From Opeltia flavorubescens (Eukaryota > Ascomycota > Lecanoromycetes > Teloschistales > Teloschistaceae): a stretch of 64,000 nucleotides of DNA. Shown here in pieces: positions 1-64,000 of this stretch. The DNA lies in the NCBI GenBank assembly GCA_000442125.1, contig KE546971.1, positions 498,583 through 562,582 on the forward strand. The letters are read 5' to 3'. The stretch's first letter is position 1. Each line of letters begins with the position of its first letter. The translations under genes were made by a program, and so were the position numbers. A model generated the notes under the pieces. The model ran no database searches. It was not told the origin of the DNA and saw nothing but the letters and a program-made list of their open reading frames with translations.

Positions 1-934
1 ATTCAAGTTCCAATACCCCCGGACGGTCAATTCGAAAAGCAGGGTACTCAAATGTGCTTCAGGGCGTGGTCGCTCATGTTGATGTGCACACGACTGAAGG
101 AGCAGATGCAAGCGGGATCTTTGTGGATCTTTTGACCCAGATGGGAGCCCGATGTGTCAAGCAATGGCACTGGAATCCGCAAGGTGGTTCGATAGATTCT
201 CCGACTCAGAGCTCATCGTTGGAGTTCGGGACTCCTGGCGGTAAGATTGGAATTACCCATGTAGTCTACAAGGACGGAGGGAAACGAACACTCGAAAAGG
301 TCCGTGAGGCAAAAGGAGCTGTATTGTGTGTGGGTGTCGGATGGGTTTTAGAGTACGTTGTTATTCAGCTCGTATAGGGGTGTGACTGACATGTTCTAGT
401 TGTGAACGTGAAGATAAATGGTTGGGTGAGAGCGACTACGCTGTTGATACATCCATTATTCCTCGCGGTGGCTCCCGTCGACGTAAATCCATGGAACCTC
501 GGGCACTTGCCAATTTTAACGGCAGTTTAGTACCTGCAGAAACACCTGCAAGAGAGGCGCCAGCTGATATGTCGCCGACCAAGGAGTTTCTGACCTTTGA
601 CACTCCAGTCTCTCGCCGCGAAACTTTTGAATTCCAGGTACAGGCTCCTGCAACTCCTATCGCGGAGGCTACGCCCCAAGGTGAATTAGGAAACGATTTC
701 AACTCGCCACTGTCGCCTACTACGCCATACTATTTGAGTAAAGGGGCGAAGTTGGTGCAGCAGACTTGTCCGCCGAAGAAGTCTCACGACTTATTTTTTC
801 CTGTCAGCGGCAAGATTGAAGATCAGCCCAATGAGGCGGTAAGACAGAGACTTCTCATGGCAAGGAGGAAAAGCCTGCAGTGGGCCAGCAAGATTCAAAG
901 TCCGTTAGGAAGGAACGTAAGCTATGGGAAGTGA
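1..934 (+). CDS. BRCT-domain protein, 3' part (5' end outside window)
   Basis: The reading frame is open from position 3, so the start lies upstream of the window. Exon 3-352 and exon 400-934 are joined across a 47-nt intron (353-399) that restores WVLDCEREDKW. The first part reads as a BRCT fold: the segment begins VLQGVVAHVDVHT, continues with a GARCVKQW strand and THVVYKDG, and ends in the conserved GVGWVLDC element with the BRCT Trp. After it lies a basic and proline/serine-rich tail with IIPRGGSRRRKS. BRCT domains bind phosphopeptides or partner BRCTs in DNA-damage and cell-cycle proteins, so a nuclear genome-maintenance role is likely. The tail resembles fungal microcephalin/Rad4-type proteins, but with the N-terminus missing I cannot say which family. 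Confidence 0.75.
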
Positions 935-1422
935 TATGAATGTTGCTTGATCCGGCATTGCAAAGCGAAGGAGGTGACCGGGATTAGTGATCACGGCTGT
1001 ATTGTAGCCATTTTAGTGCCGCTTCTTTCGACAAGACTGATTGATACTGGGCGTGGGTTCATTCATTGAGATTGGAGTCAAATAAGGGCTTTGGGAATCT
1101 GGGTGTTGTCAGACCAAATTGCAATGAATACATGATTTCCCTCTCTTGATGCTCGTTTGCTTGCTTGCTTCCATGCGAACTTCTCTATGCCTGCCGAATG
1201 TTGGTAGCCCCCTCCTGGAGACCGAGTAGCGCCACGGATCGTTGCTCTGAAAGACGCACAAACCCGGGCATGAGCGTCGCCTTAAGGAGTGTCATGAAGT
1301 GTCCGTTTCGCGGCAAAGCTTCATAAGGCCCCTACCCATCACTCACTTGAGTGTTTCCCAAGCTCCTCAACTCCAAGGAGGGCACCATTCTCTTTCCATC
1401 CTGATCAATGGACCAACCACAT
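935..1422. other. Intergenic, convergent 3' ends
   Basis: This is the space between the BRCT gene and the convergent HYPK-like gene. No open frame with coding character, repeat or RNA gene is visible; it presumably holds two 3' UTRs. Confidence 0.5.
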
Positions 1423-1881
1423 TCACGCCGCCCCCCTTACAAACGCCCTCATAGCCTTCACCGCATCCCCCTCATGCATCCTCAACAACTCCGTCGCCTT
1501 CCCCTTCCCTAATTCCAGCTCTTGCACCAGCAATCCAACATCCTCCGCACTAACCTTAATCTTACTCCTCCTCTCCCGCTCCTCCCTCTCCTTCCGCCTC
1601 CGCTCCAAAAACTCCTTTTCCTTTCCTGAAATCTCAACACCTTTCGTAGCTCCGCCGGCGCCTGTAGAGAGTTCCAAGCGGGCTATGGCGCTCGCGAGGG
1701 CTTCTTGGTCGATGTTCTTCGTTTTCGAGGTGGTGAGCGTTTCTTCGGTTGCGCGGGCGTCGAGGGAGGAGAGGGCCGCGGCGGCTTTGCGGTCTTCGGC
1801 TGAGGCGGGGGGTGCAGCCGGGGCGGGGGGAGGGGAGGTGGGGTCGGTGCCTTCTTGGATGGGGGGTTGGGGTTCGGCCAT
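1423..1881 (-). CDS. HYPK: HYPK-like NatA cofactor with C-terminal UBA-like domain
   Basis: A 152-residue, intron-free protein. The first in-frame ATG giving MAEPQPP was chosen; the longer frame upstream has a different, basic character. The N-terminus is proline/alanine-rich and acidic. The middle carries the LDARATEETL/LASAIARLEL segment, then a charged helix rich in ERRRKEREERERR. The C-terminus, KIKVSAEDVGLLVQELELG followed by KATELLRMHEGDAVKAMRAF, is a UBA/NAC-alpha-like fold typical of Huntingtin-interacting protein K. In fungi this small protein binds the NatA N-terminal acetyltransferase at the ribosome. The coding strand is C-rich in its 5' half and G-rich in its 3' half. Confidence 0.8.
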   Translation of the reverse strand: MAEPQPPIQEGTDPTSPPPAPAAPPASAEDRKAAAALSSLDARATEETLTTSKTKNIDQEALASAIARLELSTGAGGATKGVEISGKEKEFLERRRKEREERERRSKIKVSAEDVGLLVQELELGKGKATELLRMHEGDAVKAMRAFVRGAA

Positions 1882-2384
1882 GCTGGAGAGGTTTGGCTTG
1901 TTGAGAGGATGGAAAATGGTCGTGCGGAGCTTGTTGCGAGGTGAAGTGGGACGGAAAGTTCCGCGACTTGTTTGCATATTCCATCAAGTCGAAAGCGGCT
2001 TCCTTCCTACCAACCAAATTCATTCTTGAAGAAATAAAAGTGCCGACTAATATATTGCATTGTGCTCCTTAGTCGTAGCGAAATTTGAATCTCGATCTGA
2101 TGCTACATGTCACGGGACCTAGCTATTCTATTTCTCGATTCAATTACTCGTAGCAGCTGGTGTTGCCACTGGGATTTCATTGACGACACCCCTTCTTCTA
2201 ATTGATTATTAGCTCATCAATTTCATACATTCTCATTTTAGTCCTACTTTCCACCATGTAACTGAATAATTCCTTTGTATTTTGACGTAATGTCTTAGTA
2301 ATCCATACTATTTTCGACGAAAGATTTGTTAGGAATCCTCTTTTCCTTTGTCATTGGATCTAAGGACTTGGATTCGCCCTCGCG
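1882..2384. promoter_or_regulatory. Shared intergenic region between divergent genes
   Basis: About 500 bp of AT-rich sequence between the divergent HYPK-like and DAHP synthase genes; it must hold both promoters. No specific operator was recognised. Confidence 0.4.
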
Positions 2385-3863
2385 ATGGACACTGAAGGAA
2401 ATTTGGCTCTGAGCCAAGCTGGAATAATAGCTGCTCAAGCGAGGACCACCACCAATGGAACCCAGACGGACGGAGAAAGCGCGTCATGGACACCCTCATC
2501 CTGGACAACGAAGCCCATCAAACAGGATGTAGTCTACGATGATCGTGCAGCAATAAAAAAAGCCCTTGCCAAATTGGAAAGATCTCCACCAATTGTTACA
2601 CCGACTGAAATTTGCAAATTAAAGAAAAGTCTAAGGGATGTTGCATTAGGTAAAGCCTTTCTTCTTCAAGGAGGAGATTGTGCCGAATTATTCGATTACT
2701 GTGAACCAAATATGATAGAGTCAAAGATCAAATTGCTACTGCAGATGAGTCTTGTGCTCATATACGGCGCACGTAAGCCTGTGGTACGTATTGCCAGGAT
2801 GGCCGGGCAATTCGCAAAGCCGAGATCAAGTCCTACCGAACAGCACAATGGAAAAACAATACCCGCATTCCGAGGAGACAATATCAACGGCTACGATCCT
2901 GATGATAGAATACCTGATCCTTCTCGACTCGTCTCCGCATACTTCCACTCAGCAACCACCCTCAATTATATCCGTGCGAGCCTTGTATCCGGCATTGCAG
3001 ACTTGCACTCACCCCTAGACTGGGAGCTTGGCCATGTAAAAGACATAACCATCAAAGCCAAATACGAACGCATTGTCAACAGCATCACCGAAAGCCTCCG
3101 TTTCATGAAAACCATTGGCGCCGACAGCGCAGCCTCGAGCTTAGAGACAGTAGACCTATACACCAGCCACGAGGGTCTCCTCCTCGAATACGAGCAATCC
3201 CTGACCCGAAACCTGAAAATACCCTCCTCTCCAGCCCGAGACAACGCATCATCATCATCCGAACAACCGCCACCAAAACAATGGTACAACACCTCCGCCC
3301 ACTTCCTCTGGATCGGTGACCGCACCCGGCAGCTCGATGGGGCCCATGTCGAATACTTCCGCGGCATCGCCAACCCCATCGGGATAAAAGTTGGCCCCAC
3401 CCTCTCCCCTACCGACCTGGTCTCCCTCCTCCAAATCCTCAACCCCGATCACGAAATCGGCAAAATCACTCTCATCACCCGATACGGCGCCCAAAACATC
3501 GCTTCCCACCTCCCCGCCCACATACGCGCCGTCCAGCAAACGGACCACAAAGTAATTTGGCAATGCGACCCCATGCACGGCAACACCTGCACCACCGCCA
3601 CAGGGATCAAGACTAGACATTTCTCAGCCATATTAAGTGAACTGAGCCAGGCGTTGAGAATCCATCGGGATGAGGGCAGCTGGCTGGGGGGCATGCATTT
3701 GGAGTTGACAGGGGAGCCGGTGACGGAGTGTTTGGGTGGGAGCGAGGGGTTGGGGGAGGGGGATCTGGGCGGCAATTATCAGAGTTTCTGCGATCCGAGG
3801 TTGAATGAGAAGCAGGCTCTTGAGCTGGCGTTTTTGGTCGCGGGGTTTTATAGGGATGGGTGA
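2385..3863 (+). CDS. Class II (plant/microbial type) DAHP synthase
   Basis: An uninterrupted 492-residue frame starting at ATG 2385. It encodes 3-deoxy-D-arabino-heptulosonate-7-phosphate synthase, which condenses phosphoenolpyruvate and erythrose-4-phosphate in the first step of the shikimate pathway. Class II hallmarks are seen in order: the LLQGGDCAE motif with the metal-ligand Cys, RIARMAGQFAKPRS, the PAFRGDNING loop, the WIGDRTRQLDGAHVEYFRG segment, the NPIGIKVGP motif, WQCDPMHGNT with a metal-ligand His, and LELTGEPVTECLGG near the end. Length fits the family. Fungi normally also have class I enzymes of the ARO3/ARO4 type, so this may be a second, differently regulated entry into aromatic metabolism. 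The last ~75 codons turn abruptly G-rich. Confidence 0.93.
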   Translation: MDTEGNLALSQAGIIAAQARTTTNGTQTDGESASWTPSSWTTKPIKQDVVYDDRAAIKKALAKLERSPPIVTPTEICKLKKSLRDVALGKAFLLQGGDCAELFDYCEPNMIESKIKLLLQMSLVLIYGARKPVVRIARMAGQFAKPRSSPTEQHNGKTIPAFRGDNINGYDPDDRIPDPSRLVSAYFHSATTLNYIRASLVSGIADLHSPLDWELGHVKDITIKAKYERIVNSITESLRFMKTIGADSAASSLETVDLYTSHEGLLLEYEQSLTRNLKIPSSPARDNASSSSEQPPPKQWYNTSAHFLWIGDRTRQLDGAHVEYFRGIANPIGIKVGPTLSPTDLVSLLQILNPDHEIGKITLITRYGAQNIASHLPAHIRAVQQTDHKVIWQCDPMHGNTCTTATGIKTRHFSAILSELSQALRIHRDEGSWLGGMHLELTGEPVTECLGGSEGLGEGDLGGNYQSFCDPRLNEKQALELAFLVAGFYRDG

Positions 3864-4705
3864 GACAGTGGAATAGAGAAGTTGGGGAAAGCGGTTCAGT
3901 GGAAAATGGTGAATGGGTGGGAATGGGATAGGGTATTGGAAGGAATGGATTGTGAGGCAAGAGGTTGGACATTTGGATTCTCCCCGTAGAGTGGAGGGAC
4001 TCATATTGGGTTGAAAATCATGCATTCATGGCGTCAACGAGGTGTGAGATCGCATCGGGCCACCGCACACAGGTGGACTTAACTGTCGACTTTTCCGCAG
4101 CTACAAGGAAAAAATCAAGCCCGAAATTATTTACCAATGAGACAAAGTGTATTGATCTTACGCGAATGCAGAGATCAAACCCATTTATTATCGACATTAA
4201 AGTTGACCTACCATTTTAATAAAAGCTTACATCGTACGAGATAGCCCCGCTACGTGGATGAAGAAATAGCGGGTCAGCATATCGATGTATTTACTACGCG
4301 AATTCGCAATACCGAAATCCAGAAAGCCGAACGTGAAGGGTCTATCGACGTGATCTGGTACTATCATGATGAACAGAAAAGTAGATCTTCATACACCTCT
4401 GAGAGAAACTGGAAACTCGCACCGGCGATACTTCAAGTGTCCGTCAGTATTTGGGGAAAGGGGTAGACGGGGCTCCTCTTGATTCTTCTATTATAATGAG
4501 CATAGGAATCGAATCACACATATCAGTGAACAGCCACTGCTTCACGCTTGAACTTAAGACTGCAGTGGATAGAACATGAAGATAAAGAGATTCGTGACAT
4601 TCAGATGATCGCTATAAAACCTATGCGCCGCTGTGGTACCGAGTACTGCCTCATAGATATATGACCTTAACCCAAACATCTCCGTGATAAAACCCCCAGA
4701 CCCCT
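3864..4705. other. Intergenic, convergent 3' ends
   Basis: 842 bp between the DAHP synthase and con-13-like 3' ends. It contains short open frames (for example around 4254-4466), but they lack an ATG or recognisable protein character. Nothing else is seen. Confidence 0.4.
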
Positions 4706-5752
4706 TTACATATTCCCAGGAGCATACCCCCCAGTCCGGAACTTCACCGGCGCAACAACCTCAATCCCCTCCCCAAGACTCGTATCCGGCTTCTCCCCTC
4801 TCCTAACCTTCTTCTTCCCAAAATGCCCCGCACAACTATCCCCAGTATGGAACTCCTTCCTCTCAATAATCTGTATGCCCTCCCCGAGACTCGTATCCGG
4901 CTTCTCGCCCCTCGCTCTAACACCTCTCCTAAGCCTCTTGCCCGATGTATCCACCTCCACAGTCTCACTGTTCTCCAGTCGCCGCCAGCAAGTCCCGCCA
5001 GGAACGAGGAGATTCCCCGACTCCCTCTGCCAGGTCTGCACGGTGGCGTATTGGTGGAAGACATCACCGGCTCTGGGCTCGATGCCTCCATACTCGCCTG
5101 GAACTTGTACATTATAAGCAGCAAGCACCGTATTCTGCGCCACATTCTCGACTTGGTTGGACGCGGAGTACGGGTCGGGCACATTCGGATCTTGGTTGTA
5201 ATTGTCGATCCAGTTCTGGTTATTTGAGAGTTGACCGCGCTCGTAAGCGCCTTGGAAGTCCAAGCTATGGGCCGTTTCGTGAAGGTAGACGGTGAAGCCA
5301 TCGCTTCCGATTTTGAACATTGCCAGGTTGCCGTCGGCGTTGAAGGCGTGGGGGCCGTCTGATGGGAGGGTGAGGACGTGGCGGACGAATTGCCTTGCTC
5401 CTACCGGGACGCGGCCGAGAAGATTGACCATGTCGTCGATGGATGTGCCGCCGTCGTTGTGCAGGCAGACGACCCAGGCGGTGTTGCAGTCATCGTAGTT
5501 CACGTTGTAGGTTGTGATGTCAGAAGGATTGAAGCCTGCTTCGGTGGTGAGATCTTTGCAGTCTTTAGGTATCCAACCGGGATTCCAGACGTCGTAATGG
5601 TTGCCTGTGATGGGATAGTTTTTAAGCAGGCCATCTTGGAGGTAGTCGAGGTTGTCAACGATTGGGGGTTTGTCAAGTTTAGTCCACTCGTCAGCGGAGG
5701 TGAGGGTGGAGAGGAGTGTAAAGCCAAGGCTAAGAACGGTCTTTGTGTACAT
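4706..5752 (-). CDS. con-13: Con-13-like secreted protein with HExxH and duplicated basic-flanked C-terminal repeats
   Basis: A 348-residue, single-exon secreted protein. Residues 1-20 form a signal peptide with cleavage near STLTSA. The body matches the fungal conidiation-specific Con-13 family: WTKLDKPPIVDNLDYLQDGL, NVNYDDCNTAWVVCLHN, a GARQFVRHVL segment and YLHETAHSLD, which holds an HExxH metallopeptidase-like motif. After about residue 270 the family core ends. Two copies of a roughly 29-residue unit follow (RGEKPDTSLGEGI ... F.TG), each preceded by Arg/Lys clusters (GKRLRRG, KKKVRRG) that look like Kex2 processing sites. The family name rests on remembered similarity; enzymatic activity is unproven. 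The coding strand is C-rich 5' and G-rich 3'. Confidence 0.72.
   Translation of the reverse strand: MYTKTVLSLGFTLLSTLTSADEWTKLDKPPIVDNLDYLQDGLLKNYPITGNHYDVWNPGWIPKDCKDLTTEAGFNPSDITTYNVNYDDCNTAWVVCLHNDGGTSIDDMVNLLGRVPVGARQFVRHVLTLPSDGPHAFNADGNLAMFKIGSDGFTVYLHETAHSLDFQGAYERGQLSNNQNWIDNYNQDPNVPDPYSASNQVENVAQNTVLAAYNVQVPGEYGGIEPRAGDVFHQYATVQTWQRESGNLLVPGGTCWRRLENSETVEVDTSGKRLRRGVRARGEKPDTSLGEGIQIIERKEFHTGDSCAGHFGKKKVRRGEKPDTSLGEGIEVVAPVKFRTGGYAPGNM
4709..4936 (-). repeat. Two in-frame copies of a ~29-codon repeat in the con-13-like gene
   Basis: The nucleotide stretch coding GEKPDTSLGEGI is duplicated almost exactly, about 100 bp apart (near 4780 and 4888 on the plus strand), and each copy sits downstream of codons for dibasic residues. 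The copies diverge after that shared start (QIIERKEF versus EVVAPVKF). Confidence 0.8.
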
Positions 5753-7202
5753 GATGAAATCTTGAGAGATTGGTATATTTTTGGGTATATAGCTCGTATC
5801 AGGCTCCCAAAGAAAAAGAGTAGTAAACGGAAAATTGCCAGACAGTGATTGTGAGAGCCTATATCACTTGCAAAAAGAACGTTGCAAGTAAAGCGAATTC
5901 CTGAATGAACGAATAGATGCAGATGAGTAGAGAACGGAAATGAGGACAAACCTACAGCCTAATATAAAGAAAGGAGATGGAGGTGTATGGGTTCGAATCC
6001 TTCGTCCCCATACACCTCAGTATAGCACGGATAAGGCCTCCAGCCTACTATGAGAGCTTCAAGGATGTTGTCGAGGGGCTGAGAATGGGAAATGATAGGC
6101 CTAGTGACACTGAGATTTCATCGAATCGGTGGACTGCCGCCCGCGTGAAGGAGGCGCGGTCTGCTCATATTAGCAATATGGAGAAAGGCTGCTCCAGTCC
6201 TTAAAGAACGTGGATTATTTTAGCCAGGACATGGATGTTGTGTCAATGTTCTGGTTCGCTGGCTGCTCATAGCCTCGTCAAGACCGTCCATTTTAGAAAC
6301 TTCAGCAATGGGAGTCAAGCCTTTGAGGAATTGATGAATTCAACGAGCGAGCAGCCATCACGCCTGACCACGACTGAGCCGCCATGGGATGGAGTGTAAG
6401 CGAAGTTTCTCTTTCTTGGATGGCGGCAACTCCCCGCACCAGGGATAGCTAGGAGATGGTTCAACTCGCCTAATGCTCGATGTATGAAGCAAGATTTGAC
6501 GTGAAAGCAGTGACAATTGGATAATAGTGCCCGGCGGGAAGACGTCGAGGGCTGAGGCTATGCTAACGTTGGTGGTCCGAAATTAAGCTCTCGGAGACCA
6601 CCCTGAGGACTTGAGGCTCAGCGAGCAGATCCACTCCAATCAGCAGGATCGAAGATTGACTGGGGTTTAACTCGTGGTGTAGGTCAAGTTTGCGGCTGAG
6701 GAAGCCAAGCAGGCTTGTGCTCAACGGTCGCAGCCTTGGCATACCACGAAGTTCTGCATACGAAGATGTCAGCTTAAGGATTTCAAAGAGATCATAGCCA
6801 GACGTTGACTGATTCCTGTGATCCTTTCACCTACTTTTAGACGGAGGTTGACTTCAGGAAGTGCATGCTCTAAGGCTGCAGCGCTTGCCAAGCCTTTTAG
6901 CTGTTTTATCCCGCGTTTTCTGAAACAACCTAATCGCTGTCATGGTGAAGGAAAAGGGGGCCGGCGGTCATCCACTACCCAGATCACTCCGAGCAGGACT
7001 TTCATTCTGCAGGATGCATAAATCATAGAGGCACAGCATTCGAATCCTTTCGGATATACTTCAAATACGTACCCGGGTTTCCATTGGATCCTTCTACCAG
7101 TATACATATTGATAGACATGATCGTTGCTGGATCTGGTTCGTCTGGAAAACAGCGCAGCACCTTAATAATAGCAGACACGCTCGACCCACAGTAGCACCC
7201 AA
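5753..7202. other. Long intergenic region upstream of con-13-like gene
   Basis: About 1.45 kb with no convincing gene. The con-13-like promoter should lie at its left end. A perfect 12-bp hairpin is present at 5980-6018. The right end is the 3' flank of the permease gene; a 99-residue frame overlapping the permease 3' end (6940-7239, minus) has no coding signature. Confidence 0.45.
5980..6018. repeat. Perfect 12-bp inverted repeat (hairpin)
   Basis: GAGGTGTATGGG at 5980-5991 is exactly complementary to CCCATACACCTC at 6007-6018, with a 15-nt loop that includes GTTCGAATCC-like sequence resembling a tRNA T-loop/B-box. No A-box or cloverleaf is present around it. Confidence 0.7.
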
Positions 7203-9078
7203 TTAGAAAAGCCATGCAACAAAATGCCTGTAAAACCATCCTCCCGATTTGCGGTCACTTTGTGTTGCCGCCTTGTTTGCCAAGAACTCTTCTTCCTCCC
7301 GGTCGATGGCCTCCTTGCCAGTGACCAGATCAGCCTCGAGCGGTGTCCAGCCTTTGCTGTGAGAGATTAATTTGTAGCCGAAGATCATTATCAGATAAAG
7401 CGGTATCCCAAGGTAGCCCGTGATGAAGCTGATATGATCGAACTTCTCTCCACCGTCTCGACCTTTGACATGGATAAAAACGTCAAAGTTCTTGAACAGC
7501 GAAATAACAATACAGAACACCAACGCAAAATACGTTCCGTATAATCCGAATGGAGCCGTGTAAGCTAACGAGTGCTTCTCGACCCCCTGAGCACGACGAG
7601 CCTTCACGAAATAGATATGCGTCACAAGGATACTTATCCAAGTGAGGAGGCCAAAGATGGTCACCAGGTTGACGAAATAGCCAAAAACTTTTTTCGAGTC
7701 GTCCGCGACATTGAGAAATGCAATGCAGGCGATCGTAGCGCTTAGTGCTAGTGCATAAATAGGCACTCCACGCCGATCGGTTCTTGCGAAGATTCGGTGC
7801 GAATTGCCCTCTTTTGCGAGTCCGTACAGTGTCCGAGTCGCGATATAGAGATCCGAATTGGCCGCAGAGAAGACGAAGACGAGAATGCATGCGTTGAGAA
7901 ACCCAGGTAAGCCGGAGATGCCGCTTTCAATCATGGCTACAACAAAAGGTGAGGCTGAAGCTCCTGTCGTTTGTTTCGTCGCAAATGACAGAGCTTTGGA
8001 GTTGTAAGGCACCAGCATGCCGATCCTGCTGTAGTCAGTCTACGCTCTACATATAAGCTAGTCCAACTCACAATAGGACTGATAGCACATAAAAGACGAC
8101 GATTCGCCAAAAGGTCAATTTGATGGCACGCGGGATGACACGTCGGGGGTTCTGTGCTTCTCCCACAGTCACACCAACAAGTTCGGTCCTGAGGATGGTC
8201 AGCATGGCCATTTGGACTAGTCAAGAACACTGACCCTAGATATGCGAACGTCGCCGTGACAAAGGTACTCCAAAGCCCTAGGAAGCGTCCCTTGTCACCG
8301 GTGCCATAGAGAGGTTTCATAGCACCAGGATCCTTCCAGTAACGGAATCCCTTTCGGTCATGGTCTGGTCCACCACCTAATACCAGCACTAGTGAGAGGA
8401 TCAAGAGGCCTACAATAGTAAGAATTTTGACAGATGACAGCCAGAACTCGATTTCGCCAAAATAGCGAATGCCAAGGTAGTTGATCAATACAATTGCGAC
8501 AAGGAAAATGGCGATGAAGACCCCAGGATTAACCGTTTCTCGGGGCACCCAATACTGTATTACAAGGGCGGCAGCAGTCAACTGATTAGGAGTTACAATG
8601 ATGTCTACGAGACGAGGTCAGCGAGTCCTTCAGATCAGATTGGCAGACTCGGATGCTCACATTTGAACCAGTACGTATATCCGAGGGAGAAACCTAAGGC
8701 TGGGTCGCAAAATCTCGTAGCATACCCAGTGAAACCAGACTGGATGGGAAGGTAGGCCGCCATCTCGCCCAGGGCGCACATAACCATATACACGATAAAG
8801 CCGACAATGGAGTATGAGATGAGAATCGACAAAGGTCCAGCTTTCGCAAGGGCACTTCCGGTTCCAATAATCAAACCAGTGCCAATAGCACCTCCAATCG
8901 CTATCATAGTGATTTGTCGAGATTTAAGGCCCCGATGAAGCTGCGTGTCGGCATCTTCATGAGGGTCGAGGACTTGACCTTCGCCAAAATGGGTCTTCTC
9001 ATTACTCGATGGAGATGATGGAGATGATGGAGAGGCATCCACAGAGAGGTCTGCGTGCTTGCGCTGAATAAGGCCCAT
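7203..9078 (-). CDS. YAT-type amino acid permease (APC superfamily)
   Basis: Four exons: 9078-8661, 8604-8235, 8188-8072 and 8025-7203, with introns of 56, 46 and 46 nt, giving 575 residues. Splicing restores YWFKYIIVTPNQLTAAALV, FAYLGTELVGVTVGEAQNP and VLSVLLIGMLVPYN, all characteristic of the yeast amino acid transporter family. A cytosolic N-terminus with a Ser/Pro tract is followed by HRGLKSRQITMIAIGGAIG and GTGSALAKAGP, the TM1 substrate-binding signature. About twelve hydrophobic helices follow. It should be a plasma-membrane proton-coupled amino acid importer; the substrate cannot be read from sequence. A TATA-like element lies about 62 bp upstream of the start codon. Confidence 0.92.
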
Positions 9079-9885
9079 CGTGAGAAATGGTGGGAGCAGG
9101 AAGAGGATCTTGGACGTTATTCCCGGATTTGATACAGTCTTTTATATACACTCGTCGGAACAACCTTGGGCTTAAGGGGCTTCACTATCGAAGATAGTGT
9201 TTTTCTTGTGGGAAAAGTCGACCTACCGAATCGCAGACTGATACATCAATATGCGATGGATCCACGTATGAGGATATTTCAGGTTGTTGTCCTTGTTATC
9301 TCGTGATAAGTCGATCTCCGGCGTGGGACGTCATGCGGAATGTAAGCTTCTTGGTATGCTTGGCTTATCGAGGGGGTTTGCGCGCCAACAGACACAGAAG
9401 CGGAAGAAGAATTCGGGAATTTCTCGTGGGATGGCTCCACTTGGAACGCCTCCTATGCAAAGGAATTGTTTGATGTTGTTCTCACTGATTGCTGAAATGA
9501 TAGAGGGGTTGAAGGCCAAAGTCGAGGTTTTGATGAGGCCAGGACCAGGGTTGAACGACTGTGTGCCCGTTTTGAACGTGATCACAAGCTTGTCACCATG
9601 TGGAAACCTTACCGTGAGCAAGTAATACGGAGTTCGAAATGTCACAGTGACAGCCACAAAGATAAGATCGGAAGATTTGGAAATGAATCAACGCGTCTTT
9701 TATATCTAAGCGACTTTATTGCCGCCTGTGGATTTCGACTGCGTTATCATCCGAGCTGCTCAAAATAGCTCTCGACTGGATTCATCTGTCGTCAATAGAT
9801 ACGGGAAACGGCGATGTTGTACACAGAGTTTGGATAGCGAGGTTCCAGAAACATTCCCAGGATCTGGGATTGGACGCCGATGCAG
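9079..9885. other. Intergenic region upstream of permease
   Basis: 807 bp. It holds the permease promoter and the 3' flank of the AlkB gene. Two opposing ~110-codon open frames overlap (9284-9625 plus, 9331-9657 minus). Neither has family-like motifs and I do not call either a gene. Confidence 0.4.
9140..9149 (-). promoter_or_regulatory. TATA-like element of the permease promoter
   Basis: On the minus strand the sequence reads GTATATAAA about 62-70 bp before the permease ATG, a plausible core-promoter position. Confidence 0.35.
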
Positions 9886-10641
9886 CTAAGGTTTAAATCG
9901 GAAGGTTAAGCTTACTCTTTTCCAATCCGGACCCCTTCCTTTGGCGCTTCTTCTGATCTCATGCTGCCAGCTCCACCTGCTGGGACCTTTCATGACGAGT
10001 AAGCTCCTGGATGGCAGCTGTACATCTAAGACCTTCCCTGTCTTCTGCGCTTGTGCAGCTCTTCCACTGCGTACTGAGCCGTCATAGGCTTCTACCATTT
10101 CATGGAAGCGAATAGCACTGGCCGAGAGCAGACTTAGACCGACCACCGGCTCGCCAAATTGGAAGTTTTCTGTGTGAGCTGAAATGCCAAGATTCCCGGT
10201 GTACTCGTTAATAATACAATACTGTGGTCTTCGTTCGATTTCGTAGACATGGGTGTCCACGAATCGTTGCACGAGCCAATCGAGCTCCGGAGGCAAGTCT
10301 GGGGCCTGTAACACCTCCGCTTTGGATGTATTGAAGGAGACATTACTTCGCCGGGGCATGATGCAGTATGTCCCTCCGAAGTGCATTGTCCGACGGCTAA
10401 GATCGGTTCGCCAGGTACACTTTGTAGAATTGTTCAAGAAGGCTAGTATCTCCCGTTCTTCTGCTTGGCTTACATAGTCTAGAATGAGTGAAAGACCAGG
10501 TACTGCAGTGGAAACGGTTCTTGGCGATGTGGCCAAGACCATTTGGTTGTCACCTTCTCCATGAGCACTAGTGATGTTCTTTGACGGCGGCGATTTCTTC
10601 TGGAGCGGTTTGAAGAATTCGTCAATAGCTTTTCTTTTCAT
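9886..10641 (-). CDS. AlkB-like Fe(II)/2-oxoglutarate dioxygenase
   Basis: A single-exon, 251-residue protein. Residues 45-251 carry an AlkB-type double-stranded beta-helix: PGLSLILDYVSQAEEREIL, then YCIINEYTGNLGISAHTENF, GLSLLSASAIRFHEM, SLLVMKGPSRWSWQHEI and KRVSLTFRFKP. The iron site reads H-x-E (HTE) rather than the usual H-x-D, with the distal His in WQHEI, and the 2-oxoglutarate RxxxxxR motif is RVSLTFR. The family repairs alkylated DNA or demethylates RNA or protein; which applies here is not determined. The extreme N-terminus, KRKAIDEFFKPLQKK, resembles a PCNA-interaction (PIP) box with the leading Gln replaced by Arg, favouring a replication-linked repair role. Confidence 0.82.
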   Translation of the reverse strand: MKRKAIDEFFKPLQKKSPPSKNITSAHGEGDNQMVLATSPRTVSTAVPGLSLILDYVSQAEEREILAFLNNSTKCTWRTDLSRRTMHFGGTYCIMPRRSNVSFNTSKAEVLQAPDLPPELDWLVQRFVDTHVYEIERRPQYCIINEYTGNLGISAHTENFQFGEPVVGLSLLSASAIRFHEMVEAYDGSVRSGRAAQAQKTGKVLDVQLPSRSLLVMKGPSRWSWQHEIRRSAKGRGPDWKRVSLTFRFKP

Positions 10642-11735
10642 GGTAGAGGATTCTTAATGAAATTAAGCTCTCGACGTAGCTTGTAATCCTTGTTTTTCGC
10701 ACTAGTACCATATTTCCTTCTGGTGTTATTACTCTATGAAAATGAATCCAACGACGCAGCTCTTTTCCCCAGGTTTTGCCTCGGCCTACTCTATTACCGC
10801 GCCAAGACAACAGGCTGTCACGTGGTCGAGACGCGCGATAAAGACACTCATTACCTTACTGACTATTGACATCGACTTATGAGCAGCATCGATCTGGTTC
10901 TGCGTAACATGAATAGATAAGGATTAGATTCGTGGTAACAATCTCAAAGACTGCCGACTCGATTACGAGCTTCAGCCCTTCGAACGATCAAGACACCCTT
11001 GACCCAATGCTTAAAGAATTGAAAATCGAGCCCGTTGCGCAGTTCTTCGACTGAGAATTTTCATTCTCTAGTAATCAACGCTTTGAAGCTACTATTTGAT
11101 GCTTTAGAAAAAGGAAACAATGGAAAACCCGTTCGCAATGTGCAGAAAAAAATTTCAGACCAAAGTCATTCTGCAGTTACCTGAGTAAATCCAGAGATGA
11201 TCAAAAAAATCACATTGGGAATTTGTGCATCATTTGAACCAAATTCACCGTATTTGATAATAACAGCACCATGTGTAAGAGATTAACAGGTGACCGGATT
11301 CTAGGAAAGGGAAATCATGGAGGCATCTCGTAGTCAAAACAGCACTTGAAGTGCAAAGGTTCATGAACATTCATGTATGTATATCGTACAGATCGAATTT
11401 TCTATCTGCTTGAGTATTGTTTCTTTAAAGTCGGAAGTAGCCTCGTCCGCGAATGATCTAGATGGACTTCATCTGAACGACGAGCTCCTTACCGACTTCA
11501 GTACATAACGCAGGAGCGATTGACGGCGATGCGTTTATTAACGCGATTTTCATTGTCCGCAACGCTGTATTCAATTTCTCTGCTATTCGCTACTATAACT
11601 TTTAAAGACTACTTATCGCACGATAGAATACTTTCATGAAAATATAATTTGTTTCCGCAGGGTTCAGTTAATATCTGTGAGCTCTGATCGAAGTACTCCT
11701 ATCTACAACACCCACTCAACACTTAAATAGTCTTT
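10642..11735. other. Intergenic, divergent promoters
   Basis: About 1.1 kb, fairly AT-rich, between the AlkB gene (minus) and the small CxxC-repeat gene (plus). No open frame or repeat of note is visible. Confidence 0.4.
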
Positions 11736-12292
11736 ATGGATACCCACGAGGTAATAGAAATATCCGATACCTCGAGTGATGAGAGTTCAAGTGCGTGTTG
11801 TTCACACAGACCCTGACACGCCGCTGAGTGAATATAGGGCACCCCACGATCGATAAAGTCATTCCTATTTCAGGTTCGTGCAAAGAGCCAATGTGGTTCC
11901 CAGGTCTTCGTCGAATACGAAGCGGCAACTCAGAAGAACGCTATGAGCTGCCCATGATATTCAGATGCCAGGCATGCTTCGATTACTACATGAGCTACCA
12001 TGGTCGAATCCCAGATTCAAGTCGTCATGATTCGCTAGCTCACTTCAAGGGTCCCGGTGTACATGAAAGCCGTGGGCTGCCTTTCATAAACCCCGTTCCG
12101 GCAAATTGCCAATGTCCCGAAGTCTGTCGCGTAAGGCCAAATACCGTCAGATGTGATAATTGTTTCAATTACTACATGGATTTTCTTGGCCGACTCCCGG
12201 ACTTAGATCCTCTCGGGGGCCTGCTTTCTTGCGAGAGGTTTCATTCAAGTGAGACGGAAGAATTGGGCCCTGTTGAAAGTGTCCACCAATAA
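11736..12292 (+). CDS. Unrecognised small protein: SUMO-interaction-like N-terminus plus duplicated CxxCFxYYM motif
   Basis: Exon 1 is 11736-11790 and exon 2 is 11838-12292 (47-nt intron; an alternative acceptor at 11829 keeps the same frame and adds a few residues). The protein is about 169 residues. Exon 1 encodes MDTHEVIEISDTSSDESS, a hydrophobic core followed by acidic/serine residues as in SUMO-interacting motifs. Exon 2 carries two copies of the pattern R-C-x2-C-F-[DN]-Y-Y-M-x3-G-R-[IL]-P-D, at 11963-12016 and 12149-12202, with a further QCPEVC between them, so zinc binding is plausible. I recognise no family. The two copies differ at DNA level, so the duplication is old and apparently constrained. 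Confidence 0.6.
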
Positions 12293-12923
12293 TCATATGG
12301 ACTCTTTATCCACGGAACAGGAGGCGGGCCATGACGAAAGAGCCAACGCCTTTCCAGCGGCTTAAGTCAGAGTGGCAGACTTTGCCGTTGAGACGCAGCG
12401 GACTCAACCTGAAAGCTGCGACTCGGTGTTGCTCATACGCACTTTTCTGTTTTTGAACATTGAGTCATCATAGGGAGAAGCGGGACTAGTAGGTAGGATC
12501 ATGCTGCGGGCTATGACCGTGTAGTTGACTGTATCAAGGGCGTTTTGATTCATCCATCTGAACAAGACGTATCGATGTCTGGAGATGATTCATCAACGAA
12601 TATATAGGTGGCATTGAGACAGCTAAACAGCAACCAGCGGTACTACTCCAGGAGCTTCAGTAAGGTGGAGGTGAATTGTGAATACAAGTCTTGTCGTTTT
12701 CACGTGATAGGACTAAAAAGTCTTTTCGAGTGTCCTAGCGCCAAGCGTTTCATCGTGCCAAGTCTGCTGGTGATATCTTCGTGTTAGAGCAGCTCCTGCA
12801 CCAGCAACAACACCACAGTATATTGGCAGTGACTACCCGTCATGATGTCTATATACTCCCAGATCATGGAATCTCTCTTGTCTGCTAACATTGTTTACAT
12901 ACAGCAGGGCCTGCTTTGCCGCC
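12293..12923. other. Intergenic region
   Basis: 631 bp between two plus-strand genes, holding the promoter of the alpha/beta hydrolase. Nothing specific is recognised. Confidence 0.4.
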
Positions 12924-14259
12924 ATGGAGGCAACGACGAGACTCTCCATTTACGAATTTTACATTCCATCCCTTTATGATGATACAGCTTTGGCTTGCAG
13001 AATATATACCTTACCCGAGAACTACTTTGGAGGGACAAAGCGAGATGGCACCGCCGCCAACAGACCATGGACGCCAATGGGCGCCGTTGTCGCTCATCCA
13101 TGGGCTAAGATTGGAGGCTCACATGATGATCCTGTTGTAATCAATATCGTAACGGAGCTGCTGGCCTCAGGCTTCACCGTTGGCACTTTTAATTTGCGGT
13201 ACGTTGAACGGAAGGATTCCCCATATATCAATTCGATCGCTGATTGCTTATAGGGGTGTTGGCAAATCGAAAGGCAAGACTACGTGGTCGAGCAAGGCGG
13301 AACTCCAAGACTATGTCTCCTTCGTCGGCTTCTTTATGTACTACCTCTCAAATCTTCATCCGCCAATCCCCGAAGCAGAGGACGACTTTTACGCATTGGC
13401 GCCTGTCATTTCGGGCGTCCCAGCTGCTCGCCCACCGGCCAACTTGCTCCTTGCGGGATACTCATTCGGCGCCCTCCTTACTAGACACCTCCCCAACATT
13501 CCCGTCATACTCGGCCGTTTTGCCAAAGTTCTAAAAACGAGTACAGAAGCTGAAATCCGGAATAGGGCCTCGAAGCTGGCGGCTGCGACCACTATTGATT
13601 TGTTGTGCCGCAAGTTTGGTGGCGCAAAAGAGTCACGTCGAATCTTGAAAGGCAAATCACCGGATCGAGGTAACGGCGCCACACCGGTAACTGAACAGAT
13701 GATTCAAGATTGGATTGAAGAAAAGAAGGAGTACATTGCTTTCGTAGAGAGCCCTTTCGAGCGAAAGGAAAAGAGGGATTCTTGGCCCGATGAGATTCTT
13801 GATTTACCTCCAGATGATGAAGACTTTCTTCCGCGCGTCGATATTCCTACCCCGAAATCACATTATCTGCTGGTCTCCTTAATCCTAGAGCCTTGGTCAC
13901 TACCCTGTACTGGGTTCCGAAAACTGATAGATGATCAGGACGACCGTCTGGACGAGAAATTCTTGTACAACACAACGCTCGTTATACATAGCAAAAAGGA
14001 TCCATTTACCTCGCTGGGAAAGATAGAATGGTGGGGTGCGGAGCTCACAAATTGCAGCGACGGGAGGTTCAAAATGATAGGATATGATTATGGGGGCCAC
14101 TTTTGGCGTGACGAAAGCGATTGTCTGTCAATGAGATATGAGATCAGCAAATGGGTCAAGGATTGGCTGAATGAAGGTGAGACAGAAAACGATCGAGGAC
14201 CCAGTGAACGGGTTGCGCGCTGGTGTCGTGATGTCGGAAATAGAGAGGCTGTTGGTTAG
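12924..14259 (+). CDS. Alpha/beta hydrolase superfamily protein
   Basis: Exons 12924-13198 and 13254-14259 (55-nt intron) give 426 residues. The start is the ATG in a good context (gccgccATGg). Splicing restores GTFNLRGVGKSKG, matching the oxyanion-loop region of COG2945-type hydrolases. The nucleophile elbow is GYSFGALL, the candidate acid is in HSKKDPFTS and the His in YDYGGHFWRD. Between the elbow and the acid there is a large insertion with charged and proline-rich segments (KREKRD, LDLPPDDEDFLPR), probably a lid. There is no signal peptide or membrane helix, so it is likely intracellular. Substrate unknown. Confidence 0.8.
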
Positions 14260-14560
14260 TCAGGCGTTATTAAGATTATTGATATCAAAACACTTTTCGA
14301 TAGCACCAACGAGCAATTCTTTGCTCAGAGAAGCCACGTGCTCTTGACAATATTGGTGTGAGAGACGTCTATCTACTCTGGGCTTGTGATTGTAGCGTGG
14401 AGTTAAGAGTCATCTGCCACATCGAAATTTCTCCCCTATGATTTACCCATTCCTCCTTTCTCAATTTCCATAATTGACGCATCGACGTGGATTACATCCT
14501 ATAATGTGAACGTTCAGACATCTCGCATGGTAATATTTCTACTAATCGACGCGCTTGACC
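14260..14560. other. Intergenic region
   Basis: 301 bp between two tandem plus-strand genes; no distinct element seen. Confidence 0.4.
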
Positions 14561-15922
14561 ATGTTCGCCAGCACTTTCCTTTCCCGCCTCACGAACTCCA
14601 AACAATCTCCTCTCCTTCCCCTCTCATCAAGCTCCATCTCACCAGTACCCTACACCGATACCATCATACCCTCAACTACCGACGCGTCGGCCACCTTCCT
14701 CGCCCTCGCCCGTCAGGAAGCCCACCTCCAAGAGCATATCCAATACCTCCTCGACATTCAAAGCGACCGCTTACTCGAAGGCCTCGGCGAAACCACCCCA
14801 AACGCTTCTAAACCCACGAACGGAAATGCCTCCTCGACTCGTAACCCAGCGGGAGCAAAACCCCTCTCCCTCCAGCAAGCCCGCAAAGAACTCAGCACAG
14901 CACTCTCCTCCCTCCTCTCCCTAAAATCCCACACTTCATCCCTCCTCTCCTCCTCCTTATCATCAACCTCCCAAACCCTAACCTCAATATCCCGCTTGCA
15001 CTCCCGTCGAAAAGCCCTCGAGGCCAAGATCCAGGAATTAGAGACTTCGCCCTCATCTACGGAAATTGAGGGATGGTGCAAAGAGGAAGAAGCGCTAGGG
15101 AGGGAGATCTACGAGATTGAAAACCGGCTTTTTGAACTCAAGGCTAGGAGGAGGGTTTTGAGGCAGCGGGTTCAGGAGGGGAGGAATAGGGAGGAGGCGA
15201 GGGTGAGTTCTTATCGGAGGGCGTTGGAGATGGTTTGGGGGGAGGTGGAGGAGGTGGTTGGGAGGAAGCCTGTGGGGGGTGTTTCTTCTTCTCTTGGTTT
15301 GGATAATAGGAGGGGGAAGGAGGAGGTTTGGGATCTCCCGCCGAAGAGACGGACGTTGGATATGGTGGTGGAGTATTATGAGCATGAGAAACGGGATTTA
15401 GGGGGGAGGATTAGGGATTTGGAGACGGAGGAGGTTGCCTTAGAGGATGGGGGGAGGGTGTGGGGGGAGGTTGTGACGGTGGTTGGGGATCTGGAGGTCC
15501 TGCTGGAGAGGGAGATGGCGGGGCTAGAGGGAGGGGATGACGATGTGACGAGGAGGGACGGGATGGAGAGGGTTCTGGGTGGTATGAAGGAGGCGAGGGA
15601 GCGGGCGGAGGGGAGCCTGAGGATGGCGGAGGAGAAGGGGTGGAAGTTACTTGTTGTGTGCATTGGGGCGGAGGCGGAGGCACTGGCGGAGGGGGAGGCA
15701 GTTTTGAGGAACGTATTGGGCGTTGAGGATGAGAATGATATACCTCCCGGTATGAACGGGAGACATGGCGTTACAGGAGAGGAAGAGCCTGGGGTCACGG
15801 ACATAAGTGGACCCCACGACGAACACCAGAATGGGATGATCGAAGAGACGGACGACGACGAGCCCGGTCCTGAGCTGCTGATGTCGACCCAGGAAGAAGA
15901 GCTCGGTCAACTAAGAATATGA
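14561..15922 (+). CDS. ATG28: Probable autophagy-related protein Atg28 (coiled coil)
   Basis: An uninterrupted frame of 453 residues from the first true ATG at 14561. The N-terminal segment ATFLALARQEAHLQEHIQ followed by YLLDIQSDRLLEGLG resembles the conserved opening of fungal Atg28, a coiled-coil protein needed for efficient selective autophagy, including pexophagy. Several coiled-coil stretches follow (RRKALEAKIQELE, EIENRLFELKARRRVLRQR, YYEHEKRDLGGRIRDLE). The C-terminal 60 residues are acidic. The first ~490 nt of the coding strand are strongly C-rich and the rest strongly G-rich, an extreme case of the compositional switch described among the findings. The family name rests on a short motif and architecture, so it could be another coiled-coil protein. 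Confidence 0.55.
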   Translation: MFASTFLSRLTNSKQSPLLPLSSSSISPVPYTDTIIPSTTDASATFLALARQEAHLQEHIQYLLDIQSDRLLEGLGETTPNASKPTNGNASSTRNPAGAKPLSLQQARKELSTALSSLLSLKSHTSSLLSSSLSSTSQTLTSISRLHSRRKALEAKIQELETSPSSTEIEGWCKEEEALGREIYEIENRLFELKARRRVLRQRVQEGRNREEARVSSYRRALEMVWGEVEEVVGRKPVGGVSSSLGLDNRRGKEEVWDLPPKRRTLDMVVEYYEHEKRDLGGRIRDLETEEVALEDGGRVWGEVVTVVGDLEVLLEREMAGLEGGDDDVTRRDGMERVLGGMKEARERAEGSLRMAEEKGWKLLVVCIGAEAEALAEGEAVLRNVLGVEDENDIPPGMNGRHGVTGEEEPGVTDISGPHDEHQNGMIEETDDDEPGPELLMSTQEEELGQLRI

Positions 15923-16176
15923 ACAAGGAAAATAAACTCAGCAGGTTGAACACCTCGGAGATGATTGATTCAATATACCATCACATGCGTACTATATAAA
16001 CATGCTCCCTTTCCTAGCTTTTGAATGCATATGCCCGTGTATCAAAGGCTTGGAAGAAGCCTGAAATCCGCTTATCAACACCGGACTCCTCGCTGCGTCA
16101 AACATGAAATACAAATAAGCGTGTACGCTTCACGCACGCGGTGGAATACTGGAAATCTTATGCAGCAGCTCCCTTT

Positions 16177-18234
16177 CTAAAAGGAGACACCCCATATTCC
16201 CCTCCCTCCACTTACACCCACCCAGTCAGTGCCCTGGCTCGTAAGCCTCTGAGGCGACCAGCTGATATTCCCAACCTCATAATCGCATGTCCAACTCGCA
16301 ACAGGTCCTCTTTCCGTGCTTGTCGATGCGGGACCGATTTGTTGCCCATGCGCTCCATTTGCGGATGTCAAGCTCCCTTGGCTCAGGAGGTCCCAGATCA
16401 GAACGAGGGAGTCGTCTCCGCCGGACGCCAATGTCCCTCTTCTTGTTGGTGACCATTCTATGCAATTGATGGCTGCACCGTGGCCTTTGAGTTCCAGGAG
16501 CGCTTGACCCGGTTGCCGAACGTCGAGGATGCGGATGCTATTGCTATCTTGGGAAAAGGTGGCGAGGAGGTGGGCGTCATGCGGAGAGGCAGCGAGGCGG
16601 AGAAGTGGAGGCGCGTAGGACATTGTTTGCTGGGCCGTGGTTGGGGAGAGGTTCCCTGGGCTATTTGATGCTGGCTCAAATGTCAGCTTTTACGAGAAAC
16701 GAAGAATGAGTAGAGGGGCTCGAGGCTCACATTTATCGTTCTTTTCGTTTGGCTCGTAGATGATGGTACTGTGCTCGAGACTTCGGAGGTCGAACATGCG
16801 GACGCTGCCGTCTGCACCACAGGAAACGAAAACATCGATGCTGTTGGCGCAGAAGCGAACGTCGAAGACTTCTTTGTCATGGGCAATAAGTTGCGTTTTG
16901 GCAGTGAGGGTAGGGATGTCCCATATTGTACACGTCGTGTCTATGCTGGACGTGATAATGAGGCTGGGGGAAAGTGTGTTCCAGTCGAGGGAGGTGAGAG
17001 GCGCAGTGTGCTCAGGTGATTTGGAATTGGAGAGCAAAGCTAAAGGGGTGAGTTTCTGCGGAGTAAGCTGAGTATTATTGGATGAGCGTGATATCGAATT
17101 GGAGGTGTTATAGGAAGGTTGGGAGGGCAATGACCATAGTCGTAGGTGGTCGCCAGATGTAGCTAGAAGATCGGTCGACTGCTTTTGAGTTGACGCAGGT
17201 TCCCATAATATTCTTGTCACAGGGTATGAATGGGTCGCCTCTGCAGTTTTCACAAATTCGAGACCATGTTGCGATCCGTCCTCGGAGGATTCGTCGGATT
17301 CGAGATTTGTATGGGTATCCAAGATTTGGATGAAATTATGGCCGTCTTCGACATAGCTGCCTATTGCCATTTTTCCAGCCGCTTCACCGGTGCTCTGAGG
17401 TTGGACAGGCCATTTGCACCAATCAAATGCGTACACTGGCCATGGGGCAATATAATTGCTGGTGGAGGGAACACTGTTCGCGTCGCTCGAATAGGGGTTA
17501 GCGCTCATTGGTCCATCGACCATACCAGAATCCGGTCGGATGTCTGCCAAACCTAAAGGAGAGTACGCCGAGCTACCGTGCGGTGTATGGGAAGACCCGT
17601 ATCTGTTGTTTGGAGTAGCGGGAAATTTACTACTCTCAGGAGTATTGACATATGGTAGGTATTTCTGATCAAAACCTGCCGGGCTTGACCTTGAGTAGGA
17701 ATGGGAATGGCTAGCGGTAGATGAACGTGACGAAATCGAGTACTGTTGGGTCTGAGTAGAGATTTGTGGCAGCGTCGGCACTGTCCCAGGAGCTGTGTTG
17801 GCAGATGACGCACCTGGTCGTAAGGCACCCGGTAAGATGCCGGCGTTCGAAGAAGCGGCATGGTGGGCGCCCTGAGGGGTGGCTTGGTGGATACTTATGC
17901 CCGGAGCTGAGGGGGCAGAGGTATTATCCTGGGAAGCGTGATAGGAATGATGGCGTGGAACATAGGTCTGCATTTGCGGATTCAGAGTGGTACTTTCTGA
18001 GGGTATATGCAACTCTTCTGGTTGGCGAGCGAAATTCTGTGCTCGTCGTGGAGTCTCAGGATGGTGTATGGAGCTTGGTCCAGATGTCCTGGGGGAGCTA
18101 ATGTTTCCAAAGCCCATGCCTGCAGGTGGTGCTGTCTGGCTTCCAGCACCACTGTCCTGTATGTAATTGTCTGACAAGTAGACTCCCCCACTATTGGCCA
18201 TATCTACCCTGCCCTCTCGCGCGCTTCCGGCCAT
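16177..18234 (-). CDS. WD40 protein of the WDR68/DCAF7 (Han11, TTG1) family
   Basis: Exons 18234-16731 and 16670-16177 (60-nt intron) give 665 residues. Residues 1-250 are a low-complexity Ser/Gln/Pro/Tyr extension. The WD40 part begins YIAPWPVYAFDWCKWP and includes HSYPVTRILWEP, DLLATSGDHLRLWSL, APLTSLDWNTLSPSLIITSS, DTTCTIWDIPT, HDKEVFDVRFCANSIDVFVS and GSVRMFDLRSLEHSTIIYE, then after the intron RILDVRQPG, AAINCIEWSPT, DSLVLIWDL and EVGNISW. This order is that of WDR68, a scaffold for DYRK-type kinases and CRL4 ligase in animals and for transcription factors in plants. The long N-terminal extension is not part of the animal core. Confidence 0.82.
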
Positions 18235-18681
18235 CCTCAGAAGGTCAATGTTAGTGCTATTGATTTGTGCTTAGGACTGATTGCGACTCATCGGTAGGTG
18301 TTCGTGGGCAAGAACATTGCAGCGAGATTATGTGGCGACCATGGTGACTGTTCAAGACATGCAATTCCGTCACCGCCGGATGCAGAGTTTTGTCTGAATA
18401 TCACTCAATTCGTCAGTAGAGCCAGAGACTCGAATCATACTCGTTGTTATTCACTCGTTCGTGGTCGGATTGGTACGTGAGCCTAGCCGCTGGGCGTTAA
18501 CCGGTTAGCCTCTGTATCCATATCAAATGCGCCTTACGGTACCACTTCACCAACAAGACCAAGTAGTGGACGATGGCTTCTCCTCAAGTCTAGAGTATGG
18601 TATATGCAAGGCCTACGCTGATCTTCGCTTCGACCTCATCTGTGTCCGGATATCCATGATATATGAAGAGCGCCCTAAAGT
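18235..18681. promoter_or_regulatory. Divergent promoter region, WDR68-like / CAB4
   Basis: 447 bp between divergent start codons; it must serve both genes. It includes a short upstream open frame at 18527 on the plus strand. No operator recognised. Confidence 0.4.
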
Positions 18682-19926
18682 ATGTCATCTCGAACGCAGT
18701 ATCAACCTGCATGGCTGCTGCTCCTACCTAGTCCACCAAGAGAAATATCGCAATACAGCATAAAGGCAAACTATTCTCATGTTCTAGGTCAAGTCTTACG
18801 GAAAGCAGCTGACATCTCGTCATCTTTTCGTACTGTCGCTGTCGTGGATGTCGCCTTGCCATGTCCTGATGTCTATGAATCTAAAACGCTCCACTACTCG
18901 TATCTGCAGAATCTCTTAGGGCACTTCTACAGCTTGGTATGTCTGTTATGTACAGAACAGTATATCGACGTTCAATATGGTAATGATGTTGATGTGCGCA
19001 TTCTACTATTTCAAGCTTCTTCCTTAGACGGACCAGACCGCCAACAAGAAAAAGCAACAGACCGCGAGTACGACGGACCAATCGTTAGCTTACAAAGATT
19101 GGCACGTTGTCGTACGTTATGGCAACGAGTATGTTCAGTTGACAATGAAAATGGCGATTTCCTGCTCAAGCTTTTCCTAAGCTTGCGTGAACCATCTCTT
19201 AACAGGAGCGAAGAAGACTTAATTATCGAGAGATTCTCAACAGCAAATCTACCGCACACGTCCGGTGATCAGGAATCGATAGAATCGCATAAAGGTTTGA
19301 CTCGAGCTCTTCATGATTCGGTGGCTGTTGGAGGGACTTTTGATCACCTCCATGTTGGCCACAAACTCTTGTTGTCCATGACCGCGCTGGTTCTCGGCTT
19401 GGCTGAGCCGTTAGGCACTGGGCAGCATAGATCAATCACGGTGGGTATAACAGGTGACAAGTTACTCGAGAAGAAAAAATTCCCAGATTTCTTGCAAGAT
19501 TGGCATCAACGACAGACTGCAGTTCAGACATTTTTGGAAGCCTTTCTTGTGGTAAAGGCGCCATTACACCATGAGAGTTCTGTTCAGGACGGAAATACAA
19601 AGCTGGCTAAGCAGCGTGTAGTCTCAAGCTCCTGGTTGTCGGGTCTTGTCGTTCGTTACGTCGAGATCTTTGACGCATTCGGACCCACAATCGAAGATGA
19701 GAAAATCTCTGCCCTAATCCTATCAGCCGAGACAAGAGCAGGTGGAAAAGCTGTTAACGAGAAACGAGCGGAGAAAGGGTGGCCAATGCTGGATATCTTT
19801 GAGGTTGATGTGCTTGATTTCTCCAGCAAGGATGCCAGCGCTTCCAAAGTGGATGACTTTCAAAACAAGATCAGCAGCACTGAGATACGACGAAGGCTCG
19901 GCGAAAGGATGGGGAGGACAGATTAA
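18682..19926 (+). CDS. CAB4: Phosphopantetheine adenylyltransferase (CoA biosynthesis)
   Basis: A single-exon, 414-residue protein from ATG 18682. The C-terminal half contains VGGTFDHLHVGHKLLL, the nucleotidyltransferase T/HxGH signature, then ITVGITGDKLLEKKK, ALILSAETRAGGKAVNEKR and ISSTEIRRRLG. These identify eukaryotic PPAT, which adenylates 4'-phosphopantetheine to dephospho-CoA. The N-terminal ~190 residues (LHYSYLQNLLGHFYSLVC, VDVRILLFQA) are the fungal N-terminal region. There is no dephospho-CoA kinase domain after it, consistent with a separate CAB5 enzyme as in yeast. Confidence 0.9.
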   Translation: MSSRTQYQPAWLLLLPSPPREISQYSIKANYSHVLGQVLRKAADISSSFRTVAVVDVALPCPDVYESKTLHYSYLQNLLGHFYSLVCLLCTEQYIDVQYGNDVDVRILLFQASSLDGPDRQQEKATDREYDGPIVSLQRLARCRTLWQRVCSVDNENGDFLLKLFLSLREPSLNRSEEDLIIERFSTANLPHTSGDQESIESHKGLTRALHDSVAVGGTFDHLHVGHKLLLSMTALVLGLAEPLGTGQHRSITVGITGDKLLEKKKFPDFLQDWHQRQTAVQTFLEAFLVVKAPLHHESSVQDGNTKLAKQRVVSSSWLSGLVVRYVEIFDAFGPTIEDEKISALILSAETRAGGKAVNEKRAEKGWPMLDIFEVDVLDFSSKDASASKVDDFQNKISSTEIRRRLGERMGRTD

Positions 19927-21087
19927 GTTCGGTCTTGAAGCGACGACCACGACGTCGTGTAACAGCGAAAGTGGTTTTAGCGAACTCGCACGGCTTACAT
20001 GGCCTGGATATGGCTCAATTATGCATTGGTCATTGCATGCTGCATCAATGTGGAGCAGCTCTTTTGGAATTCGTAATGGATTTCTTACTATCGGCAGCCA
20101 CAATCCTCTTAAGATACTCAATAACAGAGTCTAAGGACATCCATGTTTGAGCAACAGGTACAAACATATATCTCGTCGAGGTAGACTTTACATCGAATTT
20201 TACTCCTCTGTTCACAAGATGATAGCTTGTGCTTCTCTCGAACCGCAGAATATCGTTTGTGCTGACTGTAAGCGCCAGCTTAAGAGGGACTAATCGACAT
20301 CCAGCTTGGTGTCAGCCTCCTGAGGCTTCTGCAGCCGAAGCGAAGCCAATGGGAATTATTGCCTGCAGCTAACAGACTCTCTCTTCCGCGTACTCATCCT
20401 CAGCATCCGAAGGTTACGGACGGCGCTTCAGCATTGTCGATGCAACCGGACCTGACTTGCGTAGGGTCGTCGCCTCGATGACCCAATGTCCGAGTGCAAC
20501 CGCCTGGGGTACGACATAGATTACCTTCTTTGACTTGTGAGCTGCAGTCGTCCCTGCTCGGGTTCCCATTGACCTCCCTAGTCGTACCATGGCTTGAAAC
20601 CAACAGGGTCAACAACCAGTCGAGAACCTTGACAGAGACCTGGTCGACCCACTAAGGAATATGTCATATTAGCTTGCAGCGGGCCTGGCCTCCCGCTGGA
20701 GAAATTTCAGTCATGTGATTTTATGGATGTCGGGGACTCTTTACTACTGGTCGTCTATCTCTGGAGTCTCTTGCTGAACCTCCTTTTGCGGACGCTTCCT
20801 GTCCTGTCGACTCGGTGGCCACTATGTCATGTAGCGCCGTGCTGATGCATTCGATACGATGCAGTATCCTTCAATCAGTATTGCTTGACGAATGTGCTCC
20901 CGTCCCCCCAAGATGTGCGTTGGCAGGATGTCATGTCGCCTGACATACTCCTTGTGCCCAACCGCCAAATTTCCCAATGTCATACTCGTCTTCCTTCTTT
21001 CATAATGTGCAGACGATATCATCTTTGCTTGAAGCATACGTACAGAAGCAATTCGCACAATAATCTGCCATTCTTCCAGTCATAGTC
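19927..21087. other. Intergenic region
   Basis: About 1.16 kb with no supported gene. Open frames near 19935-20150 are read-outs past the CAB4 stop. The right end carries the F-box gene promoter. Confidence 0.4.
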
Positions 21088-22670
21088 ATGTCAAGCACCC
21101 CCAGCTTACAGACTCTATCAAACGACTTGCTGAAGGACATTCTCGACTTCATAGATGCTGATCAAGATAGAAGCATCAATATTGACCGTCGTGCGTACCT
21201 TTCAGTAGAAAGCTTCCGGCTTCCGAGCCCGCCTGTGCCATCTCGTGCACACGATGTCGGCAATTTCAGATTGACTTGCCGGCGGTTCGCTGAAATGGGA
21301 ATTCCTTACCAATTCGCCAAAGTCGCCACACGTTTCTCATATCATGGTTTGGAACGCTTGGACAAAATCTGCAGCCAACGACACTTGACGGCGCACACAC
21401 GGAAATTCAGCTATCTTGTACCATATTTTTATATCCAAGGTTGGGAGCTGTTAAAGTCCTTGTGAGGTTAGAATTTTGACAGTGTTAAGGCACCGACCAA
21501 GTTCAGAACTTTCTCGAATCAGAGAGCCGGCATCAGAGTCCTCTTGATCCCTCTATCTTCAAGAGAAAAGCGGAAGATCAGCGCCGAATACTACAGACAG
21601 GAGAAGATACTCGGATTCTGAGAAAAGCAATGAAAGCTTTCGTGTCATTGCAACACGTTCAGATCCTAAGATTGCAGGATGAAGCAGACCGCATGTTGCT
21701 AGAAGCTTTGCAGGAAAGTGATCTACATCAAGCATCATTGGTAGATTTCAAATGGGCGCCTGCTTGTACACATGCCGCTACCACCATCGCAGACGCGCTC
21801 CTTTATGCCAGATCGCCATTCAGTCGCTTCTCCGGACCAATGATGAACTCTCAGAGCGCCTTAGCGATCAAAGATCGCATTCCACAGACCGTTCCTCTGC
21901 TTGCGTCACGTCTTACTTGCCTGGAGTTGCATTTTGATGATACGGAGGCTTTGGAAGAACGGATGCGGGCAGCTTCACGATTGTTCAAGACGGTCTTCAC
22001 TGCTGCTCAAAATCTACAAGCAGTGCATGTTGGCTTCCCATCACGAGCGCCTTTAGATATGGGACTGGAAGAGATTTTTCATTCGGTCCGCTGGGAAAAG
22101 CTACGTGCCTTTGGTATCCAGGCCTGGCGGTTGACAGCGGACGAGATCATTCGACTAGCAAGACGGCATAGCACAACATTGAGAGGATTACGACTCCGTG
22201 ATGTACAGCTTCGCGAAGGCAGTATGTGGAAAGACGTCCTGACGATGCTGCGTTCCGAAATGGAACAGCTGGACTGGGTGAGCTTACGAAGAGTTGACTA
22301 TTCGAGGCATTTCGATGAGTTGTGGGCGGACAGCATGGAGGTCGGCGACGGCTCCCATGGAAGCAGCGGGAGCGACGACGAAGACGATATTCTTCCGCAC
22401 TTCGACATGCATGAGGACGATAATGACAGTGAAGATGATTACGATTCCGAGTACGAACATAGCATAGCAGATACCGATCATGGCCCAGACGCAAACGAGA
22501 TTGCTCTATCGCCAAATACGACTGCATCTCTGCCGTTCTGCACGTGTTCTCGCAGCTCCGATCCTGCAAGCGCTGATGACTTAGGCGACAACGGGCTGTT
22601 CGTCATGTATCAACAGCGCAAAATGTGGGAAAAATGGGTCATCGGCCGATGCCCAGAGCATAGTTCTTAG
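21088..22670 (+). CDS. Fungal F-box-like protein with degenerate leucine-rich region
   Basis: The N-terminal exon begins MSSTPSLQTLSNDLLKDILD and contains VGNFRLTCRRFAEMGIPYQF, an F-box-type motif. A second frame continues through PSIFKRKAEDQRRILQTGED to the end (SIADTDHG, then FCTCSRSSD). Joining them needs an intron; the best in-frame solution is 21440-21489 (50 nt, donor GTTGGG), giving YFYIQGTDQVQNFLESE and 510 residues. An alternative is 21462-21526. The central part has weak leucine-rich periodicity and residues around 375-430 are very acidic. F-box proteins recruit substrates to SCF ubiquitin ligases. If neither intron is used, the gene would be frame-disrupted. Confidence 0.6.
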
Positions 22671-23329
22671 CAAAGAACTTTGCAAGGTACAGACCAATGG
22701 CACTTGAAAAACAGGACGATTATTCGTTCAGCACCTGGTAGCCTTATTTTTATACGGTAGCCTTGCAGTGTGGAGCGGTCAGGCATGTCGTCCACCTACA
22801 GCTGTATCACCCACCAAGCTCGTACGCCAGTCAGTCAGCAATCTGTTTTCAGATAGAGATTGGCTAGGAAAGGGTAGGAAACTCAATGCGCTCTCACATC
22901 TTCGTTCCTTCGCACCCTGCAGAAGAAGACTACGTTCGTTGATGCCCAACGGGCTGGCTATTGCGCGCTTGGTCAAGTTGGAGCTCGTCTCAGTCCAAGC
23001 CACGTCGGTGAAAATACCCTTCCCAATTTAAGGATCTAATGGCTCCAGGCCGAGGATGACCGAGGGCATGAAGACACTACTTAGGGGACAACTACATACA
23101 GCACTCAAGCAGACCTATTGCTTGCCCATCCAAGCCATACCCATACCCCTGGCATCTTGACTATATCCGAGCCACCAACCCCAATATCTCTATCCCTGAT
23201 TTTTCTGGTCATCAGTGAATAGGCACGTCTACTGGAAGGTTAAGGTAATAGAAATTTAGTGAGTTCTATGGAATGATCGAGCATAAAGAAGCTAGTGAAT
23301 GCTGATACATGGAAGGTTACGGACGAAAG
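22671..23329. other. Intergenic, convergent 3' ends
   Basis: 659 bp between the F-box-like and cupin genes; no gene or repeat supported. Confidence 0.4.
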
Positions 23330-23778
23330 TTATTTGCTGGTGCTCCAGCCCTCTAGATTCTCAACAGCAGGCACACGACCGCTTCTGGTGATTATCCAAG
23401 TCACTTCTTCTGCGCTCTCATTGACTTCCTGGTGCTCTGCCCAGGCTGGAATCAGAGCAAAGTCGCCCGGGGCTAGCTCTTGTCTCGTCTTCCCAGCGTC
23501 CGAGACGATTACGCCATGCCCATGAAGAGCATACACGATGGTATCCTGCTCTCCGTGATGATGGACAGCGGAAGCTGAATTTGGTTTTGCTATCATGACT
23601 TGGAAGATGTTCAGCACAAATATATGGATAGTGCCTTCATAGCTATGTATGAAATACCGGAAGCGCAAATATTGTCACATTTGTCAATGATAGCCCCTTT
23701 TCTGATCATACCCTCGGTCTGACCAGTATTGGACTGCAGACTGGAGGCTTTCGTGATTTGTACTTCTCGAGCGGCCAT
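23330..23778 (-). CDS. Small single-domain cupin protein
   Basis: Exons 23778-23658 and 23598-23330 (59-nt intron with GCTGAAC branch) give 129 residues. Splicing restores DNICASVMIAKPNSASAVHH. The cupin metal motif is HHHGEQDTIVYALHGHG and the second motif is PGDFALIPAWAEHQEVN. Length and content match small fungal cupins of unknown function; they are often non-enzymatic or act as dioxygenase-like or isomerase-like enzymes. No signal peptide is seen. Confidence 0.8.
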
Positions 23779-24295
23779 TGCCAGATATCCTTGCGAGTGG
23801 TGATATAACAAATTCTTCCCGTCTGACGGCAATCAATCTGTATCTCCAAACCAGTCCTATACTGTTCCTCATCTAAGGCTTCATAAATCCAGGACTGCAT
23901 CATACAGCTCTATAGAGCATATGACGTCATCATCGGATATTCAATGTTTGACATCTTATTGGCCGCTCAGATGCCGAGGTCCAACCTTCAAAGATCCTCT
24001 CACACATCACGAGTCGGCCATTTCCAGACCCACTCACTTGTCTCACGAGGCTCAGCCTTTAAACGGAGCCGCGGTTCATTAATTGTAAATGGTTCCCCGA
24101 TCGAACAAATTAAACATATTCCTCCCGGTTGCGCGAATCGGCCTTTCTCCCCTCTGACATGTGAACAAGTGCCCATATCCCTATTATTGACGTCTCCACG
24201 CATCTTACACCCAGCTCTCACCCCTCCATCCAACTTGTTATTTCCTTCCTTGTTGTTCAATATCATCTACTTTGTGAATACCCTCTTGCGCCATC
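23779..24295. promoter_or_regulatory. Divergent promoter region, cupin / acyl-CoA dehydrogenase
   Basis: 517 bp between divergent starts. A CCGAGG hexamer (reverse complement CCTCGG, the core bound by fungal fatty-acid regulators FarA/FarB) lies at 23974-23979, about 320 bp before the acyl-CoA dehydrogenase. A single hexamer can occur by chance. Confidence 0.3.
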
Positions 24296-26193
24296 ATGTC
24301 CAAGACCTTCTCCAAGGACGCCGTTGCGGCGCATAAAAAGCCCGACGATCTATGGATCATCGTGGACGACGATGTCTATGATATGACCCAATTTCAGACC
24401 GAGCATCCTGGTGAGTTTAGTTTAACCAGAATCTCAGTGTCATCACCCTGACTGACCAACTCAGGTGGCCAGAAGAGTAAGATTATCACCGTACGTTGGC
24501 TATGTTCAGCTGCTGACCTTCCATCTAGTCCTCCAGCGGGTTGGTGGTAAGGATGCTTCAAAACAATTCTGGAAATATCATAACGAAAGCATCCTGAAGA
24601 AATACAAGAGCCAGCTGCAGGTCGGCTCTCTGGACAGCAAAAAGCAGGAGACAGCACCTCCGACACCTCCCGCGACGCCACCACCTGCGGAGGAGAAAGA
24701 CATGTCCAAAGCTGACCAAGAGCATGTGAAACCATCATCCGAGTCCGGTGTCGTCGCACCGATGCCGGGCAAAAATGCACACGAAGCCACAGAATCACTA
24801 GATCCGTACGGCGCTTTGATCCCCTACGCTGACCCGTCCTGGTATCAAGGTGTAAGTGTGCTACGTTGAGCATGGAGATCAGATACTGATTGCTCCGCAG
24901 CATCACTCGCCCTACTTCAATCTTACTCATGCAGCACTCCGCGAAGAAGTCCGCAAGTGGGTAGAAGCAGAGATCGAACCCAACGTCACCGAATGGGAAG
25001 AGGCAAGGAAAGTACCAGACACAATCTACAAGCAGATGGGCGAGCGCGGTTACCTCGCCGGTCTGATGGGTCTGCACAAGTTTCCCGAAGAATACACCAA
25101 GCACCGTGTGAGGAGTGTTGGACCGGAGCAATGGGATCTGTTCCACGAACTTGTTGTGACGGATGAAATATCAAGAGCCGGCAGCGGTGGTTTAGTATGG
25201 AATCTGATCGGTGGTTTCGGTATCGGCTGTCCGCCACTGATCAAGTTTGGCAAAAAGCCGCTGGTTGATCGCATAATGCCTGGCATTTTGAATGGAGATA
25301 AGAGAATATGCCTTGCCATTACCGAGCCAGATGCTGGTAGTGACGTTGCAAATCTTACTTGCGAGGCGAAGCTTACGGAAGATGGCAAGCATTACATTGT
25401 CAATGGTGAGAAGAAGTGGATTACCAACGGTGTATGGTGTGATTACTTTACAACCGCTGTCCGGACTGGGGGGCCCGGGATGAATGGAGTTTCCGCTTTA
25501 CTCATCGAGCGGAGCCATGGAGGCGTCAGCACTAGGAAGATGGATTGCCAAGGTGTATGGGCAAGTGGCACTACCTACATCACGTTCGAGGACGTCAAGG
25601 TCCCCGTAGAGAACCTGATTGGCAAGGAAAACCAGGGCTTCAAAGGTAGATTGAACCCACTTCCCCCCATACTGCAAGGGATCGCTAATGTCTCATCAGT
25701 CATTATGACCAACTTCAACCACGAACGTATCGGTATCATCATTCAATGCATCCGTTTTTCACGCGTTTGTTATGAAGAATCGGTCAAATACGCCCACAAG
25801 CGAAAGACGTTTGGCAAGAAACTCATCGATCATCCTGTCATCCGGCTCAAGCTCGCACACATGGCTCGCCAAATCGAAGCAAGCTACAACTGGCTTGAAA
25901 ATGTCGTCCATCAATGTCAGCAGATGTCCGAAACGGAAGCAATGTTGAAGCTTGGAGGGGCCATTGCCGGATTGAAAGCCCAATCGACCACTACCTTTGA
26001 GTTCTGTGCTAGAGAAGCAAGTCAGATCTTCGGAGGGTTGAGTTACAGCCGTGGCGGGCAGGGCGCGAAGGTTGAGCGGTTGTATCGAGATGTCAGAGCT
26101 TATGCGATTCCGGGAGGGTCGGAAGAGATTATGTTGGATCTTAGCATTCGGCAGGCGTTGAGGGTACACAAGGCTTTGGGTATGAAATTATGA
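24296..26193 (+). CDS. Cytochrome b5 / acyl-CoA dehydrogenase fusion
   Basis: Five exons: 24296-24410, 24465-24476 (a 12-nt microexon), 24529-24851, 24901-25645 and 25700-26193, giving 562 residues. The N-terminal cytochrome b5 domain has HPGGQKILQRVGGKDAS and the second heme His in FWKYHNE. A proline-rich linker follows (TPPATPPPAEEKD). The rest is an acyl-CoA dehydrogenase: AITEPDAGSDVANL, KKWITNGVW, TNFNHERIGI, YAHKRKTFGK, QIFGGLSYSRGG and AIPGGSEEIMLDL. It should oxidise an acyl-CoA or related thioester using FAD, with the b5 domain possibly passing electrons. Intron 4 (54 nt) contains no stop and is in frame, so retention would add 18 residues. No classic PTS1 is present (ends GMKL). Confidence 0.9.
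24465..24476 (+). other. 12-nt microexon in the cytochrome b5 domain
   Basis: Flanked by a 54-nt and a 52-nt intron. It encodes the GGQK part of the heme-binding HPGGQKIL motif. Skipping it would stay in frame (12 nt) but delete part of the heme-binding loop. Confidence 0.7.
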
Positions 26194-26576
26194 AGTTCAG
26201 CATGCCATTCATGGGATGTTTAAGTGGCATGGGGAGATAAAGGGGCAATCAATATTTGTAGCATCCGATTCTTAAAAAAAACAACCTTTATTCTTTATGG
26301 AATACTCTCTGTGCGATGTGTGAAAGAAGGCAAAGTACCTTGACATGGCATTATCGAATCAACCTAACGAGATCTGAATCGTTAGCATTGCTCAAGAGCT
26401 TCATCCGTCGTTTCACCACGGAGGAAGGCCACTCTTCACTTTCCCATCTCAGCCCTACCGGAGCCCGCCCAAATTCACGTGAAAGTCCGCCCATTTGTCC
26501 GTTTTCCTTTTCTCCCACCTCTCCTCACAAACCATTCACCACCACTCCAACTAACAATAATAACACCAAAAACATC
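26194..26576. other. Intergenic region, MPDU1 promoter
   Basis: 383 bp between tandem genes. It ends in a pyrimidine-rich stretch followed by an A-rich leader just before the MPDU1 start. Confidence 0.4.
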
Positions 26577-27599
26577 ATGGACATCATCCGCCCCTACCTC
26601 CTCCCCCTAACGCACTCCCTCCCCACCCCCTTCGTCACACTCGGCCACTCCCTTCTCGGCCCCGAATGCTACAACCAACTCCTCCTCCGCCTCGACCTCA
26701 CCCCCTCCTCCCCCTGCCTCTCCCTCGCCGTGTCAAAAACCCTCGGCCTCGGAATAATCACCCTCTCCTCCATCGTCAAGATCCCTCAAATCCTAAAACT
26801 CATCCAAGCGGGGTCCGCGCAGGGGATATCCCTTCTCTCAATCCTGCTAGAAACATGCGGGCTTTTGACAACGTGTGTGTATAGCGCGAGGATGGGGTAT
26901 CCATTCACGGCGTATGGGGAGACGGCGTTTATCGCGGTGCAGGACTGTGTGATTACGGTGTTGGTGCTGGTTTTTGGGTTGGGGACGGAGGGGGCAGGGA
27001 GGGAGATTGCGGGNNNNNNNNNNNNNNNNNNNNNNNNNNNNNNNNNNNNNNNNNNNNNNNNNNNNNNNNNNNNNNNNNNNNNNNNNNNNNNNNNNNNNNN
27101 NNNNNNNNNNNNNNNNNNNNNNNNNNNNGGGTGGGGATGGAGATGTTGGGGTGGATGCAGGCGGGGGCGGGAGTGCTGGGGGTTGCGAGCAAGGGCCCGC
27201 AGATATGGACGAATTGGACAGAGGGGGGGACGGGGCAGTTGAGTGCTTTTACCGTGAGTTTTCCTTGTCGTCTCTTCTTTTCCGTGTCTCGTGCGCTTTT
27301 CTTGGATTGGTGGGCTAATGGATGGTGTTTGGGAATAGGTCTTTATGTATCTGGCTGGCTCGCTTTCGAGGATCTTCACGACTTTGCGGGAGGTGGATGA
27401 TAAGTTGATACTTTATGGGTTTGTGGCGGGATTCCTTCTTAATGTGGTGCTGGCAGGGCAGATGGTCTATTACTGGAAGAGCCCGGCGACTGCGAGTCAT
27501 GCTGGTGAGCTTGGAGAGAAGCCAAAGGAGATTGCGATGGGTTCGAGCTCTGGGGTTTCGGCGAAGGCGAAAGGACCTTCGACTAGGAGACGAGGATGA
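26577..27599 (+). CDS. MPDU1: MPDU1-family PQ-loop membrane protein (interrupted by assembly gap)
   Basis: Exon 1 runs 26577-27253 and contains the N gap at 27014-27128; exon 2 is 27339-27599 after an 85-nt intron. Two PQ-loops are visible: IVKIPQILKLIQAGSAQGIS before the gap and VASKGPQIWTNWTEGGTGQL after it, with hydrophobic helices around them. This is the layout of mannose-P-dolichol utilisation defect 1 protein, an ER membrane protein needed for use of dolichol-linked sugars in glycosylation. The frames on the two sides of the gap do not agree for a 115-base gap, so the true gap length differs or an intron lies inside it. The C-terminus is a polar tail (KPKEIAMGSSSG). Confidence 0.82.
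27014..27128. other. Assembly gap (115 N)
   Basis: A run of N inside the MPDU1 coding region, starting in the strongly G-rich second half of the gene. Confidence 0.99.
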
Positions 27600-27756
27600 G
27601 GTAGATCTTCTTGAGTGTTCGAAATGCATAATAGAGATTTTTGATCTCTTCAAAGTCTGCCACGCCGAGCTTTTTGGCTGGCTATCATGGATAAAATTTC
27701 CGAGACCCGGGGTATCATGAACTCCATACTCCCCCTTCCCAAACCCAACCCAATCA

Positions 27757-28547
27757 TCACCTCCTAGGCTCCATTCCAGTGCTCATAAACCTCAAAGTCT
27801 CCTGTATACTCAACGATCTCCCTACATCCTCAACCTTCTCCTTTTCTTCCCGTGCATCTCCGTCCCCCTCCTCCCCCTCAACATCCATCTCACCCCCATC
27901 TCCTTCCTCCCCACCCTCCTCCTCATCCTCACTACTCTCCCCCCCAACCCCCCACTCATACTCCCTAGCCTCCTCATTCGCCCTAACCATAACCCATTCC
28001 CACAACTCTTTCCACTTATCCTCATCCATTCCCTCCCCCCCATTCCCCTCCCTCCCCCCAACCTCCTTCCCCTTCTCAACCCACTCCTCAACCTCCGGCT
28101 CCAATTTCTTCCTCAGCATCTGCACCACTATACTCTCCTGCTCCCTTGGAAATTCAGGTAGGGGAAACACGGCGAGATTGGAGAAGAGGGCGGAGTTGCT
28201 GGAGAGGTGGGTGCTTAGGGTGGAGAGGTTTTGGGCGAGGATGGAGAAGCGGGATGTTAGGGATGACCTGTTTGGTGGATTAGTTGTGGTGGTTGAGAGG
28301 AGGGGGGGAAGGAGGTAAGATGGTGGTAGGATGGAATGTGTATTAGAAGGGGAACGGTTGAAGCGTGACGATGCGATGGGGAATCGAGTGAGAGGCAGGA
28401 GAGAGACGGATAATTCACTGACCATGATGGAAGGGGTTGCCCATTGAAGACGTCGCGATTTAGAGAATTGAGGGAATCGGTGAGTTGGTAGAGGCGTTGA
28501 CGGGTTTGCTCGAGGGTTCGGATTTGCTCAGGCGATAGAGCGGCCAT
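27757..28547 (-). CDS. MED8: Mediator complex subunit 8
   Basis: Exons 28547-28423 and 28267-27757 are joined across a 155-nt intron, giving 211 residues. The N-terminus AALSPEQIRTLEQTRQRLYQ followed by LTDSLNSLNRDVFNGQPLPSW is the conserved Med8 opening. Splicing continues with SSLTSRFSILAQNLSTLSTH, NLAVFPLPEFP and QMLRKKLEPEVEEWVEKG. Med8 is a head-module subunit of Mediator, linking activators to RNA polymerase II. The C-terminus is strongly acidic. The coding strand switches from C-rich to G-rich near plus-strand position 28150. Confidence 0.88.
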
Positions 28548-28935
28548 TGTTGATCGAGAGGTAATGGTGGTGGGGATGTGTGATTGGGGTTTAGGAGTGT
28601 AAGAAAGACGGCATCGTAAGGACTGAGGATACCGAGCGAATTACAGATATAGGAACGTGTCGAAATCTAATTTCGAAGTGCTCTCATATTATGCAGACTT
28701 GGCAAGTGAAGTCTGGTTTTAGTCAAGACGAGATAGATTGAACCCTCTTCAGAGCTCCTCCAATGCCTATCGCTAGTGCTATGATACAAGATGAATCTTC
28801 TCTGTTGTTATATACCCCAGAGCCTTCGCTTCTCTATAATTGCCCCCTACCCCAGTCGGCCCCGAAACCAAGGGCACCTCAATTAAAGGGCGATATTGTA
28901 ATAAAACATTGGCGGAATCGAGTATCTTGCTGGCT
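28548..28935. other. Intergenic region
   Basis: 388 bp between MED8 and the RPN2 3' end, same strand. No element recognised. Confidence 0.4.
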
Positions 28936-31900
28936 TCATTCATCGCCAGCGCCTGCTTCGTCATCCGGATCTGAATAGTAGTCGAACTCTCGAGGCAATT
29001 CGGCCTCTTCTCCACCCTCGACATCTTCGTCCACAGCAGTCAAAACACCAGCGGCTTCCGCTGCACCACCAGTTTCACCACCGGCCCCTGCTGTTTGTCC
29101 AACTGCCTCGTTGACCCGGTCTTGTAAAGTAGTGGGAGCAGCGGCAGGCTTGACTATCTTCTTCGCTTTCATCTCCATTAGCGACTTCGGCTCGTTAGGT
29201 GTCGTGTCTGTCAGGAGGATAACGCCACCCGTTGGCTTCTTGACCGGCTGATATCTTCCATCAGGGAAGCTGATGAATTTGCGCTGTGCAGGAAGCACTC
29301 GGGACATATTATCCAAATGACAGCCTACTTTTTCCTTTTCCATCCTCTTTTTCGCTCCTTCGGGTTGTGCCTCGCTATCCTTTTTCTCGCCATCTGACTT
29401 TTCTGCTTCCTGGCCATCTTCCATTTTCGGAGCAGGTTCATCTGTATCCATCTTATCGTCGACGGTCGCCGTCTTGGGTGTTGTTGGGGTTTGGTCGATA
29501 TCCATGCTCTCGCGACGTTGTTGCTTCTCCTTCTTTTGCGCCCTTCGCTTAGCTTGTGCTGTTGTGGAAAGCACAGCCGTCTTGACCTTTTCCGGTGCAT
29601 CTTCTTGCTTTGTCTCTTGCTCAGGTGGGTAATCGAAAAGGCTCGGCCGCGTTGCACTGTAGAATTTGAAGCTAGGCACTTCAAGATCTTGATCCAGTCC
29701 AACGATAGCGGTGGGTGCGAAGCTAAGAGAGAGGAAGTGTGTCAGAGGGAACCAGTACCAATACTGCGTGAAAACTGCCATTCCAACAATGCCCGACATA
29801 TTGAGATTACCAGTCTGTGTTTGCAGGCTGATGGTGCAATTCCGTCCTCCAGCATCAATGATACCTAGGGCGATCGCGCTGCCAAATTTCGTCATTGCGT
29901 CCTCATGACGATCGCTGATTGCCTTCAGAAGAGTCTTGCGAATGGTGCCGACTTTGGGGTTCATAGCCTCGTTCTGCTGTATCATGATCATGGATAGCGA
30001 TATTAGGGCACCCTGACGCACGAAGTCGGTCGGATCCTTGATCATAGGTTCGAGAAGATCGATGGCCTCATCCAATCCAGTTCCTGCACAAGATATACCC
30101 AGAGCCATAGCTGCACCATAACGGACATGTGGATTATATGATTCAGACAGCAGCTCGACCATTCGAGGTACACTGCTCGGTTTCCGGAAGAGGATAAAAC
30201 CAAGACTCATCACCGCGATGCGTCTAACGTCGTCACTAACATCGCTCACTGCAACATGAAGCAGCTTCCGTACAGCTTTGTTGCTACCAGTCCCACAATA
30301 AGCCAATGCGAGGGTTTGGATGCCACCATATCGCAATATTGGATCTGGATCATCGAGCAGCCCATTCACTAGTTCATCAGCACCTTCTTGTCGGCCGTAC
30401 ATGATCAAGGCCATCCCAAGTGCAAGTCCCCGTACAATCTTCTCGTGTTGAGTGTCATGGGCATACTGGATCATGTCTTCGAGAGCCTTGATATCGCCGG
30501 TTCCCAGCATTATGAGACCCATAGCAATACCTACGGCTTCGCCATTCAGAGCCGAGTCGGTATACAAGACACCTTTCAGATCCTCGTAGATACTTTCATC
30601 TCCGGTAGCCATGCCGGCCACACCAAGGCCCAAGGCACCACCGTGTTGCACAACCTCTTCCGTAGCCTTTTTGAAATGGTCACGGATCAGGTCAAGCGCN
30701 AAGGTTTCATGGTTGGCATATATCAGCCCTAGAGCATATAAAGATCCGCCTTGGCTATATGCAGAACTAGGGTTCGCGCCAGCAATCTGATCTTTTGGTA
30801 GATATGGTTCTAGCAGCTTCTGACCCTGTCCAAGGTTACCGCGATGAATGACTCCAAGCGCAGCTGTCGCCGTAAACTTTGACCAGTTGACTGCTTTTCC
30901 AAGCCATTCCAGATTCTGACGGAAGAAAGTATCATTCGTGGTCCCTGCGTGCATGAACGCAGTAGCGAGCGTGACTGCTGTATGGTAAATAGAGTTTCGA
31001 GCCTCCACACAATCTCTGATCTTATTCAATACAGCCATATCTGCTCGATTGCTTCGGAAAAGGAATTCAAGATCGAGCTCGATCGTCTTCGTACCACTCA
31101 GTATAGTCCTTATCGATTCAAAAGCCTTCTGTGCTTCTGCAGGTATCTCCTCTTGTTCTTTTTCTGGGGAAGCTGGGGCGCCGGCGCTGTCGTTCAATTC
31201 TTTCAGGAGCTGATCCGATTCCTTTGGCTCAGCAGCTTCTTCTTGCATGCGAGTTTGAGTATCCGAAGTATCGGCTGAAGGAGGATCAGGCACCTTCGGT
31301 AATTCCTCCCTTACTTTCTTTAAAAATTCCTGTGAGCTGTTGTCGTAAAGGTCGAACGCTATTTGGTAGGCAATGGCAGTGGTTCTGGGCTCGTCTTTCT
31401 TTACAAGTTGTACCAACATGTCGGATGCCATGCTGTGCTGGTTCAGATAGACAATGCATTTTGCAATCGAAAAATAGTCTGGAGAAGGTATATCGTTCAA
31501 AAGATCAAGGACTAGCCGCAAGAGCTGCATAACGTCAGTCCAGATACAATCCTATTGAGCTTTGAGGGGCATATATTCTTACCTCATTGCGAAACCCACG
31601 CTCCTGCACCACGTTCATGCATATCTCCAAAACATACTCCATCAATTCTTGACCTCGGACTAAGCCACCATCATCGGCCTTGCGCTGCTTCTTTTCGTCT
31701 TCGCTAGCTCGTAAGATCGCCCGGCGAAGTACGTCCAATCTTCGAGCTTCCACAGCGATGCCAATGACCTGTCTGTAGCTACCGCCTTGAAAGCATCGTT
31801 CAAAAAGTTCGTCGATAATTGCGTATAATTGCTTCTGTACGCTTGCTTGGGATGCAACTGAAGCAGGTAGAGCGCCGGGAAGATTCGCGTTATGCCCCGC

Positions 31901-32437
31901 TTGTAATGAAGGATCAAAAGTAGTCGTGCTGTCCTGACGAGAGAGTAATGATTTCGAAGGAAGCGTCGACTGCGAGAAAGGAGTTGTAGGTGAAGCGAGA
32001 CCAGCCGATATGCTTGATGCACCGTTTGCAGTCGACGAGAAAGCGGTAGTGAGCTGAGGAGGTGGCTGATTGGTATTGTTGACTGGTTCAGATCCGGACA
32101 AGGCAATGTAGGTATCCACGCACTTGGATATTATAGTATCTTCGAATTCGCCCTCATGATCTATATCGAAAAGCTTTCCAGCCGCTAGCGCAAAAGTCAT
32201 GCTTTCATTGTACTCTTGAAGATTGTAGTAGACTTTAGCTGCGACCAGTGCGGCGAGCTCACGCTCGGGAAAAGAAGCGTCCTCATAGAGAGCCTCAATA
32301 TCTCCGACAGAAGCGGCGACCTCGGTCCATAGTGAGTCGATTTCTTCATTCAAGACCTTGAGAGCAAAGACTTGCAATTCAGGCTCTGGCTCCGATAGAA
32401 ATCCGACGACACCGGCGGCCGATGTCAACCCCGGCAT
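28936..32437 (-). CDS. RPN2: 26S proteasome regulatory subunit Rpn2 (PSMD1)
   Basis: Exons 32437-31583 and 31524-28936 (58-nt intron) give about 1,147 residues. The N-terminal helical domain starts SAAGVVGFLSEPEPELQVFA. The toroid of proteasome/cyclosome repeats is clear in the middle: ALGVIHRGNLGQG, GGSLYALGLIYANH, GAALGLGVAGMATGDES-like units, ALGMALIMYGRQEGAD, RYGGIQTLALAYCGTGSNKA and RYGAAMALGISCAGTG. The C-terminal third contains charged KKEKQQRRE and acidic DDEAGAGDE tails. Rpn2 is the base subunit scaffold that binds Rpn13 and other partners. A Ser/Thr/Pro-rich insertion at about residues 120-195 is absent from yeast. One ambiguous base (30700) hits one codon. Confidence 0.95.
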
Positions 32438-33269
32438 CGTGCTAGCACTATTGTCGGTATCTTTTGCTTCTGTTGAGATTGTTTTCCTCGTTGTTTAAGA
32501 GGATCTCGGGGTTCGAAGTTTTGGCTGAAAGTCGTATAGATAACTTCTTTTCAAATGATTGGACCTACGGCTATCAGGGAAGAATTCAGGCGGAGAAAGC
32601 TGATGTGGGAAGATGAAGTTGATGATAATGACGGCACGTTGTGAGGATGACTATGGGGTATGGAGTTTGGCTGCACAGAGCTTGACACGTTCGGAGGCAT
32701 CAGAGGCGCACGTCAGATCATGCGGTAACTCAAGGTACTGCTTACCGTTTTGCTGAGTCATCAAGCGCTAGTCAAAGTGCAGAAACAAATATGGGATCGA
32801 TCTCAAGAAAGACCGGCCATGTTCCTATCGTGATGAAGAGGTAGATCTAGTTAGGGACTATCTGATGAATTAGTAGATTGTAATCATAGTTTCTGCTATA
32901 GTGTGATCAAAAGTTGTAGGTGCCGCGAGTATTAGCAGGCAATGCGCGATTGAAGTCTTCATCCGCCAAAGGACTTAATTACACCCCTTCATAAATACCA
33001 TTGTTTATTCTGCCCTGAAATCTACCGTCTTCAATCATCTTTTGCGGTCTGGACAGCCTCTTAGCTGGAAGTCGACCTCTCCACAATTCTACCATTCGGG
33101 TTTCAATCGCCTCTCGACAGTTTGCGCCCATATCATAAAATAAGGAGCGCACCTACAATTCAGAGATGTGAGCTGGCAAACAAGAGACATTCGGAGAAGA
33201 GGAGGATATTGAGCGAGCTTCTCAGGGGATTCGCAAGAACTCTATCAGCGCTGGCGCTGCATAGCAAAC
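32438..33269. promoter_or_regulatory. Divergent promoter region, RPN2 / CET1
   Basis: 832 bp between two housekeeping genes transcribed away from each other. I looked for the yeast proteasome element GGTGGCAAA by eye and did not see it. Confidence 0.4.
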
Positions 33270-36002
33270 ATGGATATCAGCTCGTTGATCGACTCTGATG
33301 CTTCCGGGTCTGCTTCAAAGGCACCACCTCCAGCACCAGAAGCGAGAAGAGACCCTATACAACATTTCAAGTCCCCTCACGGAAGATATCAAGAGCTCCA
33401 TGACCAGTCACAGCGATTCCCGCCGCGCGGTAACGGTTTCGACCCTCCGCAGCCACCACCCCTTCGACCACCGCCCCACAGTGAATTTCGCTCACCCAGC
33501 GCATCTTCATATAATTCCGCCCAGTCACCTTACCAAAAGACTCCCTCTTCTGCTTTGAGTACCGGCCAATATCCTTTTCCCCAGCCGCCGCCCCATCATT
33601 CTGCTTATAGCACACAATATCCTCAACATGAAAGTCAAGCATTCACTGTAAATACAGCACACCAAACGCACCACCAAGCTCCATCACTGCCGCAAACACC
33701 CACGAGTAGTACCCCAGGTAGCTCATACCCATCATTTCAACAACATCGCCCGCCTTCCTCTCACTCAGCGTCTACACCTACTTCCGGCCATGCCCAAACA
33801 CCCACGTTCTTTAGGGAAAGCCCACAGCAGAGTCATGCTCAGTTACGTGGAGCGTACGCCCCTAATCAACATCAGCAGCTTGTGTCTCAGCCTGGAACTC
33901 CTCTTGGTCCTCCTACCACCCTTGGTCGGCAGAATTCGAGCGTACGTCGCGAATCGCCCGGTTCTTATGATCACAAACGAACCAACTCAAGTGGAAGTCA
34001 TGGACGGCATCAGCCAATGATTCAATCTCCAAACAGTGTTTTACGCAGTCATCCCGGCCCCTCACCATCCATACATGGCCCTTTGCATGTCCCATCACCG
34101 CCCCATCAGAATGATCTTAGGGGACTGGATCGTGAAAGGAGCCTCAGTGTCAGTCCCAAGACAAGAATACCAAGTCAACCCAGTCTGAGCACAGACATGT
34201 CTATTCCGGACCTTAATCAAACGCCAAGTTCACAATTCACCCCTTTAAAACGTAAAATGGGTGACTCAAGGACGGATGGGTCTTCGCTTGAACAACAACC
34301 CGCAACCAAGAGATCAATGTCTTTAGGCGTAGGGGAGATGTTGAACGCATCGAATGGGGACGAGTCAAGCAACCAGTCACGTGTGATGTTCAACAAACAT
34401 GCGCAGGTGCCACCACAGAGTGAGATGTCAGATCTAAGTAAGGAACGGAGATCTACTGTAAATTCTGATGGGTTTCCAATTATGGCGTCAGGTCAAGGAA
34501 TAGCAGCATCGGCTATGTCAACAGAAACTCAGCAATCACACAGAAATGTGTCGCCAACTGAGGACCAGCGATCAAGGATCAATGTGACTAAGCGACTCGT
34601 ACATGAATCACACCATCCAGTTGGACCCATGAATCATACAAATGTATCCGTGGTGCCCTCGTCCTTCGCAACGAGGTCCACCAGTCCGGGGCAAGACTCG
34701 AAATCTAATACCGGGCAAACATTGCAGGTGAACGATTCAAACCTATCGACAGCAGCTCCGAAACGTAGGGAGAGGTATCGTGAAATCCCAATATTCGCCC
34801 AATCCGCACGTCAAAGAGGTCGTGGTGGACCGTTAATCAACGGCCAGCGACAGATGGCCGGTAAGAGTCCTGCTATGGTGCACCAGCAACCGCCAAGTAC
34901 TATACCCTATCCACCAAAGCCAGAAGTAGACACCACTAAGATCTTGGGCGAGTGGGAGCCCACCATCAACAACGTGATACCTGCAGAGGAGCTGACAAGG
35001 GAGATCATGAACTATCTTTACGGAACCGTCGTGCAAATGAATGGCGTCGTTTTTGGGCCTGCGGGTGGGAGTACAAGTAGCCGGGGTGCAGTAGTCGAGA
35101 TTGAAGCCAAGATTGGTCAAATCATTGACAAGAACACAAACGATCGTTTACGACTCCCTGTCATGACCGAGTGTTTGCTCAGCCGGACCGACCCGAACTT
35201 ACGAACTGCTTTTAGGAGCTCCATGACGGCGGTGAGTTCGAACGGAACATCAGAATGGTAACTTGGCTAATTATGCTAGGCTCAACATAGTCGCCTGAAC
35301 GGCTTCTTGAATCTTGCTCTCCAAAGATCTCAGCCTGCGCCACCCGGAGATCCTTCTAAGAAGCCTCGAGTGGCACTGACGTATGTCCACACCCGAGAAA
35401 CAGACACCTTCTACGACTTATCGCAAAATGCCATCAACACCCTTCCGCCCTCGGTACTGGCTTATCTGGACCGTCGAAATAAACCCAAAGTGCGAATCAC
35501 GACAGATCAGAAGACCGGCAAAGAGATGGCCAAAATCATCAAAGTCCGGATCTCGGATATCGAGGTCTATAGCCCTCAGACACCTTTTGACTGGCGCGTG
35601 AGTGTAAGCCTTGAGGTTAACTATGACGGAGACATGAGGGATCTAGTGGAGACAAGTGAAGGCAAGGACCGAAAATATCCTGACCGAAATAAGGATCGAG
35701 TGAGCTATAAGCACTCGCACTATCAAATCGACTTGACACAAGTTAAAGCGGCCGGAGTGAGTGTCTCTTTGGCATCCCCTAGCAATATTCCCTCCCAAAA
35801 GATAAGACGGTACTAACGTATCTTGCGTTAGGCAAACTCTAGTGTCGAAAAGGAGCATGAACTTGAAGTTGAGATATCTTCGGCTGCTGTTCGCGAACAG
35901 GGTCAGCTCGTCAGCCAAGGCCAGCCGAATAAGTATGAAGATTTAATCAAAGGATTTGTCGACAACGTCAGGACGTTGGTCAGACATTGCAAAGACCAGT
36001 AG
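33270..36002 (+). CDS. CET1: mRNA-capping enzyme subunit beta (RNA 5'-triphosphatase, Cet1 family)
   Basis: Exons 33270-35231, 35280-35756 and 35832-36002, with introns of 48 and 75 nt (the latter with a perfect TACTAAC branch), give 869 residues. Residues 1-500 are low-complexity, rich in Pro, Ser, Gln and His. The catalytic tunnel domain follows: KRRERYREIPIFAQSARQR, then VVEIEAKIGQIID with the metal-binding EIE, VALTYVHTRETDTFY, WRVSVSLEVNYD and finally HELEVEISSAA with the second E-x-E. These strands define the divalent-cation-dependent fungal RNA triphosphatase that removes the gamma phosphate from nascent mRNA before GTP addition. Confidence 0.92.
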
Positions 36003-36812
36003 AGAGGGTTTCTAACAGGACGCTATGATTTGATTGGAGGAGCTCATTTCATAGCTGACTTTCGGGGTGGTGGCTGACATGATTGTATCGCGTCTCAAGA
36101 CTTGGACGGATATTTTGGGTTTAATAGTAGGTTTTCGAGAAAATATGATACCCCAGGCTTGATCGCCGAAGCATAGCACCTTATCTTACCGCTCATTGTC
36201 ATCCATAAAGCGCAGTGAGGAAAGCTGCAGTGAGGTGGTCTGCTACTTCCCTTCAATTCTTTGTTTTCGCAGGCTTCATCTCGCGATTTCCTCGTCTCAA
36301 TCAACTTACGTGTCGCTTTCACTACCAATGGTAGGTAACATTGTTGAAATTGGACTCAGACTATTCTGTCCAGAGGGACTTGTACATTCCACAATTTAAC
36401 GCACATGATTGCTTACAACAGTCGAGACAAAGCGAAAAAGATGATATGGTTTGCTAAAGAGGACAAGGGTAGTTGATGACATTACCAGAACCGCCAGTAG
36501 CCACCTATCTAGAAGTATCGATTTGCCCAGATCGTTTGACCGAAATCGACTGATCTATTGTGGCAGGGCTTTTCTTCACACCACCATCACGAATAGCTGA
36601 TTAGCCTACCGTCACCAATTTTCGATACCGAGCGCCACCGAGGCTGTGCTGAAGGCGACTTCGTGTCACACAATATCGCAAGGCTGTCGTATACGGAGAG
36701 GCTGACACCACGGATGATCCGGATAGTCGATACACCGACAGTAGTGACAAGGCTATCACAGGGATTCGTTGTGATTTAAGATCACACTACTACCGCCTAT
36801 TGGATCTTTTCA
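36003..36812. other. Intergenic region
   Basis: 810 bp between CET1 and the next plus-strand gene; no coding or repeat signal. Confidence 0.4.
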
Positions 36813-38004
36813 ATGCCCCACATCTGCGCAATGTCTCCTCATATCTCTTATGGTGACATAGTCTTACTCGCTGATCTCACTTCAAGGATCTTAGTACGCT
36901 TGCGAAATGTACCCAGGGAGGACAACGGACTCCCTCGCCAGGTCTCAGATCTACTTACCTCTCAGCGAAAATTGCAGGAACGAGCCGCAGATCCTGCTGA
37001 CCCTATCAACGAACATTACATCAGGCAAGATCGGGCGGCACTTGTCGGCGGCTGCTGGAAGTTGGTGAACGACCTGGACATAGCTTTGGAACAGCCCAAT
37101 GGCTCTAGCAACGTCGAAGCTATTGATTCGAACAAAGTAGGGAGTTTGCTATACGATTACACATTGGCCATACATCAATTCCTCGTGACCACATCTTCGA
37201 ACACCTATGTTGAAATCAACACTCAATTGGATTCCAACGGGGGTGCCCTCGACATGATTAGACCAATCATTAACAGCTTGGTTCCAACCTTGATAGCAAG
37301 AGCAATAAGCGAAGATCTCTCACCTTGTTCGTATGTAGGAGACAGCAACTATGTACTGGCAGAACTCAAGGCAACTATACCAGATTTCAAGATGGAAAAG
37401 CATTCAAATGAGATTCTGGCCTACATGCTTGAGCTCAAGAGAGGTAATACACAGAAAGGTATGTAACGTAATCGCCCCGAGAACACGAAGGCTGGTTTAC
37501 TTACATTGTCAACGAATTCAAGTAAGGACGAATACTGGTGATGCCACCCAGAACTCTGACTCTTCTACGGCTCGTGGTGGTGGTGGATTTGGTTTCACGC
37601 CCAGCGACCCTATGTTTGTTTTCCAGAAGTTCATGAAGGAAGAAGGAAGTTCTTCTTCCACGCAAGAACTTGACCCACCTCCTCCAACAGGACAAGCAGC
37701 AGAAGATGCGGACGTTGAACTCCACAGGATTTACGAGACCTTGCGGGATTACCAGGCTCAATACCAGGAGTTTGTGGACTATCCGCCTTGCGATGTCAAG
37801 GCCCGAGAGAAGCAAGCACAGATCCTCAAGGATTGCCTGGAACGAAACGTGGAGGGAGAGCTCGATAAGTTGGTCTTGGGGGAGAACCGAAAGTTGAGAG
37901 GTTTCAAGAAATACCTCACGGACGAGACTGAGGACATGCTGACTATTATTGACAACATAAAATCCAAAGGGCCCGGCTGCAGAAAAAGAAGTCGAGCCTA
38001 TTGA
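36813..38004 (+). CDS. Orphan with possible fungal helical N-terminal domain
   Basis: Exons 36813-37458 and 37523-38004 (64-nt intron) give 375 residues. The first ~110 residues (HISYGDIVLLADLTSRILVR, QVSDLLTSQRKLQERA, CWKLVNDLDIALEQ) resemble the helical domain found at the N-terminus of fungal STAND/NLR-like and ankyrin proteins. After the intron there is a glycine/serine-rich linker and a helical, charged C-terminus (YETLRDYQAQYQEF, AREKQAQILKDCLERNVEGE, LDKLVLGENRKL). No nucleotide-binding or repeat domain follows, so it may be a stand-alone signalling fragment. The exon junction keeps the frame, but I recognise no named family. Confidence 0.6.
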
Positions 38005-38839
38005 TGGGCTGCGTGATTATCTGTGCATGTCGATTTAGCCAGAGCTACGATGAAGGAGAGACCTGGATCTCTCATCGATCATCAAGGAATCGCTCTGATA
38101 TGGGGAGTAGCTACACAACCCAGAAATAACGGGGTAACCGGTCAATACCCACGGGAACCATACTGTATAGCGGAGTCGTTGCCCAATTAAGCAAATTCGC
38201 AGGAAGTTGGAACCATTGCATGCCATCAACTCAATTAACGTGCACCGGCACGACAAGCTGCCAGCTCAACTTCGACGTTTCTACCGCTAATGAGGATCAA
38301 TCTTCTCAGCGAGGTTCGAATTTATTTTCCGGATCCTAGCAGGTTGTGCTGTGGCGAGGTTCCTTTCTTATTTTTTGATGTTTTCAGCCAATGGAGAGTA
38401 ATTTATCTTCTCTCAAATTCGAGGCATGAATTTCGGCTTTGTTAGACTCCTTTTCAAGACGTAGATAGCTTTTTACGAGAGGACGAGCAGCAGTGTCGTG
38501 AGAGACGAGCGGAGGTTTACATCAGACAAGATACATGAATGAGAAGCAACGAGGAAATGGGATATGTAAACATGATTTCATCTTAAAGGAAGGAATATTT
38601 CAAACCATTGAGAACCCCTCATATCAAAGTCCCTTCTCGACTAATGATGATACATTAAACCTGCCCTCAAACCACTAGGAGACCTTGATATCAATTTGCT
38701 TCTCCATTGCCCCTAAGCCTTCGGAAAGATAAGTCCATGCTAAAATCAATATGATAAACCAATTGCCCAATCTTGAACCCATCCAATGACCAACAGCGGA
38801 TCCACTACCAATGAAACCGGTCATTTCGATCAACACCAC
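38005..38839. other. Intergenic, convergent 3' ends
   Basis: 835 bp without a supported gene or repeat. Confidence 0.4.
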
Positions 38840-39088
38840 TCAAGGTACTGGGACAAGGATCGCCGCAGCGCAAGCAGCTTGACAAGTTCCATAAGCAGAG
38901 TTGCAAGCCAGGACGGCCGCGGGAATTCCTGCTCCTGCCGTGACTGTACCGAAGGTGAAGCCAGCGCCGGAATAACAGGCTACGACTACCGCCGAGCAAC
39001 CTGCCTGGCAGACTCCGTATGCGAGGGGACCGGCGGAGGTGAAGGCCACAAGGCTGGCGGTGGGGATGATGAGAGTGGAGAAGCGCAT
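38840..39088 (-). CDS. Small secreted cysteine-rich protein with mirror-symmetric cysteines
   Basis: An 82-residue, single-exon protein. Residues 1-19 are a signal peptide (cleavage near FTSA/GPLAYG). The mature chain of about 63 residues is rich in Ala, Gly and Val and has exactly six cysteines in a mirror arrangement: C-x3-C-x6-C, a 23-residue Gly/Ala/Thr-rich middle, then C-x6-C-x3-C (VCQAGCSAVVVAC and CNSAYGTCQAAC). Similar short proteins occur widely in fungi, but their function is not known to me. The spacing suggests two helices clamped by three disulfides. A TATA-like element lies about 150 bp upstream. Confidence 0.78.
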   Translation of the reverse strand: MRFSTLIIPTASLVAFTSAGPLAYGVCQAGCSAVVVACYSGAGFTFGTVTAGAGIPAAVLACNSAYGTCQAACAAAILVPVP

Positions 39089-39477
39089 TGTGAGTGCGTT
39101 TTTTTTAGGGGAGGAATAAATTGGAGTATGTTAGAGCTCGTTAAGAAATAGTTGATTGGAATGGAATTGCTTGGTCTTGAGGAAGTGTATTGCGTGGTCT
39201 ATGTATGAAAGAGATGAAGTATGGAGAAGGAAGTCTTATAAACGTGGGGTTCGTGAGAAAGGCTGAGATTGAATGACCTATCATCGCCTTCAATTGCTTT
39301 CATTGTGCATATCGAAACGCGGTGTGGCCCGGGAGGAGGGTGGCGGTGAATGTTCACTTGACTGACAAGGCTGCGAGGCTGCAAGGCTGCATGAACATGT
39401 GATATAAACGTTTGTGCATCGAGACATTGGATGTTTAATTGGAGTCTGAAAATAAATGTATTTGGGTATTGACAAGA
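39089..39477. other. Intergenic region
   Basis: 389 bp between JIP5 and the small secreted protein gene on the same strand; promoter of the latter plus the JIP5 3' UTR. Confidence 0.4.
39236..39242 (-). promoter_or_regulatory. TATA-like element upstream of small secreted protein gene
   Basis: Minus strand reads TTTATAA about 150 bp before the start codon at 39088. Position is compatible with a strongly expressed small-protein gene with a ~100-nt leader. Confidence 0.3.
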
Positions 39478-40785
39478 TCAATCCATGCCTTTGAATGCCA
39501 TGATGTGGTTATTTTTGGCACTGTCTTTGCCCTTATTGCGCTTCCTTTTCTTCCTCTTCGGTCGTTCTTCCTCGCTGCTGTCGTCTTCACTTTCCTCGTC
39601 TCCATTCACTTCAGACGCACCGTGTTTCGTGCCATTGGGTTCTATTGAGTCTTCCTCGCTATCCGAGAGGTCATCATTGTCCAAGAAGTGTTCTGTATTC
39701 TTCTCCCAAACCTTGATGATATTCCCACCGCCAGAGATCAATCTCCCATCTGGGTCGAAGCCGAGTGCCATCACGCCTTCTACCTCATCGTGTCTTATTC
39801 TACCGAACACGCCTGTTTTCTTGTGGTTCGTTTGTGCAAAGCTCACGGTTCCGTCACCAAGACCAATAGCAACTATGTTACCCTGAGCCACCGATGTGGG
39901 GACGGAGCACGTTACGTCCAAGCTCTCCCCTCTTGCAACGGTGAATTTCTTCTCCTTCCCTTCTATCATCCCTTTGAGGCCTCCTTCCCATATCCTCAGT
40001 GCTCCCTTCTCGCCTCCTGCAATGATTCTCTCAAAATCCGTAAGGGCACTACTGAACAACTCTTCTTCGAAATCTCCGCTTTCAAAAACGACACCTTTGC
40101 GAATATCGGTCACAGCAGTCGTTGACCCACCCGTCGAAAACCATTGTTTGCTATAGCCACTCGTAGATGTCTCACTTGGTGTCAGAGGTGTGATGCTCGA
40201 TATGTAGTCGTAGTGGGGATTATACGTTTGCTGTGGCTTAGCGTCTGCAAAGGCATTATTGGAGCGTAGGTCGTAGATGTGGAGGGCGGATGAGTCTGTG
40301 GCTAGCAAGAGGCTTTGCGGGCTCAGGGCATGTAAATTGGTTGGAGGATCAGGTTTGCCATCAGCATCGCTATATCATGCATCTTTCAGCTGCTGAGTAG
40401 GTGTGCTCGTGCTATGGGTCGATACATACCTGGGTATCGCAATTTTCCCACTCACTTGGCCTGTCTCCGTTGCGGCAGCTTTGACAATGCCCTCGGAACC
40501 TGCCGATAGCAGCTGTCCATAATCGGTGGTGAAAGCAAGGCTTCTACAGCTTCCTTTGTGACGACGTGTGCGCCAAGCTGTCTCGATTGTCCCATGTCCA
40601 TTTGTGCTCGGTGCGTTCGCCTTGGCTCTGGGACTTGAATTGGTTGGAAGAGCGGGAAGGCGTTGGAGCTGAACGTGGCCAGAGGCAAGGCCTACTGCTA
40701 CGACGGGTTCAACACCATGAACAGCTAACGCGAAGAGATCAGTAGGGAGAGGGAATGTGCAGATTGAATTGAAAGAAAGCTCCAT
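39478..40785 (-). CDS. JIP5: WD repeat protein Jip5 (ribosome biogenesis)
   Basis: Exons 40785-40430 and 40369-39478 (60-nt intron) give 415 residues. The N-terminus ELSFNSICTFPLPTDLFALA with AVGLASGHVQLQRLP is the conserved Jip5 opening. WD-like blades follow: GSCRSLAFTTDYGQLLSAGS, SLLLATDSSALHIYDLR, ALTDFERIIAGGEKGALRIW, GNIVAIGLGDGTVSF, VMALGFDPDGRLISGGG and NIIKVWEKN. The C-terminal tail is acidic then basic, with RPKRKKRKRNKGK as a nuclear/nucleolar signal. Yeast Jip5 is nucleolar and needed for 60S subunit formation. It is divergent from the trimethyllysine dioxygenase gene with only 175 bp between the starts. Confidence 0.88.
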
Positions 40786-40960
40786 AGGTGTATCAGATGC
40801 ACTGTACCTCGGTTGCTCTGTTGGCTCGCAGCTTCCCGAGATCTGAAGGATTTGGCTACGGGGCTAATTCCGTTAAGAATGAACAAGCCTGTTGATTCTT
40901 TCACCCTTGATGCTCTAATTCTAGCGAATAAGGACACTGTTTCGGTGTGCTCGATACGCC
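40786..40960. promoter_or_regulatory. Compact bidirectional promoter, JIP5 / TMLD
   Basis: Only 175 bp separate the two opposing ATG codons, so both genes must share core promoter sequence. Confidence 0.5.
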
Positions 40961-42602
40961 ATGGCTTCGAACATTGAGCATGTGATCAATGATGACAGTA
41001 CACTCGAATTCAGACGGGGCAATGAAGTGTTTCTAAAACTGTGTGTCTCATGAATCCTATGATGACCTGTCCTCATATTCGAGTCTGATCACGATGTATG
41101 GGATTAGCAGTTGCTTCTATCTACGGTCTGTCAAGTTGGGCAAGTCGATGAGGGAGCCCACTGTTGAACTTCTGGACCAGGGATCACTGTCCTTGCAATG
41201 AGTGCCGACACCCTGATACCAAACAGCGCTTGGTAGACACGTACTCTGTACGATTTCTGTTCTTCATATAAGCTCATCATTCTCTCTTGCTTTGCTTCCA
41301 TGTTTTTCTTCCTGGTATCATAATTGATCATCCGAGGTCAGATACCTCCGGACATCCATCCCCAAGAAACTCAAACCAAGAAAAACGGCTTGCGGATACA
41401 ATGTGACTCTACAATCCCTCTCCACTTCGTAGCTGACGAGCAAAGGGTCACATGGCGGCCATGAAAGCTTCTTCAGTTGGGCCCGATTAGAAGCCCACTG
41501 CGCACGTCATAATTTCCCCAATGAGTTTGTCTCCTTAAGCACTCTTCTCTTCATACTTTACTAACTCTCAAGATTACGTCGTTTCGATGCGAGTATCCAG
41601 GAGAGACCTCCTATTGTAGATTATAAGGGAGTAATTAGCAGTGATGACGGGCTCAAGAAGTGGATCAACAATATCCGTACATGGGGTTTCTGCTTTGTAG
41701 ACGGATGTCCCACCACGTCCGAACATACCCAAGCTCTCATCGAACGGATCGCTTTCATCAGGACAACTCATTACGGTCAGTCTGCTTCACAAAGAATTTT
41801 TTTTTGAAGCCTCAGACATCAAGCTGATCTTACAATGGGCTCTCAGGCGGTTTCTGGCGCTTTACTTCTGATCTTGCAAGCAAAGACAGTGCTTACACTC
41901 AATTGGCCTTGGCAGCCCATACTGACAATACATATTTTACCGACCCTGCCGGCCTTCAGACGTTCCATCTCCTATCACACACTGAAGGTGAAGGTGGAGC
42001 GTCCCTGCTAATAGACGGATTCCGGGCGGCTGACATTCTTCGTTACGAATCACCGGAGGACTTTCGTGCTCTTTGCGAAATCAAGATACGGGGCCATAGC
42101 AGCGGCAACGAGGGCATTGCTATTATGCCTGAACGTGCTTTTCCTGTCATCACGACCGAAGAGACTCACCCTGGGCAACCAGCAAAAGTTTCTCAGATTC
42201 GTTGGAACAATGATGACAGAGCGGTNATGACTGGCTTTGAGACGGAAGAAATCGAGAGATTCTACCGTGCGGCGAGGAAATGGGTAGAGATCTTACGGCG
42301 GCCTGAATCCGAATACTGGGTGCAATTGGAACCGGGCATTGTATTGAGTGAGCCAAGCCCCTATGGTCTGCAGTGAGATGCGTCAGGCGACTAAGTCATT
42401 GCGATTTAGCTTTCGACAACTGGAGAGTCTTGCATGGGAGGTCTGCCTTCACAGGCCGGAGGGAAATGTGCGGTGCATACAGTCTGTACAAATGAGGGAT
42501 TTCCAGGTCCACATGCTAACTACAATAGCAAACATGGACGACTTCGTCTCCCGATGGAAGACCTTGAACTATACCAAGGAAGAAATCCTCAATGCCGTCT
42601 AA
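40961..42602 (+). CDS. Trimethyllysine dioxygenase (carnitine biosynthesis)
   Basis: Eight exons by frame and splice-site fit: 40961-41040, 41157-41247, 41342-41402, 41446-41524, 41573-41775, 41847-42347, 42410-42481 and 42529-42602, giving 386 residues. The N-terminal zinc site reads FWTRDHCPCNECRHPDTKQR. Splicing then yields DTYSIPPDI, GLRIQWSHGGHESFFSWARL, THYGGFWRFTSDLASKD and AHTDNTYFTDPAGLQTFHLL (the Fe-binding H-x-D), and finally FDNWRVLHGRSAFTG with the distal His. This is the BBOX/TMLD fold; the sequence is closer to fungal TMLD, the first enzyme of carnitine synthesis, than to gamma-butyrobetaine hydroxylase. The first exon and its 116-nt intron are the least certain. One N (42226) affects one codon. 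Confidence 0.85.
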
Positions 42603-42722
42603 GCAGATTCTACATACCTTCTCTTAAGAATCAAAAGACATCCCAGGCTTGATCAGCAGTAACAGTCATCACAGGCTTTTCTACCACTTGAATTACCTTG
42701 CACTCTAGCATTAACATTTGTA

Positions 42723-43889
42723 TTAGCCAATGTTCAAGGCGATATTAATGATTGCTAGATCCCAGTAAGCATTCCTGGCTGATGCATTGTACAAGATTGG
42801 CCACCCTGATCTAGATGCCTGTAGCATTCCGCGAGAGAATCGTATAACCCACTCCCATGGAATAGGAGCTGGTGAATCCAGCCGAAGCGATAAATCTTTC
42901 AGTCCGAAAACCAAGCTTTTCCGTAATGCCATGCTGCTACCTATTCTCTCCGCCGCCAGGTCAACGATTCGCTGGTAGAAGACGGATAACCGGCTCGCAG
43001 CACCGTCTGCAGGAACTAGGCTTCTCACCGATTTGTATCGTATGTTCCAGCTGTTTCCCAGATTCGTGAGATACGGATCGCTCTCTCCTACTGTGGGAAA
43101 GCCGGATCCTCTCTCCCAGATCGCCAGCGGCTGCGGATAATTAGGGTCTTCATGGATGTTGAGAAGTGTCGCAAAGAGATTCTGAAGGGCGTCAAGGTCA
43201 TCCTCAACACTACTTGCTTCGTCCTCGTTCCTTATCCTCGGCATCGTGATCAGCTCCCCGTGTCTGCGAGCATCTTCGATATTCCGGTCTTGGGGCGATC
43301 CTGGCTCGTATAGAGATATCAATAGTCTCTTGTTGTCTCCTTGGAGCCTTTGTGAGTTTATGGGCGATGGAGTCCATCCTTCGGACCTTACCAGTTTCTT
43401 CCATTCCACCTGACCCTTGGCCGGCAACGCAGGCTTGATTGACAGCCTCTGCGGATTCGGCGATGGGAAGCCACTGGCCCGTGTCTCTCTCGATCCTATG
43501 ATCCCAGAGCGATTCAACGAGCATCAGGGCGATCTTACAACCTCCTGTTCGAAGGTCAGATCATCATCGTTCCATGTTTTCCCGCAGAACTGGACATTCT
43601 CACGGTTGGCCCAGAATTTGGGTAGTACAACTCTAAACCCCCATTCTTGATTCGATTCTTGTTCTTGACTAGCGCCTGATGGGATGAAGGCATGAGACAA
43701 GTCATCAATTTGAGCGATCCCGGACAAATCGTTATTTCCATATATGAGCCTCCGGCAATCATCATATCTCGGAGCACCGAACCATGAAGTAGCTCCGCCT
43801 ATGAGATTGGTGTATGTGCAATCGACATCAGCTAACGTGAAGCTGGCCAAAATGCATATGTAAAATACCACCGTCGTAGCGGACGGCAT
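42723..43889 (-). CDS. Orphan secreted protein
   Basis: Exons 43889-43539 and 43484-42723 (54-nt intron, donor GTAAGA) give 370 residues. The first true ATG at 43889 opens a signal peptide (TVVFYICILASFTLA before DVDC). The rest is globular, with SHAFIPSGASQEQES, FRVVLPKFWANRENVQFC, WERGSGFPTVGESDPYLTNL and PAPIPWEWVIRFSRGMLQAS. There are few cysteines and no catalytic signature I know. The acceptor needed for frame is not the first AG after the branch point, so an alternative is a frame-damaged gene. It converges on the TMLD gene. Confidence 0.5.
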
Positions 43890-45488
43890 CACGATAAATG
43901 ACTGAGCTGGAGGAGTTTGGCCATCAACGGGCTGTCGTCAAAACATTGAATTGCAGCTTGGACGATGTAGGATATAGGCTTGTCGTTTAATGCACGACTG
44001 CCGCAAGCGCTGCGAGCTCGTCGCATATTGGTACGAAGTATTTCGCGGGATGCCAACCCAAGGACCCTCGCTGGACCCCATTCCCCATCTCCCATTTCCT
44101 ATATCGCATATACGCAGCTTATCACTAGGCTTTCGTCGTCAGTAATACGCGCGCCACGAGGGCAAGGCAGCATTCGCCTCCGTATCTTTATTGGGAATAT
44201 CATTTCTTTCCGACCGTATCGGATTATCAATTCAAATAGCAATCCCACGATATACTAACAGCCTCGAAAATCATCCGGATGTAGCACTCTCACCAAATTC
44301 TTCCTTGTGCACTTACGTTAGTGAACAAACCTCCAGGATTTCTGTCTTGACAATGGCGTTCCTATCTTATAGTGTTATATACCGTTTTGAAAGACTAAAA
44401 AACAGCTAAATGGCATAGTGATATACATTCGCTGTCTTGTAGAATTTCCTCAGCTTTCAACGCAGGAGCGATTTTCTCTTTTCTTCTCCCGTTTCCACCA
44501 CGTTACAGTCAGTCGAGGATTTTAAGCTTTTTAATATCTGATTGCGCTGCAGCAAACAGTGAAACGGACGGTAGGTGCCCCCTATCGGTACTTTAAGTCA
44601 CGAAATGTTTGCCAATTTTAGCTGCAATTGATGGGAAGGGCTCTTTTCTACTCGAAGTTCTCGTCGATTTTGGTAATCGGGCATAAAGGGTATTCGGAAT
44701 AAGAGCTCGGATGAGGCGGAACAAGACATCGGGCTCTTTGATATATTTCGGAGATTTAGCGAGTAAAGTTATAATTGTGTTTCCTCATTGGCAGTTAAGA
44801 TCAAACGTTCGTTTTTATCGAAGTCCTTTTGGACTTTGATGGAGAAAAATGAATTGAAAGGGTAAAGCGCCGGTTAAACTTCGGGCCAATGCCCCGGAAA
44901 GGTCCAGCACGTCCCGTTGGGGCAAAAATGATTCGCAATGTGGAGGCCTACGGTAACCGCTAAACCTGGCCCCTAAAGGTGGTATTTAGCCCCTAAAGTG
45001 GGAGCTTAGGCGGGAATCCTACCGCCTGCCGTAGGCCCTCACATTGCGAACTATTTTTGCCCCAACGGGCACGTTAGCTCAAAATAGTCCAGCCCCCTTC
45101 TTAGTCGTTGCATTTGGGATGCTTCCTACTGCCTTCATTGAAATTATTCCCCGTATCTCAGACTGTCAATATCAATCATGACTACGGAAGAAGAGTGCCA
45201 GTGTCTATCATCAGATCGGTTTGCTGGGAGACAGGATTCAAGTAACGCATACATAATCAAATACCCCCAAGTTTTGGGTGATCCAATTTGAAACCGTTCA
45301 AGGTGATTAACGAAGATCTCTTTTTACTCTTACATACCTCTGTCGTCTAAAAAGGAAAATCACCCAACCCGTTATTGCCAATGTCTCCACACAGAGAAAT
45401 GAAAAGTCTAGATCATCCATCACCCTTCCCCCTTCCATACCCTCCCAACCACCCTTCCCACCTCCCCACCACCTCCATCCAATCTTCA
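43890..45488. other. Gene-poor interval containing a MITE
   Basis: About 1.6 kb between two minus-strand genes, AT-rich around 44400-44850, with a single small transposon-like element at 44913-45069. No protein gene is supported. Confidence 0.5.
44913..45069. mobile_element. 157-bp MITE-like element with terminal inverted repeats and CACGT target duplication
   Basis: The ends are inverted copies: the outer 17 bases CCCGTTGGGGCAAAAAT match exactly, and homology extends to about 42 bases with a few mismatches (through TTCGCAATGTG and GGCCTACGG). It is flanked on both sides by CACGT (44908-44912 and 45070-45074), a 5-bp target-site duplication. The interior has no coding capacity and contains two CCCCTAAAG direct repeats. 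This is the form of a non-autonomous DNA transposon; the superfamily is not assigned. Confidence 0.82.
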
Positions 45489-48400
45489 CTATTTCTTCCT
45501 CCTAGCCCTTTTCCCCGCCCCCTCATCCTCCTCCTTGGCCTTAACCGTAGCTTTCCTCTTCCGCTTCCCAGCCGCCGCAGTCGCCGCTGGTGTCTCTCCG
45601 CCATCCTCTTCCCCCAAATCAGCAGCATCCATATCCCCAAACGGCACAGCAGCTCCGTCATCAACCTCCCTTCCCTTACCCTTAGCCTTAGCCTTAGCGC
45701 GAGGTTTCCTCGCTGCTGTTGCTGCTTTTGGAGCTGGTTGGTCGTCATTGTTCCCCTCCGTTGTCTCAGCCTTCGTGGCCGATTCTTCGGAATCTGGGAT
45801 TTCTGTTCTCTTCTTCGCTGCTGGGGTTTTTCGAACTCGTTTTTTGGGTGGAGGAGGAGGGTCGGCATCGTCCTCAGCAGTGGCGGTGTTATCGTTCTCG
45901 GGTTTGGCTTTTTTAGCGCGTGGTTTGCGGGTCTTGATTTGTGCTGGTGTTGGTGCTGCGTTGGTGGATACTTCGCCGGCGGGGTTGGGAATCGAGGTAC
46001 CGGTTCCTCTGTCCCTAGCGTCGGCGGGTTCTGCTTTTGTTGCTCGTGGTTTTCGGGCTGGTTTTGGTTTTGCGGCGGCTGCTGTGGTGGAGGGTCCGGG
46101 TGTCCTACCCCTTTTTGGTGGGGCTGGTGGTGGGTTGGGGGTTATGGCAAGGCTTGCTGGTGCCGAGCCCGATCTTGTAGCTCTTGTTGCTGTTGATGCT
46201 ACTGCTGGTGCAGCAGAGCCAGATCTGTTTGTGGCTGCTGCGGCGACGGAGGCTTTTGGAATAGCTTTATTATTAGCTGCAGTCTGCTTAGTGGAGGCTT
46301 CTTCCGCGACTGTTTGCAAGGTCGATGGCTGTGGAGTACGGCTACCGCGTGCAGTTGCCTTCGTGGTGGGACGAACAGCTCGCCCTTTCGACTTTGGTGG
46401 AGTCGTCGAGGTATCGTCATCAGTCGCAGCCTGGGTAGGTCGCTGTGTTGCCTTTCCTTTCCGCTTCGTTGCGGCTTTTTGATATCTGCTCGAGATGTAG
46501 TCCTGGTCAAGACCAAACATTGCTTTGTCAGGTCTGATCATGATTGTCTCGAAGTTCTCGACTGATGTCTTGCAATCTTTAGCATGTGCCGCTCGCCCCT
46601 AGGAACACTCATACATCAGTCGCTTGTTCTGCCTATTTCGAAATGCACTTACCGCGTCGCTTAGTTCGTTCATGATATGGTGACACTTATCACATCTTAG
46701 CCTCTCAGCATGTTCCCCTGGCTTATGGCTCATTGAGTCGTTGGACTTTGGCTTCGGTTCTTCGTAATCTTCCGTTGGATTTGTTCGTGTTGCCGTCTCT
46801 CGCAAACTCTCATGACTAGACTCCCGCATGCGCGTGCGATCGAAAGAAGTATTTGGGTGCAATTTGATATGCTCGTCACATTGCTGGCTCTCGAGTAAGC
46901 TGCGAACCATGATTTACAAATTGGACGTTTTACCTTAGGGGTCAATAGTCCAAGTGGACAGTAGCAACCGGGTTTGCTACACTGCTGAAAGAGTCCCTCG
47001 TGACCTGAGATATGTTTTATGACTGCCTTTGATCTTGTTTAGCGCTGATTGGAGTTAGCTATGCAGCGTACCCACCAGATGCGACGGATAGAGACTGCGG
47101 TCTTCCAGATTCTCTAGGCAGCCTTCCTGCGGGCAGCTCCGTGGATTAGGTGTGGCGTGCGAGCGGTAGTGCTCCCGAATCTGTTTCAAATCAGATCAAC
47201 TGGAAGGAGGTCTTGTGCGAGGAAAAGCCTTACAGCGTCCTCGGCTGCAGGAGAGGACTTGATGAAAACCATCCCGCACACTTTACAGGACTCCTCACGG
47301 AGCAGAATTTCGTCTTCCGCATGGTCGAGACGCCTTTGTAGACGGTCTATGTCAGGAGTGGTAGCTCTTCGTGAAGGGCTAAGTGCTGAGGTGAATGAAT
47401 TTCTTCCAGGGCTCCTGTTAGCAGAGAGCGGTTGCGCAAAATCTCGGACCGTGGAGAAGGACCGAAGGGGAGACTGAGCTGGCTGAATACTTCGATCTGG
47501 ATCTAAGCTGGAAAGAGCCCCGAAAAGGGGCTGGGGCTTGTTCGGACTACGGTATAGGGCTTTCACGGCCTGGTCTTCAATTCGTTTTCGCCGCATGTTC
47601 TCGGCAGTATCCCTCATTCTTATCGTGGTTGAATCATTGGACTCTTCCTGTTGCTCATCAGATGATCTACTCGAATAACAGATTTGGGATCGTGGGACGC
47701 ACATAGTCTCCAGGATATATAGCAATTGCATCGCCGTCAATCTTGTACAGGATCTCAAGCATGAATTGGATAAATGAATGCTTCAGTCCCCATTGAAGCC
47801 ATTCTTTCTTACCCCCGGTAGGCGTTTCACGTATGACATGGAGTAGGATGCCTTTGGGAGATATTCGTGGATCGATGTCGAGTAGTGCCTTCGATATGGT
47901 GGCTAATTCAGTCATGATGCTTTCAGGCGGTACACTCCACTCTGATGCGCCATTGTCTCCTTCCTCTACTTCTCCAAGGGCTGATGTATCCCAGATCTCA
48001 GCCTCCTTGCCACTCTGAGTTCCATCAAAGACCCGGATCTTGTTCTGCGATCAAGGTGTATGAGTCCAAGAAAGCCAATCTGTATCGGACTGACACTTAC
48101 GAAGATTTTGATCGCCCAGACGTCTTCGTCAGGTACCAGCCAGTTTCCCATTATATCCTGCCGCCACCATTCTTCGAGCGTTTTATGCTTACCGTGAGGC
48201 TTCATGTATCCGTCCTTGCTTTCTGATATCACAGTCAATAGCTCTCCTCCATCTCGGAAGGCCCCTGAAGGACTAATCCTAAGGCATAAATCCCCTTCGG
48301 TGTCCGGATATAGTTCTGACCTGGCTAATTCGAAGAACCGCGCTATTGTATGAGGAACCTCATATCTGAACAGTGTGGCTCTGGCTGGCCTGTGGACGAA

Positions 48401-49875
48401 AATAGTACCTTCGGCTCTTGCCATGCCTGGGTCAGATTCAGCAAGATTCAAATGATATTCAGCTGATATCAACCTACTCGGACTCTTCTGACTTGGACTA
48501 GCTTGCGGTCTGTCGAGCACTAATCGGTTCGAAGGCCATATCTTGATTTTGCCAGGCTTAACACCCGCTTGTCTATCTCTGGTCGTGATGAGACTGAGTT
48601 GCTCTTGTATTTCAGCGCTCAACAACTGACCCACACCACGTACGAGATGAAAAGTTTGACCGTCAGGCAATTCCATGTCGAATTCGTCTTGGTTACTGAA
48701 GGCCGAAGGCGGGAAAAGTAAGTCAAAAATAGTGTTCGCGAAGATGAGACTATTAATTGACGTCTGCCCCTTATCCTCCCATCTATGCCACTCTGCTAAT
48801 ATTGTCAAGAACCCCATATCTGATGCCTCGACCTTCAATTCCCTTGAATCATCGCAATTGCAGTCAAAGCTGCAGTGGTTTTTCTCCGTGCGCACACGGA
48901 TCCTGGGCTTTGGATCACCTCCTTGGAGGATTGGCAGAATTTCCTTTTCGTATATTCTTCTTGATGCATGATATGATCTATGGCCTCGTAGAGCCATGGC
49001 GTAATCGGTTGCTGCGGTACCATTGCTACCTTCAACTTCTACGGTATACTTCTTTTGGGCGGCGGAAGTTGACGGATATCCAAAAATCTGCCAATCATGT
49101 AACATGAGTGCTTCCGCAAGATCGCAGAAGGATACAAAAGAGTAATCTTTGAGCCACAAGCCAGCTTTATGACCATATATCAGGGTTCTAGGGCGTAATA
49201 TGAGCCTTAGCTTGGCACTAGGCTGCTGAGCTGCAGCAGCAGAACTGGCGAATGCATTACGGAGTCCACCGCCACCATAGCCCTGATTGAGAGCGTGCAT
49301 GGCGAATGCGTGACGTATTCGCTGGTCCAAAGTCATGGCTGTTGACTCTTCTTCATCTGATCCGTCGGAAATCCCTATCTCATCAGCGAAACGCAAGGTC
49401 TTCTGCTGGCGCTCAGGACTAAAGGAGCCGGAATAGCCATTTTGCAATACTGGAAAGAGTTGAGTATCCTATGCCGCCTGAAGGAGAGGTGTACCTTACT
49501 TGAACTACGGGCCATATTTGAGTCGATCTTTGCTCCACCATTCATGAAGATCGAGTTGCCGTTCATGTTGTTGAATCGACTAGGCGTTGGAACCCTCCCT
49601 GAAAAATCTAATGTTCTAGGTGGACGTTCGCTCGTAGCTGGGAAGCCGAAAACACTCTCCTCATTGCTCTCGTCTCTAGTACGGTCGATCGCATGTAATG
49701 CACCTGTAAATGCTACATGCTGTCGTCTTGCAGTATTTCGCAATGGCCCTACTTCTTCACCAGCACTGAGCCTTCGTGTAGGAGCTTTAGGGCGATGTCT
49801 TATGGTATGCTCTGTCCACGGGATCGCTTGATCATTCCTTGACCCTGAATCGCTGCACTGAGGAGTAAAGCTCAT
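45489..49875 (-). CDS. Unrecognised ~1,333-residue protein with several atypical zinc modules and basic C-terminus
   Basis: Eight exons whose phases all agree: 49875-49500, 49449-48101, 48044-47703, 47647-47234, 47180-47072, 47004-46934, 46883-46653 and 46598-45489. The N-terminal half is globular and unknown (AKLRLILRPRTLIYGHKAGL, CSFDCNCDDSRELKVEASDM). From about residue 815 come Cys/His modules in sequence: SCKVCGMVF with IREHYRSHA; CPQEGC with YPSHLVGHEG; QCSKPGCYCPLGLLTPKQCD followed by EHIKLH; and LRCDKCHHIMNEL with AAHAKDC. The last ~350 residues are basic AT-hook-like repeats (TRKPRAKKAKP, ARKPRAKAKAKGKG) ending KRARRKK. A nuclear, nucleic-acid-binding role is inferred. An ATG at 46910 could suggest a separate downstream gene, but it lies inside a predicted intron. 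The exact 3' splice site of intron 3 is the weakest point. Confidence 0.65.
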
Positions 49876-50418
49876 GGTTGTCAGTACTTCACAGCCTTCT
49901 GCAGGCTCTATTCCTGTGACGTCGTGCTGGTTTGTTATTATGGATAAGGCCAAAAAGAAAGTTCGCGACTTGACATGAAGAGCTCGGAATGTGTTTTCCC
50001 GTTGCTTTGGTCACCCGAGGAATGTGAAATAGCTTAGTAAAGCTTGAGCCACCGACCATGTATACGGCAAGTACGAGAAGAGGATTTTTTTTAAATATGT
50101 TGAAAATAGAAATCGAAAGACTTGACCAACATTGCATTCAAGAAACAGAACTATACAAAATAATAATCTAATTGGAGATATGTGATCTTCAGTTCCTCGA
50201 AGCACCAAACCTGCCTCATATCGACTGATGAGATCCGTCGACTTTCCAGGTCCTCCTATCCCTTGACTAGGCATCACTTGAAAGGGGGAAATTCTCAGGT
50301 CATTACACACAGATCTGTGGTCTCCCCAAATGATCAAAGTCTCACTTCGGGCCGTTCAAGCTGCAGAACGCATCTTATCAGTTGACAGTTTCTCGTTGCC
50401 CTCGACTTAGACTAGGTA
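49876..50418. other. Intergenic region
   Basis: 543 bp between two tandem minus-strand genes, holding the promoter of the zinc-module gene. No element recognised. Confidence 0.4.
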
Positions 50419-51921
50419 CTAAGCAGTGGCAGTGGTCGCATTTTCAGTCTGGTTAGACGGATTAAGAACAAGTATACTCGAAGGCGGATTGTGTGTTTTG
50501 TCGACATGGTTCCAGATGACGCTCTTTCCACCACTCCGTTGCCAGCCTCGAGCATACCTCATCACTTCGCCTATAGCTGGCGTACCGTACTCTTCTCGAA
50601 TCTGGTTGGTCGCAATTGCATCTGCAATTAGACCAGCTGCCAGAGGTGCAGCTATCATCGAAATTAGCCGTGGTTTTCGAAAATCGGACATAAATGTTTG
50701 ATAGACGCACCAAAGGAAGTTCCTGTGTCAATTCTGATATTTGAATTTGAATCATGGGTAGCGCACTTGATCTGTACCCCCGGAGCAAATACGTTCCAGC
50801 GATCAGCGAACGGTTTGACAAGACTCTGTGAGGTTCGCCAGAGTCTTCCTCTGTTGTCAACATTTGAGACTGCAAGAACTCTGTTCATATTAGATTTTAC
50901 TGCAAAGATTGCAGGTGCAGTATCTATGTCAGCTCTCAAACGGCCCATTCTGTCTGTTTTTTGTGCTGCGTTGCCTGCGGCGAAAAGAATCAGGGCTCCG
51001 ATTGCATCAAGCTCTTCGACTTGTCTCCGGACTCTTCGCCAATGCGACCAATAGCCACCTCGGTCGATGTCTTCCATTCTAACGGGCTCTCTGGAGCCCC
51101 AGGAGACAGTTACGATGCTTCGGCCCTGCCTGCTGTTCTCAAGAATGTGATCGGTTATGGTTGAAAAGATCTCGCATGTGGAGGTTGGACGAAGATCAGG
51201 CATCTTAACGACGACTAATGTGGAAAGACGCGAAGACCCATATAGACCACCGGCAGCTTTTGAAGCTACACATGTACTGTGGCCTGGAGCTCGTGAGGAA
51301 GGAGCTTCGGTCTCGATATCATTGCCTGTGAACTTCGCTCGATTGGTATACACCCATTCGACGGGACGGCCAGCGAAGTCGATATGCTGAGGGTTGATCC
51401 CGAGCTCCGCATGATAGATGAAGATCTGTTTCTGTACATCTGATCGGTATACATAATCGTGATATTGAGTGAGAGGTTCAGGGCCAGGAGGCTGGGAAAT
51501 AAATCTCAACTCTTCAGTTGCTAAATGTTGGACTTGGTAGTCTGCGAACTGCTCTACTAATGGCTCATTGGCGAAAATATCCTCGATCTATTTCATGTTA
51601 TTCTTCTGTTTGATGTTTCATAGAATCAATTATGGGGCTTGTGGAGACACGGACCCACTGATGCTTTTTCAGCTCGCCAAAGCCAGCTTCGGAGAGGGAA
51701 GCTCCCCAGTAGGTGGGAACAGGTCTCTTCGGTCTCGTGGAAGCATAAACCTTCTCTGGATAAAGGGCAAGGCGTTTTATAAGGAGACCCAACTCGTTTC
51801 CTTGTTCGTAACTAAGACCATCTATAGGGAAGATGATGCATTCAATATCAATGGCAGAAACGACAGATAAGAGTAAGGCAAAGCTGGCGCACAAGATCTG
51901 ATAGACTATGGTGACGTGCAT
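50419..51921 (-). CDS. Subtilisin-like (S8) secreted protein with altered catalytic motifs
   Basis: Exons 51921-51655, 51587-50711 and 50651-50419, with introns of 67 and 59 nt, give 458 residues. A signal peptide (SFALLLSVVSA) leads. Splicing of the last intron restores GTSFAAPLAAG, the Ser motif of subtilases, and the oxyanion Asn is in ILFAAGNAA. The Asp motif, normally DTG or DSG, reads AELGINPQH, so the catalytic Asp appears replaced by Glu. The His motif, normally GHGTHVAG, reads GHSTCVAS. No clear inhibitor-type propeptide can be recognised. It may be a weakened or non-catalytic subtilase homologue. The first intron (donor GTCCGT) is inferred from frame and is uncertain. Confidence 0.75.
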
Positions 51922-53311
51922 GACTGACCTCTACGTCTCTAGCGGTCGAAGAGTAATTATCAACATCAACCAGAGATTCTCTCCTCGTCTCAAGCTGCTC
52001 TTATGCATGCCAGTGTCGCGATTGAGGTTGTCAGGCGTTTGCTGGGACCTACCGCTTTGGTAAAGAAAACCCTTGCTGTCAGAGACGTGATAGGCCAATA
52101 CTGTTTTGGCGCCACCATTGAGTCACTACATCTTGTGCCACTCGAACGATACATCCACGCGGTCGCGGGATCAACCTCGAGGAAGGATCATTGTAAAGCT
52201 CCACAAAGTGAAGGCGCGCGACTTGGAGAAGGGCTGTAGCAACGATAAGACATCTGTGCGTCCTGTATGGACCAATTCCGAGCATGCTCGTTTTCACACT
52301 AGACACACCGTGATCGTAACAAGGTGGGTTGATTCTGGATTGAGAGTGGGAGGCCTGAGACGTGATAAGCGCCGGGGCCATGGAACAAGTGCTGTGTGAT
52401 TTAGGATGGCAGCCTCCGGTACGATCCTGTATGGATAGTGGCACACTCTGAGGTGTTGAGTACTGCGCTGTTGGAGAAGTCAATTGAACGAATACGCAAA
52501 TTTGGAGAATATCTCTCACCTTGTAGAGGCACAAAGAGGATACTAGGACACAGGACCTGGAAGCCTCTGATCAACAACATCGCATACATTGTCTTATCAA
52601 CCTGTACATCCAAATGAAACCGAAGTGTATCAGTGCATAGTGCGGCTAATGGCATCTGACAGCTCGGTTGGTGATCGGACATTTGATGCACCAATGGCAC
52701 TTTCCGTCCGCTAGGAATTGGAACACAGGCTGAATTAACGCATGGACCTCTCGGAACGCGTTAGATATCAGATCCAGACATGCAATTGGCAGCATTAGAT
52801 CCATGAAGCGGATAATAAGCCGTCTCTATTTAAGATTCAGATCATCCTGTTTGGTGACACATGCGCAAGTGTGGTCCAAGCGCCAGGTTGCAGTCCGCGG
52901 AAAGAGGTCGAGGGATACCGGGACATCGATAATGCGAAAACGTACCACATTTGCCGGAAGGTGTTGTTTGTAGCTTGATTGTCTTACCTTGGATCTTTTT
53001 ACTCGCAGCTGATCTCCTCTTCTCGCTTCAACTCACCCTCCGTGTATTCATCATGATGGTCATGTCACGGAGTTATAGAATTCATTATTCCGATACTCAC
53101 TTTACCATCTTGGCTGGTCCGTTGGCGGTAATACGTATTGCGTAACAGACTAAGAAAAGATAGGATGGAAAAAAGGGTAATTCCCATTATGATAGGATAG
53201 GACAAAGTTGTCCTGACTCGCTCATGCTGCTAAGAACCCAAAGAAAAAGATAACGAGTCAAAAGTACCAATGTAATCTTCAAAGTATCCGTGATTTCTAT
53301 AACTCAGCTTT
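51922..53311. other. Long intergenic region
   Basis: About 1.39 kb between the S8 and P450 genes, both on the minus strand. Scattered short open frames on both strands lack family features. An 18S-rRNA-like string at 52171-52192 is judged coincidental. Confidence 0.4.
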
Positions 53312-55097
53312 CTACGTCCTACTGAATTTGAATTGGACATTTGGGCCGTCCCTCGTCGCCACAAATATATCCCGAGTCTGGAATTCTTCCTCATTTCTTC
53401 GCCCCCACATCAGCTCAGACCTACCGGCTCCCAAATTGTCACCTTCAACAGCTTGGACATCATAGAAGAAGAGGATTTTGGCCATTGCAATGCTCATCTC
53501 AACGTACGCTAGCTGCTTGCCAGGGCAGCTACGAGACCCAATCGAGAATGGTCGGAACGCGGCCTCACAAGCGGCAACACTTGAAGTCGTTACACCGGTT
53601 GCCTGGTCAGGGATCCATCGCTCTGGGGTGAATGCAGATGGCTCACTGAACACCTTCTCGTTGCGATGGAGAGAATATGGGGCTACCCCCACATTCGTGC
53701 CTTCTGGTAGGAAATGACCGTCGACCGTGAGACCGCCAGGAAGCACTTCTCGATACAAGTCTGCAGTCACCGGCGGATTCAACCTCATAGCCTCATTGAT
53801 GAAGGCACGCAGATATTGGCAAGAGTTGAGCTCTGAACCTGACCGGATATCATCTGCGTTGCTGAATGTTGTGCGAATCTCACTAGCCAGTTTCTCGTAC
53901 ACTTTGGGGTTCCTGGTCAGGTAAAAGAACATGGCGGTGAGCACTGTCGACGTGGTATCTGATCCCGCAGCCAAAAGCAGATTGCTTTCGTCGCGCAGTT
54001 CCTGTCTAGTGTACCCTGGACCTCCAGTCAAGGGATCCTTGGCCCGGAATAGATGATGAAATATGTCTTTGCGAATCTCTCCTGTCTCAAGCTGCTTCTC
54101 TTGAGACTCCTCCTCTTGCTTAAGTCTCATCGTCAAACAAGAGTCGCTGAAATTTACGAACATTTGAGCGCTTTTTGGACGGGCGAGATCGAATAATCTA
54201 TCCAGGCCTCGAGCCTTAAGCCATAGCCATAGTCTGAGGAGAGGGGAGCTTGCGAACTACCACATAATTAGGGTGATGATGCTGCGATTACTGCTAGTGT
54301 AGCCTTACGTAAAACATGAATCCGGCGTAGGCTACTATCGTATGTGGGATCGACTTCAGTCCATTGTCTTCTGGTTCTTTAATGTCGAAAGATCTGGCGT
54401 ATAGCAGCTCACCTGGCAAATGAAGGCATTAGCTAAATAGCTGTACCGATATCTATGAAAATGAAAGATGGTGCGGCAGTTGTACCGAGGATATCGAAGA
54501 CGAGGCGATCAGACCAATCGGCCATATTTCTAGGCTTTGACCATCCATCGTTGGTACCAATAAGTTCGCACCAACGATCAACATGTTGAATGATGTACTG
54601 CTCAGCAGTCTTGACTGCTTTGTCCGAGAAGGCGGCATTGAGTATCCTCCTCTTGCGAGCGTGTCTGACCTTATCAACGCAATTCCAGGTGTTGCCTCCT
54701 CTGATTCCCCGCGGATACATTTTGTAGAAGTCTCCCTTCCTCACGTTCGCATTGCCTTCGTACGTGTCTCGGTTGGCTTGAGGTGAATTGAAGATCAACC
54801 CATTGGGCCGATCGCGGAACACCGATCCATAGATTTGGTGGCATTGCCATATCCAGATATGACGGTCTCCTCGAACAGTATGGATGTAAGCAGGCCAGGC
54901 GGAGATTCTAGACCAAAAAGGCCCCGGATACTTTGCCAGAGGATGGAAGTAGAGGCAATAAACCAGGCTTCCGACATACTGCGTGAACGTCAGCCTGCAT
55001 TTCTGATGCAACCAGGAGGGAGCCGAACGTAGAACACAAACGACAAAGCAAGCAAAGCGAGACCTGTCGAGGGATTCATCTCGTGGATGTCTGTCAT
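53312..55097 (-). CDS. Cytochrome P450 monooxygenase (fungal, microsomal)
   Basis: Exons 55097-55029, 54978-54486, 54412-54309 and 54256-53312, with introns of 50, 73 and 52 nt, give 536 residues. An N-terminal anchor helix (TGLALLALSFVFYYVGSLVY) is followed by the proline hinge FHPLAKYPGPFWSR. The C-helix region is KVRHARKRRILNAAFS, the I-helix oxygen-activation motif AAGSDTTST, the K-helix ExxR in NEAMRLNPP, the PERF-like FTPERW and the heme loop FRPFSIGSRSCPGKQLAYVE. All key residues are present. It resembles fungal secondary-metabolism P450s of the isotrichodermin-hydroxylase type, but the substrate is unknown. It is divergent from a membrane-anchored alpha/beta hydrolase gene 602 bp away. 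Confidence 0.92.
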
Positions 55098-55699
55098 GAC
55101 TACAAGATTATAAATTTCCCGTAGACGCACATGCAGTGACAAGGGCTAGACAACGAAACAGACAGGCATTCTTATATTACCTATATGATGTGAGACCTGC
55201 TTACTTCTCTCTGACGCCAATCAACTCCTCGACATGGTTACACGACAGGCTGACAACATGCAGCCCCGCATTCGATTATGTACCGCAACCTATCGGATCT
55301 CGGCTTCTGGGGAACATAGATTGGTGATAGAAGTCCTTTCGCTGAGTTTTGTCATTCAACCGTAATTCTTATCCATTAATGCTCGTTTTCTGAGATAGCC
55401 ATAAGAGCACTGTAATCAAGAAAGGCGGTGTATCAACTTCTTGCGATACACTATTTGCTAAATCGACATTTGAGTAACCACGGAAAGGATCCTCCCGCAC
55501 GGCCCGCCGTAACGTTAAGTTGAACCACCTTCTCGCCCCTGAAAATCTCACACTTTTAACACGTGAATCAGAAAACCATGATAAAATAAATGGCCAAGTT
55601 AACTTATCCGACACAAGCGTATTTCATTCAGCAGTAGACTTTCTTCTTCGAACATAAGGCGTCAAGAGTGCACTCCGCTTCTCCGATCTATGCGAGAGC
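55098..55699. promoter_or_regulatory. Divergent promoter region, P450 / alpha/beta hydrolase
   Basis: 602 bp between opposing start codons; candidate shared promoter. No known operator recognised. Confidence 0.4.
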
Positions 55700-57182
55700 A
55701 TGTATAATCGAGATTATAGCTCAACTTCCCTGAGCTCATGCACAGCTCTTTCATGGGATCATGCTGCGGCAGCAGGCCTATTGATGCTTGGGATCATCGT
55801 AGGTGTTTTTGTCAGCAATGTGCTACAACCCAAAGCCAATATCGTGATTCCTTCTCCTCTAGAGGCAGTCTTGAGACTCTCAGCCGACGAGGTAGCCCAA
55901 CTCCCTTATCCACCAGATGCATTGCCTGGGATAAGAGACATAGCAAGCCCATATGGTAATTTGAGGGCCTATGAATGGGGGCCTGAAGATGGTAGGAAGG
56001 TGTTGATGGTCCATGGCATTAGCACTCCCTGCATAGCCCTGGGTGCATAGCTCAATCACTCTTGGGTTAATTATCATGCTGACATTTAAAAGCTGACATA
56101 GCTCATGGACTCGTGGAAAGTGGCTGCCGCGTGCTGCTTTTTGGTAAGTGACAACACTGTGTGACTGGCTGACCCAAGTCTTGATTGCTCTGTTATGCCT
56201 GACGTATACTCAGACCTGCCAGGTCGTGGTTACAGCTCAGCCCCCGCTCCTGTTCTCCATCCTCAGTCCTCGGCATTTTTCACCGCTGTTATTCTCATCG
56301 CGCTTGCTTCTTCTCCCATTGCCTGGGCCAGCCCCTCGTCCTTTTCCATCCTGGGATACTCCCTTGGAGGTGGAATAGCAGTCAACTTCGTCGCGTCATT
56401 TCCCAACCTTGTCTCGTCTGTCATTCTTCTTGCTCCTTCAGGCCTTATTCGTCCTCATCATTTTGGTTGGCAAAGTAGGCTCTTGTATTCAGACAATTTC
56501 TTACCCAATTGGATCATCGAGCGCTTGGTGATTAGGAAAATGAGAAATGCAGAAAGCACAGATCCGGACAATTCGGGCAGTGCAGTAGAGGAGAAGCTCC
56601 CTAATGCTGAGAGAAACGAAACATCATCGTGTAGTAAGCGGAGATTCAACATTACGAAAGTTGTGGTATGTCGATATGTCGAGTTCCCAATGCATGACAA
56701 AGAAGCGTAGGGTATTAGTAGCGATTCATTGCACAGAGCTATTTGACATGATTGGTCGCTGTTTCTTCCCTTCATACTCGCTCGGCTTTTCTAATACTGA
56801 CAAGATCGACACATAGGATTGGCAGATGCAAAATCATTCAGGTGCAATAAAATCGATTATCTCGAGCATTCGGCATGCCCCAATCAGTGGACAGCATGCT
56901 CATTGGACAAACATGTTCAATGCGCTCAAAAAACGAGACGCAGGGTCTCGAGAACACAGTGCTAGCTCTTGCCACAGTATCCAAATCATCTGTGGGGAAA
57001 GTGATCCTATCATTGTCGCAGAGGAATTGAAAACGGATGCAGTAACAGTACTTGGAGGACCAGAAAATCTAGTATTTGAGATAGTAGATGCGGGTCATGA
57101 CTTCCCATTCACAGAGAGCAATCAAGTAGTCGACAAGATCTTGAAGTGCTGGAATTTTCCTAAGAGGGAAAGTTCAAGGTAA
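55700..57182 (+). CDS. Membrane-anchored alpha/beta hydrolase
   Basis: Exons 55700-56042, 56102-56143, 56214-56665 and 56817-57182, with introns of 59, 70 and 151 nt, give 400 residues. An N-terminal transmembrane segment (AAGLLMLGIIVGVFVSNVL) precedes a hydrolase fold: LRAYEWGPEDGRKVLMVHGI (oxyanion His-Gly), LLFDLPGRGYSSAP, the nucleophile elbow LGYSLGGG, the acid in CGESDPIIV and the His in DAGHDFPF. The order matches lipase/epoxide-hydrolase-type esterases. The last intron is long and could hide a small extra exon. Facing the P450 gene, it may act on a related lipid or secondary-metabolite substrate, but that is inference. Confidence 0.85.
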
Positions 57183-57418
57183 GATATCGATGCTTGGCCT
57201 GTCATGTCGAACACTAGCAGTCCGATCGCGACTGCCACGAAAGTTGCAAGAGGGAACGGTTCAGCATTGGCCAAATAGCAGCAATATCTACGATCGATCA
57301 CTGTCCTCTCATCTATTCCCAATAAGCTTCACATTCTTCAGCATTGTCATTTCAGCATAGTTTACGCTTCAGCTCGCACCCACTTTGCTCTGGAAGCAAC
57401 ACCTCCGTCTGGCTGTAC

Positions 57419-58627
57419 ATGGCAAGAGATTTTTCAGATAGCCACCCAGAATTTGATTATCTGATCAACTCTCCCACGCCTTTGCATTCACCAGATACAG
57501 ATTATTTTCTGGCTATGCCTCAGCTTCAACATCCAGTCCCTACACGACAAACTCGAGATTGGCGGCCTCTGCCAGGTGTGGAGCGTGGCACTACCATACC
57601 GCCGGACCTCTCGGTTCCTGATCCTCCAACGCCTCGATCACCAAACTTGGAAAACGATACTCCTACCCCAGCAGAACGGACTCCAGGATCTTGGAGAACG
57701 CGGAGGCGGACCGGCGAGTATGTCGAGCGAGGACCAGTGCCTAAATTACGACTCAATAGGCCTGATAGCATAATGTCTACGTCTCCAGAAATACAAGCGT
57801 CCCCAGAAGCAGAGCCAGCGTCATTTGCAGGACCTAGCAGGCGATATGATCTTGAACCGTTTCCAGACCTTGCACTTGAGAGGCATCATTCAAGCAATCG
57901 TAATTCATCAGCTGAATGTGAAGAGGTATCCCTTTTGCAGTCCGTACGAGTTGATCCGCTACCACTTCCGCCTACAGCAAAGGTTGCTACACACCACAAC
58001 CAACTGGACGGTACGTCGGAAGAGCTCGAGCCAAGTCGTCCACTTCGGTCGCTAGGATCGTGTGAGAAGCTACGAGGAAGCTTGAGGAAAATTCCAGCAC
58101 AGCTAATAGATCTTTTCACTAAGGACAAGTGGAGTAAGGACGAAGGCCATGGTGAAGCTTCTGAAGTGGGCTTGAACTCGTCGACTCGGGGACAGGAAAG
58201 GGCAACGTGGTTGTCCAGACGCACTAAATGTTTCAGAACATACAATGCACGTAAGAGAAAATCAGCACTGTGTAAAGCTAGGGAGCGCTCAGCAAGGAGC
58301 TCGTTACAGTACTTGTTCTCGAGCTCTGCTGCATCTCGAGTCGAGAATCCTTTCGACAAACCTGCAGCTCAGCAAGATTTTGTTGCACCTGTGGATGAAG
58401 ATACAAATTCTCCAACTGAGCCAGATTTCGCAGAGCAGGACGAGGCGATAGAGAGAAGATGGATTGAGACACAACCGGAACAGACATCATCGGATGATGC
58501 GACGGTGACTGGGCATATGCTCGACGGTTCCGCTGATCAGGAGGACAGTACCCAAGCAGTTCATGGCAGTGGTTCTTCCTCCTTACGAAAAGCGTACTCG
58601 AATTGGAGAAGAGTATTCATGAAGTGA
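57419..58627 (+). CDS. Orphan, largely disordered protein
   Basis: A single frame of 402 residues from the first true ATG at 57419 (the frame is open further 5' without an ATG). The composition is rich in Pro, Ser, Glu and Arg, e.g. DPPTPRSPNLENDTPTPAER and basic RTRRRTGEY, with a short more ordered stretch CEKLRGSLRKIPAQLIDLFT and basic RTYNARKRKSALCKARERSA. No known domain, signal peptide or membrane helix. Several S/T-P sites suggest phosphorylation. Function unknown. Confidence 0.6.
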   Translation: MARDFSDSHPEFDYLINSPTPLHSPDTDYFLAMPQLQHPVPTRQTRDWRPLPGVERGTTIPPDLSVPDPPTPRSPNLENDTPTPAERTPGSWRTRRRTGEYVERGPVPKLRLNRPDSIMSTSPEIQASPEAEPASFAGPSRRYDLEPFPDLALERHHSSNRNSSAECEEVSLLQSVRVDPLPLPPTAKVATHHNQLDGTSEELEPSRPLRSLGSCEKLRGSLRKIPAQLIDLFTKDKWSKDEGHGEASEVGLNSSTRGQERATWLSRRTKCFRTYNARKRKSALCKARERSARSSLQYLFSSSAASRVENPFDKPAAQQDFVAPVDEDTNSPTEPDFAEQDEAIERRWIETQPEQTSSDDATVTGHMLDGSADQEDSTQAVHGSGSSSLRKAYSNWRRVFMK

Positions 58628-59260
58628 TATGGTGGGTCAGGTATAACGTGAATTCTTTTACTGGTCGGCTGTAAGAATCACTTTTTTCGCGGGTCTTGTG
58701 GGCACAGTACATAATCACGCTCTTTTGGGTTTCGTCTTCTTGGTACGTTCGGTTAGGACCGGGACTTGTGTACCTCCGTCTATGCTTTCTCAGTCATTAT
58801 TTTCTGTCCTCCAGAGTAAATAGGGTAGTGCAGTTTCTACACAGTGAGCTGTTTTGAACGTTTCAGTCTACTATGTACAGACCTGTCGTTGAGCCTGTTT
58901 CCGGTATGTATGTACTTCGGTGAAACAATGGATGGCCGAGACCGTGTCCACCATTGCGGCGTTAGCAATGGCAAATACCTGAAACCGGCGAAAAGCACTG
59001 CTCACTTTCTGGCCATGACATGCACCTATTGCGGAATTGATTTTTAGATCCAAGGATCGTTACCAGAAAGGGAAGTCCAGTCGAGGCGTGTCAAAAATGG
59101 TGCGCAGAATCTGACCGCTGTGCCACGCGAATGACGCCACATCTACAAGATCGCCGGCCAAATGGTCAATGTTGACGATGAATTGTCGAAGCATAGCTAT
59201 CTTTCCTTCACCCACTTTATGTGCTTTGCCCCATCGACGTATTTAGCGCCTATCATTGCA
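58628..59260. other. Intergenic region
   Basis: 633 bp between tandem plus-strand genes; promoter of the rhodopsin-like gene. No other feature supported. Confidence 0.4.
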
Positions 59261-60664
59261 ATGGACATACCTACTTGCGGACTTGATGCCGGAGTGCTAC
59301 AAGACCCTGAGATGCCCGATACTTTTCAAACCTCACCTCCCACGAGATTTACACCTAAAAGGTACCTCGTACTGTCTTTTCGACGTCAACTTGCGTGAGA
59401 CACCATGGAAGTAGCGCAGCCGCGCATTACTGAGCTTGGCTTCAAGGTCAGTCAATGCTTCTCCTCAAGGCATACAATACCGTCCTGACACAGGACAGAC
59501 GACCATTGGCCTTTTTTTGGGAATTGCACTTTCTCTAGCTGCTGGCCGCACCTACATTCGCATTGTCCAGACCCGCAAAATCACTGTTGACGATGGCTTC
59601 TTTTACCTAGCCGTTGCAGCGCTCATAGCTGGCACGACGACCTGCTATGTAGACATTCCTTACCTCTACGTTCAGCAGAATGTCGATCCGAAAACAACGG
59701 TCATCACGCCAGCGTTCATCAACCTGTTAATTCACAGCTTGAAGATTCAAGCGGCGACTGATGTACTCTTGTCTACGACTCTGTTCGCCGTTAAACTCTC
59801 CTTTCTGTTCTTTTTTCACGGCTTGTTAAGGAGATTACGGAGCTTGACGATTTGGTGGTGGTGTATTTTGGTGATTATGGTGCCGTTTGCCGTTGTGTTC
59901 ATGTCTTTCATCTTTATCGTGTGTCCGTACTTCGATGAAAGGGTACTCGGTAGGCTGCTCCCTGCTTCATATGTCCATCAGTGGGTTGTCACTAGTATAC
60001 ATCCGCTGAAATATTCCTTCCTAGTCAAATGCTCGACACCATCTGCTATGACGAAGCAGAATAACATCCTCAGAGCTTCGGCCTTCATGGACATTTTCAC
60101 TGATGTCTTACGTGAGTCCTTCAATTACAAGATTCGTCACTTTTTTGGCTAAGCCAGTGGACAGTAATCACTATACCCGTCTCTCTTCTCTGGCGGGTCC
60201 GCATCTCCCTCCGCCGCAAACTCCTTCTGGGCTTCATCCTCTCCCTCAGCATCTTCACAATGATCGTCTCCATTGTCCGCATCGCTGGCGCAGACCTGGC
60301 CAACGGTCTAGTAGACTCCATTTGGGTGAACTTCTGGTTACAGATCGAAGCCACAGTCGCGGTCATGATTGTTTCGATTACAGCATATCGATCGCTTTTC
60401 GTCGCGGATAAGACGTCAAATGGTAGATCCCCGAAGCAATACACCTCGATTGAGACCATCAAGAAACGTATTCAGTGGAAGAGGAGAGATAAGGGGAAGG
60501 CGGTGCAACTGCCCACGTTGCAGGTTCCAGATCCGGCGATGACGGGGATGAGGAGTGTGATTAGGAGAGCGGATGGAGGTTTTGGAGATAGGAGCAGTGG
60601 GGAGGAAGGGTTGATGGAAGTGGATAGTAGGAGAGGTTTGGTAGGAGAGAAGCTGGAAGTTTAA
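59261..60664 (+). CDS. Fungal rhodopsin-domain seven-helix membrane protein
   Basis: Exons 59261-59361, 59447-59949, 60025-60111 and 60165-60664, with introns of 85, 75 and 53 nt, give 396 residues. About seven hydrophobic helices are seen, with RPDTGQTTIGLFLGIALSLA, AGRTYIRIVQTRKITVDDGF, FAVKLSFLFFFHGLLRRL, CSTPSAMTKQNNILRASAFM then DIFTDVL, and IPVSLLWRVRISLRRKL. These are hallmarks of the fungal integral-membrane 'rhodopsin domain' family related to Pth11-type putative receptors. There is no CFEM domain. The cytosolic C-terminus is basic, then Gly/Arg-rich. The first exon is inferred from frame and fit. The 75-nt intron has no stop and is in frame, so retention is possible. Confidence 0.8.
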
Positions 60665-61150
60665 ATGAATTACTTGACGAACACTGTCGACAGCGATGAA
60701 CACACATGGAGGGTGTTTGGTGTTAGAGGCGACTGGATCTATCAACACACCCAGGGATGGTAACAAGGTACCGATGTGATCTCAAAAGGATTGCATGGAT
60801 ATCGATACACCGATTCATATACAAGTCTGCTCGAAGTGGAAGGCGTAAGGACTACTCGAATATCTATCAGTCAATTATCATGGCTTTGCAATGGTGTTCC
60901 AAGACATTTGCTGTCACACCTTGTCTGCATGTGCCCTGTTTCTTGAGAAATGGTATGAAAAGCTCCGAGGCTCCTACTTTATCTTATCGATTGCACATGA
61001 AGAGTCTTGGCGGACGTCATCACAAATGTTACCTTCCGTTGCTGGTGTTGATGCTTCCCCTCATCCTTTACTACCATCCTCCCCAACCTTCCTCACCAGC
61101 AAGTCGAGATCCTACGTTCTATCGGCAGCGCCTCGTATACAGCTTTCACA
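60665..61150. other. Intergenic region
   Basis: 486 bp upstream of the aldehyde dehydrogenase gene. It includes short plus-strand open frames with no coding signature; promoter expected. Confidence 0.4.
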
Positions 61151-62801
61151 ATGTCCTCAGACCTGTCAGTTGAGCTAACCGCCCCTAATGGACGGAAATA
61201 CACTCAACCAACTGGTCTCTTCATCAATAATGAATTCGTCAAGTCAAAATCCGGGGAAAAGATCACTAGTATAAATCCAACCGATGAAAAGGAGATTGCC
61301 TCTGTGTATGCAGCTGGACCGGATGATGTCGATGATGCAGTCGCTGCTGCTAGGAAAGCGTTCAAGACCTGGCGCGATGTGACGCCTACCGAGAAGGGAG
61401 CATTGATGGCGAAGCTTGCCGATTTAGGTACAGTTTTCATCTCTTCGCATGCCACTTTTGCCCATGCGCTCCAGTAATTTCACTCCCCTTCCCCCAGTGA
61501 TCTCCTTCGCAATCAAATCATCTACTTCTTTACCCCCCAAAACGCAGTTGACTAACCATTCTCTCCCCCATCCAGTCGACCAAAATCGCGAAGTCCTTGC
61601 CACAATAGAAACCTGGGACAATGGCAAACCCTATACCGTCTCGCTATCCGAAGATCTCGCCGAAGTCTCCGGTTGCCTCCGCTACTACGCTGGTTACGCC
61701 GACAAACTCCACGGCCAAGTCATCGACACCGGCCCCGCAAAACTCGCCTACACCCTCCGCCAACCCCTCGGCGTCTGCGCCCAGATCATCCCATGGAATT
61801 ATCCTCTCGCGATGGCGGCATGGAAACTCGGCCCTGCGCTCGCGTGCGGAAATACCATTGTGCTGAAAGCAGCTGAGCAGACACCCTTGAGTATCTTGGT
61901 CCTGGGCACTCTAGTCAAAGAAGCGGGATTTCCACCAGGAGTCGTGAATTTCATCAATGGACTTGGAAAGGTGGCGGGGGAGGCATTGGCCGGGCACTTG
62001 GACGTTGACAAGATCGCCTTCACCGGATCCACAGCAACAGGTCGACAGATCATGAAGACCGCCGCCGTCAATCTAAAGAACATCACCTTGGAGACTGGAG
62101 GTAAGAGCCCCCTTCTCGTCTTCGATGATGCCGAACTCGATCAAGCGGTTAAATGGGCACACATCGGTATCATGAGCAACCAAGGACAAATCTGCACCGC
62201 GACAAGCCGCGTACTCGTACAAGAGGGTATCTACGACCGCTTTGTGGAAATGTTTAAAGAGACGATCAAGACGACGAGTGTAGTCGGTGACCCATTCAAG
62301 GAGGATACATTCCAAGGCCCACAAGTCACAAAAGCGCAATTCGACCGCGTGATGGGATACATCGAGTCCGGGAAGAGTGAAGGCGCGACACTAGTCGCTG
62401 GCGGGAAAGCATACAAAGATGTTGGCGGGAAGGGGTTTTTCGTCGAACCTACCGTCTTCACTGGAGTGAAAGATAGCATGAAAATCTACCGCGAAGAGGT
62501 CTTCGGACCGTTTGTCGTGGTCGTGAGTTTCAAGACGGAGGAAGAAGCGGTGCAGAAGGCGAATGATACTACCTACGGCTTAGGCAGTGCGGTGTTCACG
62601 AAGGACATTGTCAAGGCGCATCGTGTGGCGAGGGATATCGAAGCGGGTATGGTGTGGGTGAATAGCAGCAATGACTCTGATTTCCGCATTCCGTTTGGGG
62701 GGGTCAAGCAGAGTGGTATTGGACGGGAGTTGGGCGAGGCTGGATTGGCGTCTTATACGAATGCGAAGGCGGTGCATGTGAATATGGGGACGAGGCTTTG
62801 A
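61151..62801 (+). CDS. NAD(P)-dependent aldehyde dehydrogenase
   Basis: Exons 61151-61427 and 61576-62801 (148-nt intron) give 500 residues. Splicing restores KLADLVDQNREVLATIETWD. The Rossmann and catalytic motifs are present: CAQIIPWNYPLAMAAWKLGP, AFTGSTATGRQI, the catalytic Glu in LETGGKSP, the catalytic Cys in NQGQICTATSR, EVFGPFVVVVSF and FGGVKQSGIGRELGEAGL. Length is typical of the cytosolic class 1/2 fungal ALDH that oxidises acetaldehyde or other aldehydes to acids. No mitochondrial presequence is apparent. Substrate range cannot be read from sequence. Confidence 0.95.
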
Positions 62802-63084
62802 GTGAAGTTGAGTGGGCAAATGCAGAGATGAGGATGTACGATAGGTGAGATCATGATATGGTTGAATGACGGACGAATAGGAGGTTAGCGATCGAATCAG
62901 TTCTAGGGAATTGATATTAAGAAAGTCAAACAGGATGACATGAACTGATCAAATCAAACTATGATTAGTCTATGGAATTGAATTGCTTGAAAAGCTCGAA
63001 TACTCGTCCAGAGGTCAAAACGATGATCGATGCCTAATGCTCCTACAAATCCTTGAGGATTCTTCTTATATACTATTTTGATTT

Positions 63085-63450
63085 TAGCTGCTTCGTCTGT
63101 ACAATAACCTCAGTCGGTCAAGCATGATCCATGACACCTGGCGTTTCGTCTGTAAAATAACATCCGTCGGTCGGGCAATAGTTGAAGCTCTGACTCTTTC
63201 ATCCGTGCAAACACTCCGTCGGCCAGATATGACCCTTGATGCCTAGCTCTTCGTCTGTACAATCGTATCCGTCGGTCGGGCATATACTCGACGCCTTAGC
63301 TCGTTCATATTTTTGGAAACATCTGTCGGTCGGGCATGATATTTGCCTGATTCTTTTCATCTTCTGTGCCAAATACTCTGTCGGCCAGGCATGATCCTTG
63401 ATGCCTAGCTCTTCATACGTCCAAGACCTTCCGTCGGTCGGACCCAGAAA
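63085..63450. repeat. ~53-bp minisatellite, seven degenerate units
   Basis: The core GTCGG recurs at 63113, 63166, 63218, 63271, 63325, 63380 and 63433, i.e. every 52-55 bp, within a longer consensus such as CCGTCGGTCGGGCATGAT preceded by TTCGTCTGTACAA. Units at 63218 and 63380 share the variant GTCGGCC and the following GATGCCTAGCTCTTC, hinting at a trimeric higher-order period of about 160 bp. Confidence 0.85.
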
Positions 63451-64000
63451 TCATCCTTAAAAGTCGTGATGATATAATTTACTGCAAGAATGACGTTGTC
63501 TCACCTGTGCTCATGCAGGGTTACACAGAAGTTGGAAACCCCAAGGATGATGATAAATATGCTAGCGTCAGACAAGGACAATTAGTTGAGCCGCTGCGGA
63601 CCGTCGCAAATATCTATTGCATGATGCGTATGGTGAAAGTCGTGCTTTGGGAAAAAGTCCACGGAATAAGGTTTCGTCGTATCGAAATCTCCTAGGCCGC
63701 GGGATGTTGCGCCGCTGCGCGCCGTAGGCCCGTCGGCGCTTCATTGTCTTTCGGAAGTCTCTCCTACGATGACTCTTATAATCCTGGTCAAACTTTATTT
63801 GAACCGGGTTCTCACGTTCAAAGATGCTCCACGTTGAAGTAAGCCGGTGGCTAGGGCGCGCCGTTGCTCCGCCGACTAGAAGCACGTAAGACGACACTGT
63901 GGAGCCGCATCTTCCGGAAACATCTGTCAGGTCATGTCAGATTCATGATCTCACTCGCGAACTTGCTTCTCGCTCGGATCCTTGGGCCGTAGAAGACGAG
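63451..64000. other. Unassigned right end of window
   Basis: The last 550 bp contain short open frames on both strands and a GC-rich stretch around 63690-63740. No gene, repeat or RNA is supported; it may be the flank of a gene outside the window. Confidence 0.35.

Follow-up and report, generated by a model that had tools for sequence, protein, structure and literature searches.

The window analysed here, a 64,000-nt stretch of the Opeltia flavorubescens genome, carries on its minus strand a gene of 1,339 codons that is divided into eight exons by seven introns of 49–56 nt (Table 1). The encoded protein comprises an N-terminal half (residues 1–809), a block of four Cys/His modules (residues 810–979) and a long basic tail. 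Neighbouring frames match a fungal-type mRNA 5′-triphosphatase (mRNA_triPase), RPN2, a class-II DAHP synthase and a P450, a set that, taken with the roughly 50-nt introns, suggests a filamentous ascomycete. A subtilase (Peptidase_S8) domain is located upstream on the same strand. Just past the 3′ end of the gene lies an inverted repeat with 50-nt arms that are 84% complementary and separated by a 57-nt spacer; since 151 of its bases have counterparts at 10 further genomic sites, with 70–78% identity (a lower bound), the repeat is probably a member of an old family of short, MITE-like elements that are non-autonomous. The window also contains a stretch of 115 N and two lone N positions. An Rfam scan of positions 44500–51000 gave no matches, and no tandem repeats were found within 45400–46700. 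Searches of the organism's own genome (34.4 Mb, 23 contigs) with residues ~164–689 and 786–1012 returned the gene itself as the sole match and no second copy of these two parts.

Table 1 Positions of the gene, its parts and the adjoining features within the window
Feature	Coordinates	Strand	Remarks
Whole gene	49875-45489	(-)	ATG 49875, stop ending 45489; spliced-ORF search
Exons 1-4	49875-49500, 49449-48101, 48044-47703, 47647-47234	(-)	Spliced-ORF search
Exons 5-8	47180-47072, 47022-46934, 46883-46653, 46598-45489	(-)	Spliced-ORF search
Introns 1-4	49499-49450, 48100-48045, 47702-47648, 47233-47181	(-)	Spliced-ORF search
Introns 5-7	47071-47023, 46933-46884, 46652-46599	(-)	Spliced-ORF search
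Intron 6	46884-46933	(-)	Contains the apparent downstream start ATG 46910
Residues 203-689 (exons 2, 3)	47703-49219	(-)	Hydrophobicity as in folded regions; matches no known family
His/Cys cluster, residues 317-324	48854-48877		HCSFDCNC
Putative finger 1, residues 810-835	47157-47287	(-)	C810, C813 (exon 4), H831, H835 (exon 5); intron 4 between
Putative finger 2, residues 843-867	47012-47135	(-)	C843, C848, H861 (exon 5), H867 (exon 6); intron 5 between
Putative finger 3, residues 878-902	46857-46981	(-)	C878, C883 (exon 6), H898, H902 (exon 7); intron 6 between
Putative finger 4 (C2HC), residues 957-979	46572-46694	(-)	C957, C960 (exon 7), H975, C979 (exon 8); intron 7 between
Basic, low-hydrophobic tail, residues 985-1339	45492-46556	(-)	NLS-like clusters, three RKPRA repeats
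Subtilase (Peptidase_S8) domain	50667-51587	(-)	Upstream neighbour
Inverted repeat	44913-45069		Past the 3′ end of the gene
Run of N	27014-27128		Length 115
Lone N	30700, 42226

The exon structure was tested with a spliced-ORF search that seeks the longest spliced frame, with permissive splice rules and a penalty for each intron, and that is blind to the zinc modules and to the protein. With the loose branch motif YTNA and the intron penalty, the search returned exactly the eight-exon model with agreeing phases that had been put forward in the preliminary description, including all seven introns; its length is 1,339 codons and not the approximately 1,333 given there. As intron 1 lacks the stricter motif YTNAY, the search with that motif recovered the six 3′ introns and placed the start at 49336. 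An additional intron in the last exon (45647–45587), proposed under YTNAY when the penalty was omitted, was discarded. Among 60 dinucleotide shuffles the longest spliced frame was 663 nt (mean 375 nt), and the opposite strand yielded at most 1,131 nt. For six other genes in the window the identical search gave introns of 44–70 nt, and of 49–60 nt in the RPN2, P450 and WDR55-like genes, where RPN2 and P450 score far above their Pfam cut-offs and the WDR55-like gene clears the WD40 cut-off only.

Codon usage, compared with the other two frames of the same strand, prefers the frame of the model in exons 1–4, 7 and 8, with small margins in exons 1, 4 and 7. No such preference is seen in exons 5 and 6, which are short and are supported by their open frames and by the finger ligands that they encode, nor in the 46199–46000 piece of exon 8, where the higher-scoring alternative frames contain stops. 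Two local variants of intron 2 are possible, either with the acceptor at 48039 or with the donor at 48094, each of which would alter the protein by two residues. A donor at 47075 for intron 5 introduced a stop in the combinations tried and was rejected.

A strong argument for a single gene comes from the position of the introns relative to the Cys/His modules. Introns 4, 5, 6 and 7 each interrupt a different module and separate its ligands, so that splicing selected for open frames alone completes four sets of ligands; as every module is completed only by its own splice, one gene, and not two or three, is strongly favoured. The alternative is that one gene ends before 46933 or reads into intron 6 and that another begins at ATG 46910, which does lie inside intron 6, as had been noted earlier. 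From this ATG a frame of 455 codons is open provided that intron 7 remains spliced, and the donor of intron 6, GTAAAA, is a middling one. Such an arrangement would, however, divide finger 3, as the 960-residue product with the intron retained has no finger 3 histidines and the 455-residue product from the ATG has no finger 3 cysteines; moreover, the blind search splices intron 6 under both branch rules, in line with the proposal that this intron unites one Cys/His module, and the neighbouring introns divide the other three fingers likewise. The two-gene arrangement is thus highly improbable.

The preliminary description placed at least four Cys/His modules at about residues 815–985, and four are found, at 810–835, 843–867, 878–902 and 957–979. 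They had also been regarded as dissimilar and atypical, a view that is not supported, since all four fit the C2H2/C2HC spacing and their nearest, if weak or sub-threshold, likenesses in the PDB and Pfam are to fingers of this class. The pattern C-x2-4-C-x12-17-H-x3-5-H/C occurs four times, and a hydrophobic residue follows four positions past the second cysteine in all four modules. When residues 800–1000 were shuffled, none of 20,000 shuffles reached three modules with this pattern, while with a wider pattern three modules were reached in five of 20,000 and four in none, these counts favouring the modules to some degree as the ranges were chosen after the modules had been seen. Fingers 1 and 2 are separated by seven residues (H835 to C843), and seven residues is the usual length of a C2H2 linker. 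In charge, fingers 1–3 are approximately neutral (10 K+R and 11 D+E).

Among the 10 matches listed in a PDB sequence search of the zinc block (E up to 10), the best is the finger domain of YY1 (1ubd_C), with an E value of 3.9e-4 that is summed over three weak stretches. The matches to ZNF410 and GLI (E 0.5 and 0.68) are at chance level, as are those to the unrelated chains of uL13 (E 0.055) and cytochrome c7 (E 0.098). The similarity to YY1 lies in the Cys/His spacing, in the hydrophobic residue past the second cysteine and in the seven-residue linker that joins fingers 1 and 2, whereas the present protein differs in the longer loops of fingers 1, 3 and 4, in the absence of a TGEKP linker, in its neutral charge and in its large, unrelated N-terminal half. 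No Pfam zinc-finger model matches at its cut-off. The best, zf-C2H2_3 from the ESCO acetyltransferases, scores 18.1 against the required 27 bits and covers 16 residues about the two cysteines of finger 1, with an E value of 0.0023 when the fragment is searched and of 0.13 with the entire protein; no acetyltransferase domain was found with Pfam. We conclude that the modules are probably divergent C2H2/C2HC fingers and not a new module set, and they are predicted to bind zinc; they are called C2H2-like and not certified members of the class because they score below the Pfam cut-off, which is a detection threshold and not a defining trait of the C2H2 fold.

The N-terminal half resembles no described family in the collections searched, in accordance with the preliminary description. 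Pfam scans of the complete protein (E up to 1) and of six fragments (E up to 10) gave nothing at the cut-offs, and four fragments spanning residues ~202–689 had no Pfam match even at E 10; likewise, nothing reached the cut-off in an NCBIfam scan of two fragments. In PDB sequence searches, the exon-2 frame and residues 203–689 gave no matches at E 10 and residues 1–201 and 690–809 none at E 1, which leaves residues 1–809 with no match in either Pfam or the PDB sequences. Residues ~203–440 returned 22 and 1 pattern matches from prokaryotic and viral collections, respectively, none of them a relative. Lineage-specific fungal proteins are often absent from Pfam and from the PDB sequences. Single-sequence structure predictions of residues 200–575 and 455–575 had mean pLDDT values of 34.5 and 35.3 with every residue below 50. 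Ubiquitin-like pieces in residues 300–440, considered on account of a weak strand-helix pattern, were dropped, as the structural model carries no confidence and no profile match was found. The half is otherwise poor in cysteine, and the His/Cys cluster HCSFDCNC in it could constitute a further metal site.

The tail is markedly basic (71 K+R vs 41 D+E, a net of +30), with a hydrophobic fraction of 0.08 and with basic clusters at residues 1132, 1199, 1223, 1315 and 1333, on which grounds the earlier assignment as a nuclear protein appears probable. The same description spoke of AT-hook-like basic repeats. The basic character and a threefold repeat, RKPRA at residues 1152, 1194 and 1267, are evident, but strict AT-hooks are absent: within residues 985–1339 neither RGRP nor GRP occurs, RGR is found once and there is no match to the Pfam AT-hook model, and the tail is therefore AT-hook-like at most.

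Tentatively, and with a likelihood that falls somewhat short of even, the protein may be a chromatin-associated scaffold, that is, a fungal nuclear protein anchored on DNA by its tail. The tail, rich in Lys, Ala and Pro, would be disordered in the manner of a histone H1 tail, would carry the import signals and would bind DNA or nucleosomes largely irrespective of sequence, and the four divergent fingers together with the N-terminal half would bind partner proteins. The gene structure, the spacing of the zinc ligands and the composition of the tail are computed features; we infer the nuclear location, the binding of zinc, a tail that is disordered and binds DNA, and the binding of partners elsewhere in the protein. 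As fingers 1–3 are neutral, strong DNA binding is less likely to be provided by the fingers than by the tail, and the finger charge leans towards contacts with protein and not DNA, charge alone being a weak guide.

An unlikely alternative, yet the foremost of those considered, is a sequence-specific transcription factor in which fingers 1–3 would read a DNA site, the tail would add affinity and the N-terminal half would regulate transcription. The similarity to the YY1 fingers and the usual length of the linker between fingers 1 and 2 speak for such a role, while the non-basic finger block, the long loops in three of the four fingers and the missing TGEKP linker speak against it. Distinctly less probable is a function in DNA repair or RNA metabolism, with fingers that would bind RNA, ubiquitin or SUMO. 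The combination of neutral fingers and a long basic tail and the weak likeness between finger 1 and that of ESCO are compatible with such a function, but no domain of such pathways was found with Pfam. CHAP of the Neurospora HCHC complex and Clr1 of fission yeast both have zinc fingers. A heterochromatin-complex subunit like these two proteins is very unlikely: reviews describe CHAP as a fungal AT-hook chromatin protein that helps to target silencing (PMC7218100, PMC13297926), the likeness by description being that of a chromatin protein of fungi whose DNA-binding motifs are basic, and four chromodomain matches exceed the cut-off in this genome, two of them in frames with no internal stops, whereas the tail has no AT-hook core and chromodomain proteins, being common in fungi, prove nothing.

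Residues ~200–690 might form a fungus-specific folded module with no described relative, which, along with the intron-split fingers and the basic tail, would make the protein a subunit dedicated to a chromatin complex of fungi that is so far unrecognised, a speculative proposal whose likelihood we consider low. An uncharacterised fungal zinc-finger protein is more likely than a new kind of machine. No description of the protein was found in the literature with general-word queries, which cannot show its absence from print. For annotation the locus represents a trap, as each of the four zinc fingers is split by an intron of about 50 nt, and a single missed intron conceals a finger and can produce a false second gene. 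As things stand, the gene model is well supported and the product is a further fungal zinc-finger protein that is uncharacterised; if the N-terminal half proved to be a new chromatin-linked fold, it would add one more subunit to fungal nuclear biology.
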